The notes below the pieces were generated by a model. It saw only the letters and a list, made by a program, of their open reading frames with translations. It did not search any database and had not been told where the DNA came from. Positions 1 to 59,367 of a stretch of DNA of 59,367 nt are shown here, in pieces. This stretch comes from Betaproteobacteria bacterium (GTDB lineage: Bacteria; Pseudomonadota; Gammaproteobacteria; Burkholderiales; Nitrosomonadaceae). A program made the translations under genes and the position numbers. The stretch is taken from contig SMXG01000025.1 in assembly GCA_004356775.1 (NCBI GenBank), forward strand, positions 1 to 59,367, written 5' to 3'. Every line of letters starts with the position of its first letter. Positions within the stretch are counted from its first letter, which is position 1.

Positions 1-250
1 CGCCTTGTCTATTACTTCACGTACGGCTCGTAACTCTTCCTACCATTTTCGTGTTGGTATTGGTAATGCATTTTTTATCAAGAAGCATGGCAGCATTCCC
101 GCGTAGTGGACGTTGCACATTCAAAAAATAAATTTCTGGAACTTGCTTGTACTAATAGTTAGATAAAATCTAGGACTGCTTTATTGAATGTGTCTGATCT
201 ATCCACTGGTAACAAAATTTCATCATAATTACTTTCTCATGATATGGTAG

Positions 251-991
251 TTAGGTTTGTGGTGGCTGTAATGGCTTATCAGTGTCATTGGCCAAGTCAG
301 CCATAGGTGTTTTCTTTCTTAGAGTCCTAAACGCAAACCATTTACCGATCATTATTATTACAAGTGCACTACAAACTGGGGACAGCCAGTGTAAAAAAGC
401 TGCGTTGACATTAACCCATTCCTTGATAACTGTATCGGTTATCGCCATTGCACCAGCAATCCAGCCGAGCAGTCCGGCACCAATGGTAATAACAATAGGA
501 AAACGATCCATCAGTTTCATTACTAACTTGCTACTCCAGACAATAATGGGCACACTTATTACTAAACCGAAAACTACCAAACCGATGCTGTCTTTGGCTG
601 CGCCAGCGATGGCGATGACATTGTCAAAGCTCATTACAACATCAGCAATAATGATGGTTTTGATTGCACCCAGCAATGTAGTATTGGCGGCTATTTCATA
701 TTCACCGTCTTCAGGTTCAGGCTGAAGAAGTTTGATCCCAATCCATATCAGCAGCAGCGCACCGATGATTTTAAGGTATGGAATCATCAGCAGGGAGAGT
801 GCGAAAGAAATTAGGATTATACGTAGACCGATGGCACCAAATACCCCCCAGAAAATACCTTGGTTACGCTGTTTCTGCGGCAGTCGTCGACAAGCGAGAG
901 CGATCACAATCGCATTGTCTCCACCGAGCACAATATCGATCGCTATAATTTGCAATACCGAGACCCAGAATTGTGAACTAGCGAGGTCCAT
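251..991 (-). CDS. TerC family integral membrane protein (YjbE/Alx-like)
   Basis: A 246-residue, strongly hydrophobic protein with about seven membrane segments. It has the two family-defining acidic motifs: GGDNA at residues 23-27 and SFDN at 121-124, each starting a half of the internally duplicated TerC fold. TerC-family proteins sit in the inner membrane and are linked to metal ion (notably manganese) export or to tellurite resistance; the exact substrate cannot be read from the sequence. The start is supported by a GGAGA Shine-Dalgarno (999-1003 on the complementary strand) seven bases before the ATG. The C-terminal tail is polar and proline-rich. It stands alone, transcribed in the same direction as the patatin gene but about 100 bp away. 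Confidence 0.9.
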   Translation of the reverse strand: MDLASSQFWVSVLQIIAIDIVLGGDNAIVIALACRRLPQKQRNQGIFWGVFGAIGLRIILISFALSLLMIPYLKIIGALLLIWIGIKLLQPEPEDGEYEIAANTTLLGAIKTIIIADVVMSFDNVIAIAGAAKDSIGLVVFGLVISVPIIVWSSKLVMKLMDRFPIVITIGAGLLGWIAGAMAITDTVIKEWVNVNAAFLHWLSPVCSALVIIMIGKWFAFRTLRKKTPMADLANDTDKPLQPPQT

Positions 992-1089
992 TCATCGATC
1001 TCCAAAAATGTAAATTTTGTATGCGAGCGAAAGCATATTTGTCCTTATCGATGACTTAATCGTTACTTCCGCTATGTGCCAGTGTCCAT

Positions 1090-2247
1090 TCAATCCTCAA
1101 CGTTAGCTCCAATAAACTGTAGAATCTCACTTTTGTGCGACATCGTGTCTTGGTGCCCTAGTTTGATTAACGCTTGGCAGAATGGTTTTTCAAATAGCAA
1201 ATAACTTAATAGCGTGGAACCATCGCGTCCCATTGCACCAATAGCACGGTAAGCTAAACGCATAGTGAGTGGCAGAGTATGTGCATACTGTTCTGCAATC
1301 TTATTGATTTCCTCGCTCGGAGAAATTACCATTGACTTTATTGGGCGTAGCTGCATGCTGCTATTTTCTAGTGTTCCCCTAGGGATTAATTGGATAATTT
1401 CGTTGATACGTTGCAGGCGCTCTAAGTCGACATCTAGACTATCAAGAAAAATGCTGTTCATGACATGCCCGGCAATCTGAGCCATTGGTGGGTAACCAAC
1501 TATCTTAACGCGATCAGGTTGCGCATTTTTTGTATCGTGTACGCCTATCACAAGTATTCGTTCTGCACCCAGATGTAGCGCCGGGCTGATGGGGGCAAGC
1601 TGACGCATGGAGCCATCGCCAAAATATTCACGATTTATTTTCATTGCAGGAAAAAGAAAAGGAATGGCGGAAGATGCTGCTAGGTGTTCAACGCCAATAT
1701 TCGTTGAGATGCCGATTCGGCGTTTTCTGCCCCAAGGTGTTATGTTTTCCGCGCCTTGATAAAATGTGACTGACTGGCCAGAAGTATAGCCCCACGCAGT
1801 AATACCTAAAGCATGTAAAGCACCCGACTTAATACTCTTCTGAATACCGCGAAAAGGCAATCTATGCCCAAGTAATTTTGTTAGTGGTGAATCATCCAGT
1901 AGAGAAATTGCACTATGCCTATTCAATAACAACGAAGCTAGTACACGTACGCTATTATACAACATGCCAATGGGATCTGAGCGATAAACCTGATTGACAT
2001 GAAAATTCTCCCACACCTCCACCAATTGTCGCACTCCCTCGTGGAAATTTCTAGCTGAAACTGCGAGACTTGTCGCATTTATTGCGCCGGCAGAGGTACC
2101 ACAAATCACGGGAAATGGGTTGCGCACGCCTTTCGGCAACATTGCAGAAACCGCACGTAGCACGCCGACCTGATAGGCGGCGCGGGCACCCCCACCAGTA
2201 AGAATAAGACCGACTTTAGGCAACAATGGGAGATGTCTTAATCTCAT
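1090..2247 (-). CDS. Patatin-like phospholipase family protein (RssA-like)
   Basis: A 385-residue protein with all hallmarks of the patatin fold. The glycine-rich oxyanion loop GGGARA is at residues 18-23, the nucleophile elbow GTSAG at 50-54 (Ser52), and the catalytic-dyad aspartate in DGS at 211-213. The family hydrolyses acyl esters of phospholipids; no signal peptide is seen, so it is probably cytosolic or membrane-peripheral. The start codon overlaps the stop of the preceding small gene (ATGA), so the two are very likely translationally coupled. The substrate is not determined by the sequence. Confidence 0.9.
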   Translation of the reverse strand: MRLRHLPLLPKVGLILTGGGARAAYQVGVLRAVSAMLPKGVRNPFPVICGTSAGAINATSLAVSARNFHEGVRQLVEVWENFHVNQVYRSDPIGMLYNSVRVLASLLLNRHSAISLLDDSPLTKLLGHRLPFRGIQKSIKSGALHALGITAWGYTSGQSVTFYQGAENITPWGRKRRIGISTNIGVEHLAASSAIPFLFPAMKINREYFGDGSMRQLAPISPALHLGAERILVIGVHDTKNAQPDRVKIVGYPPMAQIAGHVMNSIFLDSLDVDLERLQRINEIIQLIPRGTLENSSMQLRPIKSMVISPSEEINKIAEQYAHTLPLTMRLAYRAIGAMGRDGSTLLSYLLFEKPFCQALIKLGHQDTMSHKSEILQFIGANVED

Positions 2248-2498
2248 TCGCCGGGGGTCAATTCTGCTTTTACCTTTTCTAGTGCATCGCGCAAGGTATC
2301 CTCAGAGAGGATATTCAGGCAGTTGGATAGCATCTCAGCTGCTTCGTAAGTTCCTTCCGGCAACTTGTTACAGTCCAGATTGGCGATGAACACTGCTGCT
2401 GCACCGGTCGTTTTGAGCAAGTTCTGACGTTCGTTCATAAGTATTTCAATTTCGGCGTGTAACATGGAGGTTTCTTGTTTTTTCAGTGTATGACGCAT
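2244..2498 (-). CDS. Conserved small protein of unknown function, coupled to the patatin gene
   Basis: I do not recognise a named domain. From the ATG at 2498 the product is 84 residues, mostly helical and mildly acidic, with an AEIEILMNER segment near the start and a leucine-rich C-terminal helix. It looks like a conserved hypothetical of betaproteobacteria, a resemblance from memory only. A longer reading from a GTG at 2564 (106 residues) is possible. I prefer 2498 because GGGAATGAG precedes it. The stop overlaps the patatin start by four bases (ATGA), which argues that it is a real, co-translated gene. Confidence 0.65.
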   Translation of the reverse strand: MRHTLKKQETSMLHAEIEILMNERQNLLKTTGAAAVFIANLDCNKLPEGTYEAAEMLSNCLNILSEDTLRDALEKVKAELTPGE

Positions 2499-2607
2499 TG
2501 TCTCATTCCCAGTATGCTGGTGTAGTAGATCAGAAATATGCAATATACCAGAATCAGTGTACACATAAAGTTCAAGCTAACGGTCATTTGTTCTCCAATT
2601 CATTATC

Positions 2608-2796
2608 CTGATATTATTAAACCATGGGCGCTTGCAAACCTTAGGTAGCCATGAAAGACAATTTTTTTACCGACCATTTCTAGAAATAGCACCTTATGCT
2701 AGTGACCCATTGTCACTCGATAGTTCGCTTACAATGTATTGGGATCTGTCTGGTGAAAATGAAGGCATGTTAGTAGTATTTCTCCATGGTGGGTAG
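2608..2796 (+). pseudogene. Remnant of a proline iminopeptidase (alpha/beta hydrolase) N-terminus
   Basis: An open stretch ends at a TAG at 2794. Its conceptual product contains APYAS, then LTMYWDLSG, then VVFLHGG, in the order and spacing of the N-terminus of proline iminopeptidase (Pip) proteins. The reading stops exactly where the family would continue from HGG into the PG oxyanion loop. No start codon with a ribosome site is evident, and the rest of the roughly 310-residue enzyme is missing. A stretch near 2908-2930 could encode DxDGTGKS, faintly like the family's DQRGxGRS, but frameshifts would be needed. This fills the gap between the small coupled gene and fumC. Confidence 0.6.
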
Positions 2797-2966
2797 ATGC
2801 TGGATCGTCATTTGCTCATCGTCGATAACTTGTACTACGCATAGCGCAGCGCACTGCATAATAGTCTACAATGCTGGTCATTTATCACGGGATTTGGGGA
2901 TTCTGGGATACGGATGGGACTGGTAAGAGCAACTGAGAAATTTATGTGTATTGGATTAATTCTTTC

Positions 2967-4355
2967 TTATTTATTTTTTACCATGTCTTCCGGCCTTATC
3001 CATGCATCGAATTGTTCTGCCGTGACATGACCTGATGCAATCGCTGCTTCTTTTAAAGTTGTGCTTTCTCGGTATGCTTTTTTGGCAATTTCCGCTGCTT
3101 TGTCGTAGCCGATGTAGGGATTGAGCGCTGTTACCAGCATTAGTGAATTGTTCATTAACTTGTTAATATGCTCAACATTAGCTGTAATCCCTGATGCACA
3201 ATTGTCATTAAAACTCATTGCGCCATCTGAGAGTAGGCGGACACTTTGTAGGAAATTGTGGATTATGAGTGGTCTCATCACGTTGAGCTCAAAATTTCCC
3301 ATCGCTCCGCCCATATTGATAGCTACATCGTTACCTATTACTTGGCAGCAGAGCATGATCATCGCCTCTGATTGAGTGGGATTGACCTTGCCCGGCATTA
3401 TGGAACTACCCGGCTCGTTCTCCGGAATTCTCAGTTCACCGATACCGCAGCGAGGTCCAGAAGCGAGCCAGCGAATGTCATTTGCAATTTTTATCAAAGA
3501 TACCGCAAGGGTTTTCAGTGCACCATGTGCATTGACTAGCGCATCATTTGTAGCCAATGCTTCAAATTTATTAGGTGAGGTGGTAAACGGCAGGCCAGTT
3601 AACTTTGCCAATTCTGCTGCCGTCCGTGCGGAAAATTCAATATGAGTATTTAGACCGGTACCTACAGCTGTGCCGCCTAGTGCCAGCTCACACATATGTG
3701 GGAGAGATGACTCTAGGTGATTCATCCCATGGTCAAGTTGCGAAACATAGCCAGAGAATTCCTGTCCCAGAGTAAGTGGCGTCGCATCTTGCAAATGGGT
3801 GCGCCCGATTTTGATAACGCTAGAGAATTCTTTTACCTTGATAGTAAGAGTTTGGCGTAACGCACGAATAGCAGGTTTCAGTTGATGATCAATAGTTTGC
3901 ATTGCTGCCACATGCATTGCTGTTGGAAATACGTCGTTAGACGATTGTCCCCTGTTTACGTCATCGTTGGGGTGGATCTTGCGCGCCATGCCGCGCTCAC
4001 CACCGAGTAGTTCGGAGGCACGGTTTGCTAGTACCTCATTCATATTCATGTTTGTTTGCGTGCCAGATCCGGTCTGCCATACTACCAATGGGAACTCGGT
4101 TTCATGGAGGCCCTCGATTACTTCATCAGCGGCTTGGATTATGGCAGTAGTACTAGCCGTATTGAGCAAGCCCAAATCGTGGTTTACTTTTGCAGTAACA
4201 CGTTTTACCAAGGCAAGCGCATGTAGTAGAGCGAATGGCATGCGCTCGTTCGAGATTTTGAAGTTTTGTAGAGAACGTTGTGTTTGTGCTCCCCACAGTG
4301 CTGTGGCAGGCACTTTCACCATGCCCATACTGTCTTGTTCTTCGCGGTAGCCCAT
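2967..4355 (-). CDS. fumC: Class II fumarate hydratase
   Basis: Interconverts fumarate and L-malate in the TCA cycle; it is the iron-independent, tetrameric class II enzyme. From the ATG at 4355 the protein is 462 residues, the standard family length. The signature [11 protein letters not shown] (about residues 316-326) holds the catalytic serine loop. Substrate-binding motifs [17 protein letters not shown] and [10 protein letters not shown] are present in the usual order. An upstream in-frame GTG at 4388 would add a hydrophobic 11-residue stub that looks artificial. The Shine-Dalgarno is weak. No frameshift or missing catalytic residue is seen. Confidence 0.96.
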
Positions 4356-4492
4356 GAAAATTTCAAGAAAAAAAATGAGGCTGATCACGGATTGGTGCCA
4401 CTTGGCACCTACCGATAAAGTCCATCTGAGCTACAGATTAGTCTCAGTACTTGTTGAAGGTAAGCAGTTCCAAGCCGAATCCACTGCGTAGA

Positions 4493-4522
4493 GAATAGGG
4501 AATCTTGGAATAGGGAATCTTG
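4493..4522. repeat. Two exact tandem copies of a 15-bp unit
   Basis: GAATAGGGAATCTTG occurs at 4493-4507 and again, identically, at 4508-4522, in the gap between fumC and the next minus-strand gene. The unit itself has a near-heptameric inner rhythm (GAATAGG / GAATCTT). A weak TTG-started reading frame (4431-4676, minus) runs across it and would encode PRFPIPRFPIL; I do not accept that frame as a gene. Confidence 0.85.
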
Positions 4523-4672
4523 GTTCATAGTTTGCCAAGAAACCATTCTGATATCTTCCAGTTTTTGCCATTGTAGCTTTTGTCAGCAGATCTGGTTCTG
4601 GGTTTACATTCAAGATTCTTTCAAAAGTACGTTGTACTTCAAGCAAATTGTGCCGGACCAATAATAATTTAA

Positions 4673-5005
4673 TCAATCTTCAAGATGGGGCGATTCTTCA
4701 CCAGGCTCTCCTGTCTCATGATCGATCCAGCCAGATACGCCGATCTCTTCTTCTGCTTGCTCTAGGGTTTCACCAGGTTCGAAATCTGATTCAGCGTTGT
4801 ATTCCATGTCTTGAATGGTCTCAAGTAGAGTGGTAAAGGGACCAAATACCTTGTTGCTTGCATTTACATCATGCCAGTAGAAACCATCAGGGCGCTCTAA
4901 AATCCGTGTATTGTCGTAATCGCGTGATGCTATTGGAATTGTGGTAGTCAAAATTACCTCGTTACCGTTTCTTAAAGTGTGCTTTAAATGTGAATTTAAT
5001 CCCAT
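4673..5005 (-). CDS. Conserved hypothetical protein, acidic C-terminus
   Basis: I do not recognise a named family. The 110-residue product starts with a beta-rich, soluble segment containing GFYWHDVN and GPFTTLLETIQDM, and ends in a strongly acidic tail rich in Glu. It has no signal peptide and no membrane segment. The composition (a compact N-terminal half, then a low-complexity acidic half) suggests a small cytosolic, possibly protein-binding, factor, but this is only inference. Similar proteins seem to occur in other Nitrosomonadales, judged from memory. Confidence 0.65.
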   Translation of the reverse strand: MGLNSHLKHTLRNGNEVILTTTIPIASRDYDNTRILERPDGFYWHDVNASNKVFGPFTTLLETIQDMEYNAESDFEPGETLEQAEEEIGVSGWIDHETGEPGEESPHLED

Positions 5006-5325
5006 ATTACTCTGCTTACCAAGTTTTACTAGCGTAAATTACAGAAGGCGAATGATTTATCCACACTATATTGTCAACCAGGCCAAACATCAGAAATTTG
5101 ATTTATATCGAGCCCTCTGATCTGCGCTCTGCCAGAACGTAATTACTCTGATGTCTACTCAAATTGTAAGTCGTTTATTTTAGGCAATCAAGCGCAAAAA
5201 GGTATATCTGTTTTTCTACCGTCCATAAAATGTGAATACGGAAACTATTAGAATCAGGATCAACATCGATATGATTAAAGAATTCAGGTATGGTTCTAGC
5301 AGATTTACAGTAGCGTCTAGACCAC
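5006..5325. other. Intergenic gap downstream of phoU
   Basis: About 320 bases with no supported gene. A minus-strand frame (5175-5375) starts inside phoU, has no ribosome site and shows no recognisable motif, so I leave it out. No clear hairpin followed by a U-tract was seen. Confidence 0.5.
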
Positions 5326-6033
5326 TTATTCCTGAGCCTCACGTTCGATTTCCTCGATACCCACATGACGTACATCTTTGCCCTTGACCAAGTAGATCAC
5401 ATATTCAGACATGTTCTTTGCGTGATCACCGATGCGCTCAATGGCTTTTGCTGCAAACAGAATTTCTATCGAAGAAGAAATATTGCGTGGATCTTCCATC
5501 ATGAAAGTGATAAGCTGGCGAATTATGGAACGGAACTCTTCGTCTACTAGTTCGTCTTGACGGGCAACCCAAACTGCTTCTGCTAAATCAAGACGGGCGA
5601 AAGCATCCAGAGATCTTCGCAGCATTTCCATTGCGATATTCGCGACATGTCTAATCTCGACAAAACGTGGCTTATGTATTCGGCCATCGGCATATATTAG
5701 CTTCGCCATACGTGCAATCTTTGCCGCCTCATCTCCCATACGCTCAAGATCGGTAATAATCTTAATTACCATTATGATCATGCGTAAATCACTAGCAGTG
5801 GGTTGCCGGCGTGCAATGATCTGGCTGCAAATTTCATCAATCGATACTTCCATATCATTAACACGGTGATCATCAGCCACAACCTGCTCAATCAAAGCTT
5901 TATCAGCAGTGGTAAGTGCCTTAACTGCATGCTCGATCTGCTCTTCAACCAATCCGCCCATTTGCAGTACACTCATCCGCAACGACTCAAGATCGGCATC
6001 AAATTGTTTGGATATGTGTTTTCTATTGACCAT
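5326..6033 (-). CDS. phoU: Phosphate signalling complex protein PhoU
   Basis: A 235-residue, all-helical protein made of two tandem PhoU repeats. The conserved metal-binding stretches are visible: MGGLVEEQIEHA in the first repeat and ERIGDHAKNMSEY in the second, with DLERMGDEA between them. PhoU links the PstSCAB phosphate transporter to the PhoR/PhoB two-component system and damps the Pho response when phosphate is plentiful. Here phoU is not next to pst genes; its neighbours are rpiA and a hypothetical. The start at 6033 is supported by AAGG seven bases upstream. Confidence 0.94.
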   Translation of the reverse strand: MVNRKHISKQFDADLESLRMSVLQMGGLVEEQIEHAVKALTTADKALIEQVVADDHRVNDMEVSIDEICSQIIARRQPTASDLRMIIMVIKIITDLERMGDEAAKIARMAKLIYADGRIHKPRFVEIRHVANIAMEMLRRSLDAFARLDLAEAVWVARQDELVDEEFRSIIRQLITFMMEDPRNISSSIEILFAAKAIERIGDHAKNMSEYVIYLVKGKDVRHVGIEEIEREAQE

Positions 6034-6109
6034 TTCAAACCTTTAAATTTCTCTGAAAAAATTATATTTATAATATCTGTAGATTATGACAATTTTGTTA
6101 TTGCTCGAG

Positions 6110-6790
6110 TTAGATATCCATCGTATGAATACCTTTGTCGGTGCCCAGTAGCAACACGTTGGCACCACGCCTTGCGAACAGACCATTTGTTACAATCCCA
6201 GTTATTTGGTTGAGGTTTGTCTCTAGCTCGACCGGATTCAGAATTTGCAGACCATGTATATCTAGAATCACGTTTCCATTATCAGTAATAAATCCTTGAC
6301 GCAGAACAGGATGTCCACCTAGCTGTACTATTGCACGTGCAACATAACTGCTCGCCATCGGGATAACTTCCACTGGTATCGGGAATGTGCCAAGTACCTT
6401 AACTAGTTTACTCTGGTCAGTAACACAAACGAATTTTTTTGCTGTTGCAGCAACGATTTTCTCTCGTGTTAAAGCCCCTCCTCCGCCCTTTATCATGTGC
6501 AAGTGCTCGGTAATTTCATCCGCCCCGTCAATATACACAGGTAGCTCATCGATGCTATTCAGATCCAGTACTTCAATGTGGTGGCCTCTGAGTCGCTGTG
6601 CTGTGTTCTCAGAACTTGCTACCGCACCTTTAATTTTATGCTTAATCTTGGCCAGTTCGTCTATAAAATAATTTGCAGTGGAGCCAGTTCCTACGCCTAC
6701 AATACTACCAATGGGAACATGTTGGATGGCGGCCTGCGCAACCGCCCGTTTTTGTTCATCCTGTGTCTGAGTCATAGTGTTTTCGTTCAT
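6110..6790 (-). CDS. rpiA: Ribose-5-phosphate isomerase A
   Basis: Interconverts ribose 5-phosphate and ribulose 5-phosphate in the non-oxidative pentose phosphate pathway. The 226-residue product has the phosphate-binding GTGSTA (34-39), the catalytic DGADE (88-92) and [11 protein letters not shown] (101-111), all characteristic of RpiA rather than RpiB. An internal ATG at 6775 would give a product five residues shorter; neither start has a clear ribosome site. It is divergent from ilvA across a 126-bp gap that probably holds both promoters. Confidence 0.95.
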
Positions 6791-6916
6791 AAATAATATG
6801 TATTAGTCATTAGAATAGCTTTATCTGCAGACTTTAACAATTAACCCGTATACTAAGTACGCTTCCTAGCATGATAAAATTCTTCACAGTTTATGATTCT
6901 TTAAATTTACGCATAA

Positions 6917-8428
6917 ATGAAAAACGATTATCTAGAAAGAATTCTGACTGCCCAAGTTTATGATGTAGCGATAGAAAGTCCATTAGAATTTGCACCCAGC
7001 TTGTCTGAGCGCATGAACAATCGGCTGCTACTGAAGCGTGAGGACATGCAGCAGGTGTTTTCATTTAAGCTGCGTGGAGCCTATAACAAAATGATCAAGC
7101 TTTCTCCCGAGATACTTAAACGTGGTGTGGTGACGGCTTCTGCGGGCAATCATGCGCAGGGAGTTGCATTAGTGGCACAGCGGCTAAATTGTCGAGCGAC
7201 AATCGTAATGCCTATCACCACGCCACAAATTAAGATGCAAGCAGTCGAAGCTTATGGTGCAACCGTGCTTCTTCATGGGGACTCCTATGATGAGGCCTAT
7301 GCTCATGCAATGAAACTTTCAACGCAGAAGCGAACAACCTTCGTTCATCCATATGATGATCCAGACGTTATTGCCGGGCAGGGCACTATAGGTATGGAAA
7401 TCTTACGTCAGCACACTGGGCCTATCCATGCTGTATTTGTGCCAGTAGGTGGCGGTGGACTTATTTCCGGTATCGCTTCTTATATAAAAAGATTGTATTC
7501 GGAAATAAAGATCATTGGGGTAGAGCCTGTTGATTCGGATGCCATGTATCGGTCACTACAACAAGGGCGTCGCGTCAAACTTGCTCAAGTTGGGCTATTC
7601 GCTGATGGTGTAGCGATTAAGCAAGTGGGTAAAGAAACCTTTCGCTTGTGTCGAGAATTAGTAGATGAAATCGTACTGGTTGACACCGATGCCATCTGTG
7701 CTGCAATTAAGGATGTATTTGAAGACACCCGTGTCATCTTGGAGCCCGCAGGGGCACTTTCCATTGCTGGTGCTAAGGTATACGCCAATCGAGAGAAAGT
7801 TCGCAATAAAACTTTTGTGGCGGTTTCTTCTGGTGCCAACATGAATTTCGATCGCCTGCGACATGTTTCTGAACGAGCAGAATTAGGTGAGCAGCGTGAA
7901 GCGGTGATGTCTGTGACTATCCCCGAGAAACCCGGTAGCTTCAGGAAGTTTTGTGCCATGCTAGGAACGAAAAGCATTACCGAATTTAACTACCGCTACG
8001 CTGATCCGAAAGAAGCGCATGTATTTGTCGGTGTATCAGTACGCAACCGTAATGAGGCAGAAAAGTTAATCAAGAGTCTAGAAAAAAGTGGCTTACGTAC
8101 TGAGGATTTTAGCGATAATGAAATGGCAAAGCTACATGTACGCCATCTGGTTGGGGGACGTGCCGGCGGAGTAAAAAATGAAATTCTTTATCGCTTTGAG
8201 TTTCCTGATCGTCCCGGTGCTCTGATGAAATTTCTAAATAGTATGAGCCATCACTGGAACATCAGCTTATTTCACTACCGCAATCATGGTACTGATTACG
8301 GTCGTGTACTAGTCGGTATGGATGTGCCGCGTGGAGAGCAGGCTGATTTCAAAGCGTTCCTCGATCAGCTTGGCTACCGTTATTGGGATGAGAGTAAGAA
8401 TCCAGCGTATAAGTTGTTCCTCGGGTAG
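6917..8428 (+). CDS. ilvA: Threonine ammonia-lyase, biosynthetic (threonine deaminase)
   Basis: PLP enzyme that converts threonine to 2-oxobutyrate, the first step of isoleucine synthesis. The 503-residue length fits the long, feedback-regulated form. The PLP lysine lies in SFKLRGA (Lys51). The SAGNHAQG loop is at about 75-82 and the phosphate-binding VGGGGL loop at about 177-182. The C-terminal third holds two ACT-like regulatory domains, each opening with a PxxPGS/PGA-type motif (PEKPGSFRKF and PDRPGALMKF), which in this family bind isoleucine and valine. With ilvD in the same window, two steps of branched-chain amino acid synthesis are present but not contiguous. Confidence 0.96.
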   Translation: MKNDYLERILTAQVYDVAIESPLEFAPSLSERMNNRLLLKREDMQQVFSFKLRGAYNKMIKLSPEILKRGVVTASAGNHAQGVALVAQRLNCRATIVMPITTPQIKMQAVEAYGATVLLHGDSYDEAYAHAMKLSTQKRTTFVHPYDDPDVIAGQGTIGMEILRQHTGPIHAVFVPVGGGGLISGIASYIKRLYSEIKIIGVEPVDSDAMYRSLQQGRRVKLAQVGLFADGVAIKQVGKETFRLCRELVDEIVLVDTDAICAAIKDVFEDTRVILEPAGALSIAGAKVYANREKVRNKTFVAVSSGANMNFDRLRHVSERAELGEQREAVMSVTIPEKPGSFRKFCAMLGTKSITEFNYRYADPKEAHVFVGVSVRNRNEAEKLIKSLEKSGLRTEDFSDNEMAKLHVRHLVGGRAGGVKNEILYRFEFPDRPGALMKFLNSMSHHWNISLFHYRNHGTDYGRVLVGMDVPRGEQADFKAFLDQLGYRYWDESKNPAYKLFLG

Positions 8429-8472
8429 AGACCAAATTGAATTCTCATATGCGCTTATCGAATCTTAAAATT

Positions 8473-9051
8473 TTAGGTATTTTTAACTCTGACACTGCAC
8501 CCATTTTTATCATAATTAGCATCATTGATTTGTGTTGCTGTGGGTGTTTTTGTGGGTACAATTTTTTCAGAAAGTAACGTTCCAATCGAGAGTCCAAGCG
8601 TTAGGTCGCTTATATGGCCGAACTTATGTAAACGTAATTGACCAGCTTTATCGATCAGAATGAGGGTTGGGGTTCCCTGCATTTGATATGCGCGCATAGT
8701 TAACGGTAGTTTTTGTTGCTGATCATCGTATTTATCGATACCGATCGGAAAGTGAAGTCGATATTCGCGAACAAATACTTCAAGTGCGTCACGACCCATC
8801 ACAGAATGATGTTCAAAGACGGTATGTAGACCGATCACTGCAACTTCTTTTGGGTCAAATTCATCGTATATCCTTTGTGTCTGCGGAATACCGACTTGTA
8901 CGCAACCCGGACAGAGCATTTGGAAAGAATGGAGCACGATTACTTTGCCGCGTAATGAAGCAAGTGTGATTGATTGCGGCGTGTTGAGCCAACCTGAAGT
9001 TTGTAACTCCGGAGCTAAGTCTTCATAACCAGAAGTTTTTGCTTCTAACAT
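8473..9051 (-). CDS. Redoxin-domain (TlpA/AhpC-TSA-like) protein
   Basis: A thioredoxin-fold protein of 192 residues with a CPGC active-site motif at about residues 47-50, the usual place after the first beta strand, and the cis-proline loop GTPTLILID later. No signal peptide is visible from this start, so a cytosolic peroxiredoxin/TlpA-like role is more likely than periplasmic disulfide exchange. The ATG at 9051 has GGGA upstream; a longer TTG-started form from 9111 adds 20 residues with no recognisable signal. The tail beyond about residue 165 is polar and probably disordered. The partner protein is unknown. Confidence 0.82.
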   Translation of the reverse strand: MLEAKTSGYEDLAPELQTSGWLNTPQSITLASLRGKVIVLHSFQMLCPGCVQVGIPQTQRIYDEFDPKEVAVIGLHTVFEHHSVMGRDALEVFVREYRLHFPIGIDKYDDQQQKLPLTMRAYQMQGTPTLILIDKAGQLRLHKFGHISDLTLGLSIGTLLSEKIVPTKTPTATQINDANYDKNGCSVRVKNT

Positions 9052-9336
9052 TCTTGGTCCCAATGATGAGCTTCTGGCAGTAATGGTAGTCAGACCTGCT
9101 TTCTTCGTCAAGGAAGGATTTTCCCAAGTAAGAAAAGAAAGAAACCATTCCTAATTTCAGTACAAAGTCGGTCCGATCTTATGGTATCAGAGAGGGGCGA
9201 ATCAGTTAATGATGTCTTAGAATGGGTTTAAGAACAATAAGTATGCAATCTATGCAGGCGTTCTAAGTCTATAATCTAACACCCTGCTAGAGTACAATTT
9301 TATTTCGCAATAGAAACGATTACGGTATACACAATC

Positions 9337-10377
9337 TTGACCATACTGATTCTTACTCGCCCCGATGATTGGCATTTGCATCTGCGCGATGGCAAGCAAA
9401 TGTGCGCAGTACTGCCTGATACTGTGCGGCGTTTTGCCCGAGCCATCATAATGCCCAATCTCAACCCACCAGTAGTGACAACTGAAATAGCGTTGGCGTA
9501 TTGTGAACGTATTCTTGCTGCTCTGCCAGTAAATATGCGAATGCGCTTCGAGCCATTGATGACGCTATATCTTACTGACAATACCAAAATTTCTGAAATT
9601 GCTAAAGCCAAGGCAAGCGGCATAATACACGGTATGAAATTTTATCCTGCCTGTGCTAGTACTTATTCTGATACAGGAGTTACCGATATAGCTAAGTGTT
9701 TTGCCATACTCGAAACTATGGAGCAGGAGAGTATGCCGTTGCTAGTGCATGGTGAAGTAAATGATACCGAGGTAGACGTTTTCGATAAAGAAAAGATTTT
9801 TATTGATAGAGTGTTAATACCAATAACACAACGTTTTCCAAGATTGAGAGTGGTATTTGAACACATTACTACCAAAGAAGCAGTGGAATTTGTTAAAGCA
9901 ACATCAGGTAATATTGGCGCAACCATTACCGCCCATCACCTGCTCCTCAACCGCAATGCTATGTTTCAGGGTGGGATTCATCCACATCACTATTGTCTCC
10001 CGGTACTGAAGCGTGAAATTCATCATCTTGCCCTGATCGAAGCTGCTATCAGCGGAAATCCTAAGTTTTTTCTCGGAACCGACAGCGCCCCCCATTCTAA
10101 AGACGCAAAGGAATCTGATTGTGGTTGCGCAGGTATCTACACTTCTCATGCAGCTATTGAACTTTATGCAGAAGTATTCGAGCAGGCGGGTGCCCTGGGA
10201 AAATTAGAAGCCTTTGCTAGTTGCTTCGGTGCAGATTTCTACCGATTACCGCGCAATAAAGACAGTATTACACTGATAAGAGAGAACTGGGACGTGCCCA
10301 TGGAACTAGAATTTGCGGGGAGAGCGTTGGTTCCATTACGAGCCGGGGGAAGCATGATTTGGAAAATACTTGACTGA
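9337..10377 (+). CDS. pyrC: Dihydroorotase, class II (PyrC type)
   Basis: Cyclises carbamoyl-aspartate to dihydroorotate in pyrimidine synthesis. The 346-residue protein has the HxH zinc ligands in WHLHLRDG (His13, His15), the carboxylated lysine in GMKFYPA (Lys101), the metal histidines in LLVHGE (His138) and FEHITT (His176), and the catalytic aspartate in GTDSAPH (Asp249). The length and the motifs match the short, homodimeric E. coli type. The most plausible start is TTG, because the family begins just before RPDDWHLHL and no ATG is available; no good ribosome site is seen. It stands alone. Confidence 0.95.
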   Translation: MTILILTRPDDWHLHLRDGKQMCAVLPDTVRRFARAIIMPNLNPPVVTTEIALAYCERILAALPVNMRMRFEPLMTLYLTDNTKISEIAKAKASGIIHGMKFYPACASTYSDTGVTDIAKCFAILETMEQESMPLLVHGEVNDTEVDVFDKEKIFIDRVLIPITQRFPRLRVVFEHITTKEAVEFVKATSGNIGATITAHHLLLNRNAMFQGGIHPHHYCLPVLKREIHHLALIEAAISGNPKFFLGTDSAPHSKDAKESDCGCAGIYTSHAAIELYAEVFEQAGALGKLEAFASCFGADFYRLPRNKDSITLIRENWDVPMELEFAGRALVPLRAGGSMIWKILD

Positions 10378-10440
10378 TTAGCTATTTCTCATCGTTTTGC
10401 AAGATATATATATGAATGATGAAGAATAGGATTAGAAACT

Positions 10441-10623
10441 CTACTTGGATTCTTCTTTAGTATTTTCCTCCTTAGCGGTTGGGTTTTGTACCGCGTGGTT
10501 CTTTCCTTTCATTTTGTGTCCACTAAACTCCAGGTTTTTCTGTTGCCACATCCAGGAACTTGATAGCATAGAAATTATAGCTAATAATAAACTCAGGCAG
10601 AATATACTTATTATTTTTATCAT
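10441..10623 (-). CDS. Small hypothetical membrane or secreted peptide
   Basis: A 60-codon frame whose first 25 residues form one hydrophobic helix after a short MIK start, followed by a highly charged Lys/Glu/Asn-rich tail. It could be a single-pass membrane peptide or an uncleaved signal-anchor. AGGGA lies about five bases before the ATG, which is the main reason to accept it. I recognise no family. It sits between pyrC and a decayed His-rich gene, in a region where genes are being lost. Confidence 0.4.
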   Translation of the reverse strand: MIKIISIFCLSLLLAIISMLSSSWMWQQKNLEFSGHKMKGKNHAVQNPTAKEENTKEESK

Positions 10624-10731
10624 ACTTCCCTATATGTGTGCCTGGAGGGGAACATTCGGTAAAGGCCTGCACTAGGGTTAATGCTCTTCATGGAGGAGGC
10701 TCTTCTCTTGACAACAAAGTGAACAGAAGAG

Positions 10732-11080
10732 TTATCCGAAGAAGACGGGGCCATGGTTGTCGCAATGGCCATTGTGTTGGTGATGTAAGTGGTCATCCAT
10801 CCACGAGGTAATCGACATGATCTCCGTGTGGGACTGCTTCATGACCGCATACAGAGCCATGTATGTGATCAGTCTGTGGCGGTCATTGCAAGCGTGACCG
10901 CTTGCACATGTAGCAGGATTGGCGGCAGCCACCGCTAAAAAATGTTCTTCGATTACCCTATTCTTACCTTGATGATGTAAATGACCATCGTGTAGGTAAT
11001 CAACATGATCTTCGTGACGAATTGCTGTGCGCCCTCATTTGATACCATGCACATAGCCGTGGTTCAAGTGTGTGATCCAT
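10732..11080 (-). pseudogene. Broken His-rich, probable metal-binding protein
   Basis: Pieces of a small His/Cys-rich protein can be followed through several frames. From the ATG at 11080, which has an excellent AGGAG site, the frames read: NHGYVHGIK, a TGA where the repeat would have Cys, GRTAIRHEDHVDYLHDGHLHH, then VAAANPATCASGHACNDRH. A shift follows into GSVCGHEAVPHGDHVDYLVDG, and another shift into DDHLHHQHNGHCDNHGPV and a TAA. The two blocks are a tandem duplication of the same pattern (CGHxAxxHxDHVDYLxDGHLHH). At least two frameshifts and one nonsense codon break the gene. Intact relatives look like cytosolic zinc- or nickel-binding proteins; that role is inferred from composition only. 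Confidence 0.75.
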
Positions 11081-11333
11081 AATTTTCTCCTAGTCATTCT
11101 TGAAAAAAACTTGAATTGCAAGTACTCGTTCTATGGGTAGTGATTCCTAATAAGTTTACGTACCATGACATAATCTAGAACCTTAGTTTCAAATTCTTAA
11201 TCTGATTCTAATATATACATGGATGGTTAATTTCATAGATACACCATATGCATGCTACAAATAATCGAGTGGTTTTTCAAATGATAAAGCATATTTTTTC
11301 AAACTTAAGCTATAAACTACTTGGGTTATTGGC

Positions 11334-12146
11334 TCAAGGTTTTTTTGCCGATCGATATAAAGGCATCACTCTTGGCACATTCAGTCTGAGGTCTCGAATA
11401 CGTGATGAACTAGACGGGTGGGTACTGAGGAACTCTGGTGGGCTACTCATGGCAGCTTCACCCATTTTTCTCCACAGGTTCACAGCTGCATTTGGATTGT
11501 ATCCAGCACGCGCCATCAGCTCAAGGCCAATTAAATCTGCTTCTCTTTCATGGGTACGGCTATGCGGTAAACCAAAAGTCACATTTGCGACCATACCCAC
11601 GAGGCTAGTACTCTCTCCGCTTAGTCCCAGCGCAGCAGCGCCCACTCCCACAATAGTTTGCTCAGCCATCTGTTCTGACATGCGCTCACGTGCGTGTTCA
11701 CGAAGCGCATGGGCGATCTCGTGACCCATAACTGCAGCAAGCTCATCATCACTTAGATTTAGCTTCTGTATAATTCCGGAGTAGACCATGATTTTTCCAC
11801 CTGGCATGCAGTAGGCATTGAGTTGATCGTTATTTTGAACGTTTACTTCCCAGGCCCAGCTAAGCGCATCCGGACGGAAAACCACCGTGTGCGGAATTAG
11901 TCGATTTGCGATCGATTTGATCCGAACATACTGTTTTTTATCTTTGTTCAGCACACCCTGTTGCTGTGCTTTAGCTATCTCCTCTCGGTAGGCAGTCGCT
12001 GCAGAGGCTTGCACTTGCCTTTCTGACAGGCCACTGAACATCCACTGCGTTCGATTCACGCCCACCCTACCGCTACTAGTCGTATTGACTGTTTGACAGG
12101 CAGTCAATGTAGCAACCATCAACAAGATCAAAAGTTTTTTCAACAT
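11334..12146 (-). CDS. M48 family metalloprotease, probable lipoprotein (LoiP/YggG-like)
   Basis: From the ATG at 12146 the product has a hydrophobic signal and a lipobox LTAC with Cys at residue 17, so it is probably attached to the inner face of the outer membrane. The zinc site HEIAH (His142, Glu143, His146) and the downstream third ligand in EREAD (Glu202) are the M48 peptidase signature. Relatives such as LoiP act in envelope protein quality control. GGGGA lies about six bases before this ATG; an upstream in-frame start at 12194 would place a polar stretch before the signal and is unlikely. It is the only intact gene between several broken ones. Confidence 0.88.
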   Translation of the reverse strand: MLKKLLILLMVATLTACQTVNTTSSGRVGVNRTQWMFSGLSERQVQASAATAYREEIAKAQQQGVLNKDKKQYVRIKSIANRLIPHTVVFRPDALSWAWEVNVQNNDQLNAYCMPGGKIMVYSGIIQKLNLSDDELAAVMGHEIAHALREHARERMSEQMAEQTIVGVGAAALGLSGESTSLVGMVANVTFGLPHSRTHEREADLIGLELMARAGYNPNAAVNLWRKMGEAAMSSPPEFLSTHPSSSSRIRDLRLNVPRVMPLYRSAKKP

Positions 12147-12404
12147 TTCAATCCCCATAAAATTATAAGTTCCTGTAATTTTCCTGAAATTCATGCCCGG
12201 ATCTTGTTGCTGCCTGTATTCTATCTTGGCAACGGTTTACCTCTGCTGGTTAAACTCAGGAACTACGGCATACCTGAAGCCCTGTTAGGACATCTTTTCA
12301 TGTAGAGATTTAAAGGGGCTAAAGTAAATATTTTTTTCAGAAGTAATATATTGAGCCTGAAAACCTGAAAAGATATGTGTCAACTTCTTTGTTCTTGCAA
12401 GTGA

Positions 12405-12813
12405 TCAGTTATGTGCGATAAACCTAAAAGCCCTATTATGAACATAGACGAGTTTGCATTCCTCGATGCATTTGGTGTCATGAATTCTTCTGCTCTTAAT
12501 AATAACCCATTTGGCCTTTCTTAAAAATGCGATCTTCGTCGGGAATGAGGCTAGATGATCTATTTGCAAAGAACTGAATAGACATTCTTCCTTCAATGAC
12601 AACGGTTATATCATCACCTGGGTGTGAATGTGGGGGTTCCTTTACACCTACTTTCCATTTCTCCAGCTTTACTTCCACTCCGACCGGGTCGGTTGGGAAT
12701 GTAGTTCTTAGGGTGAATCCATTTAGAGTATCAGGAACAGAGATGTAATTATCCCAAACAACACTGATTTTAGAGGTGACCTCATTGTTCTTACCAACGT
12801 TGTTTTCAAACAT
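12405..12813 (-). pseudogene. Cupin-domain protein with a frameshift
   Basis: The first frame (12496-12813) opens at an ATG with AAGG upstream. It encodes most of a cupin fold, including the metal-binding PPHSHPGDD and the VVIEGRM strand, and ends at TAA just after KKGQMGYY. The next frame (+1) continues directly with KSRRIHDTKCIEEC and KLVYVHNRAF, which is how the last two strands of such cupins usually read. One base too many in the TTATTATTA stretch near 12503-12512 explains the break. It may be a true pseudogene, a sequencing error, or (less likely) a recoded gene. The substrate is unknown. Confidence 0.7.
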
Positions 12814-13119
12814 AAGCGAACCTTCTATTTTTGGCTAATTTAGTTATTAGTAGCAAAAAGGGATCTGAGTATAACGGTTTCACAGAGTGATATCTTTACA
12901 AATTGTAAATAGTTGTTTAGTAGTAAATACTTATACCAGAATATAATATTTTAATTGTTCAGCTGGCACCGACTAAAACGTAGAGTAGATTAACTTCTAC
13001 ACTATGAGGTACGGCGATGCAGAGATAGTAATCTTAATGTGCTACATTTATGTTGCGGAGTAAAATCAAGTTGGGAACAAGTGATTCTACTTAATATCTA
13101 GGAGTACGGGCAGGACAAC
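12814..13119. other. Divergent intergenic region
   Basis: About 306 bases between the broken cupin gene (minus) and the quinone oxidoreductase gene (plus). It is AT-rich and must hold at least the promoter of the latter. I see no coding frame, RNA gene or strong hairpin. Confidence 0.5.
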
Positions 13120-14094
13120 ATGAAAGCAATTTTATGCAAACAATGGGGGCCTCCTGGAAACCTCGTAGTAGAAAATGTTCCCACACTTAAGGCTGACAAA
13201 GCACATGTAATTGTTAATGTAAAAGCTTGTGGTGTCAATTTTCCAGATACCTTAATTATTCAAGGCAAGTATCAATATAAGCCGGACTTGCCATTCTCAC
13301 CTGGAGCTGAAATTGCAGGGATAATTAAGGAACTGGGCCAAGGTGTCAGTGGTGTTGGAGTCGGAGACCGTGTTTTTGCCTTTATCGGATGGGGTGGTTT
13401 TGCCGAAGAGGTGTTAGTACCAGTAGAGAAGATTATTCATATGCCTGAGGGAATGGAGTTTAAAACCGCTTCAGCTTTTGTTATGACATATGGAACCTCC
13501 TATTACGCACTTAAACATAGAGCCCAACTTAAGTCTGGAGAGACGCTACTAGTACTAGGTGCCGCAGGAGGGGTAGGGCTTGCAGCGGTAGAACTTGGAA
13601 AAATAATGGGAGCACGTGTTATTGCTTCAGCTTCATCTGATGACAAGTTAGCGGTGTGCAAAGAATATGGTGCAGATGAATTAATTAATTACTCCACTCA
13701 GAATTTTCGTTCGATCATTAGTAAAATTACAAATGGCCAGGGAGTGGACGTTGTCTGTGACCCTGTCGGTGGTAGTCTCTCTGAGCAGGCATTGCGTTCG
13801 ACAGGCTGGAAAGGACGATTCTTAGTAATGGGCTTTGCGAGCGGCGAAATTTCCAAGATTCCACTAAATCTTCCGCTGCTCAAGGGTAGCTCTATTGTTG
13901 GAGTATTCTGGAGTGATTTCATTCAACGAGAAAAAGAAGCCTACGCTTACATACTGCAAGAGTTGACCACATGGGTTGTGCAAGGCAAGCTAAAACCGCT
14001 GGTCTCGAGAATTTATCCCTTAGAGCAGGCAGCTCTAGCTCTCAATGACTTAGTGCGACGCAGAGTGAAGGGAAAAATTGTGCTGGTACCATAA
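13120..14094 (+). CDS. NAD(P)H:quinone oxidoreductase, zinc-free MDR family
   Basis: A 324-residue member of the medium-chain dehydrogenase/reductase superfamily, quinone oxidoreductase branch. It has a GroES-like N-terminal domain with KACGVNFPD and a Rossmann domain with the nucleotide-binding GAAGGVGLAA (about residues 147-156). The cysteine/histidine ligands of zinc alcohol dehydrogenases are absent, consistent with a zinc-free quinone or enone reductase using NADPH. The start follows an AGGA site six bases upstream. The gene is alone, flanked by two broken genes. The physiological substrate cannot be told. Confidence 0.88.
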   Translation: MKAILCKQWGPPGNLVVENVPTLKADKAHVIVNVKACGVNFPDTLIIQGKYQYKPDLPFSPGAEIAGIIKELGQGVSGVGVGDRVFAFIGWGGFAEEVLVPVEKIIHMPEGMEFKTASAFVMTYGTSYYALKHRAQLKSGETLLVLGAAGGVGLAAVELGKIMGARVIASASSDDKLAVCKEYGADELINYSTQNFRSIISKITNGQGVDVVCDPVGGSLSEQALRSTGWKGRFLVMGFASGEISKIPLNLPLLKGSSIVGVFWSDFIQREKEAYAYILQELTTWVVQGKLKPLVSRIYPLEQAALALNDLVRRRVKGKIVLVP

Positions 14095-14137
14095 GGAATA
14101 TTGGAAAAACAAACTTTCTCCATTCAGCACAAAGATA

Positions 14138-14767
14138 TTAATATCGGCTTACAATCGGGCTATAAGGCATTTGTCTTTTAACCAATCGTATACTACGAAA
14201 CCATCCTCCTGCCAAAACTGGTTTACCCGCTTCCAGTTTGAATTCAGGGACTTCAACCAGAACCTTCTCAAATATCACGTCTAGTCGCGTGACGATATGT
14301 CTAGCAAGTAGATTCAATGTTCGCCTTATCCACGCAGTTTCACCTGGTTTGAGAAACTTGTCTAGTATCAGTACGCTTCCTTCCGGTTTCACTACGCGTG
14401 CGACTTCTTGTAAACGCTATAGGGTTAGGCACTATCGCAAGAATTAGATGTAGTACAACATGGTCGAAGCACTCCTGAGCAAACGGCAGGGGTATGCAAT
14501 CTCCCTGAACAAGTTTCAGGCGAAGATTTCCAATACGGAGTTTTGCACGGCTTAACATGGCAGTTGCAAGGTCCAGACCGATATAGTAGTGACATAGGGA
14601 AAGGTGAGGGAGATCCAGCCCAGTACCAATGCCATCAATCAGAATATTAAGATTTCCCTTATTCGGTATTTGCCTGAGACTTGCCGCGCGTACACTTGTA
14701 CCTGCCGTTGCGAGCAAGATGTCGTAAAGTGGAGCAATATAACAGTGTAAGTATGGCGCAAGGACAT
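14138..14767 (-). pseudogene. Class I SAM-dependent methyltransferase, frameshifted
   Basis: A good start (ATG at 14767, AGGA six bases before it) opens MSLRHTYT. One base shift then leads to YIAPLYD and into the methyltransferase core, with the SAM-binding strand LIDGIGTGLDLPHL, the acidic LVQGDCIPLPF loop and VVLHLILAIVPNP. A second shift near 14410-14420 leads to QEVARVVKPEGSVLILDKFL and on to RHIVTRLDVIFE and AGGWFR, ending at a TAA at 14138. At least two independent frameshifts therefore separate three parts of what was a single UbiE-like gene of about 205 codons. No SAM motif is otherwise lost, so the damage looks recent. It lies immediately downstream of lgt. Confidence 0.75.
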
Positions 14768-14775
14768 AAAGTGTC

Positions 14776-15594
14776 CTATTTACGATTTTGTTTACCAGAT
14801 AAAACTGTTATGTCCTGTTTTCTATTAGCCCAAACAAGCATCCACACTCCGGCGACGATCATTGGCAGCGAGAGCCATTGGCCCATGCTGACACCCAGCG
14901 TCAGTATGCCCATGAAGCCATCTTCAGGTTCTCGGAAAAATTCGGCGACTGAACGGAATATGCCATAGCCGATTAGGAACATACCCGAGACAGAGCCTAC
15001 TGGTTTTGGCTTAGCTGAATAAATCCATAGCAACACAAAAAATGCTACCCCTTCAAGTGCAAATTCATAAAGTTGGGAAGGGTGGCGAGGGAGTGTGTCC
15101 ACGTTGGGAAATACCATCCCCCAGGACACGTCGGTGGGTCGCCCCCATAATTCAGCGTTGATGAAATTGCCGATGCGACCTGCGCCTAGCCCTAGCGGTA
15201 CTAGCGGCGCAATGAAATCTGTGACGGTCAGCCACTGCAATTTATACTTATGTGCCATTAGTGCCATCGCAGCTATTACACCTAGAAAACCGCCGTGGAA
15301 TGACATGCCACCTTTCCACACTGCAAAAATTTCTAGCGGCTGTTGTAAATAGTAACCGAACTGATAAAACAGCACGTGACCTAGGCGACCGCCAAGTATT
15401 ACCCCGAGCATGCCATAAAACAGAAGATCGTCAAGGATGACGTTGTTGAGAGTCGCTTGCGGATTGCGTTTGATATGATACCGTCCCAGTAGTATAAACA
15501 GTGCAAATCCGAGCAGATACATCAGTCCGTACCAACGAATGGATAGAGGTCCAAGATAAATGGCAACAGGATCAAACTGTGGGTGAACGAACAT
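14776..15594 (-). CDS. lgt: Prolipoprotein diacylglyceryl transferase
   Basis: Inner-membrane enzyme that adds diacylglycerol from phosphatidylglycerol to the lipobox cysteine, the first step of lipoprotein maturation. The protein has about seven membrane helices, the essential HGGFLG motif with its histidine, and the Lgt signature [19 protein letters not shown] start it at the ATG at 15594 ([12 protein letters not shown]), where homologues begin; GAG lies upstream. A start at 15609 adds five residues. It is divergent from ilvD across about 120 bp. LolA and the M48 lipoprotein elsewhere in this window depend on the same pathway. Confidence 0.95.
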
Positions 15595-15714
15595 AGGTCT
15601 CAGCTTCATTTGCTGTAAAATGTAAATTATACGGCAAGCGTGTTTTCCATAAAGCTAGACACGAAGGAGAGAGCATATACAGTCAAGAATTTCTAATATT
15701 TTCCAGGAGTAACC

Positions 15715-17388
15715 ATGCCAGACAACAAACGTAGCCAAGCCATTACCCAAGGTGCGCAGCGTTCTCCCAATCGTGCCATGCTAAGAGCAGTAGGTTTCGG
15801 CGACAAAGATTTTAACAAGCCCATAGTAGGTGTGGCTAACGGCTTTTCTACTATCACGCCCTGCAATATGGGACTAAACGAGCTGGCAACAGCTGCTGAA
15901 AATGCATTGAGGCAAGCTGGTGCGATGCCACAAATCTTCGGCACTATCACCGTATCTGATGGTATCTCTATGGGAACAGAGGGCATGAAGTATTCACTGG
16001 TATCGCGCGAAGTAATTGCAGACTCGATTGAAACTGCAGTACAAGCAGAGAGCATGGATGGTGTGATCACTGTTGGTGGTTGTGACAAGAACATGCCAGG
16101 TGCGATGATTGCTATCGCACGGATGAACATTCCATCCATTTTTGTTTACGGAGGAACCATCAAACCTGGTCACTATAAAGGGCGGGACCTAACCATTGTT
16201 AGTGCTTTTGAAGCGGTAGGACAGTACATTGCACACAATATAGACGAAAAAGAATTGCTTGAAGTGGAACGTCATGCCTGTCCCGGCGCGGGCTCCTGTG
16301 GAGGCATGTTTACTGCTAACACCATGTCTTCTGCGTTTGAAGCGATGGGAATGAGCCTGCCTTACTCTTCAACTATGGCGGCGACGGATGAGGAAAAGCG
16401 TGTGAGTGCTATCCGCTCTGCGGAAGTGTTAGTGAACGCGATCAAATATCAAATTTTGCCACGCGATATCATTACCAGAAAATCTATCGAAAATGTTATT
16501 GCCGTTATTATGGCTGTGGGAGGCTCGACAAATGCAGTACTGCATTTTCTTGCAATTGCCCATGCGGCCGAGGTGGAACTTGCAATCGACGATTTTGAGC
16601 GCATACGCGGTAAGGTACCTGTGTTGTGTGATTTAAAACCTTCTGGACGTTATGTCGCAACCGACTTGCATACTGCGGGTGGTATCCCCCAAGTAATGAA
16701 AATGCTGCTTGCACATGGTCTGCTACATGGCGACTGCCTGACTATTAGCGGCCAGACTGTTACTGAAGTATTGCAGAATATTCCCGAAACTCCTCGCAAG
16801 AATCAGGATGTTATACGGCAATGGGATAACCCCATATATGAGCAGGGACACCTCGCTATACTTAAAGGCAATCTTTCTACCGAGGGCTGCGTAGCCAAAA
16901 TCACTGGAGTAAAAAATCCGAAAATTATCGGCCCGGCAAAAATATTTGAATCGGAAGAAAGCTGCATGGCTGCCATAGTGGCACGCAAAATCCAGCCTGG
17001 AGACGTGGTGGTAATACGCTATGAAGGTCCCAAGGGGGGGCCAGGCATGCGTGAAATGCTCTCACCTACTTCTGCTCTTATTGGTGTGGGGTTAGGAGAT
17101 TCCGTGGGGCTTATTACCGACGGGCGTTTTTCAGGTGGTACCTACGGCATGGTAGTTGGCCACGTTGCGCCCGAAGCTTTTGTCGGCGGGGTTATCGCGT
17201 TAGTACATGAGGGAGATTTAATCACCATAGATGCAGAGAACAGATTGCTGCAACTAAATGTTTCTGAGGAAGAAATTTCTAGACGCCGTGCTAAATGGCA
17301 ACCACCCAAGCCGCGCTATATGCGAGGGGTACTGGCAAAATACGCAAAACTGGTTTCCACTGCCAGTGAAGGCGCAACAACAGACTAA
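15715..17388 (+). CDS. ilvD: Dihydroxy-acid dehydratase
   Basis: Iron-sulfur dehydratase of the valine, leucine and isoleucine pathways. It has 557 residues, the size of the [2Fe-2S]-type enzymes. The three cluster cysteines are visible: TPCNMG (Cys50), GGCDKNMPG (Cys123) and [12 protein letters not shown] (Cys195), with the magnesium-binding lysine following Cys123. The C-terminal GRFSGGTYG loop is present. AGGAG lies six bases before the ATG. A run of seven G at 17034-17040 is in frame. It is followed after 24 bp by the DUF255 gene, probably in one transcript. Confidence 0.96.
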
Positions 17389-17412
17389 TCATAGCTTACA
17401 AGGCTTTAAATT

Positions 17413-19473
17413 ATGCCCAATCATCTCGCCAACGAAACGAGTCCTTACCTTCTACAACATGCTTACAACCCTGTAGATTGGTATCCCTGGTGTGAGGAAG
17501 CGTTAGCGTTGGCCCGCATAGAGAACAGGCCCATACTTCTTTCTATCGGCTATTCTGCTTGTCACTGGTGCCATGTCATGGCACATGAATCTTTTGAAGA
17601 TGCAGAGGTTGCCGCAGAGATGAATCAATACTTTGTCAACATTAAGGTTGACCGAGAAGAACGCCCCGATCTTGATCAGATTTATCAGACGGCTCATTAC
17701 ATGCTAACCCAACGTAACGGTGGTTGGCCGCTCACTTTGTTTTTAACTCCTGACCAAAAACCATTTTTTGGCGGCACTTATTTTCCTAAAATTCCACGCC
17801 ATGGTCTTCCAAGTTTTCTTGATTTGCTGCCTCGCGTTGCCAAGGCCTACCATGCTCGTAGCATAGAAATAGAACAGCAGAGCGCCTCGATGTTGAAATC
17901 ATTTGCAAAAATGCTTCCGTCCAAAAATCCACTTGTGTCCAAATTTTCAGAACAACCCCTGAACAAAGCACTTATTGAGTTAAAGGAAAGGTTTGATTCT
18001 GTATATGGGGGTTTTGGGAATGCACCAAAATTTCCTCATTCGACAGAACTGGAATTTTGTTTGCGTCGTTACATAGCTACAAATGATAAGCAAGTTCTTC
18101 GAATGGCGTCACACACACTTGAAAAGATGGCAAGAGGAGGTATCTATGATCAGCTCGGCGGCGGTTTTTGCCGTTACAGTACCGATCAGTACTGGAGTAT
18201 TCCACACTTCGAAAAAATGCTTTATGACAACGGGCCGCTACTGCGAATTTACGCTGATGCCTGGCTTATCACCGGCAATCATTTGTTCAAGAAAATTACG
18301 GAGGAAACCGCAAAATGGGTATTACGTGAAATGCAATCATCGGAAGACTCAGGGGGTGGTTACTATTCGACAATAGACGCAGATTCAGAGCATGAGGAGG
18401 GAAAGTTTTATGTATGGGATCGCGATCTGTTAATGAATGTTTTGTCCCCAGAAGAATATGCTGTAGTTGCACCCTACTACGGTCTTTTGCGGTCTCCCAA
18501 TTTTGAGAACAAGCATTGGAACCTGGAAATCATTCAACGGCTTGCAGACGTTGCGAAGGCTGTCGGTATCTGTGAGGAGGAAGCACAGAAAAGGCTTGCG
18601 TCTGCACGCATAAAACTTTTAATTGAGCGAGAATCACGTGTGCACCCAAGTCGTGACGAAAAAATTCTTACTAGCTGGAACGGACTAATGATCAAAGGCA
18701 TGGCTCATGCAGGCCGTATTTTCGGATGCAACGAGTGGGTACATTCAGCTGCTCATGCGGTAGATTTCATACGCTCAACCCTGTGGAGAGACGGGCGCCT
18801 GTTAGCGACCTATAAAAATGGAAAGGCACATCTCAACGCCTATCTTGACGATTACGCATTCATGTTAGATGGTTTACTGGAACTGCTACAGGCAGAATTT
18901 CGGCAATCTGATTTAGATTTTTCCATAGAGCTAGCTGAAGTATTATTGGAGCAGTTTGAAGATAAACAAACAGGTGGCTTTTTTTTCACTAGCCACGATC
19001 ACGAAAAACTCATACATCGCCCTATGCCAAGCCATGACAATGCTACACCTTCGGGCAATGGGGTGGCTGCATACGCCCTGCAGCGGCTTGGTTACCTAGT
19101 TGGCGAACCCCGTTATTTACAAGCAGCGGAAAATGCACTGAATGTGTTTTATCCTACTATGCTACTTCATGCCAGCTCTTATTGCAGCCTATTAATGACG
19201 CTGGAGGAAATACTCACTCCGCCGAAAATAGTTATTCTTCGTGGCCAAGAGTTCGCCCTCATGGAATGGCGAGATGTACTACAACATAGTTCACCCTACA
19301 ACCTTGTGTTTGCTTTGCCAACGGAACTTGTCGGTTTACCACCTAGTTTGAATAAATCTTGCCCAACTGATAAACCTGTCAACGCATGGATCTGCCAAGG
19401 CGTTATATGTCAATCGGAAATTTCTGACTTGCAGGAATTGCAACAGACGTGCAAATTTCAGGGTAAAATGTGA
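17413..19473 (+). CDS. Thioredoxin-domain protein, DUF255 (YyaL/SPATA20-like)
   Basis: A 686-residue cytosolic protein. The N-terminal 165 residues form a thioredoxin-like domain that starts with [20 protein letters not shown] and has a CHWC motif at 50-53. The rest is an alpha/alpha barrel related to glycan epimerases and glycosidases (motifs [29 protein letters not shown]). The family is found from bacteria to humans; its biochemical function is not established. The length and both domains are complete. Its position right after ilvD seems to be operonic but gives no functional clue. Confidence 0.9.
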
Positions 19474-19506
19474 ACTTCATTATCACTTTACTAGGAGCAA
19501 GTAAAC

Positions 19507-19818
19507 ATGAAAGCTGTTTGGATAGGAGTAGTTGCAGCATCGGCTCTTTTGCTGATCGGTGTCGTGCAAGCGAATCAAGACTTAGCCAAAAGCAGTGGCT
19601 GCATGAATTGCCATACGGTTGACAAGAAATTGGTTGGACCCGGATTCAAGGATATAGCAGCCAAGTACAAGGATGATTCCGGCGCAGTAGCTAGCTTGGC
19701 TGAGAAGGTAAAGAAAGGAAGCAAGGGTACTTGGGGTCCGATTCCTATGCCACCAAATGTAGCCGTTAGTGATGCCAATATTAAAGCCTTGGTAAAGTGG
19801 ATTTTAACATTTAAGTAA
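19507..19818 (+). CDS. Small periplasmic cytochrome c (class I, c-551/c-552 type)
   Basis: A 103-residue protein with a cleavable signal peptide ending about residue 22, a haem-binding CMNCH (Cys32, Cys35, His36) and a probable axial Met81 in GPIPMPPN, about 45 residues after the histidine, as in c-551-type electron carriers. It would act as a soluble electron shuttle in the periplasm, for example between the bc1 complex and terminal reductases or oxidases. The ribosome site TAGGAG is good. A strong terminator follows at once, so this is probably the end of its transcript. Confidence 0.93.
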   Translation: MKAVWIGVVAASALLLIGVVQANQDLAKSSGCMNCHTVDKKLVGPGFKDIAAKYKDDSGAVASLAEKVKKGSKGTWGPIPMPPNVAVSDANIKALVKWILTFK

Positions 19819-19832
19819 ACTTAGTGTGCTTC

Positions 19833-19867
19833 AAAAAAGCCGACGTGTTAATGCGTTGGCTTTTTTT
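19833..19867 (+). terminator. Rho-independent terminator after the cytochrome c gene
   Basis: A hairpin of AAAAAGCCGACG and CGTTGGCTTTTT with a TGTTAATG loop (one G-T pair), running into a stretch of seven T. The A-tract on the left makes it potentially bidirectional. It lies 15 bp after the stop codon. Confidence 0.9.
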
Positions 19868-19957
19868 GTTTTCTGCATGCAGGAAAGTAGAACAAAGAAT
19901 AATTATGCTATGTTGTAAAATTCCATTTTAGTGCCAGAACAAAATCAATTTGAAATT

Positions 19958-20719
19958 ATGGGTTGGTTTTTAACAAATCTAGTGAGTGCTTTCTTGTTAC
20001 CCCCACTGAACCTTATTGTTTTAGGCGCAGTGGGAGTACTGCTTTTCAAGAGTCGTCCGGTGCTAGGTAAATTTCTTCTGGTTGTTGCACTTACTCTGTT
20101 TTACATACTGTCTATTCCATTTGTTGCAGACACTGCGCTACAAACCCTGGAAACTTCAACTACACCTAACCTTGCCAATATCGATGTACAAGCTATCGTA
20201 GTACTAGGTAGCGGGACCTATTTCAAGGCCCCAGAATATGGTGGCCATACGGTAAGTCGGTACGGACTGGAACGCATTCGTTATGGAGCACACATGTATC
20301 GGAGCATAGGAAAACCATTATTAGTGACGGGAGGTGACCCGTTGGGCATTGGTTCTTCAGAAGCAGAACAGATGAAGTTAGTACTGGAAAACGATTTCCA
20401 TGTTCCGGTGAAATGGGTGGAGAATGTTTCAAATAATACTCGCGAAAATGCCTACAAAAGTTTTGCTGTCCTAAAAAGAGATAGGATTACCCATATTGCG
20501 TTGGTTACTCATGCTTGGCATATGCCAAGGGCGATTAGGGAGTTCGAGCAGGCTGGGTTCGAAGTTACACCTGCTTCTACCGCATATACCACCAGATACA
20601 AGACCGATCTGCTAGCATTTATTCCCACTGCTGGAGCATTGCTGAAAAGCAGGCTTTTTTTACATGAAATTATTGGAATCTTTTGGTATTGGTTAATCCC
20701 AGCTCCCAATCAACCTTAA
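19958..20719 (+). CDS. YdcF/ElyC family membrane protein (DUF218)
   Basis: A protein of 253 residues with two N-terminal membrane helices, then a DUF218 domain. Conserved pieces are VVLGSGTY, RLERIRYGA-like (GLERIRYGAHMY), LLVTGGDP, the acidic SSEAEQMK, and VTHAWHMPRA. ElyC is implicated in undecaprenyl-phosphate carrier metabolism and envelope integrity; DUF218 proteins more broadly have unknown chemistry. A GTG at 19931 would extend the protein by nine polar residues. I prefer the ATG, from which the hydrophobic segment begins directly. No clear ribosome site decides between them. Confidence 0.85.
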   Translation: MGWFLTNLVSAFLLPPLNLIVLGAVGVLLFKSRPVLGKFLLVVALTLFYILSIPFVADTALQTLETSTTPNLANIDVQAIVVLGSGTYFKAPEYGGHTVSRYGLERIRYGAHMYRSIGKPLLVTGGDPLGIGSSEAEQMKLVLENDFHVPVKWVENVSNNTRENAYKSFAVLKRDRITHIALVTHAWHMPRAIREFEQAGFEVTPASTAYTTRYKTDLLAFIPTAGALLKSRLFLHEIIGIFWYWLIPAPNQP

Positions 20720-20794
20720 AATCTTTGTCCTCTTAAGAGAAATACTGTTTTCAATATAAAATAATGCTTGGAAATCCACGAGCGAAGGATCGTC

Positions 20795-21211
20795 ATGAAA
20801 ATACGTATTAAATGGAATGATAGAACAAGTTTTCTGGGTGAAACGGAAGGGGGTCATACAGTGTTGATGGATGGTGCACCGGAATCGGGAGGCAGGAATC
20901 TTGGGTTGCGTCCAATGGAGTTAGTATTAATGGGAACCGGTGCTTGTACTGCTTCCGATGTGGTGATGATCTTAAAAAAAGGTCGTCAGGATATTAGCGA
21001 TTGCATGGTGGAAATCGAAGCAGAGCGAGCGACGGAAGACCCTAGAGTATTTATCCGCATCCATTTTCACTTTGTCTTGACTGGAAATAATTTGAAGTCT
21101 CAGCAGGTGGATCGAGCAATCAATTTATCTGCAGAAAAATATTGCTCAGCTTCAATCATGCTTGGAAAGACAGCAGAAATGACGCATGATTTTGAGATTG
21201 TGAAGAGATAA
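20795..21211 (+). CDS. OsmC-like (YhfA-type) redox protein
   Basis: A 138-residue OsmC/Ohr superfamily protein. It has the two conserved cysteines of the fold, Cys51 in GTGACTASD and Cys117 in EKYCSAS, which in the OsmC/Ohr families form the peroxide-reducing pair. The sequence is closer to the YhfA branch, whose substrate is not known. AAGGA lies seven bases before the ATG at 20795; an upstream TTG at 20768 has none. It ends ten bases from the convergent coq7. Confidence 0.88.
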   Translation: MKIRIKWNDRTSFLGETEGGHTVLMDGAPESGGRNLGLRPMELVLMGTGACTASDVVMILKKGRQDISDCMVEIEAERATEDPRVFIRIHFHFVLTGNNLKSQQVDRAINLSAEKYCSASIMLGKTAEMTHDFEIVKR

Positions 21212-21221
21212 AATCTTTTTG

Positions 21222-21848
21222 TTAAATCCAATATGTTGTCTGGGTCATTACTTTCGATCCCAACTTCATTGCTAGCTTAACTGGTTTTGGCAATTCTACG
21301 CCACCATGAGACATGGCAGTAGTGGCGTGGCCTCCCTCGTCAATTTGCATTTGTGCAACTATGGCACGACTTTTTTCGTCGTGGTGTGGTAAGCGTTGTA
21401 AGTGCCTTGCTAGATGGGCTTCTACTTGGCGTTCTGTTTCAGCAAGAAAACCTAGATTCCATTTGTCGCCAAGCATACCCGCTGCCGCGCCAATGGCGAA
21501 TGATCCGCTATACCATAGAGGATTCAGTAGGCTCTTACGTCCACCCAACTCTGCAATGCGTCGTTCAGTCCAGGCGAGATGCTCGGTCTCTTCGCATGCA
21601 GCCTGAGTTAAGTTTTGTTGTACTTTAGTGTCCCGCGCAGTGAGTGCCTGTCCTTGATATAGTGCTTGTGCACAAATCTCTCCGGTATGATTGATGCGCA
21701 TCAGAGCTGCGGATCTACTCTTTTCTGCATGGGTAAGTTCTGTTTCTGGAAAATCATTCCCAGGAACCGGGCGTATTGTTTGCGCAGGTGTCAGGAGCGT
21801 GCGTAGTGCGCTGTCAAAACAAATGATAAATTTTTCAATGCTCAACAT
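21222..21848 (-). CDS. coq7: Demethoxyubiquinone hydroxylase (Coq7/UbiM-independent diiron type)
   Basis: Membrane-associated diiron monooxygenase of ubiquinone synthesis, converting 2-octaprenyl-3-methyl-6-methoxy-1,4-benzoquinol to the hydroxylated form. It is used by many betaproteobacteria instead of UbiF. The 208-residue protein has the ferritin-like metal ligands: Glu57 in NHTGEI, Glu87 and His90 in CEETEH, a glutamate in [10 protein letters not shown], and DEGGHA near the C-terminus. All four helices of the fold are covered, so the gene looks complete. Confidence 0.94.
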
Positions 21849-21873
21849 AAAGATTCCTGAATAGGCAACAGAG

Positions 21874-23178
21874 TTAAGATAGCATATTCATCTGCTGTGC
21901 CAATAGCGTTACCGGATGTAGTATTTCGATCTTCGGATTTGTATTTCGCAACGCATTAGAAAAATGCATTGTGCAGCCAACATTTGAAGTAACTAGGAAA
22001 CGTGTGTCACTATTGTTCAACGCAGTTATTTTATCGTTTAGGAGTGCTTTTGCCATTACCGGTTGATCGAGGAAATATGTTCCAGCAGCACCGCAGCACT
22101 GGTCATTACCAGCGAGTGGAGTAACTCGTGCTCCGGGAATACGTGTCAACAATGTGTAGGGATATTTCGAGCTGTGTAATACATTGCGCAAGGTACATGG
22201 ATCATGCACCATAATTTTATCTTGCAATGGAGCTATCTTTATATTACCCCATCCATCTGTAGTTGCCAGAAACTTGCTGATGTCCACCACCTTGGTGGAG
22301 AAATTAGAATGATACTCTACTAGTTGCGCGCCACAACCTGAGGCAGTAGTAATAATTGCGTGCAAATTTAGCCCATCAAACGCTGCTATATTCTGCTGTG
22401 CGAGTTGCGCCGCTGTTTTTGTATCACCTCCATGCTGATGCAGCGCGCCGCAGCATGTCTGTAGGGGTGGTACATGTACCGTGTAACCTAGGCGATTGAG
22501 CACGTATATCGAAGCATTGAGTGTTGCCACATCTGCAAGCCGTGCAACACATCCGAGAAATAAACCAACTTCGCCACATGGTTTTCCGATTGGAAAATAA
22601 ATCTTATTCCATGATTTAGCTACATCTGTTTTACTAGAGGAGGTACGAGGCATGGAGATATGAGGTAATAGTCTATTTAATGTGCCAAGTTTTGTTCTTT
22701 TTAGCAAGCTTGATTTATTCAACAATTCTTGCAAACCTAGTTTTTGGTAAAAACGTAAGAGTGAACGTAGCGTATCAAAACGTGTAGGTTTAACGATGAG
22801 TTCCCTTTCCACTAATAATCGCAGCCAAGACTTTTGAATTGTTGTTTTATCCTTCAATTGGGAAGGTGAAGATGTCGCGATCATGGCGCGTGTCTTGTCT
22901 ATCAGTTGCCCATAGGCTACATGGTTGGGGCAAACTACCTCACAGGATCGACAAGTGAGACAGCGATCCATGTGCTGGACAAAGCGTGAGTTCATTGGGA
23001 TGTGTCCACTGGCGACACCGCTCATTAGAGCTATACGTCCACGAGGTGAATCAGCTTCTGACAAGGTTATTCGGTAGGTAGGGCAGTGTGGCAAACACAG
23101 ACCACAGGAAACGCAGCGACTGGTTTCCGCAAGCAATGAATTAGAAAATGAATCAATAGGTTTTATGATTGTCCCCAA
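21874..23178 (-). CDS. GlcF-like (Fe-S)-binding protein, stand-alone
   Basis: A 434-residue protein with two [4Fe-4S] ferredoxin motifs, [11 protein letters not shown] (from Cys22) and [11 protein letters not shown] (from Cys73), followed by two cysteine-rich CCG domains (TCCGAL and QCCGAAGTY). This is the architecture of glycolate oxidase subunit GlcF and of D-lactate/heterodisulfide-reductase-like subunits. It is a paralogue of the true glcF at 49266-50528 but has no GlcD or GlcE partner next to it. The only possible N-terminal start is TTG, with a stop directly upstream and no good ribosome site. The electron donor partner is unknown. Confidence 0.88.
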
Positions 23179-23646
23179 TTAAAGAGAAAGGAATGAAACC
23201 AAGTTTGGTCAGAGCCATAAGTATATGTAAAGTCTACCCGCAAACAGACTCAAAGTGTATAGGAGCATACGATACAATTTCAAAATAGAGCTTCATGACA
23301 TAATTTCTTGCGTTCCAAAGATTTCCTGATGGAGATTAATGTAGAAAAGTAAAAGATTTTTTACAGAATAACTAGCGTTATTAAGTCCAGGGTTAATCCG
23401 TAAACTAATAAATTTGTACTCAATACAAATGACTATTCTTTAAACTTCTTTGAACATGATGCACCCTTAGGGATTTGTATATATATCCTTGTATGCGCTC
23501 CCCATCCGCAAATAAGCACATTTTTTAGTAGGAATATGTCGACATTATATGTAGGGATTGATTTTCTGCACAGTTGCAAAGTTAATTCATGTTCGTATTA
23601 CTAATTTAAGTCTTCTGCCATTAAGTTTGATGATAATATCTTCATC
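23179..23646. other. Intergenic region upstream of rnpB
   Basis: About 470 AT-rich bases. I see no gene with a ribosome site and plausible composition, apart from a 22-codon frame at 23537 that I do not accept. The end nearest rnpB must contain the rnpB promoter. Confidence 0.5.
23606..23637 (+). promoter_or_regulatory. Candidate rnpB promoter
   Basis: GATAAT at 23632-23637 is a good -10 box, ten bases before the likely 5' end of RNase P RNA. The best -35 match, TTAAGT at 23606-23611, is weak and spaced 20 bp away, so the -35 assignment is uncertain. Confidence 0.35.
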
Positions 23647-23945
23647 GAAGCTGGCTAGGCAGTCGCTGCCTCTTTTTCAGTAATGAAAAATTGGGAGAGG
23701 AAAGTCCGGGCTCCATAGAGCGGGATGCCGGTTAATAGCCGGCCGCCGTGAGGCGAGGAATAGGGCCACAGAGACGAGCGTATTAAGTTACGGTGAAACG
23801 CGGTAACCTCCATCCGGAGCAAGACCAAATAGGCAGACTATGACGTTGCTCGCTGAGTCTGCGGGTAGGTTGCTTGAGCGCACGAGTAACCGTGTGCCTA
23901 GAGGAATGACTGTCCACGACAGAACCCGGCTTATCGGCCAGCTTC
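23647..23945 (+). ncRNA. rnpB: RNase P RNA, bacterial class A
   Basis: Catalytic RNA of the ribozyme that removes 5' leaders from tRNA precursors. The terminal stem P1 pairs GAAGCTGG at the 5' end with CCAGCTTC at the 3' end. Conserved core elements are all in order: GAGGAAAGTCCGGGCTCC, then AGGGCCACAGAGACGAG, then GGTGAAACGCGGTAACCTCC, and near the end ACAGAACCCGGCTTATCGG. The length of about 299 bases is usual for a betaproteobacterial molecule. It sits between the GlcF-like gene (opposite strand) and mraZ. Confidence 0.96.
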
Positions 23946-23953
23946 TTTTATTT

Positions 23954-24016
23954 TTGAATAAAAACAAGCTTTACAGCTGAATCAGCCACATTGGTTCAGT
24001 TGTGGTGCTTATTCAA
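23954..24016 (+). terminator. Long hairpin just after rnpB
   Basis: The arms TTGAATAA (23954-23961) and TTATTCAA (24009-24016) match exactly. Inside them AAGC pairs with GCTT, and ACAGCTGAATCAG pairs with TTGGTTCAGTTGT with G-T pairs. There is no U-tract afterwards, so it may be a processing or Rho-assisted end rather than a standard terminator. Confidence 0.5.
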
Positions 24017-24325
24017 TAAAATCCTGCATTATTTATCTCCTTTAGTTTTTTATTTTCCTTGCTTCCAATCAATGTTTCACGAAGTAGTAAATTACTTTAA
24101 ATAAGATCCCTATCTCATTTATTTATATAATGTATTCCTACACACAAAGAAGTTTCTTCGAGTTCTCCCTTAAGTCTTTGTCAGATAAACAAAAATTCCG
24201 TATTTTCCGCTTGACTTGACTATATTTTTTAATTACAGTGGGCATTAGTGGAGAAAAGTGGGAAAAATTATGGGCTTAAATTGAGTCAAAGGCCCTGAAT
24301 TTTCTTTAGAAAACAAAGGGGAAAT
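24017..24325 (+). other. Leader region of the division and cell-wall cluster
   Basis: About 310 AT-rich bases. The first 190 show nothing I can name. The last 115 hold the mraZ promoter and the TGGG boxes listed separately. No coding frame is supported. Confidence 0.6.
24211..24275 (+). promoter_or_regulatory. mraZ promoter with MraZ-type operator boxes
   Basis: TTGACT (24211-24216) and TACAGT (24234-24239) are 17 bp apart and make a plausible sigma-70 promoter. From its -10 box on, TGGGC (24239), TGGAG (24249) and TGGGA (24259) start exactly 10 bp apart, and TGGGC follows at 24271. MraZ of E. coli binds repeats of TGGGN separated by five bases next to its promoter. The same layout here suggests that MraZ represses its own cluster. 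Confidence 0.7.
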
Positions 24326-24772
24326 ATGTTTCGTGGTGTCACTCAACTTAGTCTTGACAACAAGGGAAGGCTCGCAATACCTACGAAGTATCGCGATAGC
24401 CTAATAGCCTATTGTGCAGGCCATCTGGTTGTTACTGTAGACCCAGCTAAGTGTTTGCTGGTTTATCCCCAACCGGCTTGGGAGCCGATAGAACAGAAAC
24501 TTAATAGTCTTTCCAGTTTCAATCCACAAACCCGTAGTTTGCAACGTCTTCTCGTTGGTAACGCCAGCGATGTAGAGATGGACAGTGCTGGGCGCATTTT
24601 GGTGCCGCCTCCTTTGCGTCAGTTCGCAGGCCTGACCAAGAATGTGGTGCTAGTCGGACAGGGCGCGAAACTCGAATTATGGGAAGAGGAAAAATGGAAC
24701 CAGCAAATTGAAAATTCTCTGGTATTTAAAGACGGCAGCATTCCATCTGAACTTGATGGTTTCTCGCTTTGA
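24326..24772 (+). CDS. mraZ: Transcriptional regulator MraZ
   Basis: A 148-residue protein made of two SpoVT/AbrB-like repeats. Each carries the DNA-binding D-x-x-x-R signature: LDNKGRLAIP (11-15) and MDSAGRILVP (86-90). MraZ forms a ring-shaped multimer that binds TGGG repeats upstream of itself and, where tested, represses the dcw cluster. AAAGGGG lies just before the ATG. It is the first gene of the cluster, 21 bp before rsmH. Confidence 0.96.
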   Translation: MFRGVTQLSLDNKGRLAIPTKYRDSLIAYCAGHLVVTVDPAKCLLVYPQPAWEPIEQKLNSLSSFNPQTRSLQRLLVGNASDVEMDSAGRILVPPPLRQFAGLTKNVVLVGQGAKLELWEEEKWNQQIENSLVFKDGSIPSELDGFSL

Positions 24773-24793
24773 TGTTGTGACGATGACACTCAT

Positions 24794-25729
24794 ATGCATA
24801 TCTCGGTTTTGCTGCATGAGGCAGTGGATGCGCTGGAAATTAAACCAGACGGAATTTACGTAGACGGTACTTTTGGTTATGGCGGCCACAGCCGCTTGAT
24901 ATTAGAAAGGTTGGGAAAAGATGGCAGGCTGATTGCATTTGACAGGGATCTATCCGCTGTAACTGAGGGACGGACTGTCGAGGATGCCTGTTTTCATATT
25001 GTACATAGCAGATTTTCTCGAATACAGCAAGAGCTGCAGAAGTTGGGAGTGAGTCGGGTGGATGGGGTATTGCTAGACTTGGGGGTGTCTTCACCACAAC
25101 TTGAAGAAGCATCGCGAGGATTCAGTTTCCGCCTAAATGGGCCACTTGATATGCGCATGGATACGAGCCAGGGGCAGACTGCTACAGAATGGATTGCTTC
25201 TGTTTCTGAAGATCATTTGAAAGAGGTGATAAAAAACTATGGGGAAGAACGATTTGCTAAACAAATCGCAAGAGCAGTTGTAGCGACAAGATCGCGGCAG
25301 CCTATCGTTACCACACTTCAACTTGCCGAGATCGTGGCAACGGCCGTACGCTCACGTAAGCAAAATCATAATCCGGCGACGCGCACTTTTCAGGCCATAC
25401 GGATTTATCTCAATCAGGAGCTTGATGAGTTGTCGCTGAGCTTGCCTCAATGTGTGGAGCTATTGAACCCACGTGGGCGGCTGGTAATCATTAGCTTTCA
25501 CTCACTAGAGGACCGGTTAGTTAAGCGTTTTATGCGCGCAGTAGCAAACCCCGACATGTTGCCTCGCAGATTACCAATACGGAACAAAGAAATGCGGTGT
25601 CTTAGCAGTCATAAACTACGATTAGTTGGGAAGGCAGTACGTCCTAGAGAAAACGAGGTAGCTGTTAATCCACGGGCTAGAAGTGCAGTGATGCGGGTAG
25701 CAGAACGGGTAGAACCCGGTGGTTTTTAG
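24794..25729 (+). CDS. rsmH: 16S rRNA (cytosine1402-N4)-methyltransferase
   Basis: SAM-dependent enzyme that methylates N4 of C1402 in the ribosomal P site (formerly MraW). The 311-residue protein opens with HISVLLHEAVDAL, has the SAM loop VDGTFGYGGHS at about 23-33, and the family motifs DLGVSSPQ and FHSLEDR. The length is standard. No strong ribosome site precedes the ATG, so translation may depend on mraZ read-through or on the structure of the 21-bp spacer. Confidence 0.95.
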   Translation: MHISVLLHEAVDALEIKPDGIYVDGTFGYGGHSRLILERLGKDGRLIAFDRDLSAVTEGRTVEDACFHIVHSRFSRIQQELQKLGVSRVDGVLLDLGVSSPQLEEASRGFSFRLNGPLDMRMDTSQGQTATEWIASVSEDHLKEVIKNYGEERFAKQIARAVVATRSRQPIVTTLQLAEIVATAVRSRKQNHNPATRTFQAIRIYLNQELDELSLSLPQCVELLNPRGRLVIISFHSLEDRLVKRFMRAVANPDMLPRRLPIRNKEMRCLSSHKLRLVGKAVRPRENEVAVNPRARSAVMRVAERVEPGGF

Positions 25730-25770
25730 ATTCGAGTAAATCTCTGTTGCTTTTAAGAGGAGAGAAGGCG

Positions 25771-25875
25771 ATGAAACAAAGAGCACAAGAAGTATTACTA
25801 GTTTTGGTTATCGCTATCATTAGTGTAACAGCCGCGCTTTTTATTGCACAAACTAGTAAATCTTGGTGGTTATAG
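25771..25875 (+). CDS. 34-residue single-pass membrane peptide between rsmH and ftsL
   Basis: A short frame starting MKQRAQEVLLV. It has a very good ribosome site (GAGGAGAG with the ATG about nine bases on), a positively charged start, one hydrophobic helix of about 20 residues, and a WW pair before the stop. It is 41 bp after rsmH and ends 30 bp before the preferred ftsL start, in the same direction. I recognise no family. It is too short for domain evidence, but the ribosome site and the clean membrane-peptide design favour a real gene. Confidence 0.5.
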   Translation: MKQRAQEVLLVLVIAIISVTAALFIAQTSKSWWL

Positions 25876-25905
25876 GGGTTTATGACATGGTTAATAGGAG
25901 CTGAA

Positions 25906-26211
25906 GTGACCAGATTGAACATTCTTCTGACCCTGATCGTCATCGCCTGTGCGTTGAGTGTTGTGACTTCACATCACAAAGTACGCAAGCTTTTTATGGA
26001 ACTGGAAAAAAAGCAGGAACGAACAAGACAACTGGCAGTAGAGTGGGGGCAGTTGCAGCTTGAACAAAGCACTTGGGCGATGCGCGCACGTGTTGAAAAA
26101 ATTGCTACCAAGCAGTTGCTTATGAGAGTTCCAGATGTATCACAAATTCAAGTTATCTCATTAACAGGCCCCAACATTTCAATTAGTTCTGTGGATGAGC
26201 AAGAATTATGA
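25906..26211 (+). CDS. ftsL: Cell division protein FtsL
   Basis: Bitopic divisome protein that with FtsB and FtsQ relays the activation signal to FtsI/FtsW. The product (101 residues from the GTG) has a short cytoplasmic start MTRLN, a membrane helix at about 4-22, and a coiled-coil periplasmic part (KLFMELEKKQERTRQLAVEWGQ). I choose the GTG at 25906 because AGGAG lies five bases before it and the family starts this way. An ATG at 25882 gives 109 residues. Its last bases overlap ftsI by ATGA. Confidence 0.9.
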   Translation: MTRLNILLTLIVIACALSVVTSHHKVRKLFMELEKKQERTRQLAVEWGQLQLEQSTWAMRARVEKIATKQLLMRVPDVSQIQVISLTGPNISISSVDEQEL

Positions 26212-27932
26212 CTCACAATCCAATACCTTATATTGTTTTGCCCGCATGGCGTTCACGCATACTAGGTGTGTTTCTATTGCTGAGTTTTCTCGGATTGGTA
26301 GTACGCGCTATCTACTTACAGGGAATGCACAGTGATTTTCTGCAGCAGAAAGGTGAGTTGCGTTATAGCCGTGTGATTGAGATAAGTGCGCATCGCGGAA
26401 TGATCACGGACCGTCATGGTGAGCCTCTTGCAATCAGTACACCGGTTGAATCGGTGTGGGCGAGTCCGCGTGACATGGATGCAACGCCTGTGCAATTAAA
26501 GAAATTGGCAAATTTGATCGGGATGGATGTCGTAGAAGTTCGCAAACGTATCAGTAATCAACAGCGCGATTTTGTTTATCTGAGGCGTCATTTGCCACCG
26601 GATATAACGGCTAAAGTGGTCGAACTCGATATTCCAGGTATATATCTTAAGCGTGAATTTCGTCGATATTATCCGACAGGTGAGTTAACGGCTCACATGC
26701 TTGGTTTTACCGATATAGACGACAATGGGCAAGAAGGAATCGAATTAGGGTGGCAGGACACTTTGGCTGGCAAGTCTGGCAGTCGTCGTGTCATCAAAGA
26801 CCGCAAGGGACGTATTGTTGAGGATGTCGAAAGTATCCTTGAACCTAAGCCAGGGCAGGACATAGCTTTATCCATTGATAGCAAAATCCAGTATCTTGCT
26901 TATCGAGAATTGAAGCGGGCTATGGAAATTCATAAAGCTAAGGCTGGCGAAATAGTGGTTTTGGATACGCAGACGGGAGAAGTTCTGGCATTAGCCAACC
27001 TGCCAACATACAACCCCAACAACCGGATAAAAACAAACAGTGGAAGAGCTCGTAATCGGGTTTTAACCGACGTATTTGAGCCTGGTTCGACTCTGAAGCC
27101 GTTCACAATAGCGTCTGCACTGGAAGCAGGTGGGATCAAGCCTGATACGATCTTTCAGACTGCGCCTGGAACTCTGACTATTGGTAAGGCAACGATAAGT
27201 GACTCACATAGAGAAGGTTTTCTGACAGTAGCACAGGTAATTCAAAAATCCAGCAATGTTGGTGCTGCGAAAATTGCCTTGACACTACAGCCACAAACGC
27301 TATGGGAAACTTTCAGTCGCTCCGGTTTCGGCGCATCTACTGGCTCTGGATTTCCTGGAGAAGTTAATGGAAAGCTTCGTCCGTATCAAACTTGGCGTCC
27401 TATTGAGCAAGCCACCATGTCATTTGGCTATGGTATTTCAGTGAATCTACTCCAGCTTGCACGTGCTTACACTCTATTTTCCGAAGAGGGTAAATTGAAA
27501 CCAGTGTCTCTGCTAAAGGTCAATAAACCTGTGGTAGGTGTACAAGTGATTTCACGTGATACCGCTCTTGCTGTGAGCAAAATGTTGGAGATGGTGGTGC
27601 GGCCCGGTGGAACTGCACCGCTCGCACAAATTAGCGGTTATCGGGTGGCAGGTAAGACTGGCACTTCACACAAGATAAAAGGTAACGGTTATGCAAAAGA
27701 CAAATACATAGCTACATTTGTAGGCTACGCACCAGTTTCTAAACCGCGTCTAATCATTGCAGTGATGCTAGATGAACCTTCGGCCGGACAATATTTCGGT
27801 GGTACGGTAGCGGCGCCTGTTTTTAGTCAGGTTATGGCCGGTGCTTTAAGAATTTTGAATGTACCTCATGACGCACCCATTGACAACTTAGTCTTGTCTC
27901 CAGCGGCACTCAAGTTAAAAGGTGATGTATGA
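26208..27932 (+). CDS. ftsI: Penicillin-binding protein 3 (division transpeptidase FtsI)
   Basis: Septal DD-transpeptidase anchored by an N-terminal membrane helix (about residues 16-36). The 574-residue protein has the dimerisation domain with RGMITDRHGEPLA and the transpeptidase motifs: the nucleophile Ser294 in GSTLKPF (SxxK), SSN at 348-350, and KTGT at 483-486. All three are intact. It starts within the ftsL stop (ATGA) and itself overlaps murE by ATGA, so the three are translationally coupled. Confidence 0.96.
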   Translation: MTHNPIPYIVLPAWRSRILGVFLLLSFLGLVVRAIYLQGMHSDFLQQKGELRYSRVIEISAHRGMITDRHGEPLAISTPVESVWASPRDMDATPVQLKKLANLIGMDVVEVRKRISNQQRDFVYLRRHLPPDITAKVVELDIPGIYLKREFRRYYPTGELTAHMLGFTDIDDNGQEGIELGWQDTLAGKSGSRRVIKDRKGRIVEDVESILEPKPGQDIALSIDSKIQYLAYRELKRAMEIHKAKAGEIVVLDTQTGEVLALANLPTYNPNNRIKTNSGRARNRVLTDVFEPGSTLKPFTIASALEAGGIKPDTIFQTAPGTLTIGKATISDSHREGFLTVAQVIQKSSNVGAAKIALTLQPQTLWETFSRSGFGASTGSGFPGEVNGKLRPYQTWRPIEQATMSFGYGISVNLLQLARAYTLFSEEGKLKPVSLLKVNKPVVGVQVISRDTALAVSKMLEMVVRPGGTAPLAQISGYRVAGKTGTSHKIKGNGYAKDKYIATFVGYAPVSKPRLIIAVMLDEPSAGQYFGGTVAAPVFSQVMAGALRILNVPHDAPIDNLVLSPAALKLKGDV

Positions 27933-29485
27933 GTTCGGAGTTTAAAGAAAGATCAGGAGTACATTTTGATTCACGTTTACTAAATGGTTTGGGTGTCAGC
28001 ATAGACAATCTTGTTACTGATAGTCGCATGGTGAAACCGGGGGATACATTTCTAGCTTATGTTGGAGAGAAATTCGATGCTCGTAAATTTATTCCACAAG
28101 CTATTGAAGCGGGAGCAAATGCAGTGTTATGGGAGCGTCATGGTTTCGTGTGGGACCCGGAATGGCAAGCACCTAATTTGTCGATATCCAAACTGCGAAC
28201 TAAGGCGGGGGCTATCGCCAGCTACGTATATGGAGATCCATCGAAAAAGTTATGGCTAATTGGTATCACCGGAACCAACGGTAAAACATCGTGCTGCCAA
28301 TGGATAGCTCAGGCTATGACAGCTCTAGGTAAAAAAACTGCTGTCATGGGTACATTGGGAGATGGTTTTTCTGGTGCGCTTCAGCCTGCTGTTAACACAA
28401 CGCCGGGTGCAGTTTTGTTGCAACAAAAAATGGCCGATTTCTTGAAACGTGGCGCCGAGTATGTGGTGATGGAAGTGTCATCTCATGGGATTGAGCAAGG
28501 GAGGGTTAATGGCTCTACATTCGCAGTAGCGTTATTTACTAATTTGTCACATGATCATCTCGACTACCACGGCAGCATGAAGGCATATGCTGCCTCCAAA
28601 GCGCAATTATTTCAATGGATGGGGCTCAAATATGCAGTACTAAACTTTGACGATGAATTTGGTGTTGAATTGTTGGGGCAGATTTCAGGCAAGATTACGC
28701 AGGTTATTGGGTATGGATTTAAAGAATCGGAAATAAAAAATTTGGATCCGGAAAAAATCAGGGTGGTATGTGGGCGTAATCTTAAAGTGAGCATTCAAGG
28801 CTTAGAATTCGACGTCGAATTCGAAACCGAACGTGTAAAATTTAAAACTGAATTAATAGGCAGATTCAATGCTTCCAATTTGTTGGCAGTGCTGGCTACC
28901 TTGTTGGCCAGTGGTATCAAACTAGCTGATGCGATGCAATCCTTGCAGCAAGTGCAACCAGTAGTAGGTAGGATGGAGAGACTGGGTGGCGGCAACCTAC
29001 CATTAGTAGTCGTAGATTTCGCCCATACCCCGGATGCTCTAGAAAAGATGTTAATAGCGCTTCGCGAGATTCTCCTTAGTTCCGAAGCTACCTCAAAGCT
29101 CAAAACTCAAAACTCAAGATTAATTTGCGTGTTCGGTTGTGGTGGTGATCGCGACCGTGGTAAACGTGCACTAATGGGCAAAGTAGCGACACTATTGTCG
29201 GATGAAGTCATTATCACTAGCGACAATCCACGTGGCGAAGACCCTTATGCCATCATCAATGAAATCGCATCAGGTGCAGGTGCCAACCATCATATCGAGG
29301 AAAACCGAGCAGCGGCGATTTATCAAGCGTTAAATGATGCGCGCAAGGGGGATGTGGTGTTGATCGCAGGGAAGGGGCATGAGGTGTATCAGGAAATTGG
29401 TGGGCAAAGGTTTCCGTTTAGCGATGTGAAGGTCGCGCAACAGATACTACTGAATTGGACGGCCAGAGTGCAAGTACGAAGATGA
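27929..29485 (+). CDS. murE: UDP-MurNAc-tripeptide synthetase (meso-diaminopimelate-adding)
   Basis: ATP-dependent ligase that adds meso-diaminopimelate to UDP-MurNAc-dipeptide. The ATP loop GITGTNGKTS lies at about residues 112-121, and the DNPRGE motif that recognises diaminopimelate is present. The 518-residue product is slightly long: a SSEATSKLKTQNSR segment before the conserved CVFGCGGDRDRGKR is encoded by a heptamer repeat at 29093-29120. Both ends overlap the neighbouring genes by ATGA. Confidence 0.96.
   Translation: MSSEFKERSGVHFDSRLLNGLGVSIDNLVTDSRMVKPGDTFLAYVGEKFDARKFIPQAIEAGANAVLWERHGFVWDPEWQAPNLSISKLRTKAGAIASYVYGDPSKKLWLIGITGTNGKTSCCQWIAQAMTALGKKTAVMGTLGDGFSGALQPAVNTTPGAVLLQQKMADFLKRGAEYVVMEVSSHGIEQGRVNGSTFAVALFTNLSHDHLDYHGSMKAYAASKAQLFQWMGLKYAVLNFDDEFGVELLGQISGKITQVIGYGFKESEIKNLDPEKIRVVCGRNLKVSIQGLEFDVEFETERVKFKTELIGRFNASNLLAVLATLLASGIKLADAMQSLQQVQPVVGRMERLGGGNLPLVVVDFAHTPDALEKMLIALREILLSSEATSKLKTQNSRLICVFGCGGDRDRGKRALMGKVATLLSDEVIITSDNPRGEDPYAIINEIASGAGANHHIEENRAAAIYQALNDARKGDVVLIAGKGHEVYQEIGGQRFPFSDVKVAQQILLNWTARVQVRR
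29093..29120 (+). repeat. Four TCA-headed heptamers inside murE
   Basis: TCAAAGC, TCAAAAC, TCAAAAC, TCAAGAT in direct succession. Read in the murE frame they encode SKLKTQNSR, located in a surface loop where MurE proteins vary in length. The same phase and design recur in murF and murB. Confidence 0.85.
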
Positions 29486-30840
29486 TGATGGCGCAGGAAG
29501 TGGCCCGTGTATTACATGCAAAATGGCGCGGCGAAGATGTACTCTTAACTGGTGTAAGTACTGATAGTCGCACGGTGAAACGCGGCGATTTATTTGTTGC
29601 TCTGAGCGGAAAAAATTTTGACGGTCATAAGTTTGTTGACCGGGCAAAGGAAAAAGGTGCCGTGGCGGCAATGGTGAGCCAAGAGTCAGATATCAAAAGT
29701 CAGGATTCAGAAGTTCCTATGATACTGGTGAAGGACACGCGACTAGGATTAGGGCAACTGGCAGCGTACTGGCGAGGGCGTTTTGTTATTCCGTTGGTGG
29801 CGGTGACTGGCAGCAATGGTAAAACCACGGTGAAAGAAATGATTGCATCGATTTTGCAACAGGTAGTTGGTGAGGTTGGCAAGGTATTGGCAACCGTGGG
29901 TAACCTCAATAACGATATCGGTGTGCCACAAACATTGTTGCGATTACGTGAGCGGCATGAATATGCAGTAATCGAAATGGGCATGAATCATTTCGGTGAG
30001 ATCTCTTATTTGACCAGACTGGTAAAGCCAAGTGTGGCGTTGATAACTAATGCAGGTTCGGCACACATTGAGAAGCTTGGTTCGGTGGAAGCAGTAGCTT
30101 GCGCCAAGGGTGAAGTTTTTGAGGGACTAGACAAGCTGGGGGTTGCAGTCATCAACGCTGATGATTCTAATGCGCAGTTATGGCGCAAGCTGGCTGGTAG
30201 CAGGCCAGTAATAGATTTTAGTCTAAGTAAAGGAGCGAAGGTGGAGGGGTGCTATCAGCTAAATCTGGTCGATACCAAGATGAAATTGAAGCTCCCCGAT
30301 GGTGCCGTGGAGGTAAAGTTGAAGGTTCCAGGCGAACATAACGTGCACAATGCTCTTGCAGCGGCGGCGGCGGCAGTAGCTACGGGAATAAGCAAGGAAA
30401 ACATCGCGTCTGGATTGAGCCGATTCAGCGGGGTGAAGGGACGTATGCAGAAAAAGCGGTGTCTGCATGACGCAATGCTAATAGACGATAGTTATAACGC
30501 TAATCCAGAATCAGTACGGGCTGCACTAGCAGTATTAGCTAAATCCCCAGGGGAAAAAATCCTGGTTTTTGGCGACATGGGAGAGCTCGGTGAGAACACA
30601 GTGGATTTTCATAAGCGTGTCGGCGAAGAAGCGCGTCTTATTGGAATAGATAGGTTGTTCGCCTTGGGCGAATTAAGTGCACATTCCGTGATGAAGTTTG
30701 GTAGGGGCGCACAGCATTTTAAGCGTATTGAAGATTTATTGATCGCAGTCGAACCCGTACTTGCGCCCAACGTAACGTTGCTGGTAAAGGGATCTCGTTT
30801 CATGCAAATGGAACGGGTGGTAAAGAATTTTGAATTGTAA
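29482..30840 (+). CDS. murF: UDP-MurNAc-tripeptide:D-Ala-D-Ala ligase
   Basis: Adds the D-Ala-D-Ala dipeptide to complete the UDP-MurNAc-pentapeptide. Mur-ligase motifs are [11 protein letters not shown] (ATP loop), AVIEMGMNHFGEI and DDSYNANP. From the ATG that overlaps the murE stop (ATGA) the protein has 452 residues, the usual size; a TTG at 29455 is unlikely. Near residues 68-80 the segment SQESDIKSQDSEV is encoded by a heptamer repeat. Confidence 0.95.
   Translation: MMMAQEVARVLHAKWRGEDVLLTGVSTDSRTVKRGDLFVALSGKNFDGHKFVDRAKEKGAVAAMVSQESDIKSQDSEVPMILVKDTRLGLGQLAAYWRGRFVIPLVAVTGSNGKTTVKEMIASILQQVVGEVGKVLATVGNLNNDIGVPQTLLRLRERHEYAVIEMGMNHFGEISYLTRLVKPSVALITNAGSAHIEKLGSVEAVACAKGEVFEGLDKLGVAVINADDSNAQLWRKLAGSRPVIDFSLSKGAKVEGCYQLNLVDTKMKLKLPDGAVEVKLKVPGEHNVHNALAAAAAAVATGISKENIASGLSRFSGVKGRMQKKRCLHDAMLIDDSYNANPESVRAALAVLAKSPGEKILVFGDMGELGENTVDFHKRVGEEARLIGIDRLFALGELSAHSVMKFGRGAQHFKRIEDLLIAVEPVLAPNVTLLVKGSRFMQMERVVKNFEL
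29686..29713 (+). repeat. Four TCA-headed heptamers inside murF
   Basis: TCAGATA, TCAAAAG, TCAGGAT, TCAGAAG in direct succession, encoding SDIKSQDSE in the murF frame. The first 13 bases (TCAGATATCAAAA) recur exactly in the murB copy. Confidence 0.85.
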
Positions 30841-30929
30841 TTTTGAATGTTTAGTTACGAAGAGAATATGAACAAATTGACTCAAACTGAAACGAGAAAC
30901 CCAAGATACAAAATTTTATTAGGCTTGTC

Positions 30930-32015
30930 ATGCTGCTAGAACTCGCCCAATGGTTGGCCAAGGATATCCGGGCATTTAATGTAATCAACTACATTACATT
31001 GCGCGTGGTATTGGCAGCGCTGACCTCTCTCATGATCTCATTCATTGTTGGGCCAACCATGATACGCAAACTTGCCGCTTACAAAATCGGTCAATCGGTA
31101 CGGGATAATGGCCCGCAAACACACCTTGTCAAAGCTGGTACACCTACCATGGGCGGCGCATTGATATTGGTGTCCATTGCTATTAGTACACTATTGTGGG
31201 CAGATTTAGGTAATCGCTATGTGTGGGTTGTACTGTTGACAACGCTAGGCTTCGGTGCAATCGGCTGGGTAGACGATTATCAAAAAGTGGTACATAACAA
31301 TCCAAGAGGGATTTCTGCTGGCTCTAAATTCTTCTGGCAATCAGCGATTGCAATCACTGTAGCACTGTATCTTTTTCTTACTGCTGAATCTCCAGCACAG
31401 ACCAGCATGATTGTGCCTTTCTTTAAGAATATTGTAATACCGATGGGCATAGTTGGATTCGTGACGCTGACTTATTTCGTCATAGTGGGCACCAGTAACG
31501 CGGTGAATTTGACTGATGGACTCGACGGTCTGGCCATTATGCCGGCTGTGATGATTAGCAGTGGCCTGGCAATTTTTGCCTATGTGGCGGGTCACGCAGT
31601 TTTTGCGAAATATCTTGGTATCCCCTATATTCCTCATGCGGCTGAACTGGCCGTATTCTGTGGTGCGTTGTCAGGTGCAGGGCTTGCTTTTTTGTGGTTC
31701 AACGCCTATCCAGCGGAAGTATTCATGGGCGATGTTGGTGCACTCGCCCTTGGTGCTGCGCTGGGTGTGGTCACCGTGATCGTGCGCCAAGAAATCGTTC
31801 TTATCATTATGGGCGGTGTATTTGTAGTCGAAACTTTATCAGTGGTGTTGCAAGTGGCCTCGTTCAAGTTGACTGGCAGACGTATTTTTCGCATGGCGCC
31901 ACTGCATCATCACTACGAATTAAAGGGATGGAAGGAAAATCAAGTGGTGGTACGGTTCTGGATTATTACCATGATGTTAGTGCTGCTTGGATTGTCCACG
32001 TTGAAGTTGAGATGA
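30930..32015 (+). CDS. mraY: Phospho-N-acetylmuramoyl-pentapeptide transferase
   Basis: Integral membrane enzyme that makes lipid I by moving phospho-MurNAc-pentapeptide onto undecaprenyl phosphate. The 361-residue protein has about ten membrane helices and the catalytic motifs [24 protein letters not shown] and the histidine-rich [14 protein letters not shown] 23-codon frame (30868-30939) with a weak ribosome site overlaps its start and could help translation. Its stop overlaps murD (ATGA). Confidence 0.97.
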
Positions 32016-33427
32016 ATCTGCGAGGGAAAACAATCTTGGTGCTGGGAATGGGCGAAACTGGATTATCCATGGCCAAGTGGCTATCACGCATAGGGTCAAA
32101 TATTCGTGTCGCTGACAATCGCTCGGCACCGCCCAATCTTCGTACATTGGAACGAGCTGTACCAGCTGCCCAGGTATTCACTGGCACTTTTTCAGCTGAT
32201 ATTTTCATAGGTATAGATCTTATTGCTATCAGTCCAGGAGTGCCGCTAGCAGCACCGTTGGTCCGTCAAGCAGTTAAGCGTGGAGTGCCGGTCGTGGGCG
32301 ACATCGAACTGTTCGCTTTGGCGCTTAAAAGCTTTGGTACCCGAAGACCAAAAATTCTGGCTATTACTGGCTCCAATGGAAAAACAACAGTGGCAGCTAT
32401 GGTGGATGCAATGATGAAGAAAGCGGGATGGGATACGGAAGTAGCTGGAAATATCGGTCCAGCAGTGTTAGATGCACTGATACAGAGGCTAGATTCCGGA
32501 AAACTTCCTCAGTTATGGATTCTAGAGGTGTCAAGTTTCCAACTGGAATCTACGCAAAGTCTTAATCCTGACGCAGCGGTGGTACTGAACTTAAGCGAAG
32601 ATCACTTCGATCGCTACGTGGGAATACAGGATTACGCTATTGCTAAGGCAAGGATATTTTCGGAAGAAACTGATGGCAGTGTTGTGCAGGTTTTGAATCG
32701 TGACGATCCTATTGTGAGCACCATGGCGTTAACTGGAAGAAAACAGATAACTTTCGGCTTGGGTGTGCCGGTTGCTGAAAGAGATTTTGGTTTGTTGCGC
32801 GATGGTGGCGAAACCTGGTTAGTACAGGGCAGAACACGGTTAATAAAAACCAGTGAGCTTGCCATTACGGGTCTGCACAATGTAGCTAACGCCTTAGCTG
32901 CTTTAGCGCTATGCCGTGCCATAGGATTAACGGATAACCCATTATTGCAGGCCTTGCGTGAGTTTAGTGGGCTACCTCATCGAATGGAGAAAGTCGCGGC
33001 GTTCAATGGTGTTACATTCTACGACGATTCAAAAGGCACAAACGTGGGTGCAACGGTTGCGGCTCTGAGCAGTTTGACACAAAACATAGTGTTGATCGCA
33101 GGTGGTGATGGCAAGCAGCAGGATTTCTCGTTCTTGAAAGAGGCGATTGCAAAACATGCGCGAGCAGTTGTGTTGATTGGAAAGGATGCAGGAAGAATCG
33201 CTGCCGCATTAGATGGATGTGGTGTGCCACTTCATAGTGCGGCAGCGATGGAAGAAGCGGTGCAAAAAAGTTTTTCACTGGCGAAGGAAGGGGATGCTGT
33301 ATTGATGTCTCCGGCCTGTGCCAGCACCGATATGTTCAGAAATTACGTGCATCGTGCTGAGATGTTTGTTGCGGCAATTAGGAATTTAGAGATAAAAATT
33401 TTGGCCACGGCCAGTGTTGCACACTAG
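32012..33427 (+). CDS. murD: UDP-MurNAc-L-alanine:D-glutamate ligase
   Basis: Second Mur ligase of the pathway. The start is the ATG overlapping the mraY stop; the frame is open further upstream inside mraY but that is not the gene. It is 471 residues, somewhat longer than E. coli MurD. It shows the N-terminal nucleotide-fold [10 protein letters not shown], the ATP loop [12 protein letters not shown], the EVSSFQLE motif and [13 protein letters not shown] near the third domain. Confidence 0.96.
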
Positions 33428-33445
33428 ATAGTAAAGACACTACTA

Positions 33446-34609
33446 ATGATTTATCAAGCCAGTATCAGCAACCAAAGAGTTATACCTGACCTTGATCAGG
33501 CCCTGGTCTGGTCTTCCATATTGTTGCTAAGCCTGGGACTAGTGATGGTTTATTCCGCTTCAATTTCCATAGCAGAGGCAGGACATGGCAGCGATGGCTA
33601 CGCAGCTTATTTTCTTGTCCGGCATGGAGCTTACTTGGTAGTGGGATTATTGATCGGATTAATTGCATTCCAAATACCAATGCGATTGTGGCAGAAATAC
33701 TCACTTTATCCATTTCTGTTGGGCACAGTGTTACTAATACTAGTATTGATTCCTGGCATAGGGCATGAGGTCAACGGCAGTAGACGCTGGTTGTCATTGT
33801 TGGTGGTGAACTTGCAGCCTTCTGAATTTATGAAATTGTTTGTGGTGATTTATGTCGCCAACTACACGATTCGAAGGACCGCAAACCTAGAAAGTTTTAG
33901 CAAAAGTTTTGTCCCCATGCTGATTGTAATGATGGTGTTGGGCATATTGCTGCTCCGTGAGCCTGATCTAGGAGCATTTGTCATTATTACCGTTATCGTA
34001 ATGGCAATTTTGTTTCTAGGAGGGATAAATCTGAAACTGTTTGTGGGAATTATCGGGTTGTCGCTTATCTGTTTGCTGGCGCTAATCTGGATCGAGCCTT
34101 ATCGCATGCAGCGAATTATGGGATTTATAAACCCATGGAATGATCCCTATGGAACAGGATACCAGTTGAGTCATGCTTTGATCGCATTCGGACGTGGTGG
34201 ATGGCAAGGTGTTGGCATCGGTGGCAGTGTGGAGAAGCTTTTCTATTTGCCCGAAGCGCACACCGATTTTCTACTTGCGGTAATAGCGGAAGAGCTTGGT
34301 TTCATCGGTGTAGTAGCAGTAATAATCCTATTTACATGGATAGTGATACGCGCCTTTGTGATAGGTCGTCAAGCCGCTACGCGAGAACGTTACTTTCCTG
34401 CACTCGTAGCTCAAGGTATTGGCGTGTGGCTGGGAGTACAAGCTTTGATCAACATGGGTGTAAATATGGGTGTTCTACCAACCAAAGGATTGACTTTGCC
34501 GCTGATGAGTTTCGGTGGCAGCAGCATTGTTGCCAATTGCATTGCGTTGGCAGTTTTGTTACGGGTGGATTGGGAGAATCGACGGTTAATGAAAGGTTAC
34601 ACAATATGA
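33446..34609 (+). CDS. ftsW: Peptidoglycan glycosyltransferase FtsW
   Basis: SEDS-family polymerase that works with FtsI at the septum. The 387-residue protein has about ten membrane helices. Family features are VMVYSAS near the start, GSRRWL, the REPDLGAF segment with the essential aspartate, and the C-terminal [13 protein letters not shown]. It follows murD by 18 bp. The ribosome site is weak, as with several genes in the cluster. Confidence 0.96.
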
Positions 34610-34649
34610 AAAAGAATTGGAATCGCAATAGCGGAATAGAGGTTTTAGG

Positions 34650-35723
34650 TTGCCTCATACCATTCTAATCATGGCTGGAGGAACTGGTGGTCATGTTTTT
34701 CCTGCGCTGGCGGTTGCAGACTACATGAAAGTATTGGGTTGGCGAGTAGTGTGGCTAGGGACCAGAGGTGGAATGGAAGCAATACTGGTTCCACAAAAAG
34801 GATACGACATAGAAATTATCGATTTTTCCGGTTTACGCGGAAAAAACTTCATAACCTGGCTTACGCTTCCACTGAGGTTGCTATTAGCGTTCTGGCAAAG
34901 CACCAAGGTGCTATTTCAGATACGCCCAGATGTAGTCCTGGGCATGGGCGGCTACCCTGCATTTCCCGGAGGCATAATGGCCTCGTTGCTAAATAAATCG
35001 CTGTTGATACATGAACAAAATTCGATACCTGGTCTTGCTAATAAGATATTAGCTAAGTTTGCAGATAAAGTTTTACTTGGTTTTCCTGATGCGATCAGGA
35101 ATGAGAAAAAGGTAATATTTTCTGGTAATCCAGTACGTAACGAAATTAGTCAATTAGATACACCAGATAAAAGGTATGCGGGACGGAGTGGAAAATTAAA
35201 ACTTTTGATAATAGGCGGAAGCCTCGGTGCGCAGGCACTAAATGCCATCGTACCACTGACGCTGAAACTGATTCCAGAAAATATGCGTCCGCTGGTAACT
35301 CATCAGGCAGGAAGAAAACATCTAGAGACACTAAAAAAAAATTATGCCGAAGCTGGAGTGGAGGGTGATCTGGTGGTATTCATTGAAGACATGGCAGTTC
35401 ACTATGCTGATTGTGATTTGGTGATATGTCGTGCTGGGGCCCTTACTATTGCTGAACTGACAGCTGTGGGTACAGCGAGCATTCTGGTGCCTTTTCCCCA
35501 TGCTGTGGACGATCATCAAACTAGCAATGCAAAGTTTCTGAGCGACAAGGATGCTGCAGTGTTGCTACCGCAGAATGAACTGACTCCACAAGGTTTAGCA
35601 CAATTATTAATGGGACTTACTCGAAAGCAACTATTGGGAATGGCAATGAAAGCACGCGAACTGGCAAGACCGAATGCTACTAGATTAGTAGCAGAAGCGT
35701 GTATGGAGATGATTAAAGAATGA
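34650..35723 (+). CDS. murG: UDP-GlcNAc:lipid I N-acetylglucosaminyltransferase
   Basis: Peripheral membrane GT28 glycosyltransferase that makes lipid II. It begins at a TTG, since a stop lies in frame just upstream and the family motif GGTGGHVFPALA follows eight residues later; GAGG is about seven bases before it. Other motifs are QNSIPGLANK, the GGSLGAQALN donor-side loop and CRAGALTIAE with SILVPFPHAVDDHQ. It has 357 residues, the standard length. Confidence 0.95.
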   Translation: MPHTILIMAGGTGGHVFPALAVADYMKVLGWRVVWLGTRGGMEAILVPQKGYDIEIIDFSGLRGKNFITWLTLPLRLLLAFWQSTKVLFQIRPDVVLGMGGYPAFPGGIMASLLNKSLLIHEQNSIPGLANKILAKFADKVLLGFPDAIRNEKKVIFSGNPVRNEISQLDTPDKRYAGRSGKLKLLIIGGSLGAQALNAIVPLTLKLIPENMRPLVTHQAGRKHLETLKKNYAEAGVEGDLVVFIEDMAVHYADCDLVICRAGALTIAELTAVGTASILVPFPHAVDDHQTSNAKFLSDKDAAVLLPQNELTPQGLAQLLMGLTRKQLLGMAMKARELARPNATRLVAEACMEMIKE

Positions 35724-37202
35724 ATGAAGAAAACATCATCTATCGTCTCCGTATTTCAACTCAAGTTTTATAAATATAAAAAGATGAAGCATAAAGTCAA
35801 ACATATTCATTTCGTCGGGATTGGTGGATCGGGCATGAGCGGAATTGCCGAAGTGTTGCTTAACCTGGGCTACCAGATAAGTGGGTCAAATTTGTCAGTT
35901 AGTGCTACCACGCAGCGCTTAAGTGACCTGGGTGCAACCGTTCATATTGGCCATGCGGGTGGTCATATTGCATCAGCGGATGCGGTAGTTACATCTAGTG
36001 CGGTGCAACCAGATAACCCGGAAGTAATCGCAGCGCGTATGCGTAATATTCCGGTGGTGCCACGCGCCATAATGCTGGCAGAATTGTTGAGATTACGCCA
36101 AGGTATCGCTATCGCAGGAACTCATGGTAAGACTACTACGACCAGTCTAGTTGCCAGCGTTTTGGCACAGGCAGAAATGGATCCGACCTTCGTTATTGGC
36201 GGGAAATTAGAAGCAGTAGGTTCTCATGCCAAGTTAGGTAGCGGTGAATTCATTGTAGTGGAAGCAGACGAATCTGATGCTTCTTTTCTTTATCTGCATC
36301 CCGTACTAGCGGTGGTAACTAATATAGATGCTGATCATATGGAAACCTATGGTCATGATTTCAGCAAACTCAAGCAGGCATTCGTTGATTTTGTACAGCA
36401 CCTCCCATTTTATGGTATGGCGATTCTATGTGTGGATGATGTCAATGTACGCGGAATTGTCCCTGCTATTACTAAACCCATAACTACATACGGTTTATCG
36501 GATACGGCACAAATTAGAGCCATTGATATTAGCCATAGGAAAGGTCAGATGCATTTTACTGCTTTGATTGGAGTAAATGGTAAGACTCGTAAGCTCGACA
36601 TTACACTTAATTTGCCGGGATTACACAACGTACAGAATGCGCTCGCAGCAATTGCAGTAGGCAGTGAAGTAGGTGTTTCCGATGCGTCCATAATCAAGGC
36701 ACTGACAGGATTTAAAGGTGTGGGGCGACGTTTTCAACGCTGCGGTGAGGTTAAATTAGCTAGAAACGAAAGTAATAAATGTGGAAGTTTCACACTAGTT
36801 GATGATTACGGTCATCATCCAGTAGAAATAGCTGCCACAATTGCTGCTGCACGCGGTGCATTTCCTGGCCGCCGTCTGATGGTTGCATTCCAGCCACACC
36901 GCTATACCCGTACTCGAGATGTGTTTGAGGACTTTGTCAAAGTTTTGTCTACCGCAGATGTGTTGTTGCTAACTGAAGTTTATTCTGCAGGGGAAACGCC
37001 TATCGTTGCTGCTGACAGCAAATCACTCGTGCGAGCGATAAGAGTGCAAGGCAAGGTAGAGCCAATTTTTGTCGAAACCGTGGAGGAGTTACCTGACGCT
37101 ATTTTCAGCATAGCACAGGATGACGATGTAGTACTGGTTATGGGGGCTGGGTCAGTGAGTAGTGTGGCACATAATATTACCAGCTCTTTACCCAATTCAT
37201 AA
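35724..37202 (+). CDS. murC: UDP-MurNAc:L-alanine ligase
   Basis: First Mur ligase. It contains [17 protein letters not shown] at the N-terminus, the ATP loop [19 protein letters not shown] and DDYGHHPVE. From the ATG directly after the murG stop it has 492 residues; the first 20 (Lys/Phe/Tyr-rich) precede the conserved [12 protein letters not shown], so the ATG at 35784 (472 residues) is an equally good or better start. No ribosome site decides. A short Asn/Ser-rich insertion precedes GSFTLVDDY. Confidence 0.95.
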
Positions 37203-38195
37203 ATGGATATGTCAGAAATAAATAAATTAACTCATGGCCAGCCACAACTCATCAAGGGCACATTGAAAGGAACTCTTCGTGGTGAGGTACGTGTGAATGA
37301 ATCGATGAAAAAACACACTTCCTGGCGCGCAGGGGGAGAGGTGGAGCGCATTTATATTCCAGCTGATTTAGCTGATCTTTCTCAATTTTTACTTGGCTTA
37401 CCGCAAGGAGAACCGGTGTACATGGTTGGATTAGGTAGCAATCTTCTGGTGCGCGATGGAGGATTACGTGGCACGGTAGTATTGCTGCATGCACAGTTAA
37501 ATGATCTTCGACTAGAGCAACATAGTGAAGTGGACGGATTGATTTATGTCGAGGCGGGCGTAGCTTGCGCAAAGGTTGCACGATTTGCGTCACTACGTGA
37601 TTTGGCAGGAGCGGAATTCTTAGCTGGTATTCCCGGCACAGTCGGTGGAGCACTGGCAATGAACGCAGGTTGTTATGGCACAGAAACGTGGAAGATTGTC
37701 GAGCGAGTACGAACGCTCAATCGCTCAGGTCGTCTATACGATCGGTATTTTAAAGATTACCGGATTAGCTATCGGAACGTGAGCTTAAAGTCAGATATCA
37801 AAAATCAAGTGTCAATGCATTCTTCTAGTGAGGAATGGTTCGTTGGAGTGTGGTTTAGATTGAAGAAAGGCGATGATGCTACATCCAGAAGAAAAATTAA
37901 GGAAATACTGTCTAGGCGTATCAATAGTCAACCATTGAGTTTGCCTAATGCTGGGTCAGTATTTCGTAATCCACCGGGAGATCATGCAGCGCGACTGATT
38001 GAGTTATGTGGGTTGAAGGGTTTTAGCATTGGTGGAGCGATGGTTTCACCAAAACATGCAAATTTTATCGTTAATACCGGGAATGCCATGGCGGCAGATA
38101 TTGAGGCAGTAATTACAGAGGTAAGTAAGACAGTAAAAGAAAAGACCGGTGTTGAATTGGTACAAGAAGTAAGGATTATAGGGGAAGCCAAGTGA
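37203..38195 (+). CDS. murB: UDP-N-acetylenolpyruvoylglucosamine reductase
   Basis: FAD enzyme that reduces enolpyruvyl-UDP-GlcNAc to UDP-MurNAc. The 330-residue protein has NTSWRAGG-like [11 protein letters not shown], the FAD loop [31 protein letters not shown], the YR-type SYRNVSL segment of type I MurB, and the catalytic-serine loop NAGSVFRNP. It starts directly after the murC stop (TAAATG). A heptamer repeat at 37791-37818 inserts SDIKNQVSM after SYRNVSLK. Confidence 0.95.
37791..37818 (+). repeat. Four TCA-headed heptamers inside murB
   Basis: TCAGATA, TCAAAAA, TCAAGTG, TCAATGC in direct succession, encoding SDIKNQVSM in the murB frame. It shares its first 13 bases with the murF copy more than 8 kb away and lies in a loop of variable length. 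Confidence 0.85.
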
Positions 38196-38255
38196 ATTCT
38201 TATGAATTCAAATCTCTAACCAAAGTTTTTTCTGCTAAGGATAGGATAGTTAGCC

Positions 38256-39173
38256 GTGAGTAAAAACGATTCCGGAAAAGTTGCGGTCCTCCTTGGGGGC
38301 CGTTCTGCCGAGCGCGAAATTTCGCTCCAAAGTGGTAACGCGGTGCTTAATGCATTACAGCGCAGAGGTGTAGATGCACATCCGTTCGATCCAGCTAAGC
38401 AACCGATGGAAGAGATTCTAAGGCAGGGATTCAACGTGGTGTATATAGCTCTTCATGGACGCTATGGTGAGGACGGTACTGTGCAAGGTGCACTGGAACT
38501 TATGGGGCTACCCTATACCGGTAGTGGTGTGTTGGCGAGCGCGCTGGCAATAGACAAATGGCGTACCAAGTTGCTATGGAAGGCGGTAGGAATCATCTCT
38601 CCCCACTATGAGATGCTAAATGCAGAAAGTGATTTTGACGTCGTAGTAAGAAAACTAGGTCTGCCGATGATTGTTAAGCCATCACGCGAAGGATCGACCA
38701 TCGGCTTGCATAAGGTAATGTCTGCAGAGGATTTACCAAGCGTATACCGAGCGGTAGCGAAACATGATCCGATGGTGTTGGCTGAGAAATTTATAGAAGG
38801 TATGGAGTTGACTGTTGCAATTCTTGGGGATATTCCACTACCGCTGGTACGGATCGAGACAACAAACGAAATATACGATTATAAGGCCAAGTATTTTTCT
38901 AATGATACTCGCTATTTTTGTCCAAGTGGTTTGTCCGCCGAACAGGAACATACGATACAGGTACAAGCCTTGCAGGCACACAAGGTTTTAGGGTGTGAGG
39001 GTTGGGGAAGAGTAGATTTAATACTGGATAAGTCGGGTAAACCCTATTTTCTTGAGACTAACACCTCCCCAGGCATGACTGACCATAGCCTTGTACCGAT
39101 GGCAGCAAAAACGGCTGGAATATCGTTTGAGGATCTCGTAATACGAATACTGGAGCTGGCTCATGTGGGATAA
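38256..39173 (+). CDS. ddl: D-alanine-D-alanine ligase
   Basis: ATP-grasp enzyme making the D-Ala-D-Ala dipeptide used by MurF. The 305-residue product starts with a GTG (AGGAT upstream) and has [45 protein letters not shown] and the C-terminal [13 protein letters not shown] with its magnesium ligands. It matches the DdlB type found in dcw clusters. It overlaps ftsQ by 11 bases. Confidence 0.96.
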
Positions 39174-39924
39174 CCATCGGATGCTACATATATTAGCCAA
39201 TGGATTATTTATACTTGCTGTGTTGGTAGCGGTTTTCGCTATTGGTCCGTCAGTGGTGAATTTACCAATATTTTCTCTAAAAGAGGTAAGTGTTGGTGGC
39301 ATCAGCAGCATCGACGGAGAGTTTAAACATGTAACACGGAAACAGATAAATAGTCTTCTTATACGCAGTGAAGTAGCCGGAAGCTTTTTTACAGTTGATC
39401 TAGATACGATAAGTAATGCATTTGAAAAATTACCGTGGGTGCGCGCTGCAAGTGTCCGACGGAATTGGCCACAGAGCCTGGAAGTGACGTTGGAGGAACA
39501 TGTAGCGCTAGCTAGGTGGAGTAATTTTGCGCTGGTGAACACTTACGGAGAAGTATTTAATGCTGTGACCGACAAGAGATTACCAGCATTTACTGGGCCA
39601 GTAGAAAGTTCAAAAGAAGTAGCGCGGCAGTACGCTGTTTTCAGAAAAATTCTGCAACCGCTTCAACAGAAGATTACTCGGATAGATTTTTCACCTCGTC
39701 GCGCATGGCGCATTCACACGGAAAACGGAATTGTGCTGGAGCTTGGACGTGAACAGGTTGAAGCCAGACTAAGGCTCTATGTGTCTGCACATGATCACGT
39801 TATTTCACAATTTAAACAACAATTAACATATATAGACCTACGCTACCCAAACGGTTTCTCTGTGCGCATGTTGGAAGAAAATCGGCAGCAATCGCGCAAA
39901 TCGGGTTTGAAGAAAGCATTGTGA
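39163..39924 (+). CDS. ftsQ: Cell division protein FtsQ
   Basis: Bitopic divisome scaffold. The 253-residue protein has a cytoplasmic stub, a membrane helix at about residues 10-30, a POTRA domain ([17 protein letters not shown] through [27 protein letters not shown]) and the beta domain ([16 protein letters not shown]). The C-terminal [15 protein letters not shown] strand binds FtsB in homologues. The start lies inside ddl. Confidence 0.94.
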
Positions 39925-39945
39925 TATTAAGGGTTCATAAAATAA

Positions 39946-41184
39946 ATGAATAGAGTAAATGAAAATAAAAGTCTGATTGTTGGTCTTGACATCGGTACTT
40001 CAAAAATCGTTGTTATTGTCGCAGAGGTGGGTTCTGAAGGTAGGTTTGAAATTATTGGTATGGGGAGCCATTTCTCTCGTGGTCTAAAAAAAGGTGTGGT
40101 AGTCAATATCGAAACCACAGTAAACGCAATTCAGCGTGCGCTAGAGGAAGTTGAGTTGATGGCAAATTGCAAAATTCGTGAAGTCTATACTGGTGTTGCC
40201 GGGAACCACATCAAAAGTTTCAATTCACACGGAATGGTGGCAATCAAAGACAAGGAAGTGTCGCAGATAGATGTGGAGCGTGTGATGGAGACTGCTAAAG
40301 CAGTGAACATTCCCGCAGATCAACAGGTTCTACACATTCTTAATCAGGAATTCATTATAGACGGCCAAGAAGATGTGCGCGAACCAATTGCTATGAGCGG
40401 AATACGACTTGAAGTAAAAGTACATATCGTTACAGGTGCCGTATCAGCTGTACAAAATATTATGAAATGTGTGCGTCGCTGCGGTCTGGAGGTGTGCGAT
40501 GTCGTATTGCAACCACTTGCATCAGCCATGGCAGTACTGTCGGAAGATGAAAAAGATCTGGGGGTGTGCTTGGTGGATATCGGCGGCGGTACTACAGACA
40601 TTGCAGTATTTGCTCACGGTGCGATCCGCCATACAGCGGTAATCCCGATTGCCGGGGATCAAATCACCAACGATATTGCAATGGCATTACGTACACCTAC
40701 AAAGGATGCTGAGGATATCAAGTGTCGTTATGGTTGCGCTCTAAGGGAAATGGCTGACCCACAAGAAATGGTGGAAGTATCTGGGGTAGGTGATCGCGGC
40801 ACACGCCAGCTCTCCAGACAAACACTGGCAGAAGTAATTGAGCCACGGGTGGAGGAGCTTTATTTTCTCGTACAGGCCGAACTGCGTCATAGCGGTTTTG
40901 AGAAGTTGCTTTCTTCTGGAATTGTTATTACTGGCGGCAGCAGTTCCTTGCAAGGCATGGTTGAACTTGGTGAAGAGATATTCCACATGCCGGTTCGGAT
41001 GGGGTTGCCTCTTTATCGTGGCAGCTTGGCAGAGGTTGTACGTACACCACGGTTTTCCACTGGAGTTGGTCTAATTATTGCTGGTATGGAACAGCTTCAG
41101 CATCATCAGCACGCTAGGCTACAGGGGAATTCATTCAAGCAGGTTTTTGAGAGAATGGGGAACTGGTTTCAGGGGAATTTTTAA
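39946..41184 (+). CDS. ftsA: Cell division protein FtsA
   Basis: Actin-like ATPase that tethers FtsZ to the membrane. The 412-residue protein has the phosphate 1 motif VGLDIGTSKIVV, the insertion domain 1C, the CLVDIGGGTTDIAVF phosphate 2 loop, and GIVITGGSS. The C-terminal amphipathic helix (FKQVFERMGNWFQGNF) is the membrane-targeting sequence. It precedes ftsZ by 125 bp, a gap large enough for a separate ftsZ promoter. Confidence 0.96.
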   Translation: MNRVNENKSLIVGLDIGTSKIVVIVAEVGSEGRFEIIGMGSHFSRGLKKGVVVNIETTVNAIQRALEEVELMANCKIREVYTGVAGNHIKSFNSHGMVAIKDKEVSQIDVERVMETAKAVNIPADQQVLHILNQEFIIDGQEDVREPIAMSGIRLEVKVHIVTGAVSAVQNIMKCVRRCGLEVCDVVLQPLASAMAVLSEDEKDLGVCLVDIGGGTTDIAVFAHGAIRHTAVIPIAGDQITNDIAMALRTPTKDAEDIKCRYGCALREMADPQEMVEVSGVGDRGTRQLSRQTLAEVIEPRVEELYFLVQAELRHSGFEKLLSSGIVITGGSSSLQGMVELGEEIFHMPVRMGLPLYRGSLAEVVRTPRFSTGVGLIIAGMEQLQHHQHARLQGNSFKQVFERMGNWFQGNF

Positions 41185-41309
41185 GGTTAACCAAAATAAT
41201 TAATTATACCATTCGGCAACATGCATGGAGACTGGTGACATTAATAATTAAGAGTTAGATGTATGAAATAAAAGTAATTATTGGTTTAATTTATAAAAGG
41301 AGAAACGTT

Positions 41310-42473
41310 ATGTTCGAAATCATGGATACACAAAACCAGGAAGCAGTTATAAAAGTTATTGGTATCGGCGGCTGTGGTGGTAATGCAGTGGACCACATGA
41401 TCCAGAACGGGGTGCAAGGTGTTGAGTTCATTAGTGCCAATACTGATGCACAAGCGTTAAAGCGTAATCAAGCCCGCATCCTGTTGCAATTGGGATCTAC
41501 TATTACTAAGGGGTTAGGTGCGGGAGCAGATCCTGAAGTCGGGCGCGAGGCTGCACTGGAAGATCGTGATCGTATTGCTGAGTTGATTGAGGGTGCAGAC
41601 ATGCTGTTTATCACTGCTGGCTTGGGGGGTGGTACCGGTACTGGTGCTGCACCAGTGGTAGCGCAGGTAGCAAAGGAAATGGGCGTTCTAACCGTGGCAG
41701 TTGTGACAAAGCCGTTCGCATTTGAGGGCAGGCGCCTGAAAGCAGCACAGTCCGGACTGGAAGAATTGTCACAGCATGTGGATTCGTTAATCGTGATTCC
41801 GAATGATAAACTGATGTTAGTCTTGGGGGATGATGTCAGCATGCTAGATGCATTCAAGGCAGCAAACAACATACTCTATGGCGCAGTTGCAGGGATTTCA
41901 GAGGTCATCAACTGCCCAGGACTTGTTAATGTAGATTTTGCTGATGTTAAAACCGTGATGTCGGAAATGGGTATGGCCATGATGGGATCTGCATTTTCCA
42001 CAGGGGTAGATCGTGCGCGCCTGTCGGCAGAACAAGCAGTTGCAAGTCCTCTGCTGGAGGATGTGAATCTCTCAGGCGCACGTGGTGTGTTGGTAAACAT
42101 TACTGCCAGTTCAGGACTGAAAATGCGCGAAGTCCACGAGGTGATGAATACAATTAAGGATTTTACCGCTGAAGATGCCACCGTGATTATTGGTACTGTG
42201 ATCGAAGAAGACATGCAAAACGACTTACGTGTCACAGTAGTGGCAACTGGGCTTGGTGGATTGGTCAATAGTTCTCAGCCTCGGCCATTAAGTGTTATTC
42301 ATACTCGTACCGGAACTGACAACGCTTTGTCAGAGGATACGGTGAATTGGAGGGAACTCGAGATTCCTGCTGTAAGTCGTACGAACAGACGTGATGCAAC
42401 AGTGGAAGCAATGAAACAATCTGGCGTGGAGACGCTGGATATCCCGGCATTCTTAAGGAGGCAGGCCGACTAA
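41310..42473 (+). CDS. ftsZ: Cell division GTPase FtsZ
   Basis: Tubulin-like GTPase that forms the Z ring. The ATG at 41310 has an excellent AAAGGAG site; a longer frame from 41259 lacks one. The protein has 387 residues with the GTP loop GGGTGTG at about 107-113, NTDAQAL, and the T7 loop NVDFADVK. The C-terminal peptide TLDIPAFLRRQAD is the docking site for FtsA and other partners. It is the last gene of the cluster; lpxC, which often follows ftsZ, is not here. Confidence 0.97.
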   Translation: MFEIMDTQNQEAVIKVIGIGGCGGNAVDHMIQNGVQGVEFISANTDAQALKRNQARILLQLGSTITKGLGAGADPEVGREAALEDRDRIAELIEGADMLFITAGLGGGTGTGAAPVVAQVAKEMGVLTVAVVTKPFAFEGRRLKAAQSGLEELSQHVDSLIVIPNDKLMLVLGDDVSMLDAFKAANNILYGAVAGISEVINCPGLVNVDFADVKTVMSEMGMAMMGSAFSTGVDRARLSAEQAVASPLLEDVNLSGARGVLVNITASSGLKMREVHEVMNTIKDFTAEDATVIIGTVIEEDMQNDLRVTVVATGLGGLVNSSQPRPLSVIHTRTGTDNALSEDTVNWRELEIPAVSRTNRRDATVEAMKQSGVETLDIPAFLRRQAD

Positions 42474-42482
42474 AAAAACGTA

Positions 42483-42543
42483 AGTTGTTGGTTAGGCAAG
42501 TCTTTGAATATACATGAGACAGATTTTTCATCATCCAACAACT
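42483..42543. other. Inverted repeat between convergent ftsZ and serS
   Basis: AGTTGTTGG (42483-42491) and CCAACAACT (42535-42543) are a perfect 9-bp inverted repeat with a 43-base loop, in the only gap between the two convergent genes. It could stop transcripts from both sides, but no U-tract follows directly. Confidence 0.4.
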
Positions 42544-42581
42544 AAATTTTCAAAATTATACGGTACGACATTATTTTTTTT

Positions 42582-43976
<1,395 letters not shown>

Positions 43977-44012
43977 TTATTCATGGTTTGGAGCGCACAG
44001 CCTACCTTTAGC

Positions 44013-45326
44013 TTACAAGTCTTTCTTTGCCTTTTTGTCTAGTTCGCGTAAATGTGCCAGTTTTTCAGATATCTTTTTTTCGAGTCCACGTGTTGTCGGC
44101 TGATACAATTTTACGTCTGGCATATCGTTGGGAAAATAGTTCTCCCCAGCGGCGTAGGCTTCTATCTCATCATGGGCGTAGCGATATTCGTGTCCAATAC
44201 CTAGCTCTTTCATCAGCTTGGTAGGTGCATTGCGCAAATGTTTGGGTACAGGGCGTGACTTGTCGTTGCTGATAAGAGACCGAGCTTTATTATACGCGAG
44301 GTAAGAAGAATTGCTCTTTGGTGCACAGGCTAGATATAGTACCGCCTCTGCAAGTGCCAGCTCGCCTTCGGGGCTACCCAGGCGCTCGAAAACCTCGCAG
44401 GCGCTCAGTGTTATCTGTAACGCACGCGGATCGGCCAGACCAATGTCTTCCGTTGCTGCACGGATTAACCGTCGCCCTATGTAAAGCGGGTCAGTACCAC
44501 CGTCAAGCATACGGCACATCCAGTAAAGTGCGGCATCTGGATCAGAACCGCGCACCGATTTATGCAGTGCAGATATCTGGTCATAAAATTCATCTCCACC
44601 CTTGTCGAAACGGTGTGAGTTGTAAGAAAGTGCATTGCGGACATAATCTGCGCTAATGTCTACAATCTTCTCAGTTTCCGCAGTAATTTTTGTTTGCTCC
44701 AGTAAATTGAGTAAACGTCGTGCATCGCCGTCAGCAAATCCAATTAGCAGGCGTTTCGCATCATTGGATAAACTCAATCCAAGCAATGCATGATTCACCG
44801 CTCGATCAAATAGAATAGCAAGTTCGTCTTCTGACAATGTTTTAAGTACATAAACATGGGCACGCGACAGCAGTGCGCTGTTGACTTCAAATGAAGGATT
44901 TTCGGTAGTGGCGCCAATGAATGTTACTAATCCTTTTTCCACATAAGGCAAGAATGCGTCCTGCTGTGACTTGTTGAAACGATGCACCTCATCCACGAAC
45001 AAAATGGTGTGCCGGCTCGATTGCTGCAGCGTCACCTGCGCTACTTCTATTGCATCACGGATATCCTTAACTCCAGAAAGAACTGCTGGAAGTGCTATGA
45101 ACTTAGCATCAAATGCTAGTGCCATGAGTCGTGCCAATGTGGTTTTGCCGGTACCGGGAGGCCCCCAAAGGATCATTGAATGGGGTTTGCCGGATTTAAA
45201 CGCGATATTTAAAGGCTTGCCTGCACCAAGTAAATGAGCCTGACCGATAACATCTTCCAATTTTTGTGGACGTAATTGTTCCGCAAGTGGTGCAGAAGGC
45301 TCATGTTTTCCGAACAAGTCAGTCAC
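44013..45326 (-). CDS. rarA: Replication-associated recombination protein RarA (MgsA)
   Basis: Clamp-loader-like AAA+ ATPase that acts at stalled replication forks. The 437-residue protein starts with GTG (GGAT about eight bases upstream) and has PLAEQLRP, the Walker A GPPGTGKT (55-62), Walker B with VDEVHRFNK, sensor GATTENPSFE and the C-terminal tetramerisation part ending with PNDMPDVKLYQPT. It overlaps lolA by eight bases. Confidence 0.95.
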   Translation of the reverse strand: MTDLFGKHEPSAPLAEQLRPQKLEDVIGQAHLLGAGKPLNIAFKSGKPHSMILWGPPGTGKTTLARLMALAFDAKFIALPAVLSGVKDIRDAIEVAQVTLQQSSRHTILFVDEVHRFNKSQQDAFLPYVEKGLVTFIGATTENPSFEVNSALLSRAHVYVLKTLSEDELAILFDRAVNHALLGLSLSNDAKRLLIGFADGDARRLLNLLEQTKITAETEKIVDISADYVRNALSYNSHRFDKGGDEFYDQISALHKSVRGSDPDAALYWMCRMLDGGTDPLYIGRRLIRAATEDIGLADPRALQITLSACEVFERLGSPEGELALAEAVLYLACAPKSNSSYLAYNKARSLISNDKSRPVPKHLRNAPTKLMKELGIGHEYRYAHDEIEAYAAGENYFPNDMPDVKLYQPTTRGLEKKISEKLAHLRELDKKAKKDL

Positions 45327-45942
45327 TAATTACATCCGAATTCATGGGGGGGGTAAATTTGAACGTCTCAGGCGCTAGCTTGGGATTTTTCTCCAACCTG
45401 GAAAATGTAATGACCGTGGTTTGACCAAAATTATCTTTCACTACAACTGCCTTCAAAATACCTGTTGGTGTAAATCCCAAACGTATCAACTCAAACGAAC
45501 CCTCTTTTATCTTGGGTTTAGCCTCCAGCCATTCCAGTTCTCCCTGCAATCCGGTTTCACTCAGGTCGAAATTTAATTCGATAGTATTATCACCTGCGAG
45601 CAGTGCAGCTGGGCTGCTACCGATGGCTTTATCAAGTTTTCGCACTGTAACTTGGTTCAGATCGCGGTCGTAAAACCATACTTTCGTGCCATCTCCGATA
45701 ATTAGTTGTTCATATGGTTTTTCGTAAACCCATCTAAATTTTCCAGGACGCTCGAATTGCATCGTGCCACTTGATTCTTGTATTATGCGCGAGTTTTTAT
45801 CTAGCAAAATTTGAGAAAATGTGGCACGGGCTACGCGTGTGTCTTTAATAAAAGATTTTAAACTGTTCATGGCGCCAGCTAGTGCCATACATGGGAGAAA
45901 TAAGAGAAATAGGAAAAAAAAGGTTCGTTCAAAGAAATTCAT
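45319..45942 (-). CDS. lolA: Outer-membrane lipoprotein carrier protein LolA
   Basis: Periplasmic chaperone that shuttles lipoproteins from LolCDE to LolB. The 207-residue precursor has a Phe/Leu-rich signal peptide ending near LALAG (about residue 23), and the family features QILLDKNSRIIQESSGTMQFERPGKFRW in pieces: ESSGTMQFERPGKFRWVYEKP. AGGA lies seven bases before the ATG. A run of eight C (sense strand) occurs near the 3' end, in FTPPMN, and is in frame. It lies between ftsK and rarA, a common arrangement. Confidence 0.94.
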   Translation of the reverse strand: MNFFERTFFFLFLLFLPCMALAGAMNSLKSFIKDTRVARATFSQILLDKNSRIIQESSGTMQFERPGKFRWVYEKPYEQLIIGDGTKVWFYDRDLNQVTVRKLDKAIGSSPAALLAGDNTIELNFDLSETGLQGELEWLEAKPKIKEGSFELIRLGFTPTGILKAVVVKDNFGQTTVITFSRLEKNPKLAPETFKFTPPMNSDVISD

Positions 45943-46011
45943 GATGTTTCCTAGTAGGGATCTTGACCATGGCTTACTCTGGAAAAAAATAAAACGCTTT
46001 CACCAGGGCGA

Positions 46012-48312
46012 CTATTCATTCTGTTCTTGAACTAATATTTCTCTATTGCCATTACTTTGCATGGCAGAGACAAGTTTGTTGTGTTCCATCTTTTCAATCA
46101 ACCGCGCTGCGCGATTATAACCAACGCGCAAATGTCTTTGTACAAGCGAGATCGAGGCACGACGAGATCTCATCACAACTGCGACTGCTTCTTTGTAGAG
46201 CGGGTCAAACTCATCACCTTCCTGCACAGCTACACCGCCATTCTCACTTTCTCTGCCCTCTTCTTCGAACAAAGTGAGCACGCCATCTACAAAGTGTGGT
46301 TCACCGTTAATCTTAAGGTGTTCGACTACCCGGTGTACTTCCTGATCAGAAACAAAAGCACCGTGTATTCGTTGTGGGTAGCCGCTTCCAGGGGGAAGAT
46401 AAAGCATATCGCCTTGTCCTAGCAACGTTTCAGCACCCATCTGGTCGAGGATGGTACGTGAATCTATCTTGCTCGATACCTGAAATGCTATCCGTGTCGG
46501 AATATTGGCTTTAATAAGACCAGTAATAACATCTACTGAAGGTCGTTGAGTAGCGAGCAGCAAATGCACCCCTGCTGCCCGAGCTTTCTGAGCAAGTCTG
46601 GTAATTAATTCTTCTACTTTCTTACCTACCACCATCATCAAGTCTGCTAGTTCGTCGATGACAACCACAATCAGCGGCATTTCTTCTAGTGGTTCTGGCG
46701 TATCAGGTGTCAAGCTTAACGGATTAGTGAGCGGATCCTCATTTTTGATTGCATCATGGATTTTTTGGTTATAACCGCCTATATTACGTACGCCTAACAA
46801 CGACATTAGCTTATAACGTCTTTCCATTTCCGCTACACACCATCGCAATGCATTTGCTGCCTGTCGCATATCAGTTACCACTGGTACTAGTAAGTGTGGA
46901 ATACCTTCATACACAGAGAGCTCCAGCATTTTCGGGTCAACTAGAATTAGGCGTACCTGCTCAGGCGTGGCCTTGTAGATGATACTTAGAATCATGGCGT
47001 TTATAGCTACCGATTTGCCTGATCCAGTTGTTCCTGCTACAAGTACGTGTGGCATTTTTACCAGGTCAGCTACTACTGGATGTCCACCTATGTCTTTTCC
47101 CAACGCAATAGTTAATGGCGAAGTCATATCGGCATAGGCCTGCGAACTAAAGATCTCAGATAGCCGTACTACCTGTCGCTTGGGATTGGGAATTTCCAGC
47201 CCCATGCTTGTTTTACCGGGAATGATTTCGACTACACGTATACTGGCTACCGTCAGTGCTCGTGCTAGGTCTTTTACTAGATTGAGAATCTGGTTGCCTT
47301 TCACTCCTACGGCGGGTTCAATTTCATAGCGGGTAATAACTGGGCCAGGATAGGCAGCCACTACTTTAACTTCCACGCCGAAATCGATTAGCTTGCGCTC
47401 AATTAGGCGCGAGGTAAATTCGAGTGTGTCAGTTGACAGTACTTCTACATCTTTTTCCGGTTCATCCAATAAGTGCAGAGGCGGCAAGGGTGAATCGGGC
47501 AGATCAAAGAACAATGGAGCTTGTTTTTCCTTGATTACACGTGGTGATTTGAGAATTGTGCTGACGGGTGGTTCGATATGTAGTGGCGGATGATCCTCGA
47601 ACCGTTTTTTCTCGACTTCGACCAATTCCTCACGCTTAATCATCGAAGCTGTACCCATGCGCCGATCTTGTCGAGCTTGCCAATGTTGCTTAATACCTAA
47701 ATAGCAATCTTCAATTATACTTCCTAATTTCTCAACGAGACGCACCCATGAAAGTCCGGTGAATAAGCTGAAACCGATAGCAATCAATATTAGTAACGCA
47801 AGAGTCGATCCGGTAAAACCTAGTGCCTGTGATAGATTCTTGACGATCATGTTACCCAACAACCCACCAGGTGCTTGGGGTAGGAGTACGTTAGGCATAT
47901 ACAGCCGTAGTGCTTCAAGTCCACTGCTCGAAACAAGAAACGCAACAAACCCAGCAGCTGAAACAAACAATGGGCGCCGGTCAAATATTCCCACGGTATC
48001 AATACGACGATAACCCCACGATACAAGGTAGACGAAAAACAACACCCACAACCATGCTGAAACGCCAAATAAATACAGAAGAAAATCAGCTAGCCACGCT
48101 CCTATATGTCCACCGGGGTTGTGTACCAGATTGTCACCGCTAGCATGTGACCAACTTGGATCAGTACGATCATAGCCATAAAATATCAGTACCAGATATA
48201 GCGCTACGCCCAGTAACGCGAGCGAGCTGGATTCACGCAGCAGCCTTATGATCCTCGGTGGAAGGGGATTTGGCCCCAGTTTTTTGGCCATCGACTTATT
48301 GACGAGACTCAT
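46012..48312 (-). CDS. ftsK: DNA translocase FtsK
   Basis: Septal DNA pump that clears chromosome termini and activates dimer resolution. The 766-residue protein has four or five N-terminal membrane helices (about residues 27-190), only a short linker, then the RecA-like motor with Walker [10 protein letters not shown] and Walker [13 protein letters not shown]. The C-terminal winged-helix gamma domain ([25 protein letters not shown]) reads KOPS sites. The short linker makes this the compact version. An in-frame ATG at 48291 is a possible alternative start. Confidence 0.95.
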
Positions 48313-48364
48313 GAGTAGTATCGAGGGAAGATGAGCGCTGATTATATAGGGCTGTTGACCACAA

Positions 48365-48392
48365 AAATAAGCTCTATTTCTGGAGCTTATTT
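48365..48392 (-). terminator. Rho-independent terminator after the Crp-family gene
   Basis: A perfect 10-bp stem, AAATAAGCTC and GAGCTTATTT, around an 8-base loop. On the minus strand it runs into TTTTT. It lies about 30 bp after the stop codon of the regulator and separates it from ftsK. Confidence 0.85.
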
Positions 48393-48420
48393 AGTTTAAA
48401 GGGAACTGATTCTCGGTTTT

Positions 48421-49137
48421 TTAGACATGTGTACTGTGGGTATGAGCACGTCCTATCTCCTGCGCGTATACTTCAAGCTTGTGGTGTAGCACGATGCTTT
48501 TTCTTTTGATGCTTATATACTCGCCGTCAACTAGATCTCGCATCACGCGGGTAACCATTTCGCGCGATGCGCCAACCATCCTTGCAATGTCCTGGTGGGT
48601 AAGCTTGTCGTCAATTACCAATGTATCCTCCTGCTTCTCTGAGAATTCTAACAATGCCTGAGCTACTCTGCCATATACATTGACGAGGGCCAGACTTTCT
48701 ATTTTCCTGTCTGCCTCGCGTAGCTTTTGCACTAGACCAAGCATGATTTGCAATGACAAGGCTGGACTTGTGGCCAGACAATTCCTAAAATCATTTTTTT
48801 TAATTATCATAAGTTCGCAAGGCCCGCGCGTAACAATGTCTGCAGAACGTGGGTGGTCATCAATTAAAGCCATTTCGCCAAAAATATCTCCCTGTTCCAA
48901 CATTGATAAAATTACTTCCTTGCCATCGATATCGACGATGCTAACCTTGACGTTTCCGGAATGAATTATGTAAAGAGAATCCGCTTTATCTCCAGCAGAA
49001 AGGATGAACGTATTTTTTGGATAATCTCGCGTATTCACCACATTTGCTAATAACTTGATTAGATCAGGCGATAGCGAGGAAAAAAGCGGAACATCACGTA
49101 ATGCTACGGATATATGTTCTTTGGTTAACTTTTCCAT
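48421..49137 (-). CDS. Crp/Fnr family transcriptional regulator
   Basis: A 238-residue protein with an N-terminal cyclic-nucleotide-binding-type domain (LFSSLSPDLIKLLA, GDIFGEMALIDDHPRSADIVT) and a C-terminal helix-turn-helix, LTHQDIARMVGASREMVTRVM. The FNR cysteine cluster is absent, so it is not an oxygen sensor of that type; FGEMALIDDHPRSA resembles the cAMP pocket of Crp but the ligand cannot be settled. It follows glcF by 128 bp on the same strand and could be co-transcribed or separate. A terminator follows it. Confidence 0.9.
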   Translation of the reverse strand: MEKLTKEHISVALRDVPLFSSLSPDLIKLLANVVNTRDYPKNTFILSAGDKADSLYIIHSGNVKVSIVDIDGKEVILSMLEQGDIFGEMALIDDHPRSADIVTRGPCELMIIKKNDFRNCLATSPALSLQIMLGLVQKLREADRKIESLALVNVYGRVAQALLEFSEKQEDTLVIDDKLTHQDIARMVGASREMVTRVMRDLVDGEYISIKRKSIVLHHKLEVYAQEIGRAHTHSTHV

Positions 49138-49265
49138 TTGAATAATTTCTCCATTTGATTGATGTGGTCAGCACAGTTTGTCTTTTCTGCCATATCTCTA
49201 TACAAATTTAGAAACCTAAGCTTAATTCTCATTCTACCACTCTGCTAGAAAATGCAAACATTGTT

Positions 49266-50528
49266 CTATACATAATGGCCGCGCAGTTTTTCATCTAATA
49301 CTTCGATCCAATGTTTAATTGTCGACGATGTACCGCTTTGTAGATGTACGAGGCAACCGATATTTGCAGTAACGATCTGAGAGGGGCTACTAGATTCTAG
49401 TTCTACTATTTTATTTCTCAGCAGTTGTTTAGACAATTGTGGTTGCAGGATTGAATAAGTCCCCGCTGAACCACAACAAAGATGAGCATCCTGAACAAAA
49501 GTTAAGTCAAACCCTGCAGTTGTAAGAATCTTTTCTACAGTCCCATGGATTTGTAGTCCATGTTGTAGAGTACAGGGAGAATGGAAAGATAGTTTTGATT
49601 TCTTAGTACTGAGCATCGAGTTATTTAAGAGGGGGGTGAGCTTCTTAGTTTCAACTTCTAGAATTTCACTAATGTCTTTGGTCAGCTCCGAAATGCGCGC
49701 TGCTTTTTCCGCATAGGTATGATCATGGCTCAACAAAGATCCATAGTCTTTCACAGTTACGCCACAGCCACTTGCGGTCATTGCAATAGCTTCAACTCCC
49801 TGGTCTATCCCATTCTCAATATGTGGCCACCAGGCATCTACATTGCGGCGCATATAATTCAATCCTTCCTGCTGGGCACTTAGATGGTAAGAAACTGCAC
49901 CGCAGCAACCTGCATTCTCTGCTTTGATAAGTGAAATACCAAGCTTGTCCAGGATTCGTGCAGCAGCAGCGTTAATATTGGGCGCCATTGCTGGTTGCAC
50001 ACAACCATCGAGTACCAGCATCTTGCGTGTGTGCCGTGCTGAGGGCCATGTTCCCGCGTCTCTGGCTTTAGATGGAACTGAGTCTTTGATTCTTTTTGGA
50101 AGCAATGGCCGGACAATCTGTCCCAGTTTGAGCAGCGATGCGAAAAGACTAGGGTTGGGCAATACTTGGCGCAATGTGTACCTTATGATACCAGCCGTTA
50201 AACTACGCCCAACCTGCTTTTCGACAATATTACGGCATATATCTACTAATCTACCGTAGCGTACTCCAGATGGACAAACAGTTTCACAGGCTCGGCAGGT
50301 GAGGCAACGGTCCAAGTGCAATTGAGTTTTTTGGGTAGTCGCCTGTCCTTCTAGCACTTGTTTCATAAGATAAATGCGTCCACGCGGACTATCTAGTTCA
50401 TCATCTAGCAACTGATAAGTTGGACAAGTAGCTAAGCAGAAGCCGCAGTGAACACAAGTCCGAAGTATGGTATCTGCTTCCTTCCCTTCAAGGGAGTCTT
50501 TGATAAAATCGGCGAGATTGGTTTGCAT
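49266..50528 (-). CDS. glcF: Glycolate oxidase iron-sulfur subunit
   Basis: Iron-sulfur subunit that passes electrons from the GlcD flavin to the quinone pool. The 420-residue protein has two [4Fe-4S] motifs (CVHCGFCLATC and CLTCRACETVC) and two CCG domains (GCCGAVSYH and LCCGSAGTYS). It is four bases after glcE, in the order glcD-glcE-glcF on one strand, as in known glc operons. Compare the lone paralogue at 21874-23178. Confidence 0.95.
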   Translation of the reverse strand: MQTNLADFIKDSLEGKEADTILRTCVHCGFCLATCPTYQLLDDELDSPRGRIYLMKQVLEGQATTQKTQLHLDRCLTCRACETVCPSGVRYGRLVDICRNIVEKQVGRSLTAGIIRYTLRQVLPNPSLFASLLKLGQIVRPLLPKRIKDSVPSKARDAGTWPSARHTRKMLVLDGCVQPAMAPNINAAAARILDKLGISLIKAENAGCCGAVSYHLSAQQEGLNYMRRNVDAWWPHIENGIDQGVEAIAMTASGCGVTVKDYGSLLSHDHTYAEKAARISELTKDISEILEVETKKLTPLLNNSMLSTKKSKLSFHSPCTLQHGLQIHGTVEKILTTAGFDLTFVQDAHLCCGSAGTYSILQPQLSKQLLRNKIVELESSSPSQIVTANIGCLVHLQSGTSSTIKHWIEVLDEKLRGHYV

Positions 50529-50531
50529 TTC

Positions 50532-51611
50532 TTACAGTTCCCGATACATTCGACTAGGATTAAGTATACCCACCGGATCAAATTTTTCCTTTATGCGTCG
50601 GTAGATCTCTATCATCTCTGACCCAGGAGGATGAAATACGGAAACAGACTGTTTGTTATTACGGAATAGCGTAGCGTTGCCACCTACGGAGCTTGTTGCT
50701 GACCGAACAGTATTTGCATCTATATCCATATTTTCACCACAGATAAACCAACGCAGCGCCCCCCCCCACTCGATCAATTGCTGTCCAGGTAATTGTAGTG
50801 GCGGTATGCTAGATTTTACGGACAAACGCCATAGTGATTTATCAGACCGAAAAAATGTGTGGGTTTGTTCGCGTATTGAATCCCAGAAACCCAACCCATC
50901 AGATATCTCTTCACCACCTAGTTTAGTATAAGCCGCACGTACTGCAGACTCAGCACCCGAAAGTCTCAATGTTAGTTTATTATCATAAAAACAAGTTGCG
51001 GAGATTGGCAGTGGTTTCCCGGCCCATTGATTCATTTTTTCAATGGCTGTAGCTTCTTCCATTTGCATGCGTAATGTCAGTTCAATGGGTGGTAACGGAA
51101 GAACCTTGAGAGAAATCTCTAGCAGCAATCCAAGTGTTCCCATTGAGCCTGTCATCAAACGAGAAATATCATAGCCCGCGACATTCTTCATTACTTGTCC
51201 GCCAAAATGCAGATCGTTTCCCTTGCCGTCGAGCATGCGTACTCCTAGTACAAAATCTCGGATCGCACCAACAAATGCCCGGCGCGGGCCAGACAATCCA
51301 CTAGCAACACAGCCGCCGAGTGTGGCGCCAGGCCCAAAATGTGGTGGTTCGAATCCCAGCATTTGATTGTGCATCCGTAATTCAGCTTCAAGATTTGCTA
51401 GAGGAGTGCCAGTACGAGCAGTCATCACTAGCTCAGTTGGATCGTAATCAACGATACCGGTATAAGACGTAACACCAAGAATGTCGCTACTGTTCTCATT
51501 AATGTTGTTACCATAAAAGTCTTTACTACCTCCGCCGCGTATGCGCAATGGTGTTTTATGCTTGGCTGCTACGCGAATGGTATTGGTGCACTGGTCGATG
51601 ATGTCTTTCAT
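50532..51611 (-). CDS. glcE: Glycolate oxidase FAD-binding subunit
   Basis: FAD-binding PCMH-type subunit of glycolate oxidase. From the ATG at 51611 the protein has 359 residues, which matches the family, and opens with MKDIIDQ and the flavin motif LRIRGGGSKDFYG. The frame is open further upstream into glcD, but that extension lacks family sequence. VMKNVAGYDISRLMTGSMGTLG is the conserved FAD-binding stretch. A nine-base homopolymer (C at 50759-50767, G on the coding strand) lies in frame within EWGGALRW. Confidence 0.94.
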   Translation of the reverse strand: MKDIIDQCTNTIRVAAKHKTPLRIRGGGSKDFYGNNINENSSDILGVTSYTGIVDYDPTELVMTARTGTPLANLEAELRMHNQMLGFEPPHFGPGATLGGCVASGLSGPRRAFVGAIRDFVLGVRMLDGKGNDLHFGGQVMKNVAGYDISRLMTGSMGTLGLLLEISLKVLPLPPIELTLRMQMEEATAIEKMNQWAGKPLPISATCFYDNKLTLRLSGAESAVRAAYTKLGGEEISDGLGFWDSIREQTHTFFRSDKSLWRLSVKSSIPPLQLPGQQLIEWGGALRWFICGENMDIDANTVRSATSSVGGNATLFRNNKQSVSVFHPPGSEMIEIYRRIKEKFDPVGILNPSRMYREL

Positions 51612-51654
51612 GGATTTTATTATGAAGCTTGTTTCAGTTGGTTCGGCCAATTGT

Positions 51655-53109
51655 TCAAAACCTAGGCAAATCTGGAAACTTTTCTTCATTCCGATGTACA
51701 TGCATCGCACCGTGTTCTGCGCAGCGACGCAAAGTTGGTACAGCCTTCCCGGGATTTAATAATCCATCAGGATCGAATGCCGCTTTTACTGCGTGAAATA
51801 TTTCCAGCTCCCCTGTTTTAAACTGCGAGCACATTTGATTGATCTTCTCTATGCCGACACCATGTTCACCGGTAATAGTTCCGCCGACTTGAATGCACAT
51901 CTCGAGTATTTTTGCTCCAAATTCTTCGGTTTTTTTTAATTCTCCTGGCTGGTTAGCATCGTATAGGATTAATGGATGTAAATTGCCATCACCTGCGTGA
52001 AATACGTTCATACAGCGTAGGCCATACTCTATAGAAAGTTTTTCGATGCCACCTAATACACGCGCAAGATGCTTGCGTGGAATAGTACCATCCATACAGT
52101 AATAATCAGGTGAAACACGTCCGGCTGCGGGAAACGCAGCCTTACGCCCAGCCCAGAATTTAAGACGTTCAGTTTCGTTATTAGATGTTCTAATATCTAT
52201 CGCATTACTCTTCTTCATAATTTCATTAATACGTTGGATTTCATCCATCACTTCCTCCGTTGTGCCGTCGGATTCACACAACAGAATTGCCTCTGCCTCA
52301 AGGTTATAGCCCGCATGGACATACTTCTCTACTGCGTGAGTAGCAATCTTGTCCATCATTTCCATGCCGGCGGGAATAATGCCTGCTCCGATTACATTAG
52401 CCACTGCATCGCATGCCTTTCGAATATCATCAAAGGCCGCCATGACTACCTGGGCTTTTTCCGGTTTGGGAATAAGTTTTACTGTAATTTCGGTAACGAT
52501 ACCTAGCATACCCTCACTGCCGGTCATAAGTGCCAATAAATCGTAGCCAGGAGTATCCAGGCAGGTACCGCCAATTTCAAGACATTTACCCTCAATAGTC
52601 ATTACTCGCAGTTTGAGAATATTGTGCACCGTAAGTCCGTATTTAAGACAGTGCACACCTCCTGCATTTTCAGCTACATTTCCGCCAATGGAACAAGCAA
52701 TTTGTGAAGAGGGATCAGGTGCGTAATATAGACCATATGTCGCCACAGCTTCGCTAATGGCAAGGTTACGCACTCCTGGTTGCACTCGCGCAGTGCGTGC
52801 AACCGAATCGATCTCAAGTATTCGCTTCAATTTGGCAAGCGATAATAAAATGCCCTTCGAATGGGGTAGCGCGCCACCAGATAACCCAGTTCCTGCACCT
52901 CGCGCAACAACAGGAGTTTTTGATGCATAACAAACCCGCAGAATCCTTATAACCTCTTCTTCAGTTCGTGGCAGTACCACGATCATTGGCGTTTGCCGAT
53001 AAGCTGACAAGCCATCACACTCATATGGCCTTAGATCTTCAGTTTCATACAGCACCAAATCAGGTGGCAAGAAAATACGCAGATTATTGACGAGTTCGAG
53101 TGGGCGCAT
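51655..53109 (-). CDS. glcD: Glycolate oxidase subunit GlcD
   Basis: Catalytic flavoprotein subunit, FAD-linked oxidase family, 484 residues. It has the PCMH FAD motifs PVVARGAGTGLSGGALP and IGGNVAENAGGVHCLKYG, and the C-terminal FAD-oxidase domain with NVFHAGDGNLHP and GGTITGEHGVGIEK. It oxidises glycolate (and in some bacteria D-lactate) to glyoxylate. It is four bases after the reductase gene and 43 bases before glcE, so all four genes seem to form one operon. Confidence 0.95.
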   Translation of the reverse strand: MRPLELVNNLRIFLPPDLVLYETEDLRPYECDGLSAYRQTPMIVVLPRTEEEVIRILRVCYASKTPVVARGAGTGLSGGALPHSKGILLSLAKLKRILEIDSVARTARVQPGVRNLAISEAVATYGLYYAPDPSSQIACSIGGNVAENAGGVHCLKYGLTVHNILKLRVMTIEGKCLEIGGTCLDTPGYDLLALMTGSEGMLGIVTEITVKLIPKPEKAQVVMAAFDDIRKACDAVANVIGAGIIPAGMEMMDKIATHAVEKYVHAGYNLEAEAILLCESDGTTEEVMDEIQRINEIMKKSNAIDIRTSNNETERLKFWAGRKAAFPAAGRVSPDYYCMDGTIPRKHLARVLGGIEKLSIEYGLRCMNVFHAGDGNLHPLILYDANQPGELKKTEEFGAKILEMCIQVGGTITGEHGVGIEKINQMCSQFKTGELEIFHAVKAAFDPDGLLNPGKAVPTLRRCAEHGAMHVHRNEEKFPDLPRF

Positions 53110-53113
53110 AGAT

Positions 53114-54001
53114 TTAGGTTTTCTGAATTTCGTGGTTCGCTAATTTTTCCAGAGCTCGAATTATTACTGAACTATCAAATTTGGCATCACCTTGGGCGAT
53201 GCAGGCATTGAACAATTCCTGGGTGGCCGCAGTATTAGGCAAATTTATTCCCAGTACATGTGCATTGGAGAGCGCAATATTTAAGTCCTTCTGATGTAGT
53301 TCGACACGAAACCCTGGATTAAATTCACGCTTGATCATACGCTCGCCATGAATTTCCAAAACACGCGATGAAGCAAAACTACCTTTTAGAGCCTGGCGTA
53401 CTTTGTTGGGGTTGACGCCGGCCTTAGACGCGAGCAACAGTGCTTCACCTACCGCCTCGATGGTAAGTGCAACGATAATCTGGTTTGCAATCTTGCAGAT
53501 CTGACCGGCGCCATTGTCGCCAACTAAGGTAATTCTCTTGCCCATTAATTCAAGAATAGGTTTTACTTTTTCAAACACCTGTTTTTGGGCGCCCACCATG
53601 ATCGTAAGCGTGGCACTTTTTGCTCCTATATCTCCTCCCGATACCGGAGCGTCTACATAATAACAACCGAGATGGTTGATGCTGACGGCGAATTTCCTGG
53701 TTTCAATGGGAGAAATTGAGCTCATGTCTATCACGATCTTGCGTTGGGTCAACCCTTGTGCTACACCGTTTTCACCAAATAGTACTTTTCCTACATCAGG
53801 TGTATCCGGCAACATGGTGATGATGATATCGGCATTCTGTGCCACTTGTCTGGCGGAGGAAGAAACCTTTCCACCTTGTTCGATTAAGTTTCCAGGCACA
53901 CCACTTCTAGAATGGAGGAATAACGAATGTCCACCCTTAATAAGATTCTCAGCCATAGGCTTTCCCATAATACCGAGACCGATAAAGCCAATGTTTTCCA
54001 T
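53114..54001 (-). CDS. garR: 2-Hydroxy-3-oxopropionate (tartronate semialdehyde) reductase
   Basis: Beta-hydroxyacid dehydrogenase that reduces tartronate semialdehyde to glycerate with NAD(P)H. The 295-residue protein has the nucleotide-binding GFIGLGIMGKPMAENL at the start, the substrate-binding DAPVSGGDIGA, and the catalytic lysine in GQICKIANQ. The ATG at 54001 fits the family start; an upstream TTG at 54025 adds eight residues. Next to glcDEF it suggests glycolate use through glyoxylate and glycerate, although glyoxylate carboligase is not in the window. The alternative name glxR is equally possible. Confidence 0.9.
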   Translation of the reverse strand: MENIGFIGLGIMGKPMAENLIKGGHSLFLHSRSGVPGNLIEQGGKVSSSARQVAQNADIIITMLPDTPDVGKVLFGENGVAQGLTQRKIVIDMSSISPIETRKFAVSINHLGCYYVDAPVSGGDIGAKSATLTIMVGAQKQVFEKVKPILELMGKRITLVGDNGAGQICKIANQIIVALTIEAVGEALLLASKAGVNPNKVRQALKGSFASSRVLEIHGERMIKREFNPGFRVELHQKDLNIALSNAHVLGINLPNTAATQELFNACIAQGDAKFDSSVIIRALEKLANHEIQKT

Positions 54002-54146
54002 AATTTTACTCTTAATAAAATACAACGCTTACTACCACTACTACCTACACTCCGTTCAGAGCATTCTCTAGTGTAAACTTTATTGACATCTATTATTCTT
54101 CAGAAAATGCTGTAATCATAAAAGGCAGGATTAATAATTTCAGGCC

Positions 54147-56105
54147 ATGCCTAACAACCTTTCTTTTAAGAACATTAGCTGGCTACTGGGGTCTATAACC
54201 ATGGTGTTGGCGCCTCATTTGCTGAGGTTGCCACCATGGGTATCACTGTTATGTGTTGCAGTAGTAATGTGGCGGCTTTATATCGCTTGGCATAGCCTCC
54301 ATTTGCCACCTCGTTGGCTACTGTTAATGTTGTCTTTCATAGTAGTTGGCGGGACCTTCCTTACTTACGGTACGATTCTCGGGCGTGACTCCGGTGTTAC
54401 CCTTCTAGTCCTCCTAACTGCCATGAAGTTAATGGAAATATACAGTCAACGCGATGCGATGATAGTGGTATTCCTCGGCTATTTTATCGTAATCACCAAT
54501 TTTCTTTATTCCCAAACTATTCTAACCGCCCTATACATGCTACTTGCAGTTCTAGTGATTACTGCCACACTGATTGGTCTTAACCACATATCAGAACGCC
54601 AGAAAACCATTGTGCAGATTCGGTTTGCGAGTGTATTGCTGGTACAGTCGATACCGCTGATGCTTATTCTGTTCGTATTCTTCCCGCGTGTACAAGGCCC
54701 GTTGTGGGGATTGCCACAAGATGCCTATTCTGGCATATCTGGCCTGTCTAATACCATGACACCAGGAAGCATTAGCCAGCTTATTTTGTCAGATGAAGTA
54801 GCGTTTCGGGTTAATTTCGAAGGGGTGATTCCAAAGCCTGACCAACTCTATTGGCGCGGCCCTGTTTTCTGGTATTTTAATGGCAAGGACTGGTTGCCCG
54901 GAAAGAAAACTCCTCGTGGCTTCTTTAAATACGAGAGACTAGAAAATCGAGTGCAATATACAGTTACACTGGAGCCCCACAACAATCACTGGCTGTTCGC
55001 GCTGGACATGCCAGCGATGCTTCCCCCAGAAAGTACTGGATCAAACGATTACCAAGTACTGTCTCGCACACCGGTGAGGAGTCGGATGCGTTACAAAATG
55101 ACGTCTTATCTGAGCTATACAGTTGGCTTGGATGCAGATGAAAAAGAGTTATACCGCGCATTGCAGTTACCTCCCGATACTAATATTGGCGGCAATAAGC
55201 GAGCAAGGGCGCTGGCTGCATCGTGGCGGCAGGATATCGATAGTGATGAGGCAATCATGCGAAAAGCGCTTTCCATGTTCCGTAACCAGAAATTTTATTA
55301 CACATTGCTACCGCCATTACTGGGGGACAATCAAGTGGACGAATTTCTGTTCGATACCCTCCAAGGATTCTGCGAACATTATTCTTCCAGTTTTGTGTTT
55401 TTAATGCGCTCAGCAGGGGTACCGGCGCGAGTGGTTACCGGCTATCTGGGCGGAGAAATCAACTTGATAGGTAATTACATGATTGTACGTCAATCTGATG
55501 CTCATGCTTGGGCCGAAGTATGGCTGAAAGATCGCGGTTGGGTAAGAGTAGATCCAACTGCATCGGTTTCGCCAGAACGGATAAATTCTGGCATTGCTAC
55601 CGTAGTGTCGTACTTTGACCAGCTACCTATGATGGTGCGTACTGAGTTTGAATGGCTGCGTAGTATGCGCATGTCGATGGATGCAATTACAAACAGCTGG
55701 AATCAATGGATTCTGGGATACAACCCAAAGCGACAAGTGGAATTTCTGTCTCGCGTCGGAATGAAAGCACCGGATTGGACAAGCATGACTATCGCTCTGA
55801 TTACAGGTACCGGCATCCTTATGCTTATTCTTGTCGCCACCATGTTGTTGCAGTTACGTAATCACACCGATCCGGTACAAGTGGCCTATCTTAAATTCTG
55901 CGACAAATTGGCCAAAAAGGGTATACTGCGCAAACCATACGAAGGTGCTCGTGATTATGCAAAAAGACTAGCTGGGCTCAGACCAGATATCTCACAAACT
56001 ACGAATGCAATCAGCGAGCTTTATATTGCACTTCGTTATGGAACACTCGAGAAAAAAGAAGCTGTGCAAGAATTACAGCGACGGGTGGTAGAATTTAGAG
56101 CATGA
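54147..56105 (+). CDS. TgpA-like transglutaminase (DUF3488 plus transglutaminase-like domain)
   Basis: A 652-residue inner-membrane protein. The N-terminal 190 residues hold about six membrane helices and the DUF3488 domain (FFPRVQGPLWGLP). A periplasmic transglutaminase-like domain follows, with Cys in GFCEHYSSSF, His in DAHAWAEVW and Asp in VDPTAS, the catalytic triad. One more membrane helix lies at about 550-570, before a soluble tail. TgpA of Pseudomonas is essential and periplasmic; the substrate is unknown. The usual MoxR and DUF58 neighbours are missing here. Confidence 0.92.
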   Translation: MPNNLSFKNISWLLGSITMVLAPHLLRLPPWVSLLCVAVVMWRLYIAWHSLHLPPRWLLLMLSFIVVGGTFLTYGTILGRDSGVTLLVLLTAMKLMEIYSQRDAMIVVFLGYFIVITNFLYSQTILTALYMLLAVLVITATLIGLNHISERQKTIVQIRFASVLLVQSIPLMLILFVFFPRVQGPLWGLPQDAYSGISGLSNTMTPGSISQLILSDEVAFRVNFEGVIPKPDQLYWRGPVFWYFNGKDWLPGKKTPRGFFKYERLENRVQYTVTLEPHNNHWLFALDMPAMLPPESTGSNDYQVLSRTPVRSRMRYKMTSYLSYTVGLDADEKELYRALQLPPDTNIGGNKRARALAASWRQDIDSDEAIMRKALSMFRNQKFYYTLLPPLLGDNQVDEFLFDTLQGFCEHYSSSFVFLMRSAGVPARVVTGYLGGEINLIGNYMIVRQSDAHAWAEVWLKDRGWVRVDPTASVSPERINSGIATVVSYFDQLPMMVRTEFEWLRSMRMSMDAITNSWNQWILGYNPKRQVEFLSRVGMKAPDWTSMTIALITGTGILMLILVATMLLQLRNHTDPVQVAYLKFCDKLAKKGILRKPYEGARDYAKRLAGLRPDISQTTNAISELYIALRYGTLEKKEAVQELQRRVVEFRA

Positions 56106-56416
56106 TTGAGAGCTTGAGTAATCAGCTTAGATGTGAAGAATACTTTAACATGATCATATCTGAGTAGTGCAATTGATACCATTGTTAGTTCAGTACCGCC
56201 AAGTAAATCGTTAGTTTTAGAAAAAATCTGTGAGAGGAGTATAGAGTAGTAACTCTCCAGTGGTACGACTACTCTATTGACCGCAACGCATCAAACTTGC
56301 TTAGTCACTATTGGGTATCTGGAAGGGACCTGAGCAAGAACGTCACAATGTTTGGCTTGTAGGCCCCAGGGAATTGTAATTCTTTTTGCGGATAGATTAT
56401 TTCCGCTACACTAGCT
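56106..56416. other. Gap between convergent tgpA-like gene and trpC, with an inverted repeat
   Basis: About 311 bases with no supported gene. It contains a perfect 10-bp inverted repeat (ATAGAGTAGT at 56241-56250, ACTACTCTAT at 56268-56277, 17-base loop) and a small hairpin GCGGA/TCCGC (56388-56406) just after the trpC stop. Neither has a U-tract in the proper place. Confidence 0.5.
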
Positions 56417-57373
56417 TCACCGAAACAATCGGGTCAATTCCACCCCAGGATCATTTGAGCGCATTAGAGCTTCTCCTACTAGAAATGCATTGACATGATG
56501 ATCGCGCATCAAAGTTACATCAGCAGGTACGAGTATGCCGCTTTCAGTGATAACAATGTACCCTGTAGATACTTCGCTTCTGCCTGGCGGAATGACAGTA
56601 AAATTTCCTGGCTCTTCTTGACGAGAATCCTTTATGGTATTCGTTTCACAAAGAATCGGCTGTTCTGGTAATGAGTTCGTGCTTCCTGGTGGGATTTGAC
56701 TGAGAAGATTCAGCGTAGTGTCTAGCTGTGTTTCAAATGTGTGTAGGTTGCGATTGTTGATACCCACTAACGGAGTGTTTAATTGAAGTGCAAGTGCCAA
56801 CTCTGCACCATCGTGGACTTCCGCCAGGACTGCCATACCAAGAGAATGGGCCAGGGTTTCGAGTTTAAGCATTTGGGCAATTACTCTATCCATTTCCCCG
56901 TTTTTCTCTGTAAATAGAGGAGAGTTTAAGAAAATTGCGACGACAAGCAAAATGCAGTCTGCTCCCATAGCACGCGCCTCAAACACTTGATATTCATCAA
57001 GCATAAAATCCTTACGTAGTACTGGTAGATTGCAAGCGGCACGCGCCAGCCTCAAGTCTTCTGCACTACCTTGGAAGAACTGTTTGTCGGTCAGTACTGA
57101 CAAGCAGGTTGCGCCATGTGACGCGTAGCTACCAGCGATGTCAGCAGGGTTGAAATGTTCTCGCAATAGGCCCCTGCTAGGGCTGGTCTTCTTAATCTCC
57201 GCGATGACTGCGGGTAATCCAGTGGCAATTTTATTACGGATAGCGCCAGTGAAATCCCGAGGTGGACCGGCAGCTTCAGCTTCTGCACTAATCACGACAA
57301 GAGGTTTCTTAGTTCTTGCAGCAGAAATTTCTTGTGTTTTCACGGTAAGGATTTTCTGCAGGATGTCAATCAT
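56417..57373 (-). CDS. trpC: Indole-3-glycerol phosphate synthase, with insertions
   Basis: TIM-barrel enzyme of tryptophan synthesis. The catalytic and binding motifs are intact: [12 protein letters not shown] (about 57-68), [27 protein letters not shown] and VITESGI. At 318 residues it is some 50 longer than usual. One extra stretch (about 148-163, [13 protein letters not shown]) precedes the AHSLGM helix. A second, about 40-45 residues (229-272), lies between the LLSQIP helix and VITESGI. The second begins and ends with IPPG. The frame stays open, so the gene may work. No ATP site or signal is expected. Confidence 0.93.
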
Positions 57374-57568
57374 CTACAAATTTTATCGAAAAATAGATAA
57401 CTAAAAACGTTTTGAGTCGGACAGATCAAAGAGGATGGGCAAGTTTTACAAATTTTTCACTATGTGTTTGATATTATTTACTATAGGAACAAAGTTATAT
57501 TTAAAAATAGATTTCAGTTTATCTTCATTCAGATAAAAAAACTAATAGTCGCGTGGTATCTACTAAGA

Positions 57569-57819
57569 TCATTTTTCAACATCTTTTGATTCGTCAATTA
57601 TCTTATTATCAAGCAGCATATCAACCCAGAAATTCATATCAAGATCTCTGATCTTTATAGAAAATTGGAAATAGGGTTTCTTTTTAACTTCAATATTATA
57701 CTTACCGAGTGAAAGTGCTATGCAGATTTCACGGATACTTTCCAGTAAACCTAGACTAAGCGTTACATGGCCTTTGTTGTCAACGATACCAAAAGCTTAC
57801 TATTTTCCTCTTTGTTCAT
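57569..57819 (-). pseudogene. Broken small gene between trpD and trpC
   Basis: The ATG at 57819 has a textbook AAGGAG site six bases away and opens MNKEENSK. This frame stops after 18 codons, but a one-base shift gives a clean run: AFGIVDNKGHVTLSLGLLE, SIREICIALSLGKYNIE, KKKPYFQFSIKIRDLDM, NFWVDMLLDNKIIDE and a TGA at 57569. The product would be about 83 residues, charged, with no membrane segment. I recognise no family. Lying inside the trp block with its own good ribosome site, it looks like a once-expressed insertion that has lost its frame, or a gene damaged by a sequencing error. Confidence 0.5.
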
Positions 57820-57859
57820 GGCTTCTCCTTGCATTTTTTATGTCCTTTACGACTCAAGA

Positions 57860-58879
57860 TTATTTTTTATTGGTAAATTTCACCAACTCTTGTAATTTTT
57901 TTCTAGCTGAGCCGTTTTTTACTGCTATACGGGCTTTTTCTACGCCTTGTTCCAGTGATTCTGTTACACCAGCAACATAAATCGCTGCGCCTGCATTAAG
58001 TAGCACTATATCCAGCGCTGTCCCGGGCTGATTATCTAGAACAGACAACAACATTTCTTTGGACTGTGTGCTATCCTGAGCTGTAATCGTTGCAATGTTG
58101 GTGGTTTTCATACCAAAATCCTCAGGTTTGATGGTGTATTCGGTCACTTTTCCGTGCCGAAGTTCTCCTACCCAAGTCTCACTAGCGATGGTGATTTCAT
58201 CCAGTCCATCTTGGCCATGCACCACCATTACATGATGGCTATCCAAGCGCTGCAGCACGTGCGCCAATATTCCAACAAGTTCAGGGCTAAACACGCCTAA
58301 CACCTGATTCTTTGCTCCAGCAGGATTGGTTAATGGTCCTAAGATGTTAAACAGGGTGCGTACTCCTAGCTCACGACGTACCGGTGTTACATGTTTCATG
58401 GCGCTATGGAAATTGGGGGCAAACATAAAACCTACACCTATTTCGTTGATGGCTTGAGCCACTTGTTGCGATGTTTGATTAAGATTGACACCCAGGGTTT
58501 CAAGCACATCAGCGCTTCCTGATTTACTGGAAACAGCGCGTCCTCCATGCTTAGCAATACGAGCTCCGGCAGCTGCCGCTACAAATGCTGCAGCGGTAGA
58601 AATATTGAAAGTATGCGCAGTATCGCCACCAGTGCCACAAGTATCCACCAGACTCTGGAGATCAGTGACACTTACCTTCGTAACAAATTCGCGCATCGCC
58701 TGTGCAGCTGCAACGATTTCCCCAATGGTCTCCTTTTTAACTCGTAATCCACTGATTATGGCGGCCATGAGTACAGGCGACATTACTCCCTCCATGATCT
58801 GACGTATGAGCGAGAGCATTTCATCATGAAAAATTTCGCGGTGTTCGATTACGCGAGTAAGCGCTTCTTGCGGTTTCAT
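57860..58879 (-). CDS. trpD: Anthranilate phosphoribosyltransferase
   Basis: Joins anthranilate to PRPP in tryptophan synthesis. From the ATG at 58879 ([16 protein letters not shown]) it has 339 residues, the normal length; an open GTG-started frame from 58918 adds 13 polar residues. Motifs are [17 protein letters not shown] (PRPP binding), [18 protein letters not shown] and the NPAGAKNQ loop. Start choice is uncertain because neither has a ribosome site. It lies ten bases after trpG. Confidence 0.95.
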
Positions 58880-58927
58880 GATGTAATCTTTTTGTTGTTT
58901 ACCCACCATCTTTTTCACTGTTGCTAC

Positions 58928-59367
58928 TTACTGGGTAAGAAAGTTCCCAAGTAATTTGTGTCCGTGTTCGGTCAGGATGGACTCTGGGTGAAACTGTACA
59001 CCCTGAACCGCCAGTGTCTTGTGACGTACACCCATGATTTCACCGTCTTCGGTCCATGCAGTTATTTCCAGGAAATCTGGCAGACTTTCGTGTTCGATGA
59101 CAAGAGAATGATAGCGTGTGGCAGTGAATGGATTTGGCAAGCCGCGAAACACACCAGTGCCATTATGAGAAATCAGTGCGGTTTTTCCGTGCATGAGTTG
59201 CTTGGCGTGGATAATTTTTCCGTCGAATGCTTGCCCTATACTTTGGTGGCCTAGACATACCCCTAAAATGGGAACCTGGTTACAACAGCGCTTAATTAAC
59301 GGTATTGACACACCTGCTTCCTTGGGCGTACAGGGGCCAGGGGAAATCACGATAAACGAGGGCCCCA
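58928..59367 (-). CDS. trpG: Anthranilate synthase glutamine amidotransferase component, 5' end outside the window
   Basis: Class I glutamine amidotransferase that supplies ammonia to TrpE. The visible part runs through the right edge without a start: [11 protein letters not shown], then the nucleophile in GVCLGHQ, then the catalytic FHPES near the C-terminus. About 145 residues are present of an expected 190-200, so the N-terminal glutaminase strands are missing because the window ends. It could also serve folate synthesis (PabA) as in many bacteria. It is followed by trpD on the same strand. Confidence 0.93.

Follow-up and report, generated by a model that had tools for sequence, protein, structure and literature searches.

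A predicted 34-codon membrane frame between rsmH and ftsL in a Nitrosomonadaceae division cluster is most likely a lineage-specific partial gene duplicate

The dcw cluster of a Nitrosomonadaceae bacterium, a relative of known ammonia oxidisers, contains between rsmH and ftsL a 34-codon frame that is probably translated and probably represents a lineage-specific, weakly constrained partial duplicate of a longer gene located elsewhere in the same genome, without a proven role in division. Its product would most likely be a small, single-helix membrane protein peculiar to this lineage. The frame is read as a partial duplicate because a paralogue is present in the same three genomes that carry the frame, and because the homology between the two extends, at the level of DNA, through the leader and the ribosome site. 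Coordinates below refer to the window, by which is meant the whole stretch of 59,367 nucleotides that was analysed, and its relevant features are the following:

25723-25850, plus strand: DNA also present in the 5' part of a small membrane gene that lies on contig C25 of the window's own genome (G000), 82% identity over 128 bases
25727-25729, plus strand: stop codon of rsmH, lying at the 5' border of that block (sequence and six-copy alignment)
25753-25770, plus strand: ribosome-binding site and spacer of the frame, aagaggagagaaggcg, near-identical in genome G016 and in the G000 paralogue
25771-25875, plus strand: 34-codon frame with a single predicted membrane helix (residues about 8-26); counterparts of 33 codons in genome G020 and 26 codons in G016
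25851-25875, plus strand: tail of the frame, unmatched in the paralogue and comprising roughly residues 27-34 (QTSKSWWL) plus the stop; the DNA match stops at 25850
25906-26211, plus strand: ftsL, probably starting at a GTG that has a site of its own, aataggagctgaa; a 109-aa frame here matches the FtsL models of Pfam (E 1.6e-22) and NCBIfam (TIGR02209, E 1.3e-24)

The first-pass annotation had described a short frame with one membrane helix and one of the best ribosome sites of the cluster at this position, and that description is accurate in each respect. The frame opens with the ATG at 25771 and closes with the TAG ending at 25875, exactly the coordinates and the 34 codons claimed, and the window sequence gives a 34-residue product, MKQRAQEVLLVLVIAIISVTAALFIAQTSKSWWL. 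Among 12 start contexts of the dcw cluster that were compared, the TTTTAAGAGGAGAGAAGGCG-ATG of the frame is one of the best; nothing like it precedes rsmH, ftsI or mraY, for example, and good sites are also present at ftsZ, ftsL and mraZ. The most hydrophobic 19-residue segment of the product reaches a Kyte-Doolittle mean of 3.08.

When the three known dcw frames, those of G000, G016 and G020, were combined into a profile, each of these genomes yielded one additional strong match (E 7e-17 to 1e-12), on contigs C25, C112 and C94, respectively. All three paralogues share a common locus between an O-methyltransferase gene, matched in 118 of 125 family genomes, and a small lipoprotein gene; none of the genes seen beside the paralogue at the three loci is a division gene. 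The paralogues are 51 (G000), 65 and 65 codons long, the G000 gene as assembled (L051, about 5930-6084, minus strand) differing from those of G016 and G020 by a single base in an A-run that leaves it with 51 rather than 65 codons. A profile of all six copies returns the window frame with E 5.8e-20 and the paralogue with E 1.3e-32, values that are in part matches by construction. A full-sensitivity profile search of 194 loci and the window, which took in 30 methyltransferase loci (L165-L194), yielded no additional copy, the next best match having an E value of 0.004 among places picked as weak matches; whole genomes were covered separately with the six-copy profile. Upstream of the paralogue, outside the copied block, a perfect palindrome that we take to be CRP-type ends 177-186 bases before the start codon in all three genomes, where 0.00-0.04 would be expected by chance per locus:

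L051 6271-6286; L052 4794-4809; L053 4591-4606: TGTGA-N6-TCACA palindrome upstream of the paralogue

The DNA shared by the two loci has well-defined borders. With a query beginning at 25723, the window block aligns with positions 8366-8493 of C25 in G000 (E 9.8e-31), and the same borders were recovered with a 701-base paralogue region as query. The block begins four bases ahead of the rsmH stop and extends into codon 27 of the frame, with the ribosome site inside it, and so covers the gene-proximal leader, that site and the entire helix, excluding the tail of the paralogue; in G020, the match covers a shorter part of the leader. Since the soluble tail of the paralogue (HSVQSE...KDT...) is missing from all three dcw copies, these are referred to as partial copies. 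The ribosome site of the dcw copy is fully kept in G000 and G016 and altered in G020.

As to the codons beyond the block, those for QTSKSWWL may have originated in junction and old spacer sequence. Seven alignments were tried: the tail region shows a weak match to the G012 spacer in G000 (P 0.05) and G016 (P 0.02) and none in G020 (P 0.61), and the G016 tail region has 12 identical bases in common with a spacer of genus g2 (P 0.001; G020, P 0.45). These matches would lend weak support, absent in G020, to the survival of old spacer sequence behind the copy. Two other origins were rejected: the tail is not a repeat of the rsmH end (P 0.06, 0.99 and 0.20 in the three genomes), and the block is not a high-copy repeat element in the genus, where it occupies two places per genome.

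The course of events that would best account for this arrangement begins with the copying of some 128 bp at the paralogue's 5' end, comprising the end of the leader, the ribosome site and the first 26 codons with the whole helix, to the rsmH stop, before the three lineages split. The copied frame, having lost the soluble tail of its parent, would then run through junction sequence to a stop. It is presumably transcribed with the division operon, given that scans for sigma-70-like promoters around the frame found none in G000, G016 or G020. From its inherited ribosome site, it would yield a small N-in single-helix inner-membrane peptide. As a redundant second version of the parent's helix, this peptide is probably tolerated, at best weakly kept, and not required by the division apparatus. 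Dispensability is suggested by the G016 copy, which stops after codon 26 and whose terminal branch has an omega no different from 1 (P 0.18-0.54). At the rsmH end in G000, a weak terminator-like hairpin (25706-25718) consists of a 5-pair stem followed by GTGGTTTTTA, with 0.2 such hairpins expected by chance, and could lower read-through into the frame; the scans of G016 and G020 showed none at that place.

Copying most likely went from the longer gene to the division cluster, because the cluster copy has no tail and occupies a spacer that is short in the relatives read. The reverse direction is possible, because other genomes show no copy at either place. That both copies occupy the same two places in three genomes points to a single event before the split of the three lineages, and the event was not recent, since the neighbouring genes of the three dcw copies differ at 21-53% of four-fold sites. 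A species tree of rsmH and ftsI groups the three frame-bearing genomes with weak support (57). For the gene tree of the six copies, none of four topologies is rejected by the AU test. The tree that scores best on the coding part places both G000 copies together, a pairing that would fit later conversion.

The distribution of the frame among relatives is narrow. The genus was sampled with eight genomes (G000, G004, G008, G012, G016, G020, G024 and G028), and rsmH was located in seven of them. A homologous frame lies between rsmH and ftsL in three of the eight: G000 (34 aa), G020 (33 aa, MKNMVQEILLVLVITVISVTTAFFIAQTSNSLL) and G016, the closest relative, where a 26-aa product, MKNIAQEIFLVLVITVSCVSAALLIA, is followed by a stop at codon 27. 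The frame is absent from four of the remaining five, namely G004, G008 and G012, with rsmH-ftsL spacers of 27-40 bases, and G028, in which ftsZ occupies the position. In the fifth, G024, whose assembly is 72% complete, rsmH was not located and the profile search gave no convincing match. In the family's other genera, 23 loci were read; none contains the frame, and ftsL starts 5-48 bases behind rsmH. In the relatives read that lack the frame, the spacer at this position is short or, in G028, filled by ftsZ. With the window's own copy counted, the frame is present at three of 30 family loci read (L001-L030) and is not a conserved divisome gene.

Wider searches gave the same picture. The first profile, built from the three dcw frames, gave matches in 62 of 125 family genomes with a limit of E 10, and three of these were taken as real; the six-copy profile listed 13 of the 125 at E up to 0.1, with three convincing and the next best at E 0.02-0.08, and 122 of the 125 had no match better than E 0.02. 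In all family genomes other than G000, G016 and G020, no convincing match to either frame or paralogue was obtained. Across an order-wide sample of 399 genomes, the six-copy profile found only G000 and one match taken as chance (G228, E 0.0043, within a 134-codon frame). The distance from the rsmH stop to ftsI was surveyed at 110 loci (30 from the family and 80 named, some genomes being in both sets), 108 of which had ftsI: it is 254-357 bases at 94 loci, 411-420 at four and more than 430 at ten. Five of these ten represent the three frame-bearing genomes and one the ftsZ case. The other four are distant loci (L111, L126, L144 and L154), with distances of 444-504 bases extrapolated from partial FtsI alignments.

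Relocation of ftsZ within the dcw cluster is a separate feature of the genus. In G028, ftsZ lies between rsmH and ftsL (L059 5817-7013; SP263), and ftsL and ftsI follow it; in G008, it lies between murF and mraY (L057 11388-12557), and G012 has the same spacing, judged by coordinates only. One ftsZ is present in each of the seven of eight genus genomes with an ftsZ match, that of G000 lying behind ftsA at 41310.

Selection was assessed with a codon model over the 26 codons common to the six copies (25 after the start), using three topologies and two frequency models. Jointly, the six copies have an omega of 0.21-0.27, and neutrality is rejected under all topologies and frequency models (P at most 2.6e-5); the copy family is therefore protein-coding. 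For the dcw copies by themselves, the outcome varies. The G000 and G020 terminal branches together have an omega of 0.21-0.31, with P values of 0.009, 0.019, 0.034 and 0.052 in four fits on two topologies, and P 0.34-0.38 under the third, best-scoring topology; with the single-duplication topology, all dcw branches jointly give an omega of 0.32 (P 0.006). Pairwise simulation among the dcw copies gave P 0.025 for G000-G020, and 0.35 and 0.13 for the two pairs that include G016. The G000 branch alone gave P 0.18-0.67, so that the window's own copy is not distinguishable from neutral. Values of dN are higher among the dcw copies (0.17-0.21) than for rsmH (0.05-0.12) or ftsL (0.06-0.13). For murF, the rows with G016 were discarded from the dN comparison; the gene is not broken in that genome, where the stop precedes its real start. 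The first-pass annotation had proposed checking the substitution pattern and the presence of the frame in relatives, and had held that stops and indels in relatives, or their lack of the frame, would refute its reading. Two further genomes of the genus do carry it at the same place, and the copies are constrained as a group; its absence elsewhere and the stop in the closest relative largely dispose of a conserved role, and leave a lineage-specific one standing.

These data bear on several competing readings, the probabilities of which are not mutually exclusive, and an origin by duplication is common to all of them except chance or artefact. The foremost alternative to a translated partial duplicate is a dead relic, neither effectively translated nor selected, and perhaps kept similar to its parent by conversion. 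The stop at codon 27 in G016, the neutral appearance of the G000 copy alone and the pairing of both G000 copies in the best coding tree would all fit a relic, the last with the qualification that the AU test leaves other trees standing. However, the ribosome site has been kept, fully in two genomes and in altered form in G020, over a period that the divergence of the neighbouring genes shows not to be short, and the joint omega of the G000 and G020 branches is low under two of the three topologies. The frame being open over 26 codons in three diverged genomes, that low omega indicates that some function may be kept, and we regard a relic as a serious but doubtful possibility.

A functional modulator of the divisome or septal wall, whose expression from the operon would place the helix beside FtsL, FtsI and FtsW, is unlikely. 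Such a role is possible, and would rest mainly on position. Among small proteins of bacterial cell division, Blr and MciZ are similar in size to the frame, and SidA and Blr have one helix each. MciZ, SidA and Blr are reported as small proteins acting on division (PMC12350097), and SidA, at 29 aa, is linked with FtsW and FtsN (PMC3567139). The 34-residue product resembles these in size; unlike them, with their known division targets, it derives from a partial copy inside the dcw operon and has no known target. It is also like DinQ (27 aa), TisB, MgtR and KdpF, single-helix membrane peptides (PMC3567139), in size and in its hydrophobic helix. The operon position, the frame's own good ribosome site, the intact helix in all three copies and the low joint omega of the G000 and G020 branches would favour a modulator. 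Against it stand the restriction of the frame to three of eight genus genomes, with nothing else convincing among 125 family genomes, the truncated G016 copy, a protein that changes faster than RsmH or FtsL, the absence of division genes beside the parent, and the lack of significance for G000 alone and for the G000-G020 pair under the third topology. The earlier suggestion of a small divisome or cell-wall modulator of the cluster consequently finds no support in a partial duplicate that most relatives lack and that is interrupted in the closest one. A more specific version, distinctly unlikely in our estimation, is that the lineage wired the membrane segment of an orphan protein into its division operon, where the tailless version may act on FtsL, FtsI or FtsW; equally distant is the variant in which it may instead compete with the full-length parent protein. 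Were this true, it would be a new divisome peptide from partial gene duplication, caught early.

The other role suggested earlier, that of a translational helper for ftsL, fares worse still. A leader of this kind, acting through re-initiation at ftsL or through translation that shields the 176-base spacer from termination, is decidedly improbable, even though the frame takes up 105 of the 176 bases that separate the rsmH stop from the ftsL GTG in G000. ftsL is the gene usually found directly behind rsmH, and the frame, itself a short membrane protein behind rsmH, is like it in this; unlike ftsL, the 34-aa frame has no match to the FtsL models (PF04999, TIGR02209), and the true FtsL, which matches them, follows at 25906. 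The GTG at 25906 is favoured as the ftsL start because its ribosome site is conserved and because it agrees with the start in relatives, the site and start being conserved in G016 and G020; the mechanically called ATG at 25882 is probably not the start. Between the end of the frame and this GTG lie 30 (G000), 31 (G020) and 61 (G016) bases. The stop of the frame thus neither touches nor overlaps the ftsL start, and ftsL does not lack a site of its own, as would be expected downstream of a leader peptide. A helper role is unlikely because ftsL retains a GGAG site for itself and because 30 bases separate its start from the end of the frame; the poorly conserved tail sequence argues in the same direction.

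That a pure chance frame or a sequencing artefact is involved, as the shortness of the frame might suggest, has a negligible probability and is ruled out by the homologues, namely frames at the same position in two other assemblies and a homologous second gene, and a comparable frame is rare in random spacers. In 20,000 simulated spacers of 176 nt each (first-order Markov, window composition), an ATG frame of 25-60 codons was present in 25%; in 0.7% such a frame had a Shine-Dalgarno match, and in 0.01% it had, in addition, a hydrophobic 19-mer with a mean of at least 2.0. Across the whole window, both strands and nested starts included, there are 454 ATG frames of 25-60 codons, and two of them, including that at 25771-25875, combine a Shine-Dalgarno match with a hydrophobic 19-mer.

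For the copy family, searches of Pfam, NCBIfam and PHROGs gave no match above cut-off with the frames and paralogues tested (the PHROGs set being without the G016 frame), and plasmid and phage records gave none to the 65-aa G016 paralogue. The MHYT model (PF03707) scored 16.3 bits for the frame and 13.7 for the G000 paralogue, below its gathering cut-off of 21. Literature searches returned no paper on small frames in dcw clusters or at the rsmH-ftsL position, or on small proteins of such origin.

The finding carries a caution, in that a short frame in a dcw cluster can look well formed without being a division gene. Further study might gain more from the parent gene, which has an upstream palindrome in each of the three genomes and matches no known family. 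The arrangement nonetheless illustrates a route by which a small membrane gene could enter a conserved operon, its ribosome site and helix copied from elsewhere in the genome, and if the peptide does act in division, it would represent the young, traceable birth of a divisome component.

Follow-up and report, generated by a model that had tools for sequence, protein, structure and literature searches.

Three genes of the dcw/mur cluster of a Nitrosomonadaceae bacterium related to ammonia oxidisers, murE, murF and murB, encode essential cell-wall enzymes and each carry an in-frame array of four heptamers headed by TCA, and these three arrays are real and not the product of chance. All three are found at sites of insertion or deletion relative to solved structures, and comparison with related sequences indicates that the loops are permissive and the arrays old, not fresh insertions. 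They are probably members or remnants of STRR-type arrays that built or extended three permissive Mur loops before the genus diverged. The stretch of DNA analysed, termed here the window, comprises 59,367 nucleotides and is contig 81 of a Nitrosomonadaceae MAG of 1.76 Mb (133 contigs, 88% complete); the nearest named relatives of its MurF are also Nitrosomonadaceae. The genes and their arrays are as follows:

27929-29485, plus strand: murE, 518 aa; best PDB match 8f5d (multifunctional fusion protein), E 6e-110, with MurE ligases from 3e-104
29088-29122, plus strand: murE loop array; unit CTCAAAA, 4 units, about 26/28 matching; encodes TSKLKTQNSRL
29485-30840, plus strand: murF; PDB matches are MurF ligases, E 1e-106
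29686-29713, plus strand: murF N-domain loop array; TCAGATA-TCAAAAG-TCAGGAT-TCAGAAG, encoding SDIKSQDSE, phase 0
37203-38195, plus strand: murB, 330 aa; PDB matches are MurB, E 4e-50
37791-37818, plus strand: murB loop array; TCAGATA-TCAAAAA-TCAAGTG-TCAATGC, encoding SDIKNQVSM, phase 0

The arrays and their setting in the genome

The initial annotation had located and translated the four TCA-headed heptamers of murF correctly, and had rightly recognised the same design in murE at 29093 and in murB at 37791. The murF open reading frame, 29455-30840, opens at TTG, and homology points to the ATG at 29485 as the likely start. The murE array, which from 29093 reads TCAAAGC TCAAAAC TCAAAAC TCAAGAT in codon phase 0, precedes the strand leading to CVFGCGGDRD, and that of murB is located between YRNV and EEWF. 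Taken alone, the murE array qualifies as a good tandem repeat (TRF score 45) and the other two do not: in murF and murB degeneracy is strong, conservation is largely confined to TCA, and tandem-repeat scores are poor. The copies have the TCA core in common, murF and murB also share an identical 14 nt, GTCAGATATCAAAA, and the unit of murE is different. The highest TRF score in the window (62) belongs to a short 15-bp repeat, GAATAGGGAATCTTG, with a GGGAATC-like core at 4489-4523.

As 7 equals 1 modulo 3, TCA in any array of period 7 visits all three codon phases, and on the opposite strand three successive TGANNNN units place a stop in any frame. The proposal that keeping one phase avoids stops is therefore wrong by arithmetic, and codon phase as a constraint is excluded because a period of seven covers every phase. 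What counts is the strand (TCA versus TGA), and all three window arrays lie on the coding strand because the TGA strand gives stops in every frame. A shared starting phase (0) in three arrays has a chance of 1/9. The same stop-codon argument for strand was made by MacGregor for TAACTGA (PMC4679880). Beside the window arrays, no TGA arm that would form an inverted-repeat hairpin, as in other families, was noticed by eye.

Only three four-unit TCANNNN runs occur in the 1.76-Mb genome, those of murE, murF and murB, which together span 8.7 kb of the dcw/mur cluster. Ten three-unit runs of mixed sequence lie outside the window, compared with about 17 expected by chance (a rough estimate, 0.017 cubed x 3.5 Mb for both strands), and there is thus no excess. 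These counts were obtained by pattern searches and the lag-7 background from sampled stretches, in which 208 kb of DNA from the same genome gave no lag-7 excess. The initial annotation had attributed to this genome a mobile or expanding heptamer family; the lack of any other four-unit run, of a three-unit excess and of a background lag-7 excess rules out such a genome-wide expansion. Dispersal to many, mainly intergenic, places, which is characteristic of STRR sequences, is thus not seen here; it is found in G101-G105 and, with the unit ACTYMCY, in genomes of the sister genus. With the TCA family otherwise nearly absent from its own genome, the arrays might have arisen locally in some other way. 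Within the sampled DNA, the only TCA-type array-like site noticed beyond the mur genes is a degenerate run, TATCACAGATCACAAATCACGGATA, apparently intergenic and on the minus strand of contig 64 (L163:11293-11321).

One such origin would be copying inside the mur operon, from murF to murB or in the opposite direction, by ectopic gene conversion or template switching, in which case no general heptamer class need be involved. The 14 nt common to murF and murB would fit this explanation, as would the 17 nt, TCAGATATCAAAAATCA, shared by the murF of G003 and the murB of the window, and the confinement of all three arrays to 8.7 kb with none elsewhere in the genome. Local copying is nevertheless unlikely, given that murE has a different unit (CTCAAAA), that the flanks of the arrays differ between genes, that the corresponding loops of the sister genus have period 7 with unrelated units, and that other families possess an array in the MurB loop without one in the MurF loop.

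Significance against chance

When synonymous codons were resampled in 50 kb of window CDS without altering any protein, four-unit period-7 arrays of any of the 64 triplets occurred at a mean of 0.06 per shuffle, against three observed, and the arrays therefore exceed what codon use would generate. The same scan of the real window CDS at periods 4, 5, 8, 10, 11 and 13 returned no arrays. TCA pairs are above synonymous expectation in each gene (murE, P=0.0013; murF and murB, both P=0.0027), and lag-7 identity as a whole is raised under synonymous resampling, with 21 matches against 13.5 expected in murE (P=0.003) and P values of 0.032 and 0.028 in murF and murB, respectively. The window arrays thus consist, as STRR sequences do, of head-to-tail 7-bp units in at least three copies beyond chance.

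If loops are hydrophilic and contain much Ser, Lys, Asn and Gln, TCA might in an AT-leaning genome fall at every seventh nucleotide by chance, with no event at the level of DNA. TCA is indeed common among the serine codons here (184/1015), the murF and murB arrays are weak as tandem repeats, and TCA runs are not in excess elsewhere in the genome. This account is quite improbable, however, when set against the resampling result, for which proteins and codon use were left unchanged, TCA-pair probabilities of 0.001-0.003 per loop, and relatives that are periodic at lag 7, and not at lags 5, 8, 10 or 11, with different units. Pure chance is strongly disfavoured by synonymous resampling, and an assembly artefact is also disfavoured, as the separately assembled genome G003 has the murF array.

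The Mur loops in related bacteria

Alignment with solved structures gives the MurE array as an addition of 9 aa relative to PDB 8f5d, that of MurF as 4 aa relative to 4cvk and that of MurB as 11 aa relative to 1hsk. The MurE loop measures 66 nt in nearly all Nitrosomonadaceae versus 33-36 nt in most outgroups; for MurF, most Nitrosomonadaceae have a loop of 54-57 nt, and the outgroup range is 39-60 nt. The length of the MurB loop varies widely, and relatives differ in it by steps that are not multiples of the heptamer. Among the close relatives examined, in the genus of the window (g1) and its sister genus (g2), the MurE loop does not differ in length and that of MurF differs by at most one codon, and the murF of the sister genome G003 retains the array as TCAGATATCAAAAATCAGGACTCA. 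A shorter empty site, the mark of a recent mobile insertion, was not found for MurE or MurF in g1 or g2, and the MurE and MurF loop lengths in the two genera rule out recent insertion. The view that arrays had entered loops of cell-wall enzymes therefore stands as regards the variable, indel-prone nature of these loops, and fails as regards a recent entry. It had also been argued that an array of 28 bases must be balanced by neighbouring changes, but no separate compensating indel was seen, and the differences from outgroups are of whole codons (in MurE, 66 nt against 33-36).

In 16 dcw loci of the family (194 kb), an unbiased scan yielded 14 lag-7 matches compared with 0-5 at other lags. When further Nitrosomonadaceae loci were included, 14 of 15 lag-7 matches were located in one of three loops (MurE-393, MurF-75 and MurE-271); for two of the 14 the automatic locator left a blank, and they were assigned to MurE-271 from sequence and position. 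Orthologous matches are non-independent, and the statistics for the window lineage rest on 3-4 independent sites. No lag-7 excess was present in 603 kb of other sampled DNA from the same genomes, the background stretches being unmatched for loop content. The mean lag-7 z in the two genera is +2.2 and +2.6 for MurE and +2.0 and +3.4 for MurF, and that of MurB is +1.95 in g1. The units of the MurE loop are CTCAAAA here and CCGAAAC and CCAAAAA in the sister genus, in the same register, and with the protein fixed the MurE excess persists in both genera (P 0.001-0.03 in every g2 species tested). With the same constraint, the MurF signal of the sister genus is weaker (P about 0.01-0.3), and much of it may for this reason be carried by conserved residues; the periodicity of MurB in relatives is also weaker. 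The congener G007 shows little periodicity in these loops. The sister genus has its own dispersed heptamer family, ACTYMCY, distinct from TCANNNN, and long degenerate ACT[CT][AC]C[CT] arrays are seen at L231 and L232 (G014 and G017) and many other places in its genomes.

In a wider set, 98 dcw loci (1.8 Mb) contain 26 clean four-unit arrays of period 7 against none in Markov sequence; in the same loci, periods 8-15 give 0-1 clean arrays each and periods 5 and 6 give 8 and 25 arrays against 3 and 4. The placement of an array in a Mur loop is borne out by five other betaproteobacteria (L099, L105, L106, L114 and L115), whose MurB loop, matching that of the window, contains clean, unambiguous in-frame arrays on the TCA strand, with five different heptamer units in the five species. 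The genomes of these species hold 23-100 four-unit TCANNNN matches, counted in overlapping windows, compared with 0-44 for a backwards-pattern control, and some of the matches are minus/plus pairs, i.e. inverted repeats. In L106 the MurB loop takes in the two arms of an inverted heptamer pair, with TTA in place of the TGA that would be an in-frame stop. Arrays also occur inside a GDP_Man_Dehyd Pfam domain (GDP-mannose-dehydratase-like, L201), inside an Aminotran_1_2 domain (class I/II aminotransferase, L202) and, in L214, between the N- and C-terminal UvrD helicase domains.

Origin of the arrays and known heptamer systems

Under the preferred reading, degenerate STRR-type heptamer arrays, composed here of TCA and four variable bases, would recurrently supply Betaproteobacteria with loop sequence; they would arise, change unit and spread in many betaproteobacterial genomes, and an array within a gene would survive only if the extra residues are tolerated, if the TCA and not the TGA strand is read, and if the net length amounts to whole codons. 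In the lineage of the window, such arrays would have made or lengthened the MurE, MurF and MurB loops prior to divergence of the genus; each loop would then have evolved like ordinary protein sequence, with some re-homogenisation at the DNA level by slippage or conversion, owing to which different units would stand in register at the same place in related genera. Both this engine and the ancestral origin of the arrays are presumptive. The arrays appear to supply loop residues, with nothing to indicate a catalytic, regulatory or cell-wall role. A broader proposal, to be held only tentatively, is that Betaproteobacteria continue, across lineages, to draw new loop sequence for essential enzymes from heptamer arrays, which would re-form at the MurB, MurE and MurF sites with species-specific units, such that turnover of the DNA rewrites the residues while length and register persist.

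Repeats inserted in frame within coding genes are known from Rickettsia, whose palindromic elements (RPE) are palindromes of about 100-150 bp. The window arrays resemble them in that permissive sites of proteins tolerate an in-frame repeat, and differ in being 28-bp heptamer runs without a shared flanking element. Heptamer tandem repeats themselves are already known and are mostly intergenic (PMC4692102, PMC4679880). They include the STRR-type sequences of cyanobacteria and the GGGAATC and GGGGA(C/T)T heptamers of Xanthomonas and Nostoc, of which 7-11% at least partly overlap ORFs in Xanthomonas and more in Nostoc (PMC4692102). The window arrays are similar to these in their 7-bp unit, the number of units (about four), degeneracy at some positions and dispersal as arrays; however, the STRR, Xanthomonas and Nostoc heptamers lie mostly between genes and are rich in G, with the potential to form G-quadruplexes, whereas those of the window have a TCA plus NNNN core and occur inside essential genes only.

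The marine Beggiatoaceae have direct repeats of TAACTGA, the reverse complement of which, TCAGTTA, is itself a TCANNNN heptamer; in ORFs it is read on the TCA strand, the other giving stops in all frames, and its coding occurrences include the end of MurG (PMC4679880). That heptamer is a fixed unit found mostly just upstream of start codons, and its coding copies belong for the most part to the ends of proteins or to hypothetical proteins, whereas the window copies are in internal loops of conserved enzymes (PMC4679880). None of the window arrays contains TCAGTTA and all are internal to genes, which sets them apart from the Beggiatoaceae system. That the heptamers are functional nucleic-acid sites, for RNA binding or translational control, maintained by selection in mur mRNAs is most improbable: direct repeats near Beggiatoaceae start codons have been proposed as post-transcriptional sites (PMC4679880) and the DNA-level periodicity here exceeds the needs of the protein, but the arrays are mid-gene in variable loops, their units are not conserved between genera as a binding site would require, and the congener G007 is without the pattern. 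Phase-variable heptanucleotide tracts, such as that of Haemophilus influenzae hmw1A (PMC8262952), are also tandem repeats whose copy number can change by slippage; the window repeats differ in being degenerate and in essential genes, where a frame-shifting change of copy number would be lethal.

A limited search of the open-access literature found nothing relevant on heptamers in coding regions of Nitrosomonas or Betaproteobacteria, and no account of essential enzymes in which the same internal loops are repeatedly occupied by arrays with changing units. As the arrays can be traced into internal loops of essential enzymes, and into the same loop in different families at a constant position with varying units, it becomes testable both how new loop insertions originate in conserved bacterial enzymes and whether repeat slippage goes on rewriting them, and such loops should not be taken as selected protein features.

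Other sites in these loci also carry heptamers. In four other betaproteobacteria, species-specific units form inverted pairs (hairpins) where murF ends or just past it: TGA- and TCA-headed arrays are paired in L099 (11401-11494), L106 (7125-7234) and L114 (11362-11459), and other heptamers form the pair at the equivalent place in L103 (11373-11461). TCAGGGG arrays are located at the C-terminal end of murG in Thiobacillus-group loci (L113:16157-16195, L125:14601-14634 and L128:16469-16507), and the C-terminus of MurG is also the site of a heptamer array in Beggiatoaceae (PMC4679880).
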